NCBI GenBank assembly: GCA_024709365.1
Contig: JANJWV010000006.1
Location: 1 to 42,671, forward strand
Length of the DNA stretch: 42,671 nucleotides
DNA from: Desulfomicrobium sp.
Lineage (GTDB): Bacteria > Desulfobacterota > Desulfovibrionia > Desulfovibrionales > Desulfomicrobiaceae
Reading direction: 5' to 3'
Made by a program: the position numbers and the translations under genes. Positions 1 through 42,671 of this stretch are shown here, piece after piece. Each line of letters starts with the position of its first letter. The stretch's first letter is position 1. The notes below the pieces were generated by a model, which was given only the letters and a program-made list of their open reading frames with translations, searched no databases and was not told where the DNA came from.

Positions 1-1
1 G

Positions 2-1060
2 GTTCTGCCGCCCGACGTGAACAGGAGCTTCAACGAGTTCACCGTCGAGGGCGAGTCCATTCGCTACGGCCTGTCGGGCATCAAGGGCGTGGGCGAGGGG
101 GCCGTGGAGTCCATCGTCGAGGAGCGGGAGAAGGGTGGGAATTTCACCAGCCTGCTTGATTTCTGCCAGCGCGTGAACCTGCGCAAGGTCAACAAGAAGG
201 TTTTGGAATCGCTGATCAAGTCCGGCGCCATGGACGCCTTCGGCTGCTCGCGCCGCGCCTTGCTGGAAGGACTCGACAAGGTCCAGGCCATGGCCCAGAA
301 GCGGGCCAAGCGAAAAACCTCGGGGCAACTGTCCTTCATGAGTCTGGTGGAGGAGAACACCTGCAACCTGACGGGGCTGGGCATCGAGAGCGAGGAGGCG
401 GAACTGTCCGAGTACGGGGACGACGAGAAGTGCCGCATGGAGAAGGAGGCCTTCGGGTTCTTCCTCATCGGCCACCCCCTGCAGCCTTTCCGGCAGGAGA
501 TCCGTCGGCTCGGGTACACATCGCTGGCGCAGTGCGTGGACCTGCCGGAGAAGACGCCGGTGCAGGTGCCGGTACTGGTCACGTCCGTCAAGACCATCTT
601 CACCAAGAAGGGCGACCGCATGGCCTTCTGCGGCATCGAGGACCTGGGCGGCTCGGGCGAGGCCATCGTCTTCGCCGAACCGTACGCGGCCAGCCGCGAC
701 CTCCTGGCCTCGGAGGAGCCCCTGCTCATGACCGGTACCGTGGCCAAGCGGGAGGTTTCGGGAGGCGAGGAGGGCGAGGAAGGGCCCAAGAAGGCCAAGG
801 TCCTGGCCGAGTCCTTCAAACTCCTGTCGGACGTGGTGGGCTCGGGCTCCGAGCCGGTGGTGCTCCTGGTGCGCGCCAACGGCCACGAACCGGACTGGGC
901 GGGGCTCGGCGACATCGTGCAGCGCTACCCCGGCCAGGCCCCGGTGCAGGTCGATCTGGTGCGCGAGGACTATGTATGCCGTCTGCAGTTCGGGCCCGAT
1001 TTCATGGTCGCGCCGTGTCCGGACTTCTGGCGGGAATTCGAACTGTGGCGACAGGCCTGA
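2..1060 (+). CDS. dnaE: DNA polymerase III subunit alpha, C-terminal part
   Basis: This is the 3' end of the gene for the catalytic subunit of the replicative DNA polymerase. The open frame enters from the left edge, so the true start lies outside the window and the GTG at 17 is internal. About 352 residues are visible, against roughly 1150 for the family. The fragment opens with VLPPDVNRS, typical of the DnaE region just before the helix-hairpin-helix. The helix-hairpin-helix follows (GIKGVGEGAVESI), then the segment containing KVNKKVLESLIKSGAMDAFG. After these comes an OB-fold (PVQVPVLVTSVKTIFTKKGDRMAF onward) expected to bind single-stranded DNA. The extreme C-terminus, which contacts the clamp and tau in well-studied enzymes, is present. 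queD follows 11 bases downstream, which suggests co-transcription. Confidence 0.97.
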   Translation, partial: VLPPDVNRSFNEFTVEGESIRYGLSGIKGVGEGAVESIVEEREKGGNFTSLLDFCQRVNLRKVNKKVLESLIKSGAMDAFGCSRRALLEGLDKVQAMAQKRAKRKTSGQLSFMSLVEENTCNLTGLGIESEEAELSEYGDDEKCRMEKEAFGFFLIGHPLQPFRQEIRRLGYTSLAQCVDLPEKTPVQVPVLVTSVKTIFTKKGDRMAFCGIEDLGGSGEAIVFAEPYAASRDLLASEEPLLMTGTVAKREVSGGEEGEEGPKKAKVLAESFKLLSDVVGSGSEPVVLLVRANGHEPDWAGLGDIVQRYPGQAPVQVDLVREDYVCRLQFGPDFMVAPCPDFWREFELWRQA

Positions 1061-1071
1061 AGGAGATGAGC

Positions 1072-1464
1072 ATGGGCAAGGGACAATGGCGGCTGCGGGT
1101 CAGCGGCGACTTCAGTTCGTCGCACCAGCTGCGGCATTACGAGGGCAAGTGCGAGAACATGCACGGCCACAATTTCGAGGTCGAGGTGGACGTAGTCGGC
1201 GACCGGCTCGACCCGAAACTCGGCATTCTCATGGATTTCAAGGTGCTGAAACGCCTTCTCAAGACCGTGACCGACGAGTTGGACCACCGGCACCTGAACG
1301 AGCTGGCCGCCTTCGCGGACCATAACCCGTCCTCGGAGCTGCTGGCGCAGTACGTCTACCGCCGCATGAAGGAGATGCTTGCCGCGCACCCCGTGCGCCT
1401 GGAGCAGGTCATGGTTTCCGAGAAGGCCAGTTCCCGCGCCTACTACTCCGAAGGGACGGACTGA
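1072..1464 (+). CDS. queD: 6-carboxy-5,6,7,8-tetrahydropterin synthase (QueD/PTPS family)
   Basis: This 130-residue protein belongs to the 6-pyruvoyl-tetrahydropterin synthase family. In bacteria the usual role is QueD, which converts 7,8-dihydroneopterin triphosphate to 6-carboxytetrahydropterin in queuosine and 7-deazapurine synthesis. The zinc ligands are visible as H18 and the HGH motif (H31, H33). C27 is the expected catalytic cysteine, D71-H72 fit the catalytic Asp/His, and E117 fits the substrate-binding glutamate. I chose the ATG at 1072 because AAGGAG at 1060-1065 lies six bases before it. The ATG at 1066 would directly abut that site. The stop overlaps the next start (TGATG). A folate or tetrahydrobiopterin role is possible but less likely. 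No other queuosine gene is nearby. Confidence 0.9.
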   Translation: MGKGQWRLRVSGDFSSSHQLRHYEGKCENMHGHNFEVEVDVVGDRLDPKLGILMDFKVLKRLLKTVTDELDHRHLNELAAFADHNPSSELLAQYVYRRMKEMLAAHPVRLEQVMVSEKASSRAYYSEGTD

Positions 1465-1925
1465 TGCGCGCGGTCCTGCAGCGGGTGCGCAGCGCCAGGG
1501 TCACGGTGGAAGGGCGCGTGACGGGCGAGATCGGTCCGGGCGTCCTGGTCTTCGTCGGCTTCGGCAGGGGCGACGAGCCCGGCATGGCCGGCGGGCCGGT
1601 CTGGAACAGGTTCGTGGACAAGCTCCTGGGCCTGCGGCTTTTCCCCGACGCCGGCGGGCCCATCAATGCGAGCCTGGCCGATCACGGCGGAGGGATCCTT
1701 GTCGTCTCCCAGTTCACCCTCTACGCCGACGTGCGCAAGGGGCGCCGGCCGTCCTTTTCCACGGCGGCCCCGCCCGAAGCCGCCCGGTCCCTGTACGACG
1801 CCTTCACCGCCGACCTGCGCCGCCGCTGGCCCGACGTGGCCGAGGGCGAGTTCGGCGCGGACATGGACGTGTCCCTGGTCAACTGGGGGCCCGTGACCAT
1901 CTGGCTGGACAGCGAAGAACTTTGA
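1464..1925 (+). CDS. dtd: D-aminoacyl-tRNA deacylase
   Basis: This 153-residue enzyme hydrolyses D-amino acids mischarged onto tRNA and so proofreads chirality in translation. The two family signatures are intact: SQFTLYAD at residues 82-89 and NWGPVT at 140-145. The second carries the Gly-cisPro pair that gives chiral selectivity. Length matches the family (about 145-155). Its ATG overlaps the queD stop by one base, so translation is probably coupled and the gene likely belongs to the dnaE-queD-dtd unit. No intrinsic terminator is evident directly after it. Confidence 0.95.
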   Translation: MRAVLQRVRSARVTVEGRVTGEIGPGVLVFVGFGRGDEPGMAGGPVWNRFVDKLLGLRLFPDAGGPINASLADHGGGILVVSQFTLYADVRKGRRPSFSTAAPPEAARSLYDAFTADLRRRWPDVAEGEFGADMDVSLVNWGPVTIWLDSEEL

Positions 1926-1958
1926 TCTCTTCTTGGCAGGCATGTTGCTAACGCAGTG

Positions 1959-1970
1959 GTGAACGTTCAC
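1959..1970. promoter_or_regulatory. perfect 12-bp palindrome upstream of the glycosyltransferases
   Basis: The sequence GTGAACGTTCAC is its own reverse complement. It lies in the gap between dtd and the CgeB-like gene. It uses the same GTGAAC half-sites as the 16-bp palindromes around tetR (11726-11741 and 11087-11102), but with no spacer between the halves, so it may bind a different regulator. A TTGACA follows at 1974-1979 without a convincing -10. Calling it an operator is inference. Confidence 0.35.
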
Positions 1971-2020
1971 TTTTTGACAGGACGCAACATGCCGCACCCA
2001 TTCGGATCTTTCCGTATTCC

Positions 2021-3724
2021 TTGCCATCGCCCCGTGGAGCGGGCCAAACCGTGACCGCCGCGGACTATACCGCCGAAGCCCTGCGCGGCGAGGACGGCTC
2101 CCTGGACGTGCGCATCGTCAGTGACGGCCGTGCCCGCCATCTGGGCGGGCGGCGGGGGGCCGAGAACGAGGTGCGTCGCGCGGCCGACGTGCCGGGCGAG
2201 GGCGCGCTGCCCGTGCTGCTCGGCTCGGGCCTGGGCGCGGGCCTGGCCGATGTCCTGGCCCGGACTTCGGGCCCCGTGGCCGTGGTCGACGCCGAGGGCT
2301 CGATCTCCAGCCTGACGGGGGTGCGTGAAAAATGGCGGGGCGATGCCCGGGTGCTGTGGATCGACGAGTCCGACCCCGAAACCGCGCTGGCCATGCTGAC
2401 CCGCTGGCAGCTCGGTCACGGCGGTCTGCCCTTCGCCCCGGTCCTCGACCCCTTCTACGCCAGGCTGCGGCCTGAGCTGTACCGCGCCCTGGCCGAGCGG
2501 CTTGAACTGTCCCGCAAGGTCGATTTCTGGGGCCGGGCGCGCTACCCCAAGTTCCGCTCGCCCGAGCCGCGGGTGCTCCTGCTGACCAGCACCTATTTTC
2601 TCATGGGCGAGCTGGAGGCGGCCTGCAAACGTCTCGGCTTCGCCACCTGCTTCGTGCAGTTGCCCAGCCAGGAGGTGGGCAGCCAGGAGTTCGTGGAACG
2701 CATGCTGGGGGAAATCCTGGCCTTCCGCCCCGATTTCGTGCTGACCATCAACCACCTCGGCGTGGACAAGGAGGGAATCCTTACCGGCCTCCTGGCCCGG
2801 CTGGAGCTGCCCCTGGCCTCGTGGTTCGTGGACAACCCCCACCTCATCCTCTACATCTATGAAAATCTCTCCTCGGACTGGGTCACGCTCTTCACCTGGG
2901 ACGCGGACAACATCGAGTCCCTGAAGGCCCAGGGCTTCGGGCGCGTGCATTACCTGCCCCTGGCCACGGACCCGCACCGCTTCGCCTTTGCGCCGGACAC
3001 CCGGCCCGTGCGCGACGTGGCCTTCGTCGGCAACTCCATGGTCCACAAGGTGCGGGCCAAGCTCGAACGGTACGCGTTTCCGGACGCGCTCGCGCGCGAC
3101 GTCGTGGGGCTCGGCCGCGCCTTCATGGAGAGCGGCCTCCTGTCCGTCGGGGATTTTTTCGACTTTGAGCGGCCCGGCCATGCCGCGCTGTTCCGCTCCC
3201 TGCCCGACGCGGACACGCGGCTGGCCTTCGAGACCCTGGTCACCTGGCAGGCGACGCTGCTCTACCGCCTGCAACGGGTGGAGCGCCTGCTGTCCTTCAA
3301 GCCCATGCTGGTCGGGGACCCGGGCTGGCACGAACTGCTGCCGCGCGGCGGTTGGACCTATCACCGCGAACTCAACTATTACGATGACCTGCCCCGGTTC
3401 TATCCGGCCACGCGCGTCAACTTCAACTGCACGAGCCAGCAGATGAAGGGCGCCGTGAACCAGCGCGTCTTCGACGTGCCCGTCTGCGGCGGCTTCCTGC
3501 TCACGGACCACCGCCGCCAGATGGAGGACCTCTTCGAGCCCGGCCGCGAAATCGTCTGCTACGGCGATCCCGGGGAAATCCCGGATCTGGTGCGCCACTA
3601 CCTGGCCCGCGACGACGCGAGGCGCAAGGTCACCGAGGCGGCGCGCAGCCGCATCCTGGCCGAGCACACCTACGACCTGCGCCTTTCGTCCCTGGCGCGG
3701 ACCATGCGCGGGATCTACGGGTAA
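2021..3724 (+). CDS. CgeB-like glycosyltransferase
   Basis: This protein of about 567 residues resembles CgeB/YkvP-type glycosyltransferases. It has a variable N-terminal domain and a GT-B like core from about residue 185 (RVLLLTSTYFLMGELEAA) to the end. Visible landmarks include SWFVDNPHL, TWDADN, LPLATDPHRF and AFVGNS. Near the C-terminus, NQRVFDVPVCGGFLLTDHR matches the donor-binding part of the family. The sugar donor and acceptor cannot be read from sequence. The start is uncertain: ATG 2021 lacks a ribosome site, while GTG 2051 has GGAG 11 bases upstream. A 21-codon frame (1989-2054) overlaps that GTG at its stop and could couple to it. A GT9 enzyme follows three bases downstream, so the pair probably acts together on a surface glycan or a glycosylated protein. 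Confidence 0.8.
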   Translation: MPSPRGAGQTVTAADYTAEALRGEDGSLDVRIVSDGRARHLGGRRGAENEVRRAADVPGEGALPVLLGSGLGAGLADVLARTSGPVAVVDAEGSISSLTGVREKWRGDARVLWIDESDPETALAMLTRWQLGHGGLPFAPVLDPFYARLRPELYRALAERLELSRKVDFWGRARYPKFRSPEPRVLLLTSTYFLMGELEAACKRLGFATCFVQLPSQEVGSQEFVERMLGEILAFRPDFVLTINHLGVDKEGILTGLLARLELPLASWFVDNPHLILYIYENLSSDWVTLFTWDADNIESLKAQGFGRVHYLPLATDPHRFAFAPDTRPVRDVAFVGNSMVHKVRAKLERYAFPDALARDVVGLGRAFMESGLLSVGDFFDFERPGHAALFRSLPDADTRLAFETLVTWQATLLYRLQRVERLLSFKPMLVGDPGWHELLPRGGWTYHRELNYYDDLPRFYPATRVNFNCTSQQMKGAVNQRVFDVPVCGGFLLTDHRRQMEDLFEPGREIVCYGDPGEIPDLVRHYLARDDARRKVTEAARSRILAEHTYDLRLSSLARTMRGIYG

Positions 3725-3727
3725 GCC

Positions 3728-5119
3728 GTGAAGAAGCCCATTCTCGTCATCCAGATGCAGCGCATGGGGGACCTGATCCTGTCCTTCCCGCTGTTCCTGT
3801 GGCTGGGGCGGGCGTTCCCCGGCCATCCGGTCTGGGTCATGGCCGAACCCGCCTTTGCCGGCCCCCTGACGCGCCTGAGCCCCGGCGTGCGCTATCTCGG
3901 GTACGGCCAGGCCGACGCCGTCCTGCACGAGCAGTTTCACCTGGTCCTGAACCTGAGCCACCGGCCCGAGAGCATGGAACTGGCGGGGCGCCTGAAGTCC
4001 GAGGCCCTTGTCGGCGGGTATTCACGGAACGGCGTCGTCCGCGTCAACGGCGCCTGGCAGGAATACAGGCTGTCCCTGACGCACAACAACCGCCACAACC
4101 GGTTCCACTGGGCCGACCTGAACGCCCTGGACGTGATCCCGCCGGGCGTCATGGCCGCGACGAGTTGGCCCAGGCCGCGCGCCATGCCGGAGGACGTGCG
4201 CCAGGTGGGGCTTTTCCTCGGCGCGAGCGAGCCGGACAAGCGGCCCTCGGCCCGGTTCTGGGCCGAGCTGGTGGGGGAGGTCGAGAAGCGCGGGCTGGTT
4301 CCCGTCCTCCTCGGCGGACCGGCCGAAATGGAGCTCGGACGCGAGGTGCGCCGCCTGGCCGGGCGCCCCGTGGCCAGCGCCTGCGGAGCCCTGGGGCTGG
4401 ATCGGTTCGCCCTGTTCGGACAGCGCCTGGCGGCCATGGTCACGCCCGACACGGGACCCATGCACCTGGCGGCCTGGTCGGGCCTGCGGGTCCTGAACCT
4501 GTCCATGGGGCCGGTCCATGCCTGGGAGACGGGCCCCTACCAGCCGGGGCATCTGGTCCTGCGCAGCTCACGCGATTGCGTGGGCTGCTGGCGCTGCCGC
4601 TTCGACGGCCCGCGCTGTCACGAACCCTTTCGTCCGTCTCGGGTGGCAAGCCTCCTCGATGCGGCCCTGCGCGGAACCGGGGACCGGCTGGCGGCCATGC
4701 GGCTGCCCGGGCTTGAACTCTTCGCTTCGGACCGCAGGCATGGGCTCTACGACCTTGTCCCGGTCTCCGCGCGCCCCAAGGCGTCCCAGGCCATCGGCGC
4801 GTACTGGCAGGCCTTCTGGATGAACGCCTTCGGCATCGGGCAGACGGACGGGTGCCGCCTGGCGGCCGATACCCTGCGCCGGGAGCACGGTGCCCTGGCC
4901 CGCGTCATGGCCGTCCAGGGGGCGCGCTTCCTGCGCAGCCTGGCCGCGTGCGCCGATCCCGTGCGGCAGGCCCTTCAGTGGCAGTGCGCCTCGCCGTCGC
5001 TGCGGCCCTTGAGCGGCTACTGCGCGGCCCACGTCTCCAACCGCGACGGTTCCCCGGACAGCCTGCGGCGGGTTCTGGCCCTGACCGAAGCGCACATCGG
5101 TTTTCTGACGGAACGCTGA
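3728..5119 (+). CDS. Glycosyltransferase family 9 (heptosyltransferase-like)
   Basis: This 463-residue protein starts with GTG three bases after the previous stop. The GT9 fold is shown by the N-terminal motif ILVIQMQRMGDLILSFPLF and by VTPDTGPMHLAAW at about residues 238-250, the ADP-heptose/NDP-sugar site of heptosyltransferases. GASEPDKRPSARFWAEL at 165-181 marks the start of the C-terminal Rossmann domain. Four cysteines (C284, C287, C290, C297) form a tight cluster, a pattern often seen near the end of GT9 domains. About 140 residues follow the usual end of the family, from about 325, and I do not recognise that part. Transfer of heptose to LPS core is possible. Pairing with a CgeB-like enzyme suggests instead a dedicated glycan or protein target, as inference. 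Confidence 0.82.
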   Translation: MKKPILVIQMQRMGDLILSFPLFLWLGRAFPGHPVWVMAEPAFAGPLTRLSPGVRYLGYGQADAVLHEQFHLVLNLSHRPESMELAGRLKSEALVGGYSRNGVVRVNGAWQEYRLSLTHNNRHNRFHWADLNALDVIPPGVMAATSWPRPRAMPEDVRQVGLFLGASEPDKRPSARFWAELVGEVEKRGLVPVLLGGPAEMELGREVRRLAGRPVASACGALGLDRFALFGQRLAAMVTPDTGPMHLAAWSGLRVLNLSMGPVHAWETGPYQPGHLVLRSSRDCVGCWRCRFDGPRCHEPFRPSRVASLLDAALRGTGDRLAAMRLPGLELFASDRRHGLYDLVPVSARPKASQAIGAYWQAFWMNAFGIGQTDGCRLAADTLRREHGALARVMAVQGARFLRSLAACADPVRQALQWQCASPSLRPLSGYCAAHVSNRDGSPDSLRRVLALTEAHIGFLTER

Positions 5120-5134
5120 AGCGTCACGGCTTCT

Positions 5135-5176
5135 CCCAACAAAAAAGGCGACCTGCGGGCCGCCTTTTTTGTTGGG
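5135..5176. terminator. bidirectional intrinsic terminator
   Basis: A perfect 16-bp inverted repeat (5135-5150 and 5161-5176) surrounds a 10-base loop. The arms carry six A on the left and six T on the right, so it can end transcripts from either side. It lies between the convergent GT9 gene and the outer-membrane efflux gene. Confidence 0.9.
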
Positions 5177-5195
5177 TTTGGGATGAATACCGTCC

Positions 5196-6617
5196 TCACT
5201 GCACCGACGTCTCGGCCCCGCCTTCCTCCCAGCCGCCGCCCAGGGCGGCGTAGAGTTCGACCACGGCCAGCTGCCGGGCCAGGCGCGCGGCCAGAAGGTC
5301 CTGGCGGGCCGAGAAGAGGGTGCGCTCGGCGTCATGCACGGCGAAGGCGCTCTCCAGGCCGGCCTCGTAGCGCTTGTCCACGAGGATGCGGCTCTGCCCC
5401 GCGCTGGCCACGCGTCGGGCCTGGGCCTGGGCCTGCCCTTCGAACCCTTCGCTCTTGGCCAGGGCGTCGGACACCTCGCGGAAGGCGTTCTGCACGGCCA
5501 GTTCGTAGGCCGCGACCCGGATCTGCCGGTCGGCCTCGGCCACCTTCAGGTTGGCCTTGTTCCGCCCGGCGTCGAAGATGGGCATGGAGACGCTCGGGAT
5601 GAAGGTCCAGGTCCGGGCCGCGGCGTCGAAGAGGTCGTGGAGTTCGAGGCTCGCGTAGCCCATGCTGCCCGTCAGGCTGATGCGCGGGAAGAAGGCCGCC
5701 CTGGCTGCGCCGATCTGGGCCCCGGCGGCCCACAGGCGGTGTTCGGCCTCCAGGATGTCGGGCCTGCGGGCCAGCAGTTCCGACGGCAGGCCCGGTGCCA
5801 CGGAGTCGCTCATGGCGATGTCGCGGATGGCCCGGGCCGGCAGGTCCAGTTCGGCCACGGGCCGGCCCGTGAGCACGGCCAGGGCGTTCTCGTCCATGGC
5901 CGCTTGGGCCGTGAGGCGGGCCTCCTCGGACTGGGTCACGGCCACGGCCTCTTCGGCCTGATGGCGTTCCAGGTCCGTGCCCATGCCGCTTGCGATCCTG
6001 GCCAGGGTCAGGTCCAGGGTGGCCTGGCGGCTCTGCCGGGTTTCACGCGCCAGATCCAGAGCCTCGCGGTCGCCGGCCAGGGTCAGATAGGTCCGGGCCA
6101 CCTGGGAGACCAGGGCGATGTGCACTGCGCGCCGCGCCTCCTCCGTGGCCAGGTATTCCTCCAGGGCCTTGTCTTCCAGGCTTCTGACCCGGCCGAACAG
6201 GTCCAGTTCGAAGGCGGTGACGGCAAGGCCGGCCGCCCACTGCCGGTCGATGCCGGCGATGCCGCTGCGCAGGTCGCCCGGTGAACGGGTGTTGGAGTTC
6301 CGGCCCGAGGCGTCGACATTGGGCAGAAGGTCGGCCCGGACAATGCCGTGCTGGGCGCGGGCCTTGTCCATGGCCAGGATGGCCTGGCGCAGGTTTCTGT
6401 TCTCCTTCAGGGCCGTTTCGATGAGTTTCTGCAGGACGGGGTCGGTGAAGACGTCCCGCCAGCCGGTTTCGTCGATGTCGGACGGCGTCGTGCCCGTGTC
6501 GGCCTTGGCGGCCGTCCACGTTGCGGGCAGGTCCACCGCGGGCCGTTCGCGCTCCGGGGCCATGGTGGCGCACCCGGCTGCAAGGAGCAGGGCCAGGGTC
6601 AGGATTATTCTTCGCAT
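5196..6617 (-). CDS. RND efflux outer-membrane lipoprotein (OprM/NodT family)
   Basis: This 473-residue protein is the outer-membrane channel of a tripartite efflux pump. The signal peptide ends in a lipobox, LLAAGC, with the lipidated cysteine at residue 16. Two OEP repeats are visible, including the helical segment with [12 protein letters not shown] and the segment with [13 protein letters not shown]. Length fits the family (about 450-490). The start codon overlaps the end of the pump gene by 13 bases, so translation is probably coupled. It is the last gene of the efflux operon, and a shared terminator follows at 5135-5176. Confidence 0.94.
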
Positions 6618-9600
6618 GCTTCGCCTCCGCTGGGGATGATGATGCGCGACGTGGCGTTCTTTGGGTTCCTGCGGGACATGCCCAGCTTCGCCACGATGAC
6701 GAAGAAGACCGGGACGAGCAGGGAGCCCAGGACCGTCGAGGCGATGGTGCCGCCGATGACGCCCGTGCCGATGGAGTTCTGGCCGCCCGAGCCGGCGCCC
6801 GTGTTCAGGGCCAGGGGCAGCACGCCCAGGCCGAAGGCCAGGGAGGTCATGATGATGGGCCGAAGCCTCTGGCGGGCCGCCTCGACGACGGCCTGCACGA
6901 GATCCATGCCCGATTCGGCCAGGCTCTTGGCGAACTCGACGATGAGGATGGCGTTCTTGGCCGCCAGGCCCATGGTCGTCAGCAGGCCGACCTGGAAGTA
7001 GACGTCGTTACTGAGGCCCCGGAGGCTGACGGCGGCCAGGGCCCCGACCACGCCGAGGGGGATGACCAGGATGACCGATGCCGGGAGGCTCCAGCTCTCG
7101 TACAGGGCGGCCAGGCAGAGGAAGACCACCAGGATGGACAGGCTGTAGAGCAGCACGGTCTGGGACCCGGCCTGGCGCTCCTGGAAGGACAGGCCCGTCC
7201 AGGAGTGGCCGATGCCTTCGGGCAGCTTTGCAGCCAGTTCCTCCATTGCGGCCATGGCCTGGCCCGAGCTTTTGCCCGGTGCGGGGGCGCCGAGGATCTG
7301 CATGGCCGGGACGCCGTTGTAGCGCTCCAGGCGTGGCGAGCCCGTGGTCCAGTGGGCCGTGGCGAAGTTCGACAGCGGCACCATCTGCGCGGATTTGCCG
7401 CGCACATGCCAGCGGCCGATGTCCTCGGGCATCATGCGGTAGGGCGCCTCGCCCTGCATGATGACCTTCTTCACGCGTCCCTTGTCCAGGAAGTCGTTCA
7501 CATACGAGCTGCCCCAGGCCGCGGCGATGACGCCGGTCACGTCGGACACGGCCAGACCCAGGGCGCTGGCCTTGTCCCAGTCGATGTCGATGCGGTACTG
7601 GGGCGTATCCTCAAGGCCGTTGGGCCGGACCATGGCCAGGTCCGGGTGCTGGGCGGCCATGCCGAGAAGCTGGTTGCGCGCCTCCATGAGCTTGTCGTGG
7701 CCAAGGCCGGCCATGTCCTGCAGTTCGAAATCGAACCCGGCGGCGTTGCCGAGTTCAAGCACCGCGGGGGGCGCGAAGGCGAAAACCTGGGCGTCGCGGT
7801 ATTGGGAGAATGCGGCCATGGCCCGGCCTGCCACGGCCTTGACCTTCAGGTCCGGGGTCTTGCGCGCGTTCCAATCCTTGAGCCGGATAAAGCAGATGGC
7901 CGTGTTCTGGCCGCTGCCGCCGAAACTGAAGCCCGCGACGCCGAGGACGGACTGCACCGCCTTTTCCTCTTTCTGCAGGAAATGGTTTTCGATGCGTTCC
8001 AGGACTTCGAGGGTTTTGCCCTGGGTGGTGCCCACGGGCAGCTGGGCCTGCACGAAAAGGATGCCCTGGTCCTCGTCGGGGAGGAATGCCGTGGGCAACC
8101 GCTGGAAGAGGAAGAACATGCCGCCGAGCAGCAGCGCGAACACGATGAGCGAACGGCCCCAGCGCCGGATCATGTGCCCGACGAGGCCCTGGTAGCCCGA
8201 GGCCATGCGGTCGAAGGAGCGGTTGAACCAGCCGAAGAAGCCTTTGCGGCCGTGGCCCGCCTTGGCAGGCCGCAGCATGGTCGCGCACAGGGCCGGGGTC
8301 ATGACCAGGGCCACGAGCACCGAGAGGACCATGGCCGAGACGACGGTAATGGAGAACTGGCGGTAGATGACGCCCGTGGAGCCGCCGAAGAAGGCCATGG
8401 GCACGAACACGGCCGACAGGACCAGGGCGATGCCGACCAGGGCGCCGGAGATCTGGGTCATGGACAGGTGGGTCGCGTCGCGGGCCGAGAGGCCGTCCTC
8501 GTGCATGATGCGCTCGACGTTCTCGACCACGACGATGGCGTCGTCCACCAGCAGGCCGATGGCCAGGACCATGGCGAACATGGTCAGGGTGTTGATGGAG
8601 TAGCCGAAGGCCGCGAGCACCCCGAAGGTGCCCAGGAGGACCACTGGCACGGCGATGGTCGGGATGAGGGTCGCCCGGAAGTTCTGCAGGAAGAGGAACA
8701 TGACCAGGAAGACCAGGACCATGGCCTCGATCAGGGTGCGCACGACCTCTTCGATGGAGATGCGGACGAAAGGCGTGGTGTCGAAGGGTTCCACGACCTT
8801 CATGCCCGCCGGGAACGTGGTCTTGATCGAGTCCATGAAGGCCCATACGGACTGGACCGTGGTCAGGGCGTTGGCACCGGTGGCCAGCTTGATGGCCATG
8901 GCCGCCGAGGGCTGGCCGTTGAAGCGGGACATGACCTGGGCGTTTTCGGGCCCGAGTTCGACCTTGGCCACATCGCCCAGGCGTACGGTGGACCCGTCGG
9001 GGTTGACCCGCAGCAGGACCTCCCTGAACTGTTCGGGGGTCTGCAGACGGTCCTGCACCGTGACCGTGAAGTTGAGGCGCTGATCCTGGACCGACGGCAG
9101 CCCGCCCAGTTGTCCTGCCGAAATCTGGGCGTTCTGGGCCCTGATGGCGGCGCTCACGTCGGCGGGGGTGAGGCTGTAGGTATGCAGCCGGTCGGGGTTG
9201 AGCCAGATGCGCATGGCGTGCTGTGAGCCGAACAGCGTGACCTCGCCGACGCCGTCCACGCGGCTCAGGCCGTCGAGGATGTTGGCGGCCACGTAGTCGG
9301 CCAGTTGCACGTTGGTCATGGAGCCGTCCTCGGACACGAAGCCGAGCACGGTCAGGAAGTTTTTGGCGGCCTTGGTGACCTGCACGCCCTGGGCCTGGAC
9401 CTCCTGCGGCAGGAGCGACATGGCCAGCTGCAGCTTGTTCTGGACCTGGACCTGGGCGATGTCCGGGTTGGTTCCGGCCTTGAAGGTCAGGGTGATGTTG
9501 GCCTGCCCCGAGGACTCGCTGGTGGAGGACATGTAGTCGAGGCCGTCGAGGCCCTTCATTTTCTGTTCGATGACCTGGGTCACCGAGTCTTCCAGGGTTT

Positions 9601-9763
9601 TGGCCGAGGCGCCGGGATAGGTCGCGGTGATGGCCACGGAGGGAGGTGCGATCGATGGGTATTGCGCCACGGGCAGGGTGGTGATGGCCAGTACGCCGCC
9701 GAGCATGACGGCAATGGCGAGCACCCAGGCGAAAACGGGTCTGCTGATGAAGAAATGTGCCAT
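6605..9763 (-). CDS. acrB: RND multidrug efflux pump, inner-membrane transporter (AcrB/MexB family, HAE1)
   Basis: This 1052-residue protein is the proton-driven pump of a tripartite exporter. The N-terminus [17 protein letters not shown] is typical of HAE1 pumps. The essential transmembrane Asp pair is visible in [15 protein letters not shown], and the distal relay lysine in [13 protein letters not shown]. The pore and funnel domains have normal length (AcrB is 1049). The open frame continues upstream, but ATG 9763 is chosen because AAGGAA sits about six bases before it and it matches the family start. Hydrophobic drugs, dyes or detergents are the usual substrates. The actual substrate is unknown. 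The gene sits between the fusion-protein gene and the channel gene in the standard order. Confidence 0.96.
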
Positions 9764-9903
9764 GATATTTCCTTGTTCCGCATCGAGTCCGGCCGGGCGC
9801 CCCGTTCCTCGCGGCGTCTGCCTGGAGAGGGCTGCGGGCGAGGGAGGGCGTTGCCGTCGGCTCGTGCGGATTTGCGTCGAATGCCGCCGTGAAGCGGGGA
9901 TGG

Positions 9904-11052
9904 TTACATCGCGTCCTGGACCACTCGAACCTGCATGCCAGGCTTGGCCTTCTGCAAGCCTTCCACGACAACGCGGTCTCCGGCGTCCAGACCCTGGCGC
10001 ACGATCCACTCGCCGCCCACTGCCTGGGCCAGTTCGAGCTTGCGCAGGGCAAGGGTGTTCTGGCCGTCCACGACCAGGGCCTGAGCCTGGCCTTGGGCGC
10101 TGCGCGTCACGGCCTGTTGCGGGATGAGCAGCGCGTTGGCCATCACCCCTTCCTCGACCACGGCCCGCACGTACATGCCGGGCAGCAGGTCGCGCTTCGG
10201 GTTGGGGAAGACCGCGCGCAGGGTCACGGCGCCGGTGCTCTGGTCCACGCTGGCCTCGGCCAGCTGCAGGGTGCCTTCATGGGCGTAGGCCGTGCCGTCC
10301 TCGAGGATGAGGCGCACGCGGGTCGCGGCCTCCCCGGCGGATTGGATGCTTCCGCTCTCCAGGGCGCGCCTCAGGCGCAGCATTTCGACGTTGGACTGGG
10401 TCAGATCGACGTAGATGGGGTCGAGCTGCTGCACCGTGGCCAGGGCCAGGGCCTGATTGGCCGTGACCAGGGCGCCGGGGGTGATGGATGCCCGGCCGAT
10501 GCGCCCGGAAATGGGGGAGACGACGCTGGTCCGCTCCAGATCGATGCGGGCGGCCTCCAGTTCGGCCTGGGCCGAGGAGACGTTGGCCTTGGCCAGGGCC
10601 AGGGCGGCCTGGACTTCGTCGTGGTCCTGCTGGCTGACGGCCTTGGTGCGGATCAGATCGGCGTAACGCACGGCCTTGAGGCGGGCGGGCTCGAGCTCCG
10701 CCTTGGCCTTGGCCACGGCGGCGGCGGCACGGGCCACGGCAACCTCGTAGGTGGACGGGTCGATGCGGTAGAGCAGGTCGCCGGCCTTGACCTCGGCGCC
10801 TTCGGTGAAGGCCCGCTTCTGGATGATGCCGCCGACCTGGGGCCGGATCTCGGCGACCTGATAGACGGCCGTGCGGCCCGGCAGTTCGGACGTCAGCCTG
10901 ACCTCGCGCTCCTGCATGGTGACGACGGCTACCTCGGGGGCGGGCTTGGCTTGGGCCGGGGTAGGCTGGTTGGCCTGGGACGGCTTGTGCCAGGCGAGGT
11001 ATCCGAGGCCGACGGCGGCCATGACGGCGATAACGATGAGTGTCTTCTTCAT
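9904..11052 (-). CDS. acrA: RND efflux membrane fusion protein (AcrA/MexA family)
   Basis: This 382-residue periplasmic adaptor links the pump to the outer-membrane channel. The N-terminus [21 protein letters not shown] is a membrane anchor or signal without a lipobox cysteine, unlike E. coli AcrA. The lipoyl/barrel-sandwich half-motifs ([19 protein letters not shown] and [18 protein letters not shown]) flank an alanine-rich alpha-hairpin at about residues 95-165. ATG 11052 is chosen because AGGAAGG lies five bases upstream. A longer frame from 11079 lacks such a site. A 140-base gap separates it from the pump gene. A palindrome at 11087-11102 lies just upstream. Confidence 0.94.
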
Positions 11053-11086
11053 GAGTACCTTCCTGAAGTTCTGGTGCATGAAATAT

Positions 11087-11102
11087 GTGAATGATAGTTC
11101 AC
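11087..11102 (-). promoter_or_regulatory. probable TetR operator before the efflux genes
   Basis: GTGAATGATAGTTCAC is an imperfect 16-bp palindrome with perfect 5-base outer arms. It has the same half-site and size as the site in the tetR promoter. It lies between the tetR terminator and the fusion-protein start. A -35-like TTGCCC is seen on the minus strand at 11108-11113, but the -10 is weak. Confidence 0.55.
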
Positions 11103-11111
11103 TTTGAGGGC

Positions 11112-11137
11112 AAAAAAAATCAGGCGGCCACGGCCTG
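11112..11137 (-). terminator. intrinsic terminator overlapping the tetR stop
   Basis: On the minus strand a short GC-rich stem (CAGGC/GCCTG, with further internal pairing) runs through the tetR stop codon. It is followed immediately by eight T. The stem is short, so termination may be partial. It would separate tetR transcription from the pump genes. Confidence 0.5.
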
Positions 11138-11716
11138 CAGGAACATCCGCCAGTTGGCCTCGGCCTGGGCCTTGGGGTCGATCATGTCCCCGCGTCGGCT
11201 GTAGAGGATGGCGATGGTCAGGAACTGCCCCAGGAACTGGACGAAGATCCGGTCCGCGTCGATGTCCCGGCGGATATCGCCTGCTGCCTGCCCCTCGCGG
11301 ATGATGTCCGCGATCTTCGCCTGCTGCTGCCGGTGGCTTTCAACCAGGCGGGCCTTGAGGCTCGGTTCGTCGATCCAGATGGAGTCCGAGAGGACGAGGA
11401 TGGGCAGGGCGCGGTAGCGTTCAATGACGCTGACATGCAGGTCGAAGCAGCGGCGGAGCTTGACCAGCGCCGGGCCGGGCTCTTCGAGGGCCATGCGGAT
11501 GCCCTCGCTTTTCACGGAGTCGAGGAGGTCGAGGACGCTCGACAGGATGTCCGCCTTGCCCCCCGGGAAATGCCTGTACAGGGCCGGCGCTGTCACGCCC
11601 ACGGCCCGGGCCACGTTGCGCGCGGTCAGGGCGCCGACGCCCTGGTCGGCCACAAGGGCCAGGGCCGCTTCGGCGATCTGTTCGCGGCGGATGGTGGTGG
11701 TCAGTCGTTTTGCCAT
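11120..11716 (-). CDS. TetR/AcrR family transcriptional regulator
   Basis: This 198-residue protein has a TetR-type helix-turn-helix at about residues 10-55 (REQIAEAALALVADQG, then VARAVGVTAPALYRHFPGGKADIL). A divergent ligand-binding domain follows. Position and direction point to control of the RND pump genes directly downstream, with a pump substrate or metabolite as the likely inducer (inference). No ribosome site precedes the ATG. The predicted transcription start falls next to it, so the mRNA may be leaderless. An operator-like palindrome within its own promoter suggests autorepression. Confidence 0.92.
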   Translation of the reverse strand: MAKRLTTTIRREQIAEAALALVADQGVGALTARNVARAVGVTAPALYRHFPGGKADILSSVLDLLDSVKSEGIRMALEEPGPALVKLRRCFDLHVSVIERYRALPILVLSDSIWIDEPSLKARLVESHRQQQAKIADIIREGQAAGDIRRDIDADRIFVQFLGQFLTIAILYSRRGDMIDPKAQAEANWRMFLQAVAA

Positions 11717-11723
11717 GGGCGGC

Positions 11724-11752
11724 TAGTTAACGATCGTTCACTTCTGCGTCAA
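11724..11752 (-). promoter_or_regulatory. tetR promoter with an operator in the spacer
   Basis: On the minus strand, TTGACG (11747-11752) and TAACTA (11724-11729) are separated by 17 bases. The -35 matches 5 of 6 consensus bases and the -10 is weak. The palindrome GTTAACGATCGTTCAC (11726-11741 on the plus strand) fills the spacer, a classic place for TetR repression. The expected start, about seven bases past the -10, falls at about 11717, next to the ATG at 11716. Confidence 0.6.
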
Positions 11753-11809
11753 GAAGGAAATTTCAAACTCGCAAGGATGGGTTCGATCCGGAAAAAAGGA
11801 GGACGTTCC

Positions 11810-11845
11810 GTGCGGGATGTGGCAGAACATGGTCTTCGAGCCTGA
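11810..11845 (+). other. possible 11-residue leader peptide
   Basis: A GTG at 11810 is preceded by AAGGAGG (11796-11802) at the ideal distance of seven bases. It opens an 11-codon frame that ends TGA at 11845, upstream of rubrerythrin. The Shine-Dalgarno sequence is the strongest in this gap. The peptide (MRDVAEHGLRA) shows no run of regulatory codons. It may be a leader or a chance match. Confidence 0.2.
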
Positions 11846-11960
11846 CAATTGAAAAGACAACGGTCTGAAATTTTTGCTTGCCAGAGCGAAACGATTTCTT
11901 TAGAAGCATTCTTGATAATTTTTACTAATAACCAAACCGATCAATAAGGAGAAACAACCG

Positions 11961-12455
11961 ATGAGCAAGACCACCGACAACCTGAAGGAAGCTTTCGCCG
12001 GAGAATCCCAGGCCAACCGCAAGTATCTGGCTTTCGCCAAAAAAGCGGATGAAGAGGGGCTGCCGCAGGTTGCCAAGCTGTTCCGCGCCGCCGCCGAGGC
12101 CGAGACCATCCACGCCCACGCCCATCTGCGCCTGCTGAAGGGCATCGGCTCCACGGCCGAGAACCTGAAGGAAGCCGTGGCCGGCGAGACCCACGAGTTC
12201 AAGTCCATGTACCCGGCCATGATCGCCGACGCACAGGCCGAGGGCGAGAAGGCCGCCGAGCGTTACTTCGGCTTCGCCAACCAGGCCGAGGAGTGCCACG
12301 CCAACCTGTACGCCAAGGCCGCCGAGAAGATGGCCGCCCTGGAGACCGTGGACTACTACGTCTGCAGCGTCTGCGGCCACATCCACGAAGGCGAGCCCAC
12401 GGACAAGTGCCCCATCTGCGGCGCCGCCCCCAAGGCCTACAACGTCGTGGCCTAG
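11961..12455 (+). CDS. rbr: Rubrerythrin
   Basis: This 164-residue cytoplasmic diiron protein reduces hydrogen peroxide and protects anaerobes from oxidative stress. The ferritin-like domain carries the expected ligands: E15, E48-x-x-H51, E76 in GETHEF and E110-x-x-H113. The C-terminal rubredoxin-like site has four cysteines, C135, C138, C150 and C153, in two CxxC pairs. It is shorter than the 191-residue rubrerythrin of Desulfovibrio vulgaris, but complete. TAAGGAG lies just upstream of the ATG. The gap before it is AT-rich, unlike the surroundings. I could not assign a Fur or PerR box with confidence. A terminator follows at 12483-12512. Confidence 0.95.
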   Translation: MSKTTDNLKEAFAGESQANRKYLAFAKKADEEGLPQVAKLFRAAAEAETIHAHAHLRLLKGIGSTAENLKEAVAGETHEFKSMYPAMIADAQAEGEKAAERYFGFANQAEECHANLYAKAAEKMAALETVDYYVCSVCGHIHEGEPTDKCPICGAAPKAYNVVA

Positions 12456-12482
12456 CGTCCTGCCGCCGGCCATGACCGTTCG

Positions 12483-12512
12483 AGCCGCATCCTTCCGGGG
12501 GTGCGGCTTTTT
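12483..12512 (+). terminator. intrinsic terminator after rubrerythrin
   Basis: AGCCGCA (12483-12489) pairs with TGCGGCT (12502-12508), with extra C/G pairing inside. Five T follow. Confidence 0.8.
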
Positions 12513-12569
12513 CATGCTTGCCGGAAGCGCCGGCGGTCATATCTGATTGAAGAGACAAGGAGGCGACCC

Positions 12570-12764
12570 ATGAAAATCGCCGTGGAAATCACGATCTTCG
12601 GGCACCGCTTTTCCGAGGTGGTCGACTATCCGGGGACGCCGCGCTCCCAGGCCGAAGTCATCCGCTGGCTCATGAACCAGACCGAGTTCCGGTGGGTCGA
12701 CTACGAGCATTCCCGTAGCGACGAGCGGCTTCTGTACGATCTCGAGGACGGCGTGAAGCAGTGA
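12570..12764 (+). CDS. small conserved-looking protein of unknown function
   Basis: This is a 64-residue acidic protein, beginning MKIAVEITIFGHRF and ending LYDLEDGVKQ. I do not recognise it. A strong ribosome site (AAGGAGG) lies about six bases before ATG 12570, so the upstream extension of the frame is not needed. Predicted character is a short beta-alpha protein with no signal peptide or membrane segment. It stands alone between the rubrerythrin terminator and a bidirectional terminator at 12821-12850. Confidence 0.75.
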   Translation: MKIAVEITIFGHRFSEVVDYPGTPRSQAEVIRWLMNQTEFRWVDYEHSRSDERLLYDLEDGVKQ

Positions 12765-12820
12765 AGCGGGTTGGCCGCAAGGCCGACCTTGCGACGGCGT
12801 GTCGCGGGAGCTTCAAACGA

Positions 12821-12850
12821 GAAAGGCCGCGCTGTGGAGCGCGGCCTTTC
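12821..12850. terminator. bidirectional terminator
   Basis: A perfect 12-bp inverted repeat (12821-12832 and 12839-12850) has a six-base loop. It lies between the convergent small protein and the DEAD-box helicase. Flanking A and T runs are short (three each). Confidence 0.75.
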
Positions 12851-12852
12851 GG

Positions 12853-14448
12853 TTATTTCCTGACGGGCGGCGGGGTCGGGCGCCCCTTGGCCTTGGTGAA
12901 GACGATGCCGCCGTCCTTGCCCTTGCGGTTGAACATGGACAGCACCTTCTCGGCTTCCTGGAAGGGCAGGGAGACGAAGGCGAAGGTCTCCATGATCTGG
13001 ATGTCCCAGACCTTGCGCGACGGGATGCGGCAGTTCTCGTCCAGGAAGGTCAGCAGACGCTTGGGGGTCAGGCCGTCCTTGCGGCCCTGGGTGACGAAGA
13101 GGCGGGTCTTGCCCTTCTTGTCGACCACGAAGGCGTCCTCGATCTCGCGGTAGTTGGAGGCGTCGAGCTCCTCCTGGAACATGTGCTGCAGCAGGGCGGC
13201 CAGGGTCTCGCGCGGTTTGCTCTGTTCGAGCAGTTCCTGGGCCATGCCCAGAAATTCCAGCTCCGGCTCCGTGGCCACGATGGCCGCGAGCTCCGCCCGG
13301 ATGCGGTCCTTCTTCATCTTGATGACGTCGCTGACCTTGGGCAGGCGCGCCTTGCGGATGTCCGTCTTGGCCTGCTTGCTGATGAACTGCAGGCGGCGGT
13401 ACTCGGACGGCGTGATGAAGGTGATGGCGATGCCTTCCTTGCCGGCGCGGCCCGTGCGGCCGACGCGGTGCACGTAGGCCTCGGGGTCGTGGGGCAGGTC
13501 GAAATTGATGACGTGGGTCAGGTCGTGCACGTCGATGCCGCGCGCGGCCACGTCCGTGGCCACGAGAATGCGCGCCAGGCGCTTCTTGAACTTGGCCAGG
13601 ATCTTCTCGCGCAGGCTCTGGGACATGTCGCCGTGCAGGGTGTCCGCGTCGTAGCCGCGCTCCATGAGGCGCTGGGACACGGCGTCGGCGTCGACCTTGG
13701 TGCGGGTGAAGACCAGCCCGTAGAAGTCCTCCTCCATGTCGATGATGCGGCACAGGGCCTCGAACTTGTCGGCCGCCGAAACCTCGAAATAGATCTGGTC
13801 CGTCTGGGTGGCGGTGAGCTGCTCCGACGCGGCGCGGATGACCTGGTAGTCGCCCATGTATTTCTTGGCCACTCGCAGGATTTCCGGGGGCATGGTGGCG
13901 GAGAAGAGCATGGTCCGCTTCTCGGCCGCCGTCTGCTCCATGATCTCCGTCACGTCTTCCAGAAAGCCCATGTTCAGCATCTCGTCGGCCTCGTAGAGGA
14001 TGAGGAAGCGGATGCTTGAGAGGTCGAGGGTGCCGCGGCGCAGGTGGTCGAGGACACGGCCCGGGGTGCCGACGACCACGGACACGCCGCGCCGCAGGTT
14101 CCGGAGCTGGATCTCCATGGACTGCCCGCCGTAGATGGGCGTCACGCTGACGGTGCGGCCGCCGCGCAGGGAGTTGATCTCCTCGGCCACCTGGATGGCC
14201 AGTTCGCGGGTCGGGGCCAGGACCAGGTCCTGCACCTTGCGGGCATCCTGCTCCAGGAGTTCCAGCAGCGGCAGACCGAAGGCCGCGGTCTTGCCCGTGC
14301 CCGTCTGGGCCTGGGCCACGATGTCGCTCTCGCCGGCCAGCACGGCCGGGATGGTCTTGATCTGGATGGGGGTGGGCTCCTCGAAACCCTTGCGGGAGAG
14401 GGCCTGGATGGTCAGGTCGGACAGACCCAATTCGGAAAAAGTCGTCAT
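12853..14448 (-). CDS. deaD: DEAD-box ATP-dependent RNA helicase (motif II reads YEAD)
   Basis: This 531-residue RNA helicase of the DeaD/CshA type is expected to remodel RNA in ribosome assembly, decay or cold adaptation. Motifs in order: Q motif (FSELGLS with PTPIQIKTIP), motif I AQTGTGKT with K53, PTREL at about 80, TPGR at about 128, SAT at 183-185, and HRVGRTGR. A DbpA-like RNA-binding domain lies near the C-terminus (GRKDGLTPKRLLTFL). Motif II is Y152-E-A-D instead of D-E-A-D: the codon at 13993-13995 is TAC on the minus strand, one change from GAC. The first Asp normally helps bind Mg-ATP, so activity may be impaired, or this could be a sequence error. ATG 14448 is chosen from AAGG seven bases upstream and the family N-terminus. 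Confidence 0.93.
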   Translation of the reverse strand: MTTFSELGLSDLTIQALSRKGFEEPTPIQIKTIPAVLAGESDIVAQAQTGTGKTAAFGLPLLELLEQDARKVQDLVLAPTRELAIQVAEEINSLRGGRTVSVTPIYGGQSMEIQLRNLRRGVSVVVGTPGRVLDHLRRGTLDLSSIRFLILYEADEMLNMGFLEDVTEIMEQTAAEKRTMLFSATMPPEILRVAKKYMGDYQVIRAASEQLTATQTDQIYFEVSAADKFEALCRIIDMEEDFYGLVFTRTKVDADAVSQRLMERGYDADTLHGDMSQSLREKILAKFKKRLARILVATDVAARGIDVHDLTHVINFDLPHDPEAYVHRVGRTGRAGKEGIAITFITPSEYRRLQFISKQAKTDIRKARLPKVSDVIKMKKDRIRAELAAIVATEPELEFLGMAQELLEQSKPRETLAALLQHMFQEELDASNYREIEDAFVVDKKGKTRLFVTQGRKDGLTPKRLLTFLDENCRIPSRKVWDIQIMETFAFVSLPFQEAEKVLSMFNRKGKDGGIVFTKAKGRPTPPPVRK

Positions 14449-14582
14449 GAGAGTACCTTGCGGGCCCGAGGCCACGCGGTCAAAAGTGCCCGGCGCTGGA
14501 ACCGGGCCTACACCATGAGACCGACTGCCCAGGACGGGGGAAAACGCATTTCAGAAACGTGTGGAACCGGATGAGGCGACGC

Positions 14583-15686
14583 TCAAGAAGGTCGTGCGGA
14601 GAGGGGGAACGCTCCCCCGCGAGGAAATGCTCGGGGTAAATAGACGACGCGGGCTCCGTTGGCAAGCAAAAAAAGACACCTTCCCCAGAGCCTGTCGCCC
14701 CTGGCCCGCTGAAGGCGGGGCAGGGCGATGGCGGCCAGGCTCTCCAGTTCCTCGGACAGGCCCAGGGCCTGGGTCATGCTCCCGCCCCAGCAGACCAGGC
14801 CGTGGTCGTCCATGAACACGGCCTGGAAATAGCGGGCGGCCTGTCCCGCGGATGCCCCGAGTTCCGGCGTGCCGGGTATCTCGGACGGGATGCGGGTCAG
14901 CTTGGCGGCGAAGACCTGCCCTTCGTAGAGGGGCAGCTGCAGCAGGGAACCCTTGCCTCGCAGGGACAGGGCGATGAGCTTCGGGGGGTGGGTATGCACG
15001 ATGGCCTGGGCCGCCGGCTGGTTGCGGTAGATTTCAAGATGCACGGACAGCTCCGAAGAAGCCTGTGCCGACGACAGCGCGTTGCCGCTCTCAAGATCGA
15101 CCACGGCCAGGTCTTTGGGGGAGAGGTGGCCCTTGGCGCTGCCCGTGGCGGTGATGACCACGCGGGAGCCCTGGCGCATGCTGATGTTGCCGTTGAACCC
15201 GGCGAAGAGCCCGCGCAGCCAGCCGTCGCGGCCCGCCTCGATGATGGCCCGCCCGGTGTCCGGGTTGACCAGGGAGGAAAATTCCTCCCGGCCCGGGATC
15301 GCGGAGTTGTCCGGCTTGATGTCGATGACGGGCGTGCCGTCGATGACTTCCAGGGGATGGACCTGCAGACGCAGGCCCTCGCGCCCGGTGACGCGCACGT
15401 TGTGCAGGCCGATGGGCGTGGGGCGGTCCGGTGAGCGGGTGGAGAAGATGCCGCGCATGGGCAGGTCCCGGTTGCCCCGGGGGTGGCAGCGCAGCACCGA
15501 CCGGTCGCCCTGGTGCATCCAGGTCAGGACCAGGATGGCGTCCCCGACCTGCAGGTCCGTGGCCGCCGGTTCGAATTCGGGCATGATCTCGATCCAGACC
15601 GGGGGCAGGTCCGTATCCCCGTATTTGGGGCATTCCTCGCGGGTGCGCAGATGGGAGCGGACGATGCCGACGATGCTCGGGTTCAT
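14583..15686 (-). CDS. TrmO-like tRNA methyltransferase domain fused to a class II aldolase domain
   Basis: This 367-residue protein joins two families. Residues about 1-135 match TrmO/TsaA, the SAM-dependent enzyme that N6-methylates t6A37 in tRNA. Signatures are GIFSTRSPDRPTPIGLHNV at 79-97 and DGTPVIDIKP at 117-126. Residues about 140-340 match the class II aldolase/adducin family: GNISM, ATGSAKGHLSPKDLAVVDLE, E212, the HTHP motif with H231 and H233, and H295 in DDHG. These are the expected metal ligands. ATG 15686 has AAGGA about six bases upstream. The last 25 or so residues are low-complexity in character and follow a run of seven identical bases (14668-14674), so the 3' end may be altered. 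What the aldolase half acts on is unknown. It is transcribed towards deaD, with a 134-base gap. Confidence 0.85.
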   Translation of the reverse strand: MNPSIVGIVRSHLRTREECPKYGDTDLPPVWIEIMPEFEPAATDLQVGDAILVLTWMHQGDRSVLRCHPRGNRDLPMRGIFSTRSPDRPTPIGLHNVRVTGREGLRLQVHPLEVIDGTPVIDIKPDNSAIPGREEFSSLVNPDTGRAIIEAGRDGWLRGLFAGFNGNISMRQGSRVVITATGSAKGHLSPKDLAVVDLESGNALSSAQASSELSVHLEIYRNQPAAQAIVHTHPPKLIALSLRGKGSLLQLPLYEGQVFAAKLTRIPSEIPGTPELGASAGQAARYFQAVFMDDHGLVCWGGSMTQALGLSEELESLAAIALPRLQRARGDRLWGRCLFLLANGARVVYLPRAFPRGGAFPLSARPS

Positions 15687-15875
15687 GGACGGTCCTTGGT
15701 GGATGTTCTCGGTTGTGGGCACGAACCTACCGCCCGTGCTGCCGCCAGTCAAACGTCGGACCTTTCTCCGCACGGACCGCCCTGCGGCGTCGTGCATTTC
15801 CGAACGATGCTTGTATTGAGGCATCGCGGGTGGTAGCGCTTGCGAAATACCAAACCGCAACCCCGGAGCGCGCGC

Positions 15876-16727
15876 ATGAACCGCTTCTCCACCAGCCTCC
15901 TGGGCGAGGCCAAAACCCTGCTGCTGGCCACCGACGGCTCGAACTACAGCGACGGCGCCGTGCAGGAGGCCATCTTTTTCGGACAGGCCTGCCAGGCCAG
16001 GGTCGTCGTGCTGCATGTCGTCAGGATCGATACGGAGTCCCTGAAGTCCGCCAACGCCAAGGTCACGCGCAGGCAGCAGGAGATCGCGCCCTACATGGAG
16101 GCGGTCCGCAAGATGGCCAGGGACAGCGGGGTGGAGTGCGAGACCGTGGTCGTCGGGTCGTCGGTGCCGGAGCACGCCATCGTGGAACAGGCGCGCATGC
16201 GCGGGGCGGACGTCATCCTCATGGGTCGGCACGGCCGAGCCGGTCGGCTGTACCTCATGGTCGGCAGCATGACGGCCAAGGTCATCGGCCTGGGCTTTCC
16301 CATGGTTCTCGTGCTGCCCAAGGATTCGCTGCTGACGGGAACGCACGTTCTCGTGGCCGTGGAGGATTCGCCGAACAGCCGCCTGGCCGTGGAGGAGGCC
16401 CTGAGCCTGGGGATGTGCTGCGTGACCCTAGAGCGCCTGACCTTCGTGGCCGTGGCCAAGCGCGAGAGCGGCCTCGGCGCGGCCCGGAAGATGGTCGAGG
16501 AAGTCTGCGCGCGGGGCCAGGAGAAGTGGCCGCACCTGCAGTTCGAGGCCGTGGCCGACGTCGGGCACCCCTCGAACGTCATCGTGCGGGCCGCCGAGGA
16601 GCGCGGGGTGGACATGATCATGATCGGCGGGGTCAACGGCAGCCGGCTGCCCAGGATGTTCACGGGCCGCGTGACCAAGGAGGTCTGCGGCTGGGCCCAC
16701 TGCGCGGTGCTGGTGGTCACTGCCTAG
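15876..16727 (+). CDS. universal stress protein, two tandem UspA domains
   Basis: This 283-residue protein contains two Usp domains, about 1-150 and 155-283. The first has the strand LLLATDGSNYSD and the nucleotide-loop region LMGRHGRAGRLYLMVGSMTAKV. The second has HVLVAVEDSPNSRLA and MIGGVNGSRLPRMFTGRVTKEV. The G-x2-G-x9-G-S/T pattern of ATP-binding Usps is fairly well kept in the first domain and weaker in the second. ATG 15876 has CGGAG about eight bases upstream. Role: stress survival, perhaps by sensing adenine nucleotides (family knowledge). The gene is divergent from the TrmO fusion. Its stop codon touches the left end of a large inverted repeat. Confidence 0.9.
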   Translation: MNRFSTSLLGEAKTLLLATDGSNYSDGAVQEAIFFGQACQARVVVLHVVRIDTESLKSANAKVTRRQQEIAPYMEAVRKMARDSGVECETVVVGSSVPEHAIVEQARMRGADVILMGRHGRAGRLYLMVGSMTAKVIGLGFPMVLVLPKDSLLTGTHVLVAVEDSPNSRLAVEEALSLGMCCVTLERLTFVAVAKRESGLGAARKMVEEVCARGQEKWPHLQFEAVADVGHPSNVIVRAAEERGVDMIMIGGVNGSRLPRMFTGRVTKEVCGWAHCAVLVVTA

Positions 16728-16851
16728 GAGCCCGTCCAAAATCCGTTCCGGACTGCGTTGCTCCCCGATTCCGGAGGGCGAAGTGCAGCCGTCAACATGA
16801 GCCCTCCGGAATCGGGGAGCGCCTTGCCAGAACGAATTTTGAACAGGCTCC
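16727..16851. repeat. 125-bp MITE-like element or large hairpin
   Basis: Two arms of about 51-53 bases point inwards. The inner 20 bases (16760-16779 and 16801-16820) are perfectly complementary around a 21-base loop. The outer arms begin GGAGCC and end GGCTCC, and match with four C/T transitions plus a small indel. It contains no gene and no clear target-site duplication. It starts within the stop codon of the stress-protein gene and lies before the SulP gene. It may be a non-autonomous mobile repeat or an RNA hairpin. Confidence 0.7.
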
Positions 16852-16941
16852 GTCTTCAACAGGAAAGTTTTCAGAAGAGGTATGCAGGTGCGTTTCAGGG
16901 GCCTGGCCTCTTTTTCGAATAATCTGGCAAGGAACAGTTTT

Positions 16942-19062
16942 ATGTTGATCAGGCTTTTGCGCTTCTTTCCCTTTCTTGCGTGGTTCCCCCTTTCCGCGCT
17001 GACGGTGCGGGCCGACCTCATGGCCGGCATCACCGGGGCCCTGATCCTGGTGCCCAAGGCCATGGCCTACGCCCAGCTCTCGGGCCTGCCCCTCTACTTC
17101 GGTCTCTACACGGCCTTCGTGCCGGCCATCGTCGGCGCCCTGTGGGGGTCGTCCCGGCAGCTCGCCACCGGGCCCGTGGCCATCGTCTCCCTGATGACGG
17201 CGGCCGCGGTCACGCCCCTGGCCGTGTCCAACACCCCGGAGTACATCGGCCTGGCCCTGCTGCTGACCTTCCTCGTGGGTCTCATCCAGCTGCTGCTGGG
17301 CGTGCTCAAGCTCGGGACCATCGTCAATTTCGTGTCCCACCCCGTGATCCTCGGGTTCATGAACGCCGCGGCCATCATCATCGGCCTGTCACAGCTGGAC
17401 CTGATCCTTGGCATCCCCAAGGGGCGCAGCGACTTTTTCCTCAAAGACATCTGGGAGATGCTGTGGCTCATTCCCCATGCGCACCTGCCCACCCTGGGCA
17501 TGGCCCTGCTGGGCCTGGCGCTGCTTCTCGGACTGAAGAGGATTCCCGCCCTGTCCAAGGCCGGCGTCCTCGTGGCCGTGGTCATCGCCACGCTGGTCAG
17601 CGCCCTGGTCGGGTACGACCAGAGGACCGGCGCCGTGCCCGGGGACATCGCCACCCCCCGCGCCCGCGAACTGGTCGCCCGCTACGAGGAGACCAACGAA
17701 CGCATGAAGGAGGTGGCCGCGGACATCGCCGACCTTTCGTCCCGCCAGCGGCAGGCGGACAAGGAGGGGCTGGTCTGGGTGGCCGCTGGCCTGCGGCATC
17801 AGGTCGAGCTGGCGAAGCTGGACATGCGCTCCCTGGAACGGAGGCACAACGAGCTGCTGCGCGGCGTGCGCCAGCTGCGCTTCGTGCGTCCCGCAGACAG
17901 GGAGGACGGGCCTCTGTACGAACAGGGCGCCTCGCCCGAGGGCATGGCCACGGACGGCCGCGCCTGGCACATCAAGAGCATCGAGCACGGCGCCATGAAG
18001 CTCGTGGGCGGCGGCGAGGTGGTGGGCGAGGTTCCGGCGGGCCTGCCGTCCCTGCAGATGCCTTCCCTGAACCTCGACGCGGCGCTGCAGCTTTTGTCCT
18101 CGGCGCTGATCATCGCCCTGGTGGCTTTCATGGAGTCCATCTCCATGGCCAAGGCCATGGCCAGCAAGGTCAGGCAGCACATCGACCCCAACCAGGAGCT
18201 CATCGGCCAGGGCCTGGCCAACATCGGCGGCTCCCTCTTCCAGGCCTACCCGGCCTGCGGGTCCTTCACCGGGTCGGCCATCAACCTCCAGGCCGGGGCC
18301 AGGACCGGCCTGGCCATGGTCTTTAACGGCTTCTTCGTGGCCGTGACCCTGCTTTTCTTCACTCCATGGCTTTTCCATCTGCCCAAGGCCATGCTGGCCG
18401 TGATCATCATCCTGGCCGTGGCCGGGCTGCTCACCCCCCACGCCTTCATCCACACCTGGAAGGCCAGCCGCAGCGACGGCGTCGTGGCCGCGACGACCTT
18501 CCTCGTGACCCTGCTGGCCGCGCCGCACCTGGACCGCGGCGTCATGGTCGGTGCGGCCCTGTCCATAGGGCTGTACCTCTACCGGAGCATGGCCCCGCGC
18601 GTGGCCATCCTCGGCCGCTACGCCGACGGGACCCTGCGCGACGTGCACGTGCACCCGACCCTGGCAACCTCGGACCAGGTCACGGTCATGCGCTTCGACG
18701 GGTCCCTCTATTTCGCCAACGTGGCGCACTTCGAGGACGCGGTGCTGAAGGCCGTGGCCGACCACCGCGAGGCGAGGTTCCTGCTCGTGGTCGGGGACGC
18801 CATCAACCATCTGGACTCATCGGGCGAGGAGATGCTGCAGAGCCTGGTGGGGCAGCTCAGGGAGGCGGGGGTGGAGCCCGTGTTTTCAGGGCTCAAGAAG
18901 CAGGTCCTGGACGTGATGCGCGCCACGGGCCTGTACGAGCGCATCGGCGACGAGAACATCTTCGCCACGGAATGTCAGGCCCTGAAGGCCATTTTCCGCC
19001 GCCTCGGGGAAACCGTCGAGGACGACGCCCTGTTCGCCCACGTCAAGGCCATGGTCTGCTGA
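16942..19062 (+). CDS. SulP family anion transporter with STAS domain and a central hydrophilic insertion
   Basis: This 706-residue inner-membrane protein belongs to the SulP sulfate/bicarbonate transporter family. The transmembrane core begins with the family signature around GALILVPKAMAYAQLSGLP (about 32-50). It resumes at 380 with ESISMAKAMASK and continues to about 550. The C-terminal STAS domain lies at about 575-690 and has the D625-S-S-G motif. Between about residues 227 and 355 is an extra, largely helical charged segment, rich in Glu, Arg and Ala, with coiled-coil character. It interrupts the normal link before GEVPAGLPS. ATG 16942 has AAGGA eight bases upstream; a longer frame starts at 16882. 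Substrate is probably sulfate, but bicarbonate or another anion is possible. Confidence 0.92.
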   Translation: MLIRLLRFFPFLAWFPLSALTVRADLMAGITGALILVPKAMAYAQLSGLPLYFGLYTAFVPAIVGALWGSSRQLATGPVAIVSLMTAAAVTPLAVSNTPEYIGLALLLTFLVGLIQLLLGVLKLGTIVNFVSHPVILGFMNAAAIIIGLSQLDLILGIPKGRSDFFLKDIWEMLWLIPHAHLPTLGMALLGLALLLGLKRIPALSKAGVLVAVVIATLVSALVGYDQRTGAVPGDIATPRARELVARYEETNERMKEVAADIADLSSRQRQADKEGLVWVAAGLRHQVELAKLDMRSLERRHNELLRGVRQLRFVRPADREDGPLYEQGASPEGMATDGRAWHIKSIEHGAMKLVGGGEVVGEVPAGLPSLQMPSLNLDAALQLLSSALIIALVAFMESISMAKAMASKVRQHIDPNQELIGQGLANIGGSLFQAYPACGSFTGSAINLQAGARTGLAMVFNGFFVAVTLLFFTPWLFHLPKAMLAVIIILAVAGLLTPHAFIHTWKASRSDGVVAATTFLVTLLAAPHLDRGVMVGAALSIGLYLYRSMAPRVAILGRYADGTLRDVHVHPTLATSDQVTVMRFDGSLYFANVAHFEDAVLKAVADHREARFLLVVGDAINHLDSSGEEMLQSLVGQLREAGVEPVFSGLKKQVLDVMRATGLYERIGDENIFATECQALKAIFRRLGETVEDDALFAHVKAMVC

Positions 19063-19088
19063 CCGGGAGAATCCTTCGGACCGCTACG

Positions 19089-19120
19089 AACGGGGCGTCG
19101 GCTTGGCCGGCGTCCCGTTT
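19089..19120. terminator. intrinsic terminator between SulP and the helicase
   Basis: A 14-bp stem (19089-19102 and 19106-19119), with two G-U pairs in the plus-strand RNA, closes a three-base loop. Only a few T follow. It lies between two convergent genes. Confidence 0.65.
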
Positions 19121-19122
19121 CG

Positions 19123-21294
19123 TCATTCCAGTTCGACGAAATCCTCGATGATGAGCTTGAGCCCGAAGCCGGGGAAGTTGATCTTGTACTTGTTGGGCTC
19201 CACCCGCTGCACGACCTTGCCCCGTCCGAAGATCTTGTGGCGGGCGTAGGTGCCCTGGACCGGCGTGTGGCCCTCGGCCTTGGCGCGGGGCGGATCCTGG
19301 CCGGGGAAGTCCTCGGCGCAGGTCGCGTGCGTCCTGGTTGCCTGCTGGACCGGCTGACGGGGCGGCGCGACCGTCTGCAGCCCGACGCCGCCGGTGAACT
19401 GCTCCCGGTAGCGGGACAGCAGGTGCGCGGGGATGTCCTGCAGGAAGGGGCTGACCCGGGCCGGGGTGGTGGCAGCGAGCTCCCGGCTGTAGAGAGTCTC
19501 GGGGGAGAAGAGGGTCAGGCTGTCGCGGGCCCGGGTGCAGGCCACGTACAAGAGGCGCCGCTCCTCCTCGAAGTCGTCGTTGTCGTTCATGGCGTGGCGC
19601 GAGGGGAAGCGGTCCTCCACCAGATCGATGACCAGCACCGCGTCCCACTCCAGGCCCTTGGCCGAGTGCACCGTGGACAGGGTCACGGCCTGGCCGCGGG
19701 CCTCCTCGGCGTCGGGGCTGTCGAGGCTCAGGTCGCCCAGGAAGGAGGGGATGTCTTCGTAGCCCAGCGCGATCTGGGTCAGCTCCTCCAGGCCCGCCTC
19801 GCGGCGCGGGTAGTCGTCGGGGAACCGCTCCTTCATGACGGGCAGGTAGTAGTCGAGCACGAAGGTGATGGCCGTGGCGGGCCGCATGACCTGGGTGCGC
19901 AGGGTGTCCAGCACGCGCAGGAGGTCGTCCAGCTCCGGCTTCTTGGTCCGCTGCGCCTTGAGAAAGGTCTGGTCGTTGATCATGGCCGCGTGGTGGATCT
20001 TCTGGGAGCTCTTGGGCCCGATGCCCGGCACGTTGCCGAGCACGCGCTGCCAGGCCGGCAGGTCCGAGGCGTTCAGCCCCAGGCGCAGGCAGGCCAGCAC
20101 GTCCTTGATGTGCGCCGCCTCGGAGAACTTGATGCCGCCGTACTTGCGGAACGGCAGGGCGATCTTGTTCAGTTCCACTTCCACATGGTAGGATTGATAC
20201 CCCGCCCGGAAGAGCACGGCGATCTGGTCCAGGGGGTAGGTGCGGGCCAGTTCGGTGATCTTGGCCGTGACCAGGCGGGCCTGGCTGCGGTCCGAGAAGG
20301 GCAGGACGTGTTCGGGCAGGCGCGAGTCCGTGCGTTCGGAGAAGAGGCGCTTGCAGAACTTGTCGCGGAAGCCGTCGAGGATGGCGTTGGTCAGCTCCAG
20401 GATGGGCTGGGTGGAGCGGTAGTTCTGCTCCAGCTTGACGACCCTGGCGCCGGGGAAGGTCTTGGGGAAATCCAGGATGTTCTTCACGTTGGCGCCGCGG
20501 AAGGCGTAGATGGACTGGGCGTCGTCGCCCACGGCCATGACGTTGGGCCGCTCGTCGCCGGGCCTGGTCAGCAGGCGCACCAGCCGGGCCTGGACCAGGT
20601 TGGTGTCCTGGTATTCGTCGACCATGATGTGCGAGATGGACGAGGTCACGGCCTCGCGCACGTGCTGGTGGTCGCTCAGCAGCCGCTCCAGCAGGAAGAG
20701 CAGGTCGTCGTAGTCCAGCAGCCCGCATTCGGCCTTGATGCGCTCGTATTCCTCGATGAGCCGCGTCAGGTCGTCCTCGTACGTGCCGAGGTGGTAGGCC
20801 TCCTGGCGCAGGACCTGGGACAGGGGCAGCTCCTTGTTGCGGCTCTTGCTGTACAGGCCCAGGATCGTGGCCCGCTTGGGGAACTTGCGGTCCCCGCGGC
20901 CGATGCGCAGCCGGTCCTTGGCCTGGCCCAGGATGTCCTCGCCGTCGCCGCGGTCCATGACGGTGGCGCCGCGTTCGAAGCCCAGCAGGCCTGCGTACTG
21001 CTTGAGCAGGGAATAGGCGAAACCGTGGAAGGTGCCGCCGCGCACGCCGCCCAGGCCCTGGTGGCCCAGGAGCGCCTCGGCGCGGTGCAGCATTTCCGAC
21101 GAGGCCTTGCGGGTGAAGGTCAGCAGCAGGATTTCGAACGGGGAAACCCCGGACTCGACCAGTCTGGCCAGGCGGTAGACAACGGTGCGGGTCTTGCCCG
21201 AGCCTGCGCCGGCGATGACCAGGACCGGGCCGTCCAGGGTGGTGGCGGCCTCGTACTGGGCCAGATTGAGATCGTTTTCGTAGTCGATGTGCAT
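19123..21294 (-). CDS. UvrD/PcrA-type ATP-dependent DNA helicase
   Basis: This 723-residue superfamily 1A helicase is expected to unwind DNA during repair and to clear proteins from DNA. Motif Ia region and Walker A are present (AGAGSGKT at 28-35), followed by LTFTRKASSEM, Walker B VDEYQDTN, GDDAQSIYAFRGA, QNYRSTQPIL, TVHSAKGLEWD and LYVACTRARDSL. The C-terminus (HKIFGRGKVVQRVEPNKYKI) resembles the Tudor-like domain by which PcrA/UvrD binds RNA polymerase. That hints at transcription-coupled repair. The linker before it is rich in Pro, Gln and Ala. UvrD, PcrA and Rep cannot be told apart safely by eye. The start lies five bases after the stop of the upstream phosphodiesterase gene, so the two are co-transcribed. 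Confidence 0.93.
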   Translation of the reverse strand: MHIDYENDLNLAQYEAATTLDGPVLVIAGAGSGKTRTVVYRLARLVESGVSPFEILLLTFTRKASSEMLHRAEALLGHQGLGGVRGGTFHGFAYSLLKQYAGLLGFERGATVMDRGDGEDILGQAKDRLRIGRGDRKFPKRATILGLYSKSRNKELPLSQVLRQEAYHLGTYEDDLTRLIEEYERIKAECGLLDYDDLLFLLERLLSDHQHVREAVTSSISHIMVDEYQDTNLVQARLVRLLTRPGDERPNVMAVGDDAQSIYAFRGANVKNILDFPKTFPGARVVKLEQNYRSTQPILELTNAILDGFRDKFCKRLFSERTDSRLPEHVLPFSDRSQARLVTAKITELARTYPLDQIAVLFRAGYQSYHVEVELNKIALPFRKYGGIKFSEAAHIKDVLACLRLGLNASDLPAWQRVLGNVPGIGPKSSQKIHHAAMINDQTFLKAQRTKKPELDDLLRVLDTLRTQVMRPATAITFVLDYYLPVMKERFPDDYPRREAGLEELTQIALGYEDIPSFLGDLSLDSPDAEEARGQAVTLSTVHSAKGLEWDAVLVIDLVEDRFPSRHAMNDNDDFEEERRLLYVACTRARDSLTLFSPETLYSRELAATTPARVSPFLQDIPAHLLSRYREQFTGGVGLQTVAPPRQPVQQATRTHATCAEDFPGQDPPRAKAEGHTPVQGTYARHKIFGRGKVVQRVEPNKYKINFPGFGLKLIIEDFVELE

Positions 21295-21299
21295 GGGTC

Positions 21300-22604
21300 T
21301 CAGTTCCCCAGGATGGAGGCGGGGAGGCCGTAATGTTCGAGAATCAGGCGGCCGACGTCCGTGGGCGTGCGCGCGTCTTCGCCCATGGAGTCGAAGAAGA
21401 ACACGTCGTCGGCCGTATGCATGCCCTGGCGTCCGAAGTGTCCGAAGACGCCCTGGCGCCCGAATTTGCCCTTGAGGTCGAATCCCGCCTCAGGGATCAG
21501 CACCAGGTCCGGAGCCAGGTGGGCCAGTGGGCCGCCGTAGAGGTCGGACCCGCGCAGGACGCTGCGCACGACCCTTCGCCCTTGCCAGGTCAGGGCGGGC
21601 AGGGCGCGGATCAGCTCCCGGGCCAGCCCTTCGGCCTCGGGCCTGGTCAGATTGCCGCGGGCGAAGCGCTCTTTGGTGTGCAGGTAGATGCGTCCGGGGT
21701 CAAGGGCGAAGGCCTTGGTGCCGGGGCCAATGGCGTCCGTGTCCCACTCGCTCGCCGGGACGCGGGACAGGCGCAGTAGACCCGCCTCCCGCAACCAGGC
21801 GTTGAGGTCCACTTCCTGTACGAGGGAAGTGAACCCGTGGTCGGCCATGATGACGAGGCGTTTTGGCTCGGGCAGGGCGTCGTACAGGTCCAGCACCCTC
21901 CCGACGAGCCGGTCCCAGGCGGCCATGAAGCGCAGGGCCTCGGTGCGCCATGGGTGGAAGGGCTCCGTCAGCGCCGGGAAGAGGAAGTGCCCCAAACGGT
22001 CCGTTTCCGTCAGCACGAGGAAGAAGAGGTCCCAGGACATGTCCGGCCACAGGAGGTCCAGGGCCTTTTCCCGGCAGGCCAGGGAGCGGTGGAGCTCCTC
22101 CAGCAGGAAAACCGGGTCCGCGGCCCCGCGCACGGTGTCGGCCTCGACCGTGTAGCCGTGGTCGGCCAGGATGCCCGCCAGGGCCGGAGGGTGGACGGCG
22201 CCTTCCAGGGAGTGGGCCGGGAATCCCGCCACGAGCATGGCCCGCATGGGCCTCACCGGGGCCAGGTTGGGCATGTTCACGACCTTGGGGAAGAGCCCGG
22301 CCTCGGCCAGCCGCTCGAAGATGGTCGGCCCGTGCACATGGGTGAAATCCGTGAAGCGCAGTTCGTAGGTCTGCGGGTCCATGTGCGTGAAGCCGAAGAC
22401 GCCATGATGGCCCGGGGGAGACGCGGTGAACATGCTGGTCCAGTTCACGGGCGAGAGTTCGGGCAACTCGGCGGAAATGGCCTTGCAGTGCGGCGAGCCG
22501 ACGATGGCGGAGAGGTTCGGCAGCAGCCCCTGGGCGCACAGCGTGCCGGCCAGGGACCAGGGCAGGCCGTCCAGGCCCAGGAAAACCAGTCGGGAGGAAT
22601 GCAT
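21300..22604 (-). CDS. alkaline-phosphatase superfamily phosphodiesterase/nucleotide pyrophosphatase
   Basis: This 434-residue protein belongs to the type I phosphodiesterase/nucleotide pyrophosphatase branch of the alkaline phosphatase superfamily. Metal-site landmarks appear in order: FLGLDGLPW near the N-terminus, the nucleophile region NWTSMFTASPPGHHGVFGF, TETDRLGHFLF, MADHGF and finally the histidine in RQGMHTADD. No signal peptide is visible, which suggests a cytoplasmic enzyme. The substrate is unknown. ATG 22604 fits the family N-terminus, although no clear ribosome site precedes it. The helicase gene begins five bases after its stop, an odd partnership. It is divergent from tpx. Confidence 0.87.
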   Translation of the reverse strand: MHSSRLVFLGLDGLPWSLAGTLCAQGLLPNLSAIVGSPHCKAISAELPELSPVNWTSMFTASPPGHHGVFGFTHMDPQTYELRFTDFTHVHGPTIFERLAEAGLFPKVVNMPNLAPVRPMRAMLVAGFPAHSLEGAVHPPALAGILADHGYTVEADTVRGAADPVFLLEELHRSLACREKALDLLWPDMSWDLFFLVLTETDRLGHFLFPALTEPFHPWRTEALRFMAAWDRLVGRVLDLYDALPEPKRLVIMADHGFTSLVQEVDLNAWLREAGLLRLSRVPASEWDTDAIGPGTKAFALDPGRIYLHTKERFARGNLTRPEAEGLARELIRALPALTWQGRRVVRSVLRGSDLYGGPLAHLAPDLVLIPEAGFDLKGKFGRQGVFGHFGRQGMHTADDVFFFDSMGEDARTPTDVGRLILEHYGLPASILGN

Positions 22605-22801
22605 GGGGGCGGTGTAGCAGGGGGCGGGGTCGTTGGCCAGACGGGAAAACCGGGGCGCCCGGCGGAGGAATTTCGAACAAAATGTGCTTCCCCCCTTGCG
22701 CATGAGCCCCAAGATATTAGAAAGCAAACTATTATCAATCGGCCCCGGAGGCCCCGCCCTGTCATGCGGGACGCACCGGAGCGCAACAACGGGAGCAAGC
22801 A

Positions 22802-23317
<516 letters not shown>

Positions 23318-23367
23318 TCACGTTTCAGCGTATCACTCAACACTCCACACCACGAGGAAGGTGACCC

Positions 23368-23874
23368 ATGCTCAGTCCCAAGATGGAAAAAGCCCTGAAC
23401 GAACAGATCAACGCGGAAATGTTCTCCGCCTACCTCTACCTGGCAATGGTGGCCTACTTCCAGGACAAGAACCTGAGCGGCTTCGCCAACTGGATGACCG
23501 TCCAGAACCAGGAGGAGACGTTCCACGCCATGAAGTTCTTCAAGTACGTCGCCGAGCGCGGCGGGCGCGTGACGCTGGGCGCCATCGACAAGCCCCAGTT
23601 CGAGTGGGAGAGCCCCCTGGCGGCCATGGAGGCGGCCCAGAAGCACGAGGCCTACATCACCGGCCGCATCAACGACCTCATGAACCTGGCCATCAAGGAA
23701 AAGGACCACGCCACGGCCAACTTCCTGAACTGGTTCGTGGCGGAACAGGTCGAGGAGGAGGACAGCGTGAACGAGGTCGTGCAGAAGCTGCGCCTCCTGG
23801 GCTCCGACGGCGGTGGCCTGTTCATGATGGACCGCGATATGGCCACCCGCGTCTTCACCCCTCCGGTGGAATAG
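23368..23874 (+). CDS. ftn: ferritin (non-heme, FtnA type)
   Basis: This 168-residue iron-storage protein oxidises Fe(II) and stores it in a 24-subunit shell. Ferroxidase ligands are visible: E17, E50 and H53 in QEETFHAMK, and further glutamates around 94 and 127-131. The length and the start MLSPKMEKALNEQINAEM match bacterial ferritin rather than bacterioferritin, and there is no heme-binding methionine position. GAGGAAGGTG lies upstream of the ATG. The position next to tpx makes iron and peroxide control a likely joint function. Confidence 0.95.
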   Translation: MLSPKMEKALNEQINAEMFSAYLYLAMVAYFQDKNLSGFANWMTVQNQEETFHAMKFFKYVAERGGRVTLGAIDKPQFEWESPLAAMEAAQKHEAYITGRINDLMNLAIKEKDHATANFLNWFVAEQVEEEDSVNEVVQKLRLLGSDGGGLFMMDRDMATRVFTPPVE

Positions 23875-23897
23875 GGGACGGGACGATCTGCCCCGCC

Positions 23898-23926
23898 GAG
23901 CGGCCCTTTCCCGCAAGGGGCCGCTC
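23898..23926 (+). terminator. hairpin after ferritin
   Basis: GAGCGGCCC (23898-23906) pairs with GGGCCGCTC (23918-23926) around an 11-base loop. No T run follows, so it may be an mRNA-end stabiliser or a weak terminator. Confidence 0.45.
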
Positions 23927-23936
23927 ACGAAATGCA

Positions 23937-23964
23937 TTGACAACCTGCTGACGGCGGCAATAGA
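23937..23964 (+). promoter_or_regulatory. probable promoter upstream of the DUF2062 gene
   Basis: A perfect -35, TTGACA (23937-23942), is followed 16 bases later by AATAGA (23959-23964), a 3 of 6 match to the -10. The transcript would start near 23971 and meet the T run at 24023-24029 after about 59 bases. Confidence 0.5.
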
Positions 23965-23998
23965 CCGGCCGCAGCAGTCATACCCTCGTCCTCGTGAA

Positions 23999-24029
23999 GG
24001 CAGGCTGGGTTTCCCGGCCGCCTTTTTTT
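23999..24029 (+). terminator. terminator-like hairpin just before the DUF2062 start
   Basis: A stem of about ten pairs, with one bulge and one G-U, closes on TTT. It is followed by seven T, ending 10 bases before the ATG at 24040. It may end a short RNA of about 60 bases or act as an attenuator. Confidence 0.65.
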
Positions 24030-24039
24030 ATGTGAGTCC

Positions 24040-24549
24040 ATGGAAAGAATCTGGGTCAAGATCGCTCGCCTGAGCCGCTACACCTACCTACGCATCGTGC
24101 GCATCAAGGCGCCGGCCGAATCCATCGCTCTGGGCCTGGCCCTGGGGGTATTCGCCGGGGCCCTGCCGTTTCTCTCCCTGCAGATGGTCATCGCCGCGGC
24201 CCTGGCCCTGCTTCTGCGCGGGAACGTCATCGCCGCCGCCCTCGGGACGTGGTGGACCAACCCGTTCAACTGGCCCATCATCTTTCCGCTCTTTTACCTC
24301 CTCGGCAAAGTCTTCGTGCCTGCCGACGTCACGCCCCTGAGCATCGGCGAGCTCATTCATCTGCCCCTGCTGGAGCTCCTGCAGAGAGGGTGGCAGTGGC
24401 TGCTCATCACCACCCTGGGCGGAGTCATCGCCGGCATCCCCATGTCCATCGTGACCTATTTCATCACCCTGCGCGCCGTACGCATCTTTCACGACAGGCG
24501 CGCCAAGCGGAAGCTGGAGCGCCAGCGTCGGGTCCTGCACCGTGGCTAG
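24040..24549 (+). CDS. DUF2062 membrane protein
   Basis: This 169-residue integral membrane protein matches the DUF2062 family, whose function is not established. Hydrophobic segments lie at about 28-60, 75-92 and 118-146. The family feature GTWWTNPFNWPIIFPLFYLLG is visible at about 68-88. The C-terminus is strongly basic. The ribosome site is weak, and a terminator-like hairpin lies directly upstream. The stop overlaps the rsmA start by eight bases, so the two are translationally linked. Confidence 0.88.
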   Translation: MERIWVKIARLSRYTYLRIVRIKAPAESIALGLALGVFAGALPFLSLQMVIAAALALLLRGNVIAAALGTWWTNPFNWPIIFPLFYLLGKVFVPADVTPLSIGELIHLPLLELLQRGWQWLLITTLGGVIAGIPMSIVTYFITLRAVRIFHDRRAKRKLERQRRVLHRG

Positions 24550-25363
24550 TTCCGGGTTTTCCCAGCCCAAGAGGTCTCTGGGCCAGAATTTTCTGTCCGA
24601 CCCCAACATCTGCCGGCGCATCGTGGCCGCGGCGGAGCTCGGTCCCGCAGACCCGGTCCTGGAGATCGGGCCCGGGCGGGGGGCCCTGACCAGCGTCCTG
24701 GCCGGGCACGCCGGTCCGGTCATGGCCCTGGAGAAGGATTCGCAGCTGGTGCGGTTCATCCGGCAGGAATTTCCGCGCGTCGGGGTGGTGCATGCCGACG
24801 GCCTCGAATTCTGCTGGGAGGGCACGGGCGGGCTGCCCGGCCTGACCATCGTCGGCAACCTGCCCTACAACGTGGCTTCGCCCATGATCTGGGAGATGGT
24901 CCATCGCTGCCTCGCCTGGAAGACCATGCTCTTCATGGTCCAGAAGGAGGTGGCCCTGCGGCTCACGGCCCAGTCCGGGAGCCGGACCTACGGCGCCCTT
25001 TCGGCCTGGGTCGGCAATTTCGTGCGGGCCGAGTACGTGTTCACCGTCCCGCCGCACGTCTTCACCCCGCGCCCCAAGGTCGACTCGGCCATCGTGCGCT
25101 TCAGGCCCCGGCCCGACCCGGCCCGGGAGGAAGCAGCGGCCCTCTCGCGCCTGCTCAAGATTCTGTTTCAGCAACGCCGCAAGCAGCTCGGAACCATCCT
25201 CAAGGCGCACTGGACCGAAGCCGTTGAACGGTGGTGCGAACAGGCGGGCGTCGACCGGCGCGTCCGGCCCGAGGATCTGGGACCCGACCTGCTGCGCTCG
25301 CTGGCTCCGCTGGTCGGGTGCGAAATGGGGGGGCAGCGGGACCCGAAAAGCCCGCGAGCGTAG
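24542..25363 (+). CDS. rsmA: 16S rRNA (A1518/A1519) dimethyltransferase
   Basis: This 273-residue SAM-dependent enzyme (KsgA) dimethylates two adjacent adenines near the 3' end of 16S rRNA and checks small-subunit maturation. Landmarks: GQNFLSD at 14-20, the SAM-binding LEIGPGRGALT at 40-50, the catalytic NLPYN at 106-110, and TPRPKVDSAIV further on. The start is GTG at 24542, within the end of the DUF2062 gene. Other starts would remove the conserved N-terminus. The C-terminus ends in a short basic tail. Confidence 0.95.
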   Translation: MASSGFSQPKRSLGQNFLSDPNICRRIVAAAELGPADPVLEIGPGRGALTSVLAGHAGPVMALEKDSQLVRFIRQEFPRVGVVHADGLEFCWEGTGGLPGLTIVGNLPYNVASPMIWEMVHRCLAWKTMLFMVQKEVALRLTAQSGSRTYGALSAWVGNFVRAEYVFTVPPHVFTPRPKVDSAIVRFRPRPDPAREEAAALSRLLKILFQQRRKQLGTILKAHWTEAVERWCEQAGVDRRVRPEDLGPDLLRSLAPLVGCEMGGQRDPKSPRA

Positions 25364-25634
25364 GTATTGCCTGTATTTTTGGAAAATTGACTTGACTTTG
25401 CCATGGAAATTCTGTTTGCCTGCGCTCTGAGCGTTTGCGCCGGAAACCTAGGCTGTAATTGGCTTCAGGCATCTGGACATGGTCCTCTTCTTCCAGTAGG
25501 GAGGAGCGCATTCGCATCTGGGATTTTTTCGAATCAGGCTGGTTGTACCACATGTTGACGGCTGCGGGGTGCATGAGGCTTCTGGAGAGTCTCTCCGTGT
25601 CCGTTTGGTGAATTACTGCAAAGGAGGAAGACTG
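25364..25634 (+). other. long gap before HU
   Basis: This 271-base gap holds two overlapping TTGACT elements (25387-25397) but no convincing -10, some AT-rich sequence, and a TTTTTT at about 25524. It probably contains the HU promoter and a long leader. I see no gene in it. Confidence 0.3.
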
Positions 25635-25907
25635 ATGACGAAAGCTGAATTGGTTGCCAAGATGGCGGAAAAGGCTGGATTGACCAAGGCGAACGCCGAA
25701 CGTGCCCTTACCGAATTTCTGAAGGCCGTCCAGGAGACCCTGGTGACCGAAAAGAAGATGACCCTGACCGGCTTCGGCACCTTCGTGGTCGAAGAGCGCC
25801 AGGCTCGCACCGGCCGCAATCCCCGCACCGGCGAAGAACTGAAGATTCCCGCCTGCAAGGTCGTCAAGTTTCGCCCCGGCAAGGAACTCAAGGACGCGAT
25901 CAAGTAA
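25635..25907 (+). CDS. HU family DNA-binding protein
   Basis: This 90-residue nucleoid protein binds and bends DNA without strong sequence preference. The family signature GFGTFVVEERQARTGRNPRTGE sits at about 46-67 and forms the DNA-binding beta arm with the conserved Pro. ATG 25635 has AAGGAGGA about seven bases upstream. The longer frame from 25569 is not needed. HU-alpha, HU-beta and IHF cannot be separated with certainty, but the sequence is closer to HU. A small membrane-protein gene starts 22 bases downstream. Confidence 0.95.
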   Translation: MTKAELVAKMAEKAGLTKANAERALTEFLKAVQETLVTEKKMTLTGFGTFVVEERQARTGRNPRTGEELKIPACKVVKFRPGKELKDAIK

Positions 25908-25929
25908 GACCGTCAAGGGGGACTGACTT

Positions 25930-26103
25930 ATGATGCTGCACGGGGAAACTGTTCAAAGCCCATTGCCCCAGGATCTTCCCTGGTGGCAGCCTGATCATGC
26001 CATCTTTTTCGGAGTTCTCTACGCCGTTCTGTTCATTATCGGAAGCGGCGTGGGCGTTGTCATCCTCAAGTCTCTCGCCGAGACCATCAAGGAAAAGATG
26101 TAG
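25930..26103 (+). CDS. 57-residue single-span membrane protein
   Basis: The protein begins MMLHGETVQSPLPQDLPWW and has one hydrophobic segment at about 25-47 (IFFGVLYAVLFIIGSGVGVVI). It ends in a charged cytoplasmic-type tail (KSLAETIKEKM). AAGGGGG lies eight bases before the first ATG. I do not recognise a function. It lies between HU and the rpsU operon and ends at a strong terminator, so it is probably transcribed with HU. Confidence 0.75.
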   Translation: MMLHGETVQSPLPQDLPWWQPDHAIFFGVLYAVLFIIGSGVGVVILKSLAETIKEKM

Positions 26104-26126
26104 CAGCCTGATTTTCGGAGCTTTTC

Positions 26127-26152
26127 AAGGGCGCCACGGCGCCCTTTTCTTT
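26127..26152 (+). terminator. intrinsic terminator after the small membrane protein
   Basis: Arms AAGGGCGC (26127-26134) and GCGCCCTT (26139-26146) form an 8-9 bp stem. A T-rich tail (TTCTTTT) follows. Confidence 0.85.
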
Positions 26153-26166
26153 TGCGCTAATTTTTC

Positions 26167-26195
26167 TTGCCATGCCTTTCGGCTTTGCGTAAGAA
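26167..26195 (+). promoter_or_regulatory. probable promoter of the rpsU-dnaG-rpoD operon
   Basis: TTGCCA (26167-26172) and TAAGAA (26190-26195) are 17 bases apart. They match the -35 consensus at 5 of 6 and the -10 at 3 of 6. Transcription would start close to 26202, exactly where the leader hairpin begins. Confidence 0.55.
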
Positions 26196-26201
26196 GCACA
26201 A

Positions 26202-26229
26202 TTTCCTGCACGACATGATGTGCAGGAAA
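26202..26229 (+). promoter_or_regulatory. leader hairpin before rpsU
   Basis: TTTCCTGCAC (26202-26211) and GTGCAGGAAA (26220-26229) form a perfect 10-bp stem with an eight-base loop. It ends 11 bases before the ribosome site GGAGGTGATC. It may stabilise the 5' end of the mRNA or serve in control by S21. Confidence 0.55.
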
Positions 26230-26253
26230 GATCGAGAACGGGAGGTGATCCGT

Positions 26254-26454
26254 TTGCCAGGTGTATACATGGGTGACAGCGATACGTTTGACTACTCCCT
26301 GCGGAAGTTCAAGAAGCAGGTCGAGAAGGCCGGTATCCTTTCCGAGCTGAAAAAGCGTCAGCATTTCGAGAAGCCCAGCATCCAGAAGAAGAAGAAGGAA
26401 GCTGCGGCCAAGAAGCGTCTGATGAAGAAGATCCGTAAACTTCAGGTGATGTAA
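26254..26454 (+). CDS. rpsU: 30S ribosomal protein S21
   Basis: This 66-residue basic ribosomal protein helps in start-site recognition on the small subunit. The conserved core [15 protein letters not shown] is at about 15-29, and a Lys-rich C-terminus follows. The start appears to be TTG 26254, giving [10 protein letters not shown], because a near-perfect GGAGGTGATC (26241-26250) lies just upstream. The next in-frame ATG (26269) would give a short protein and a poor distance. The stop overlaps the next start (TAATG). This is the first gene of the macromolecular synthesis operon. Confidence 0.93.
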
Positions 26455-26900
26455 TGAGTCTCTCCGAGCGCATTGAAAAGGACTACGTTGCCGCTTTCAA
26501 GGCGAAGAGGACTGACGAGGTGGCTGTCTTGAGAATGCTCAAGGCAGCCGTCAAGAACAAGCAGGTCGAACTCCGGCGGGAGTTGGCCGACAATGAAATC
26601 CTCGACGTCGTGGCCAAGCAGGTCAAGCAGCGTCAGGAATCCATTGACCAGTTCCGAGCCGCGGGTCGGATCGATCTGGCTGAAATCGAGGAGCGCGAGC
26701 TTCTCATTCTGCGCACCTATCTCCCCACGGCCCTCTCTCCCGCAGAACTGGAGGAGGCCGTCACGACGACCATCCAGGCCCTCGGCGCTTCCGGCATGAA
26801 GGACATGGGCCGGGTCATGAACGCCATCCTGAGCGAATATGCCGGCCGCATCGACGGCAAGGAACTGAGCGCCCTGGTACGGGCGAAACTCTCTTCGTAA
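26454..26900 (+). CDS. GatB/YqeY domain protein
   Basis: This 148-residue protein matches the YqeY family, related to the tail domain of GatB that contacts tRNA in amidotransferase complexes. Typical text is visible: ERIEKDYVAAFKAKRTDEVAVLRML at the start, then RQESIDQFRAAGRIDLAEIEE and TYLPTALSPAELEEAV. The cellular role of stand-alone YqeY is not well defined. It overlaps the rpsU stop by one base. Its place between rpsU and dnaG is common in several bacterial groups. Confidence 0.92.
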   Translation: MSLSERIEKDYVAAFKAKRTDEVAVLRMLKAAVKNKQVELRRELADNEILDVVAKQVKQRQESIDQFRAAGRIDLAEIEERELLILRTYLPTALSPAELEEAVTTTIQALGASGMKDMGRVMNAILSEYAGRIDGKELSALVRAKLSS

Positions 26901-26904
26901 TCCT

Positions 26905-29202
26905 ATGGATTCAAGAACATTGCAGCTGCTGGAATTCCCCAAGGTCCTGCAGCACCTTTCGCATTTTGCGGTCAGCGAGGCGGGCAGGGATGCCTGCCTT
27001 TCGCTTTTGCCCGATACCGACCCGGTCCGCATCGCCGAGCGCCTGTCCCTGGTGCGCGAGGCCATGCACCTGTGCGGCAGCCGGGACGTGCATCTTTCCG
27101 CGTTTCCCGACGTGGCCGGCGTCTTCGCCTTCCTGAAGAACCCTCTGGCCTATCTCGACCTGGACGGGCTGGCCGGCGTGCGCGAGATGCTGGGGGCCGC
27201 CGCCAAGCTGCTGGACGGCCTGGGCGACGCCGAACCCGGGCGCTATCCCGGCCTTGCCGCCCTCGTCGCCGGTCTGACCCTGCCGCCCAAGACGTGGTCG
27301 GCCCTGTCGCGCTGCCTGGCCCCGGACGGAACCATCCGCGACGAGGCCTCGCCGGAACTCTCCTCCGTGCGCCAGGAAATCCGCCGCGTGCACCAGATGT
27401 GCACGCGCAAGGTCCAGGACTTCTTCCAGAACAAGGATCTGCAGTTCATGCTGCAGGACGAGTTCCTGACCATCTCCTCGGACCGCTATGTCCTGGCCCT
27501 CAAGAACAATTTCAAGGGGCGCCTCAAGGGCATCGTCCACGACTACTCCCAGACGGGCGAGACGTGCTACTTCGAGCCGCTCTTCCTGGTTGAGCTGAAC
27601 AACGACCTGCAGGAGCACAGGCAGGAGGAGCGGGCCGAGGAGCAGAAGATTCTTCGCTTCCTGAGCGAGCTCATCCGCTCGGAGCAGGGCGCCATCGAGC
27701 GCACTTTCGCCGAGCTGGTCCGCTTCGACGGACTCCTGGCCATCTGCCGCTTCGCCGCCAAGGCCGACGCCCATGTGGTCGACGTGGCCCCCTACGCGCC
27801 CCTGCACCTCACGGAAGCGCGCCACCCGCTGCTCGTCTTCGGTCATGAGGGTGTCGTGCCCGTGGACCTCGTCCTGCACGAGGGCCAGAAGGTGCTCATC
27901 ATCACCGGTGGCAACGCCGGCGGCAAGACGGTGTGCCTCAAGACCCTGGGCCTGCTGGGCCTCATGGCCCACGCCGGGCTGCCGGTCACGGCCGCCGAGG
28001 GCAGCACCATGCCCCTGTGGGACAACTTCGTCGTGTCCATGGGCGACGAGCAGTCCATCGAACAGAGCCTGTCGACCTTCACGGCCCAGATTCGCCATTT
28101 CAGCGAGATCTGGCCGCGCATCGACGCGCGCACCCTGGTCGTCCTCGACGAGTTCGGCGTGGGCACGGATCCGAGCCAGGGCGCGGCCCTGGCCCAGGCC
28201 GTGGTCGACGGCCTGCTCGAGCGCGGCGCCTGGGTCGGCGTGGCCACGCATTTCCCGGCCCTCAAGGCCTACGGGCTGTCCCGCGAGGGCGTGCGGGCGG
28301 CCTCGGTCATCTTTTCGCCGGACACGAGAAAGCCTCTCTTCAAGCTCGGCTACGACCAGGTCGGCGCCAGCCGCGCCTTGGACGTGGCCCGCGAGCAGGG
28401 CCTGCCCGACTCCATCCTGGCCCGGGCCCAAGAGTACCTGTATCTGGACGCCGGCAACACCGAAGAGATCTTCGACCGCCTGAACCGTCTGGCCGCGGAG
28501 AAGGAGGACGAGCTCGATAAGCTCAAGGCCCGCACCCTGGAAGCCGAGCGCAAGTTCGCCCGCAAGCTCGAAAAGCTGGACCAGGAAAAGGCGCGCATGC
28601 AGACCGAACTGCGCACGGCAGCCAGCGAGATCATGCGCGAGTGGCGCGAAGGGCGGCGCGGCCGGAAGGAAGCCCTCAAGGAGCTGGCCCAGTTGCGCGA
28701 AGGCGTGGCCCGCACCCAGGGTGAAGAGGAAGAGGTCAAGAAACTTTCCATCGAGGCCATTGCCCAGGGGCAGGTCCTGTTTTATCTGCCCTGGAACAAA
28801 AAGGGGCAGGTCCAGGAAGTGGACGGCAAAAAGGAACGCGTGCGCCTGGACATGGGCGGCGTGTCCCTGTGGGTTTCCCTGGCTGACGTCCAGCCCGGGG
28901 AACGCGACAAGACCGACGGCGGCAAGGTCGTGGTCCGCAGCGCTCCCGCGCCGGTCACCCCGTTGCGCCTCGATCTGCGCGGCTTCCGCGCCGACGAGGC
29001 CGAGGCCGAGCTGGCCAGGTTCCTGGACAAGGCCCTGCTGGCCGGCCGGAGCGAGGTCGAGATCGTGCACGGCATGGGCAGCGGCGTCATGCGCAAGGTC
29101 GTGCACGAGCACCTGAAGCGCTCCCGGGCAGTGGACTCCTACCGCCTGGCCGACGCGGACGAGGGCGGCGACGGCATGACCAAGGTGGTTCTGGCAGGAT
29201 AA
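26905..29202 (+). CDS. mutS2: MutS2 family ATPase with Smr domain
   Basis: This 765-residue protein has a MutS-like core and clamp (about 1-310) and an ABC-type ATPase. Walker A is GGNAGGKT at 335-342 (family consensus GPNTGGKT). Walker B is LVVLDEFGVGTDP at about 411-423. A long coiled-coil segment follows at about 500-610, then an Smr nuclease-type domain near the end (LRLDLRGFRADEAE and HGMGSGVMRK). MutS2 suppresses homologous recombination in some bacteria and rescues stalled ribosomes in others (family knowledge). The Walker A change (Pro to Gly, Thr to Ala) is modest, and the Lys and following Thr remain. It lies in the operon, four bases after yqeY and 19 bases before dnaG. Confidence 0.94.
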   Translation: MDSRTLQLLEFPKVLQHLSHFAVSEAGRDACLSLLPDTDPVRIAERLSLVREAMHLCGSRDVHLSAFPDVAGVFAFLKNPLAYLDLDGLAGVREMLGAAAKLLDGLGDAEPGRYPGLAALVAGLTLPPKTWSALSRCLAPDGTIRDEASPELSSVRQEIRRVHQMCTRKVQDFFQNKDLQFMLQDEFLTISSDRYVLALKNNFKGRLKGIVHDYSQTGETCYFEPLFLVELNNDLQEHRQEERAEEQKILRFLSELIRSEQGAIERTFAELVRFDGLLAICRFAAKADAHVVDVAPYAPLHLTEARHPLLVFGHEGVVPVDLVLHEGQKVLIITGGNAGGKTVCLKTLGLLGLMAHAGLPVTAAEGSTMPLWDNFVVSMGDEQSIEQSLSTFTAQIRHFSEIWPRIDARTLVVLDEFGVGTDPSQGAALAQAVVDGLLERGAWVGVATHFPALKAYGLSREGVRAASVIFSPDTRKPLFKLGYDQVGASRALDVAREQGLPDSILARAQEYLYLDAGNTEEIFDRLNRLAAEKEDELDKLKARTLEAERKFARKLEKLDQEKARMQTELRTAASEIMREWREGRRGRKEALKELAQLREGVARTQGEEEEVKKLSIEAIAQGQVLFYLPWNKKGQVQEVDGKKERVRLDMGGVSLWVSLADVQPGERDKTDGGKVVVRSAPAPVTPLRLDLRGFRADEAEAELARFLDKALLAGRSEVEIVHGMGSGVMRKVVHEHLKRSRAVDSYRLADADEGGDGMTKVVLAG

Positions 29203-29221
29203 TTTCAGCAAACGGAGCCTG

Positions 29222-30943
29222 ATGAGCACGTTCGACCAGGGACTCATCGCGCAGATCAAGGCGCGCCTGCGCATCGAGGACGTGATCGGAAGGCACGTGG
29301 AGCTTCGCCCGGCCGGCACCAGGCTGGTGGCCCCGTGCCCCTTCCATCAGGAGACCAAGCCGTCCTTCTCGGTCAACCCGGAAGGGGGCTTTTATTATTG
29401 TTTCGGGTGCCAAGCCTCGGGCGACGTCATCGAGTTCTACCGGGCCATCAACGGCCTGGAGTTCGGCGAGGCCGTGGAGGCCCTGGCGAGAGAGGCCGGT
29501 CTGGAGACCCGCCGGCGCCCCTCGTACCAGCCTGCGGGGGCTCTGTCCAAGGGGCAGTGCCTGGAGATGCACGCCATGGCCGCGGCCTTCTACCGGCAGA
29601 CGCTCGCCCGGCCCGCCGGGCAGGCCGCGCGCGACTACATCGCGCGGCGGGGGCTGGCGCCGGAGATCGTCGAGCGCTTCTGCCTGGGCTGGGCCCCGGC
29701 CGGCTGGAACGAGCTTCGCGACCATCTGCGGCGCGGCGGCTTCCCCGAACAGCTGGCCGAGAAGGCCGGGCTGGTCAGCAGGTCGGCCAAGGGTTCGCAT
29801 TACGACCGCTTCCGCGAGCGGCTCATTTTTCCGATCATGAACCTGTCGGGTCAGACCGTGGCCTTCGGCGGCCGCAGCCTGACGGACGGGGACGGGCCCA
29901 AGTACCTGAATTCGAGCGAGACGCCCATCTACACCAAGGGCGAGCACCTCTACGGACTGTACCAGGCCCGCCGCGCCATGTCGCACACCAAGAGCGTCCT
30001 GCTGACCGAGGGGTACGTGGACGTGCTGAGCCTGCACCAGTTCGGCTTCGAGAACAGCTGCGGCGTGCTCGGCACGGCCCTGACCAAGGAGCAGGTCCAC
30101 CGCCTGTCCGGATTGGTGGGGAGGGTGGATCTGGTCTTCGACGGGGACAACGCCGGCCGCAAGGCGGCCCTGCGCAGCGCCGAGATGATCCTGACCCAGG
30201 GCCTGAGGTGCCGGGTGCTGCTCATGCCCGAGGGCGAGGATGTGGACTCCGTGCTGCAGAAGTTCGGCCGGGAGCGCCTGGAGGAACTCGTGTCCCGGGC
30301 CGTGGACGGCCTCGACTACTGCATGCGCCAGGTCTCGCAGACCCGTTCTCCCAAGGAGGTGCTGCAGTGGGCCAGGGGCTTCGTGCGGCAGCTCGGCGAC
30401 CACGACCTGCAGGCCTTCTACCTGCCGAAGCTGCCGGCCGGGCTCGGGCTGTCCGAGGCCGAGTGGCGGCAGGTGCTGCCGGAGCCGGGCGGCGGGGCGG
30501 ACAAATCCAAATCCGCAGGCGGCAGCCCCCCGGCAAGGCTGGAGGCCTGCAAGCCGGCGCAGCGGGACCGGGATCTGCTGGCCTTTGCCGTGCGCTTTCC
30601 CGAGTACCACGGGCCGCTGCAGGAGCTTGGCATGGGGTCGGCCCTGGCTACGGAGCGCGGCAGGATTTTCTGGAGCAAGATTTACGGGGCCAACCCTCAT
30701 GAGGTCTTGAGCACGCTCGATCAGGGCGAGAAACAGTTTTACGTGCAGTGTCAGATGCGCTCCGACGTCGCCATGGACGACGGGCGGGGCGAGTGGGACG
30801 AGATCAGGGAATTTTTGCAGCAGACCGGCCGACGCCGCGAACTGGACAGCCTGAACGCGGGCCTGCGCAAGGCCCGGCTGAACGGCGACTTCCAGGAGGA
30901 GCTGCGTCTGCTGGCCCTCATTCAGGCCAGAAGGCAGGGCTGA
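29222..30943 (+). CDS. dnaG: DNA primase
   Basis: This 573-residue primase makes RNA primers for replication. The N-terminal zinc finger has C39, H42, C60 and C63 (CPFH and CFGC). The Toprim catalytic domain starts around LLTEGYVDVLSL (E263 is the acidic catalytic residue) and continues to LVFDGDNAGRKAAL (D307, D309). The C-terminal helicase-interacting region is divergent, as usual, with a Ser/Gly/Ala-rich linker near 430. Length fits E. coli DnaG (581). It precedes rpoD by 57 bases in the classical order. Confidence 0.96.
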   Translation: MSTFDQGLIAQIKARLRIEDVIGRHVELRPAGTRLVAPCPFHQETKPSFSVNPEGGFYYCFGCQASGDVIEFYRAINGLEFGEAVEALAREAGLETRRRPSYQPAGALSKGQCLEMHAMAAAFYRQTLARPAGQAARDYIARRGLAPEIVERFCLGWAPAGWNELRDHLRRGGFPEQLAEKAGLVSRSAKGSHYDRFRERLIFPIMNLSGQTVAFGGRSLTDGDGPKYLNSSETPIYTKGEHLYGLYQARRAMSHTKSVLLTEGYVDVLSLHQFGFENSCGVLGTALTKEQVHRLSGLVGRVDLVFDGDNAGRKAALRSAEMILTQGLRCRVLLMPEGEDVDSVLQKFGRERLEELVSRAVDGLDYCMRQVSQTRSPKEVLQWARGFVRQLGDHDLQAFYLPKLPAGLGLSEAEWRQVLPEPGGGADKSKSAGGSPPARLEACKPAQRDRDLLAFAVRFPEYHGPLQELGMGSALATERGRIFWSKIYGANPHEVLSTLDQGEKQFYVQCQMRSDVAMDDGRGEWDEIREFLQQTGRRRELDSLNAGLRKARLNGDFQEELRLLALIQARRQG

Positions 30944-31000
30944 AGTCCCGCGGCGTTCCTGCCGACGGGTGCATGGTTTTCATCAATTTTGGGGGTACGG

Positions 31001-32756
<1,756 letters not shown>

Positions 32757-32767
<11 letters not shown>

Positions 32768-33479
32768 TCGAAGCCCCATCCGGTTTTCCAAGGCAACCCT
32801 CCCGGTTGCCTTCTTTTTTGGCGCGCTGAGGACGCTTGCGGCCGCGGCCGTGGTGCTGGGCCTTCTGGTCCAGGCCGCCCTGGCCGGGGACTGGCGCGTG
32901 CGGGTCGAGAAGGTGCTGGACGGGGACACGGTGGTGCTGGACGGTGGTGAGCGGCTGCGCCTGCGCGGCATCGACGCGCCCGAGGTCGGGCACAGCGGCG
33001 ACCCGGGGCAGTACTACGGCCGCGAGGCGACCGAGGCCCTTGCGGCCCTGGTGGCTGGGAAGACCATCTCCCTGGATCGGGACGAACTGGACCGGGACCG
33101 CTACGGACGGCTGGTGGGCCTGGCGCGGCTCGGAGACGGGCGGCTGGTCAGTCTGGCCATGATTGAACAAGGGGCCGCTTTCGTCTATCCACATCACTCG
33201 GACAGGGACGCGGAACTGGGCCATCGCCTTCTGCTGGCCCAGGTTTCGGCCATGGGGCGCGGCAAGGGTTTCTGGCCGGCGCTGCTGGGTTCCGCTGCCG
33301 CGGAGCGCGGCTATCTGGGCAACCGCAATTCCCGGCGCTTCCATGCCCTGTCCTGTGCGCAGGGGCGCACGGTCGGCACGGCCAACCAGGTGCGGTTTTC
33401 CTCCCTTTCGGAGGCCTTCGCGGCCGGTTTCGCCCCTGCCCGGGAATGCACCCCCTGGCCCGTCGAGCCGGGGCGCTAG
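32757..33479 (+). CDS. thermonuclease-family (SNase) exported nuclease
   Basis: This 240-residue protein has the staphylococcal nuclease fold. Visible pieces are [61 protein letters not shown], and [13 protein letters not shown]. The key acids and arginines (D in DGDT, R in RLRGIDAPE, the D-R-Y-G-R stretch) are in place. A hydrophobic stretch ending VQAALAGDW looks like a signal peptide cleaved near residue 43. The ATG at 32757 overlaps rpoD by 11 bases, but the rpoD terminator (32790-32819) lies in its first 20 or so codons. The start is therefore uncertain. A start at about 32826 (CTG) would give a better signal peptide. Confidence 0.75.
32790..32819 (+). terminator. intrinsic terminator of the rpsU-rpoD operon
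   Basis: AAGGCAACC (32790-32798) and GGTTGCCTT (32804-32812) form a perfect 9-bp stem with a five-base loop. One C and six T follow. It lies inside the start of the nuclease frame. Confidence 0.85.
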
Positions 33480-33503
33480 CTCACCACAACCGGAGATATC
33501 TGC

Positions 33504-34862
33504 TTGAGAGTCATCATTGTCGGCGCGGGAGAAGTCGGGTTCCACATCGCCAAGCGCCTGGCGTCGGAAAACAAGGATGTCGTGGTCATCGACCGCAACC
33601 CGGCGGTGCTGCAGCGCATCCTCGACCACATGGACGTGCAGGTGCTCGAAGGTTCGGGCTGCAGCCCCCTGGTGCTGCGCGAGGCCGGCGTCGACAAGGC
33701 CGACATGCTGCTGGCCGTGACGGACAGCGACGAGATCAACCTCATGGCCTGCACCTTCGCCAAGATGCTCGCGCCGGGCCTGACCAAGCTGGCCCGCATC
33801 CGCAACGACGAGTACACGGCCTACGCCGGGCAGCTGGCGCGCGAGATCGGCATCGGCCTCATCATCAACCCCGAGGTCGAGGTCGTGCGCAGCATCGAGC
33901 ACATGCTGCGCGCCCCCGGCGCCGTGGACATCAGCGACCTGGCCGGCGGCCGCATCAAGCTCGCCGGCACCTGGATCACCGAGGGCAACCCCCTGGCGGG
34001 CCTGCGCCTCCTGGAACTGCGCCGCAAGGCCGGCGACATGCCGCTCATCGTCGCGGCCATCGTGCGCAACGACAAGGTCATCGTCCCCGCGGGTTCCGAC
34101 GAGATCCGCCAGGGAGACCTGGTCTACTTCGTCTGCGAGGACAGCGAGCTCCAGCGGGTCTTCTCCTTCCTCGGCACCCGGCCGGGCAGGAAGAGCAGCG
34201 TGCTGGTCATCGGGGGGGGCAACATCGGACTGCGGCTGGCACGCTCCCTGGAGAAAAAGCCCATCCACGTGAAGCTGCTGGACAAGAGCCCCGAACGGTG
34301 CGCCGAACTGGCCGGCGAACTGGACCGGACAGTGGTCCTGGTCGGCGACGGCACGGACCAGGAAGTGCTCCTGGAGGAGAACATCGGCGACATGGACGTG
34401 GTCGTGACCATGACCGGCAACGAGGAGAGCAACATCCTGTCTTCGCTGTTGGCCAGGAAACTGGGCACCCCAATGGCGATCACGCGACTGAACAAGATCG
34501 AGTACATGCCTCTGGTGCGTGCCATCGGTCTGGAGCATATCGTCAGTCCGCGCCTGTCCGCCGTGAACAGCATCTTCAAGCACGTGCGCAAGGGCGGCGT
34601 GCTCTCGGCCGTGGCCATCAAGGACGGGGCCGAGGCTCTGGAGGCCCTGGCGGGGCCCGATTCGAGCCTCGTAGGCAACGCCTTGAAAGATCTTTCCTTT
34701 CCCAAGGGCGTGCTCGTGCTGTGCATCATGCGCGGCGACAGCGTGCTCATCCCCTCCGGTCACGACGTGATCCGCAGCGGTGACAGGCTGTTCATCCTGA
34801 GCCTCACGGAATCCATCCCCGAGGTGGAGCGGATGCTGACCCGGAGCCGGGAGGACGACTGA
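33504..34862 (+). CDS. trkA: Trk potassium uptake system, NAD-binding peripheral protein
   Basis: This 452-residue cytoplasmic protein binds NAD(H) and gates the TrkH potassium channel. Two RCK halves are clear: GAGEVG at 7-12 and GGGNIG at 237-242, each in a Rossmann fold, and each followed by a TrkA-C domain (about 135-220 and 365-450). The start is TTG 33504, with CGGAG eight bases upstream. The next ATG would remove the first nucleotide-binding loop. The stop overlaps trkH by one base (TGATG), so subunits are made together. Confidence 0.95.
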   Translation: MRVIIVGAGEVGFHIAKRLASENKDVVVIDRNPAVLQRILDHMDVQVLEGSGCSPLVLREAGVDKADMLLAVTDSDEINLMACTFAKMLAPGLTKLARIRNDEYTAYAGQLAREIGIGLIINPEVEVVRSIEHMLRAPGAVDISDLAGGRIKLAGTWITEGNPLAGLRLLELRRKAGDMPLIVAAIVRNDKVIVPAGSDEIRQGDLVYFVCEDSELQRVFSFLGTRPGRKSSVLVIGGGNIGLRLARSLEKKPIHVKLLDKSPERCAELAGELDRTVVLVGDGTDQEVLLEENIGDMDVVVTMTGNEESNILSSLLARKLGTPMAITRLNKIEYMPLVRAIGLEHIVSPRLSAVNSIFKHVRKGGVLSAVAIKDGAEALEALAGPDSSLVGNALKDLSFPKGVLVLCIMRGDSVLIPSGHDVIRSGDRLFILSLTESIPEVERMLTRSREDD

Positions 34863-36307
34863 TGCGCTGGTCCGTCGCCCTGCACGTGACCGGGCTCATC
34901 CTCGTCTGCGTGGGCCTGTGCATGTTCGTGCCCCTGGCCTGCGGCTGGTACTACGACGACTCGTCCGTGGCCCCGCTCTTCCTGTCCCTGTGCGTGACGG
35001 TGCTGACCGGCTTTTTCCTCATGTTCCAGTTTCGCCGGCCGGGACCCATGGTCATCAACCACCGCGAGGGCATGGTCATCGTGTCGCTGGGCTGGGCCGC
35101 GTGCGGTTTTTTCGGGGCCCTGCCGTTTGCCCTGGGCGACTTCCCGTCCTTCACGGACGCATATTTCGAATCCGTGTCCGGGTTCACGACCACGGGGGCG
35201 TCCATCCTGACCAACATCGAGGCGCTGCCCAAAGGGCTCCTGCTGTGGCGCAGCCTGACCCACTGGCTGGGCGGCATGGGCATCATCGTCATGACCATCG
35301 CCATCCTGCCGTTTCTCGGCGTGGGCGGCATGCAGCTCTACAAGGCCGAGGTGCCGGGGCCCGTGGCCGACAAGCTCCAGCCGCGCATCAAGGACACGGC
35401 CATGAGCCTGTGGAAGGTCTACGTGCTGCTGACTGCTGCCCAGGTAGTCCTGCTTCTTTTCGGGGGCATGGACCTCTTCGAGAGCGTCTGCCACGCCTTC
35501 GGGACCATGGCCACGGGCGGCTTCTCCACGCGCAACGCGTCCGTGGCTGCCTACGGCTCGGCCTACATCGACTACGTCATCTCGTTCTTCATGCTCGCGG
35601 CGTCTCTCAATTTCGCCCTGCATTTCCAACTCTTTCGCGGACGCCCCATGGTCCTGTGGCGCGATCCCGAGTTCCGGTTCTTCGGCATCTTCACGGCCGT
35701 GCTGACCCTCGTAGTGGTGCTGTCCATCCGGTTCACCAATTACCCGTCCTGGGCGGACGCGGCGCGCTACGGCGTCTTCCAGGTGGCCTCCATCATCTCG
35801 ACCACCGGGTTCGCCACCGCGGACTACGAACTCTGGGGCCCCCTGCCGCAGGGCATCCTGCTCCTGTGCATGTTCGTGGGCGGGTGCGCCGGATCCACGG
35901 CCGGCGGCATCAAGGGCATGCGGGTCATGCTGCTCTTCAAGCACGCCTACCGGGAACTCTTCCGCATGGTGCACCCGCGCGCCGTGCTGCCCATCAAGTT
36001 CGGGCCGAAGCTGGTCAAGGAGGAGGTGCTGGCGAGCATCTGGGGCTTTTTCGTGCTCTTCATCGCCCTGTTCGTGCTGTCCTCCCTGGCCCTGGCGGCC
36101 ATGGGGGTGGATGTGCTGACATCGTTCGCCGCCGTGGTGGCCTGCATCGGCAACGTCGGCCCCGGTCTGGGAGAGGTCGGCCCCGTGGACAACTACGCCC
36201 GCATACCGGCCATGGGTAAATGGGTTCTGATTTTCTGCATGTTGCTGGGACGGCTTGAAATTTATACTGTTTTGGTGCTTTTCGTGCCTGAATTCTGGAG
36301 AAAATAG
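34862..36307 (+). CDS. trkH: Trk potassium transporter, membrane subunit
   Basis: This 481-residue membrane protein is the potassium-conducting subunit of Trk. Four P-loop-like repeats are expected. Filter-type motifs include SGFTTTGASIL, TGGFSTRNAS, TTGFATADYELW and a fourth near NVGPGL. The membrane-spanning segments run from the N-terminal LHVTGLILVCVGLCMFVPL to the C-terminal LIFCMLLGRLEIYTVLVLFVPEFW, which is strongly conserved in TrkH. It overlaps trkA by one base. Confidence 0.95.
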   Translation: MRWSVALHVTGLILVCVGLCMFVPLACGWYYDDSSVAPLFLSLCVTVLTGFFLMFQFRRPGPMVINHREGMVIVSLGWAACGFFGALPFALGDFPSFTDAYFESVSGFTTTGASILTNIEALPKGLLLWRSLTHWLGGMGIIVMTIAILPFLGVGGMQLYKAEVPGPVADKLQPRIKDTAMSLWKVYVLLTAAQVVLLLFGGMDLFESVCHAFGTMATGGFSTRNASVAAYGSAYIDYVISFFMLAASLNFALHFQLFRGRPMVLWRDPEFRFFGIFTAVLTLVVVLSIRFTNYPSWADAARYGVFQVASIISTTGFATADYELWGPLPQGILLLCMFVGGCAGSTAGGIKGMRVMLLFKHAYRELFRMVHPRAVLPIKFGPKLVKEEVLASIWGFFVLFIALFVLSSLALAAMGVDVLTSFAAVVACIGNVGPGLGEVGPVDNYARIPAMGKWVLIFCMLLGRLEIYTVLVLFVPEFWRK

Positions 36308-36322
36308 CCCAAGGAGGCATTC

Positions 36323-36514
36323 ATGACGCAGTGGATCGAAATGGGAAAGTTTGCGGAGCTTGACGAATCGGCGCGCAAGGAAGCGAACCGCCTGGCGGAG
36401 TATGCCATCGACGTGGCCCTGGACCCGTCCAAGGTCATCCGCTTCGAGGAGACGGAGAACGGTTTCCGCCTCATGATCGACGAGGACTTGTACACGTTCT
36501 ACCAGGGCATCTGA
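36323..36514 (+). CDS. small protein of unknown function between trkH and an HD hydrolase
   Basis: This 63-residue acidic protein begins MTQWIEMGKFAELDESARK and ends MIDEDLYTFYQGI. I do not recognise it. CAAGGAGG lies close before the ATG, so translation is well supported. The stop overlaps the next start (TGATG). There is no membrane segment. The tight linkage to the HD hydrolase suggests a partner or regulator (inference). Confidence 0.8.
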   Translation: MTQWIEMGKFAELDESARKEANRLAEYAIDVALDPSKVIRFEETENGFRLMIDEDLYTFYQGI

Positions 36515-37281
36515 TGACCCGGGAAGTGCTGCGGCGCATGCGCTCCCGGTTCGTGGGGCTGGCGGGCGGGTACGCGGAGCGGCTGGGGGAGCGGCGGGAG
36601 CACATCGTCCTCAAGCGCGACCATTCCCTCCGCGTGCACGCCCTGGCCGCCAGGATCGTGGCCGGCGAAGCGCTCGCGCCGGCCCTCCCGTACCTGGCCG
36701 CATCCCTGCTGCACGACATCGGGCGGTTCCCGCAGTTCGAGCGCTTCGGCACGTACCGCGACGACGAGTCCGTGGACCATGGGGACGAGGGGGCCGCCTT
36801 CCTCGACGGAAGCGGCCTTCTGGAAACCTTCGGGGAGCGCGAGAGGGACTGCATCATTCAGGCCGTGCGGATGCACAACAAGCGGGAGATTCCGGAGGGC
36901 ATGGACCCCCTGGCCAGGTCCATCTGCGAGGTGGTGCGGGACGCCGACAAGCTCGACATCGTGCCCGTGGTCCTGTCCAAAATCCAGGCCGCCGGGCCGC
37001 GCGACCCGGTGGTCACGCTGGGGCTGGCCGACGAGCCGCTGGCCTGGACGCCGTCGGTGCTGGAAAGGGTGGCCGCAGGCGACAACCCGTTCTACGGGGA
37101 ACTGCGCTGCATCAACGATTTCACGCTGCTGCTCGCGTCCTGGGGGCCGGTGCTGGTGCATGGCGCCAGCCGCCGCATTTTCGCCGTCCGGGGCTACCTG
37201 GACCGGCTTTTCGCCATTCTCCCCGCCGATCCCGTCTTCGTCGCCCTCAAGGCCGATCTGGCCCGCCGTCTCGCGGCCTGA
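36514..37281 (+). CDS. HD domain phosphohydrolase
   Basis: This 255-residue cytoplasmic protein has the metal-dependent HD fold: H37 in the first helix (RDHSLRVHA), H67-D68 in SLLHDIGRF, H89 in VDHGDEG, H121, and D145 in VRDADKLDIV. HD proteins hydrolyse phosphate esters of nucleotides or related compounds. The substrate cannot be read here. It overlaps the preceding small gene by one base. Its 3' end overlaps the convergent BPL_N gene by 35 bases. Confidence 0.88.
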   Translation: MTREVLRRMRSRFVGLAGGYAERLGERREHIVLKRDHSLRVHALAARIVAGEALAPALPYLAASLLHDIGRFPQFERFGTYRDDESVDHGDEGAAFLDGSGLLETFGERERDCIIQAVRMHNKREIPEGMDPLARSICEVVRDADKLDIVPVVLSKIQAAGPRDPVVTLGLADEPLAWTPSVLERVAAGDNPFYGELRCINDFTLLLASWGPVLVHGASRRIFAVRGYLDRLFAILPADPVFVALKADLARRLAA

Positions 37282-38491
37282 GCTGCAGCCACAAGAGCTC
37301 GTCCAGAGTCTGCAGGATTTCCCCGTAGAGTCCGCCGTAGCCCGGGAATTTGCCGAAGAGCTCCTGCTTGCTCCGCTGCAGGCTGGGGGAGGCGCTCGCT
37401 TCGGGCGAGGAGGGGGCAGTGGCCAGAATGCGGCGCTCTTCCAGCAGGTATTTCCTGGCCCGGAGGCAGAATTCCCGGCACAGCGACAGGCACGGCCCGC
37501 GACGCGCCTCCCAGAAGACCCGGGCCTCGGGCGGCGCGACCGTGTGCCGCGCCTGCCAGACCATGGCCAGCAGAAAATTGAGGGGCGAGCCGGGAACGCC
37601 GCGTCGCCAGCCCAGGAGCCACGGCGCGCGCCAGGAGAGCAGGAAGTGCCCCTGGCCGAAGGCGATGAGGTCCGACAGTGCGGCCTGCATGTCGGCGAGG
37701 GGCTGGTCGGCCCACAGGGGGGCCTCCAGGCGAAGGTCCCAGGCCGGGACCGTTGCGCCGCGTTCAAGGCCCAGCAGGCGGCAGAGCAGGGCGTTGGCCT
37801 GGGGCGAGTCCGGCGTCTCCAGGTGGGCGTAACTGAGCACGAAGGTCCCGCGTCCGAACCTGCCGCGGATGACGCAGGGTTCGCCGCGCAGCCTCTCCGG
37901 ATTCAGGTTGATGCCGTAAAGCCCCTCCCATTGCCCCACCTCGTCGGTCGCGACGCCCGACCATTCCAGGTCCGCCGACCAGAAGTCCGGGCCCGGCCCT
38001 TCGTAGCGTGCCACGACATCCAGGGGTTGCGCCCGGTCGGGCTCGAACTGGGACGGCCACCAGACCGGCAGGTCTGCCTCGTAATCGGGTCCGCCGTCGC
38101 AGACCGTGCAGCGCAGGTGCCCGCTGAAGTTGGGCAGCCGGCGGCTGGCCGCCTTGCGGGACCACGAGCACAGGTCCAGGCACGGCGTGCCGCCCTCGGA
38201 GCCCAGGGCCAGACCGGCCCCGCCGCAGAAGCCGAGATAGGCCCCGCCCCTGTTGACGTAGGCGCGGATCTCGCGCCGACCTTCTTCGCCCAGGGACATG
38301 GACTTGAGCCTGGCCCAGCCGCCCGGCATGACCAGCGTCGACGGCCCGAGGTCGCGCAGGCGCCCACCACGGATGTCTTCGGCCCGGAGCAGGACGAAGG
38401 GGGCGCGCAGGGCATTCAGGGCGTGAACGAGGAGCAGGCCCCAGAGGTGGGATTCGTCCCACATGACGGCCAGGGCAGGGAAGGTGCGCAT
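37247..38491 (-). CDS. BPL_N-domain protein (glutamine-amidotransferase-like)
   Basis: This 414-residue protein has an N-terminal domain like that found at the front of some eukaryotic biotin-protein ligases (BPL_N), which has a class I glutamine amidotransferase fold. LVMPGGWARLKSMSL at 53-67 and the nucleophile-elbow-like LGFCGGAGLAL, with C89, support this. The rest (about 200-414) is not recognised and no biotin-ligase catalytic domain is seen. ATG 38491 matches the expected N-terminus, but no strong ribosome site precedes it. The gene is convergent with, and overlaps, the HD gene, and divergent from valS. Confidence 0.75.
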   Translation of the reverse strand: MRTFPALAVMWDESHLWGLLLVHALNALRAPFVLLRAEDIRGGRLRDLGPSTLVMPGGWARLKSMSLGEEGRREIRAYVNRGGAYLGFCGGAGLALGSEGGTPCLDLCSWSRKAASRRLPNFSGHLRCTVCDGGPDYEADLPVWWPSQFEPDRAQPLDVVARYEGPGPDFWSADLEWSGVATDEVGQWEGLYGINLNPERLRGEPCVIRGRFGRGTFVLSYAHLETPDSPQANALLCRLLGLERGATVPAWDLRLEAPLWADQPLADMQAALSDLIAFGQGHFLLSWRAPWLLGWRRGVPGSPLNFLLAMVWQARHTVAPPEARVFWEARRGPCLSLCREFCLRARKYLLEERRILATAPSSPEASASPSLQRSKQELFGKFPGYGGLYGEILQTLDELLWLQLRPRDGGPDRP

Positions 38492-38578
38492 GACCCGGAT
38501 GCCTAGCAGGATACGGCATGGCGGGCAAGTCGGGCTTGATTTTTGGGGTGCGCCCCAGTACTCATTTTTGTTTCCGCC

Positions 38579-38603
38579 GCGCCGGGCCTCCCGGCGCTTT
38601 TTT
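38579..38603 (+). terminator. terminator-like hairpin upstream of valS
   Basis: GCGCCGGG (38579-38586) and CCCGGCGC (38590-38597) form an 8-bp stem with a three-base loop, followed by six T. It ends about 30 bases before valS. A TTGATT (38536-38541) with a weak TACTCA 17 bases later lies upstream. Confidence 0.75.
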
Positions 38604-38633
38604 CGCCGCAATCAGCTCACTGGAGTCCATCAT

Positions 38634-41297
38634 ATGGCCAACGAGACGCTTTCCAAGGGATACGAACCCGCCGACGTGGAAGGGCGCTGGCTCGACTACT
38701 GGAAGTCGCACCAGAGTTTCACGCCCGACGCGGCCAAGGCCGCCGCGCACCCCAAGGACAACTATTCCATCGTCATCCCGCCGCCCAACGTTACCGGGGC
38801 CCTGCACATGGGCCACGCCCTCAATATCACCCTGCAGGACATCATGTGCCGCTTTATGCGCCAGCACGGAAAGACCGTCCTGTGGGTGCCGGGCACGGAC
38901 CACGCGGGCATCGCCACCCAGAACGTGGTGGAACGCAAGCTCCTGGCCGAAGGCAAGCGCCGCGAGGATCTGGGCCGCGAGGCCTTCATCGAGCGCGTCT
39001 GGGAATGGAAGGAAGACTACGGCGGACGCATCCTGAACCAGATCCGCCGCCTGGGAGCCAGCGTCGACTGGACCCGCGAGCGCTTCACCATGGACGAGGG
39101 CCTGTCCAAGGCCGTGCGCGAAGTTTTCGTCTCCCTCTACGAGCAGGGCCTGGTCTACCGCGGCAAGTACATCGTCAACTGGTGCACCCGTTGCCACACG
39201 GCCCTGGCCGACGACGAGGTCGAGTACGCCCCGGCCAAGTCCACGCTCTACCACCTGCGCTACCCCCTGGAGGACGGTTCGGGCTTCGTCACCGTGGCCA
39301 CGGTCCGCCCCGAAACCATGCTCGGCGACACGGCCGTGGCCGTGCACCCCGAGGACGAGCGCTACCAGGACATGGTCGGCAAGTTCGTCATCCTGCCCCT
39401 GGTGGGCCGCCGCATCCCGGTCATCGCCGACGCCTACGTGGACCGCGAGTTCGGCACCGGCTGCCTGAAGATCACCCCGGCCCACGACATGAACGACTGG
39501 GAGATGGGCCGCAAGTTCGGCCTCGAGGCCGTCAGCGTCATCGACGACAAGGGCCTCATGAACGACAACGCCCCCGAGGCCTACCGCGGCCTGACCGCGG
39601 CCAAGTGCCGCGAGCGCATCGTCGAGGACCTCAAGGCCTGCGGCGCCCTGGTGGCCGAGGAACCCTACGAGAACAAGGTCAACCAGTGCTACCGCTGCAA
39701 GACGACCATCGAGCCCTTCGTGTCCGAGCAGTGGTTCGTGTCCGTCAAGCCCCTGGCCGAGAAGGCGAGGGCCGCGGTGGAGGACGGCCGCACGACCATC
39801 TGGCCGGCCCAGTGGAACAAGACCTACTACAACTGGCTCGACAACATCCGCGACTGGTGCATCTCGCGCCAGCTGTGGTGGGGCCACCGCATCCCGGTCT
39901 GGACCTGCCGCGACTGCGGCGAGGTCATCGTGGCCCGCCAGGACCCGACGGCCTGCACGTGCGGCAGCGCCAACCTGACCCAGGACGAGGATGTCCTCGA
40001 CACCTGGTTCTCCTCGGCCCTGTGGCCCTTCTCGACCATGGGCTGGCCCGAGAAGACGCATGAGCTGGCGGCCTTCTACCCGACCTCGCTCCTGGTCACG
40101 GGTTTCGACATCCTCTTCTTCTGGGTGGCCCGCATGATGATGATGGGCCTGCAGTTCATGGACAACGTGCCCTTCAAGGACGTCTACATCCACGCCCTGG
40201 TCCGCGACGAGCACGGCAAGAAGATGTCCAAGTCCACGGGCAACGTCATCGACCCTCTGCAGATGATCGACAAGTACGGCTGCGACTCCCTGCGCTTCAC
40301 CCTGACCTCTTTCGCCGCCATGGGCCGCGACATCAAGCTGTCCGAGGCGCGCATCGAGGGCTACCGGCATTTCATCAACAAGATCTGGAACGCGGCCCGC
40401 TTCGCCCTCATGCATGTGGACGGCAGTGAGCCCGAGTTCGACCCCGCTGCCCTGACCGGCCTGCACCACAAGTGGATCCTGCACCGCCTGGAGGTGCTCA
40501 AGAAGGAGCACGCGGCGCAGATCGAGGGCTACCGCTTTAACGAGGCGGCCCAGGGCCTCTACGGGTTCGTCTGGCGCGAGTTCTGCGACTGGTACCTGGA
40601 GCTCATCAAGCCCGAACTCTACGGCGAGGACCAGGCGGCCAAGGCCGCGGCGCGTTCGTGTCTGAAGCACGTGCTGTCCGAGATCATGGTCATCGCGCAC
40701 CCCATCATCCCCTTCGTGACCCAGGAGATCTGGTCCTGCATCCCGTCCCTGGACGCCGAGAGCCTGTCCGTGCGGCCCTACCCCAAGGCCCGGCCCGAGT
40801 GCGAGAACGAGACGGCCGTGCGCGACATGGAGTTCCTGCAGGGCGTCATCGTGGCCGTGCGCAACATCCGCGCCGAGCTGGGCGTGGCGCCGGGCATCGC
40901 CCTGAACGTCCTGGTGCGCGCCGGCGGCGAGGACCAGGCGTTCCTGGCGGCCCACGAGACCGAGATCGCGGCCCTGGCCCGCGTCGGGTCCCTGACGGCG
41001 GCCCCGGACATCGAGCCGCCCAAGGGCTGCGCCTCGGCCGTGGTCCGCGGCTGCGAGCTCTTCGTGCCCCTGGCCGGCGTGGTGGACTTCGAGGCCGAGC
41101 TGGCCCGCCTGGACAAGGAACTGGGCAAGATCACCAAGGAACTCGATTTCGTGACAAAAAAACTCGGCAACGAGAGCTTCGTCAGCAAGGCCCCCGAGGA
41201 CGTGGTGGCCAAGGAGAAGGCCAAGGCGGCGGAGTTCGCCGAGAAGAAGGCCGCCCTGGAGCAGCTGCGGGCCAAGGTGCAGGAGTTCGTCGGCTAG
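38634..41297 (+). CDS. valS: valyl-tRNA synthetase
   Basis: This 887-residue class Ia enzyme charges tRNA-Val. The HIGH-type motif is HMGH at 58-61 in PPPNVTGALHMGH. The KMSKS motif is exact at 530-534. An editing (CP1) domain lies between, with TVRPETMLGDTAVAVHP around 223-239. A zinc-ribbon-like set of cysteines is at about 425, 428, 441 and 443. The C-terminal coiled-coil of ValRS is present (from about 830, KELGKITKEL). ATG 38634 has GGAG about nine bases upstream. The terminator-like hairpin upstream hints at control, or simply at the end of run-through transcripts. Confidence 0.97.
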   Translation: MANETLSKGYEPADVEGRWLDYWKSHQSFTPDAAKAAAHPKDNYSIVIPPPNVTGALHMGHALNITLQDIMCRFMRQHGKTVLWVPGTDHAGIATQNVVERKLLAEGKRREDLGREAFIERVWEWKEDYGGRILNQIRRLGASVDWTRERFTMDEGLSKAVREVFVSLYEQGLVYRGKYIVNWCTRCHTALADDEVEYAPAKSTLYHLRYPLEDGSGFVTVATVRPETMLGDTAVAVHPEDERYQDMVGKFVILPLVGRRIPVIADAYVDREFGTGCLKITPAHDMNDWEMGRKFGLEAVSVIDDKGLMNDNAPEAYRGLTAAKCRERIVEDLKACGALVAEEPYENKVNQCYRCKTTIEPFVSEQWFVSVKPLAEKARAAVEDGRTTIWPAQWNKTYYNWLDNIRDWCISRQLWWGHRIPVWTCRDCGEVIVARQDPTACTCGSANLTQDEDVLDTWFSSALWPFSTMGWPEKTHELAAFYPTSLLVTGFDILFFWVARMMMMGLQFMDNVPFKDVYIHALVRDEHGKKMSKSTGNVIDPLQMIDKYGCDSLRFTLTSFAAMGRDIKLSEARIEGYRHFINKIWNAARFALMHVDGSEPEFDPAALTGLHHKWILHRLEVLKKEHAAQIEGYRFNEAAQGLYGFVWREFCDWYLELIKPELYGEDQAAKAAARSCLKHVLSEIMVIAHPIIPFVTQEIWSCIPSLDAESLSVRPYPKARPECENETAVRDMEFLQGVIVAVRNIRAELGVAPGIALNVLVRAGGEDQAFLAAHETEIAALARVGSLTAAPDIEPPKGCASAVVRGCELFVPLAGVVDFEAELARLDKELGKITKELDFVTKKLGNESFVSKAPEDVVAKEKAKAAEFAEKKAALEQLRAKVQEFVG

Positions 41298-41381
41298 CCG
41301 GCCCACGTATTCTGACTGACTGTTGAACAACTCGAAATTCGCAGGACGTTGAAAAACGGCCTGACAGAGAAAGGAAACATC

Positions 41382-42671
41382 ATGGCCAAAGCGTATCTCA
41401 TCGGCGCGGGCCCGGGCGACCCGGGCCTGATCACGGTCAAGGGGCAGCGCCTCCTGCAGGAGTGCGAGGTCGTCATCTACGACTACCTCGCCAACAAGAG
41501 CTTTCTGTCCCTGTGCCGCCCCGACGCCGAGATCATCTACGTGGGCAAGAAGGGCGGGGATCACACCCTGCCCCAGGATCAGATCAACGAGCTCATCGTG
41601 GCCAAGGTCAGGGAAGGCAAGGACGTGGCGCGCCTCAAGGGCGGCGACCCGTACATCTTCGGCCGCGGCGCCGAGGAGGCCGAGGAGCTGCTGGAAGCGG
41701 GCCTGGAGTTCGAGGTCGTGCCCGGCGTGACCTCGGCCGTGGCCGGAGCGGCCTACGCGGGCATCCCGCTGACGCACCGCAAGTACGCTTCCTCCGTGTC
41801 GCTGATCACCGGCCACGAGGACCCGACCAAGCCCGACTCGGCCCACAACTGGCCGGCCCTGGCCACGGCGGCCAGCACTCTGTGCTTCTACATGGGCGTC
41901 AAGAACCTGCCCTACATCACGGGCAAGCTCATGGAGAACGGCATGCGCCCCGACATGCCTGCCGCTCTGGTGCGCTGGGGCACGACGAGCGAGCACCAGT
42001 CCTGGGTCTCCACCGTGAGCGAGATTTCGGCCCTGGCCGAGCGCGAGGGCATCAAGGCCCCGTCCATGCTCGTGGTCGGCGAGGTGGTGCAGCTCCACGA
42101 CACGCTGAACTGGTTCGAGAAGCTGCCCCTGCACGGCAAGGGCGTGGTCGTGACCCGCGCCCGCGAGCAGGCCAGCGGCCTCAAAGACACCCTGGAGCGC
42201 CTGGGCGCGGCCTGCTACGAATTCCCGACCATCACCATCGTGCCCCTGGAGGACTACGCCCCGGTGCGCGAGGCCATCGACGGGCTTTGCCGTTACGACT
42301 GGGTCATCTTCACCTCGGTCAACGGCGTGCGGCATTTCTGGAACCAGCTCGAACTGGTCGGCAAGGACGCCCGGGCCCTGGGGGCCGCGCAGGTGGCGGC
42401 CATCGGCCCGGCCACGGCCGAGGCCCTGCTTGAGCGCGGTATCCGTCCCGACTTCATCCCGCCTAAGTACGTGGCCGAATCCGTGGTCGAAGGCTTGCTT
42501 GAGCGCGGCGTGGCCGGCAAGAAGGTCCTCATCCCCCGGGCCAGGGTCGCCCGCGAGGTGCTGCCCGAGGAGCTGGCCAAGGTGGCCGCGCAGGTCGACG
42601 TGCTGCCGGTCTACGAGACGAAGCTGACCCAGGAGGACGGGGCCGAGATCGTCGACCTGCTGGAAAAGGGC
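41382..42671 (+). CDS. cobA: fused uroporphyrinogen-III C-methyltransferase / uroporphyrinogen-III synthase (5' part)
   Basis: The frame runs off the right edge, so 430 residues are visible. Residues 1 to about 250 are the SAM uroporphyrinogen-III methyltransferase: GAGPGDPGLITVKG at 8-21 and GGDPYIFGRGAEE further on, then PGVTSAVAGAAYAGIPLTHR. It makes precorrin-2 for siroheme, cobalamin and, in sulfate reducers, the alternative heme path. From about 250 (KGVVVTRAREQASGLKDTL, then VIFTSVNGVRHFW) comes a HemD-like uroporphyrinogen-III synthase domain. The fusion places two consecutive steps in one chain and is known in Desulfovibrio (family knowledge). AAAGGA lies seven bases before ATG 41382. 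Confidence 0.94.
   Translation, partial: MAKAYLIGAGPGDPGLITVKGQRLLQECEVVIYDYLANKSFLSLCRPDAEIIYVGKKGGDHTLPQDQINELIVAKVREGKDVARLKGGDPYIFGRGAEEAEELLEAGLEFEVVPGVTSAVAGAAYAGIPLTHRKYASSVSLITGHEDPTKPDSAHNWPALATAASTLCFYMGVKNLPYITGKLMENGMRPDMPAALVRWGTTSEHQSWVSTVSEISALAEREGIKAPSMLVVGEVVQLHDTLNWFEKLPLHGKGVVVTRAREQASGLKDTLERLGAACYEFPTITIVPLEDYAPVREAIDGLCRYDWVIFTSVNGVRHFWNQLELVGKDARALGAAQVAAIGPATAEALLERGIRPDFIPPKYVAESVVEGLLERGVAGKKVLIPRARVAREVLPEELAKVAAQVDVLPVYETKLTQEDGAEIVDLLEKG

Follow-up and report, generated by a model that had tools for sequence, protein, structure and literature searches.

A conserved fusion of a TrmO-like domain and a class II aldolase in the Desulfovibrionales

Introduction

Many archaea and bacteria encode short proteins of the TrmO family, which are annotated as tRNA t6A37 methyltransferases despite missing a domain that the Escherichia coli enzyme requires. 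The AdoMet contacts of the family are known from AF0241 and were tested in E. coli TrmO as Q25, R92, D125 and K136; mutation of the C-terminal DPRxxY domain abolishes the E. coli reaction, and archaeal TrmO homologues, which also do without this domain, may act on another substrate (PMC4132733). For the class II aldolases, the shunt chemistry of DrdA and Ald2 in the disposal of SAM by-products is established (PMC6079011, PMC10986504). Here we describe a gene of Desulfomicrobium sp. in which a TrmO-like domain and a class II aldolase form one protein. The window is the whole stretch of DNA that was analysed, 42,671 nucleotides of contig JANJWV010000006.1.

Results

One open reading frame encodes both domains

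The open reading frame that a preliminary description of the window had claimed at 14583-15686 lies exactly there, on the minus strand, and encodes 367 residues from an ATG. Its features are as follows.

14583..15686, minus strand: fusion gene, TrmO-like domain plus class II aldolase, 367 aa; single ORF with ATG start
15693..15697, minus strand: Shine-Dalgarno-like AAGGA, 6 nt 5' of the ATG of the fusion gene; read from the sequence
15312..15596, minus strand: TrmO_N (class VIII AdoMet methyltransferase) domain, residues 31-125, the whole half being residues 1-129; Pfam
15249..15299, minus strand: short linker, residues 130-146; gap between the Pfam domains, structure model of low confidence at residues 129-133
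14721..15248, minus strand: class II aldolase/adducin domain, residues 147-322; Pfam and Foldseek
14583..14714, minus strand: unconserved 43-residue C-terminal tail and stop; congeners end at residue 324

In Pfam, residues 31-125 match TrmO_N (PF01980) with 75.3 bits against a cut-off of 26.8 (E 5.8e-21), and residues 147-322 match Aldolase_II (PF00596) with 140 bits (E 1e-40) over the entire profile. The fusion proteins of congeners stop (TGA) at residue 324, and the window protein runs on for another 43 residues (325-367) that have no match in congeners; given that usual stop, the tail lies outside the conserved protein. A structure model, built from eight sequences only and poor at residues 58-90 of the methyltransferase half, has two domains, of which the aldolase half alone was good enough for fold matching; none of our conclusions depends on this model.

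The fusion is genuine and spans the order

A single uninterrupted match over both domains was found in about 60 of 150 Desulfovibrionales genomes, with all six sampled families represented, and a wider draw of genomes from the order added further genera. Variants also occur whose linker is ~70 aa long or whose aldolase domain contains an insert of ~37 aa (L054, L061, L062), and each of the three was checked and is a single ORF. The contig scan of genomes revealed no fused relatives beyond the Desulfovibrionales or unresolved proteobacterial MAGs, and no full-length fusion outside the order was among the matches listed for a sample of the same phylum.

These data bear directly on one alternative, namely that two genes were merged by a frameshift or an assembly join. 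Separate single genes for the two halves in some genera might suggest as much; however, there is no frameshift, and the identical single-ORF architecture recurs in many independent assemblies and in all six families, which excludes such an artefact with near certainty. The domain matches and the ~60 fused relatives thus bear out the earlier proposal of a true and unusual fusion. The open-access literature held no paper naming both TrmO/UPF0066 and aldolase, and a search of it for TsaA, Desulfovibrio and fusion returned one paper, which was irrelevant. Two known families are combined here in a domain architecture that is genuine, ancient and apparently undescribed.

The methyltransferase half probably binds AdoMet

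In the fusion protein of the window, R84 and K124 correspond to the AdoMet-contacting R82 and K122 of AF0241, with E113 at the place of D111 and Y22 at that of Q22; equivalently, Q25, R92, D125 and K136 of E. coli TrmO map to Y22, R84, E113 and K124. Among 38 fused proteins, the Arg and the Lys are present in all (38/38 each), Asp has become Glu in 36/38 and Gln is retained in 25/38, and the RPNPIG motif reads RPTPIG in the Desulfomicrobium fusions. Since the contact Arg and Lys are invariant, AdoMet binding by this half is likely, judging from sequence conservation.

It was in its more specific form, as a tRNA t6A37 methyltransferase domain, that the first assignment proved unsupported. Neither a DPRxxY motif nor the C-terminal domain was detected in the fusion protein, in which the aldolase sits at that position, and the same genome has a second, distant TrmO-family gene (L001, 164 aa); for these two reasons the identity of the fusion as a t6A37 methyltransferase is not established, and we do not file it as one. 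It could be argued that the N-terminal half is nonetheless a working TrmO making m6t6A37, with the aldolase as a passenger of unrelated sugar metabolism and the fusion conferring co-expression only. Such a role would agree with the NCBIfam score (96.8 bits against the TIGR00104 cut-off of 93.25), with the conserved AdoMet-contacting Arg and Lys and with several fusion genomes in which the fused copy is the sole TrmO-like match. Yet the domain needed in E. coli (PMC4132733) is missing, Q22 is Tyr and RPNPIG is altered in Desulfomicrobium, a second family member is at hand, and most g12 genomes have no TrmO-like match whatever, so that we regard a working TrmO with a passenger aldolase as rather unlikely.

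The aldolase half has a complete set of catalytic residues

The preliminary description had reported a Glu and three His ligands in place in the C-terminal half, and this holds: E212, H231, H233 and H295, which we take to correspond to the catalytic Glu and the metal-binding His residues of FucA, are invariant in eight aligned relatives. The domain also has phosphate-site-like residues (N167, G182, S210, S211). Foldseek matched the predicted fold of this half best to FucA-type aldolases, with DrdA (6btd/6btg) among the matches. None of the named aldolase equivalog cut-offs in NCBIfam (FucA, MtnB, OtnC or other) was reached, the best score being 102.5 against 267, and the top matches included archaeal PRK08333, OtnC and FucA_Meth ahead of MtnB, all far below their cut-offs.

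The genome encodes no class II aldolase (Aldolase_II) other than the fused one. Across the 150 Desulfovibrionales genomes, 85 have only this type, 47 only another, 6 both and 12 neither, counts that are confounded by phylogeny; a second type is thus rare beside this one, and where this one is missing a different class II aldolase is nearly always present. The replacement enzymes are a FucA-type enzyme, a two-domain protein of ~400 aa and an aldolase directly downstream of mtnA. The ~400-aa protein, which has an additional N-terminal domain as well as a Cys-rich insert (L108, L109, L111-L113, L122, L123), is common in several Desulfovibrionaceae-like genera.

SAM by-product salvage is the best candidate role

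Most plausibly, we infer, the aldolase half acts as the 5-deoxy-/5-methylthioribulose-1-phosphate aldolase of SAM by-product salvage, a candidacy that rests on its being the sole class II aldolase, on co-occurrence with MtnA and on the established chemistry of DrdA and Ald2. The earlier verdict that no obvious pathway explains the fusion was thus too pessimistic, as salvage of SAM by-products through the DHAP shunt is a testable candidate.

MtnA is encoded in 142/150 relatives; in the window's own genome it is in two pieces, one of them at a contig end. In three genomes (G104, G119, G149) the gene directly downstream of mtnA encodes another class II aldolase, and three further genomes (G090, G111, G125) have neither MtnA nor any class II aldolase. 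Among 131 good genomes, absence of any class II aldolase accompanies absence of MtnA in 3/4 compared with 2/127 where MtnA is present (Fisher p 1e-4), although the genomes in question are reduced, phylogeny confounds the comparison and the near-universal MtnA discriminates poorly. At three loci (L105, L106, L107) the gene immediately after mtnA encodes a divergent class II aldolase, likely an unrecognised shunt aldolase; the copy scanned, from L105, matches no NCBIfam model at 1e-8.

Neither a canonical MTA phosphorylase (MtnP) at cut-off nor an MTR kinase (MtnK) was found in the fusion genomes sampled. PNP-like relatives below cut-off are present in congeners, and of the PNP_UDP_1 proteins in the window genome one is a futalosine hydrolase and the other resembles uridine phosphorylases. 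The mtnA gene lies away from the fusion, adjoining der in Desulfomicrobium. The open-access literature yielded no report on Desulfovibrio together with methionine salvage or mtnA.

That the upstream shunt enzymes were not found is also an argument that the aldolase acts elsewhere, as a fuculose-1-phosphate/ribulose-1-phosphate aldolase, an OtnC-type decarboxylase or an MtnB-type dehydratase unrelated to SAM by-products. The class II aldolase family is promiscuous, and the order of the NCBIfam matches, with MtnB behind PRK08333, OtnC and FucA_Meth, points the same way. All of those matches are far below cut-off, however, and a sole class II aldolase that is near-universal in an MtnA-keeping order is unlike a sugar-catabolic accessory gene; we therefore consider a role outside salvage doubtful, while giving it some weight.

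A probable single ancestral fusion and repeated loss of either half

Where the locus is largely shared (PcrA/UvrD helicase, ThiL), only the aldolase half is present in g12 and in a small number of other groups, and only the TrmO half in g8, g21, g22, g28 and g33. In quick trees, for which SH-aLRT is the only support measure, the TrmO-only rows are scattered within the fused rows, where well-supported branches force two or more changes, and the fused and ThiL-locus aldolases form one clade (SH-aLRT 97) within which the aldolase-only rows of g12 and g36 are nested (SH-aLRT 98). Given this nesting of single-domain forms in the fused clade, the simplest reading of the trees is one ancestral fusion, before the whole order diversified, followed by several losses of either half. 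It had been anticipated that a frameshift or join, or relatives carrying the halves as separate genes, would argue against a true fusion: the former is absent, and some relatives do carry one half alone, yet on this reading they descended from the fusion by loss of the other.

In some lineages one half has outlived the other, so the two activities are linked yet separable, and the freedom to lose either half argues against tight coupling. The same pattern weighs against the idea that the TrmO-like half is no methyltransferase and instead senses SAM, as a regulatory or scaffolding domain by which the aldolase is tuned. Retention of AdoMet-binding residues in a protein lacking the DPRxxY substrate domain, next to a candidate SAM-salvage enzyme, could be so explained; but the TrmO half stands alone in several genera without this aldolase, which implies a function of its own, and the aldolase half works without it in other genera, making a sensor very improbable.

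A recurring gene neighbourhood

The genes around the fusion that recur at other loci or in congeners are listed here.

12853..14475, minus strand: DEAD-box RNA helicase, next gene downstream of the fusion; same arrangement in congeners (L057/L058)
19123..21294, minus strand: UvrD/PcrA-type helicase, family F2, of the conserved neighbourhood; recurs across loci
21300..22802, minus strand: phosphodiesterase/alkaline-phosphatase-type protein, family F3, of the conserved neighbourhood; class from sequence only

Over 41 loci, the recurring neighbours are the phosphodiesterase-type protein, the UvrD/PcrA helicase and the thiamine-phosphate kinase ThiL, the last directly adjacent on the same strand at 17/38 loci. 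A thiamine link was considered on account of ThiL and rejected, as Desulfomicrobium lacks the adjacency and shared housekeeping synteny seems to account for it.

Two neighbours have peculiarities of their own. Motif II of the DEAD-box helicase is YEAD (FLILYEADEML) instead of the DEAD seen in every congener copy checked, which reflects either a one-base change that would remove a Mg-coordinating Asp or a sequencing error. The SulP-type sulfate permease (16882-19062, plus strand) has a long hydrophilic, coiled-coil-like insert of ~130-150 residues, which interrupts the transporter ahead of the STAS domain.

An aldolase-TrmO gene pair outside the order

Both kinds of gene also lie side by side in family f44 of the same phylum: at L082, L083 and L084 a short TrmO gene comes directly after a class II aldolase gene, their ends overlapping. 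The order is the reverse of that in the fusion, and both genes belong to different clades from the fusion halves. Two further f44 loci (L085, L086) have one of the two genes only, at the corresponding place. By our own estimate, taking two adjacent slots among ~2000 genes per family, chance alone would yield ~0.1 such adjacency across the ~90 families sampled. The pair, an association independent of the fusion, represents one evolutionary event and is suggestive rather than conclusive.

At these five loci the genes adjoin an archaetidylinositol-phosphate-synthase-like gene, and UbiX-, UbiA- and futalosine-hydrolase-like genes are close by at L085 and L086. A nucleoside phosphorylase next to the f44 gene pair was set aside as a sign of 5'-deoxyadenosine salvage: at related loci it occurs with UbiX- and UbiA-like genes, which makes futalosine hydrolase (MqnB) the likelier identity.

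On the most far-reaching reading, a class VIII AdoMet methyltransferase and a DHAP-producing aldolase would be one functional unit serving a single linked pathway. Both AdoMet and an aldol step might, for instance, go into modifying an RNA or a metabolite, or AdoMet might gate the disposal of SAM by-products. The association would then have arisen twice, as a fusion in the Desulfovibrionales and as a reverse-order operon in another family. We think this improbable.

Discussion

Our preferred reading, to which we would assign a probability of roughly 0.4, is that of a bifunctional housekeeping protein, descended from one ancestral fusion, in which an AdoMet methyltransferase half and a SAM by-product salvage aldolase remain separable. 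The N-terminal half would be a beta-barrel methyltransferase of class VIII that binds AdoMet and belongs to the short, archaeal-like kind of TrmO; it would probably be dimeric and methylate RNA or another substrate. The C-terminal half would be a metal-dependent class II aldolase cleaving a ketose 1-phosphate to DHAP and an aldehyde, the ketose most likely being 5-deoxyribulose-1-phosphate or 5-methylthioribulose-1-phosphate made by MtnA. The two activities may share no more than SAM economy, and lineages could accordingly keep a single half. A conserved fusion repeatedly reduced to one half offers a natural handle on what short TrmO proteins methylate. It also provides a candidate for the aldolase that sulfate-reducing bacteria are missing in their disposal of SAM by-products.

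The fusion can be set against three known systems. With TrmO/YaeB and the short archaeal-like proteins AF0241 (2nv4) and RPA0152 (3okx) it shares the TrmO_N beta-barrel, the AdoMet-contacting Arg and Lys and an RGxFxTRSPxRP motif; it differs in having an aldolase instead of a C-terminal DPRxxY domain, and in the change of D111 to Glu in nearly all fused proteins and of Q22 to Tyr in Desulfomicrobium. The DHAP shunt or 5-deoxyribose disposal pathway (MtnP or MtnK, MtnA, Ald2/DrdA) is matched by the availability of MtnA and one class II aldolase and by the three relatives with another aldolase directly downstream of mtnA, whereas canonical MtnP and MtnK were not found in the fusion genomes sampled and the fusion is unlinked to mtnA. 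As for FucA, DrdA (6btd/6btg) and Ald2, the fusion aldolase forms a separate clade, reaches no equivalog cut-off, is joined to a methyltransferase domain and lies outside any mtnK/mtnA/ald cluster, but it resembles them in its full Aldolase_II domain, its catalytic Glu and three metal His, its phosphate-site-like residues and its predicted FucA/DrdA-like fold.
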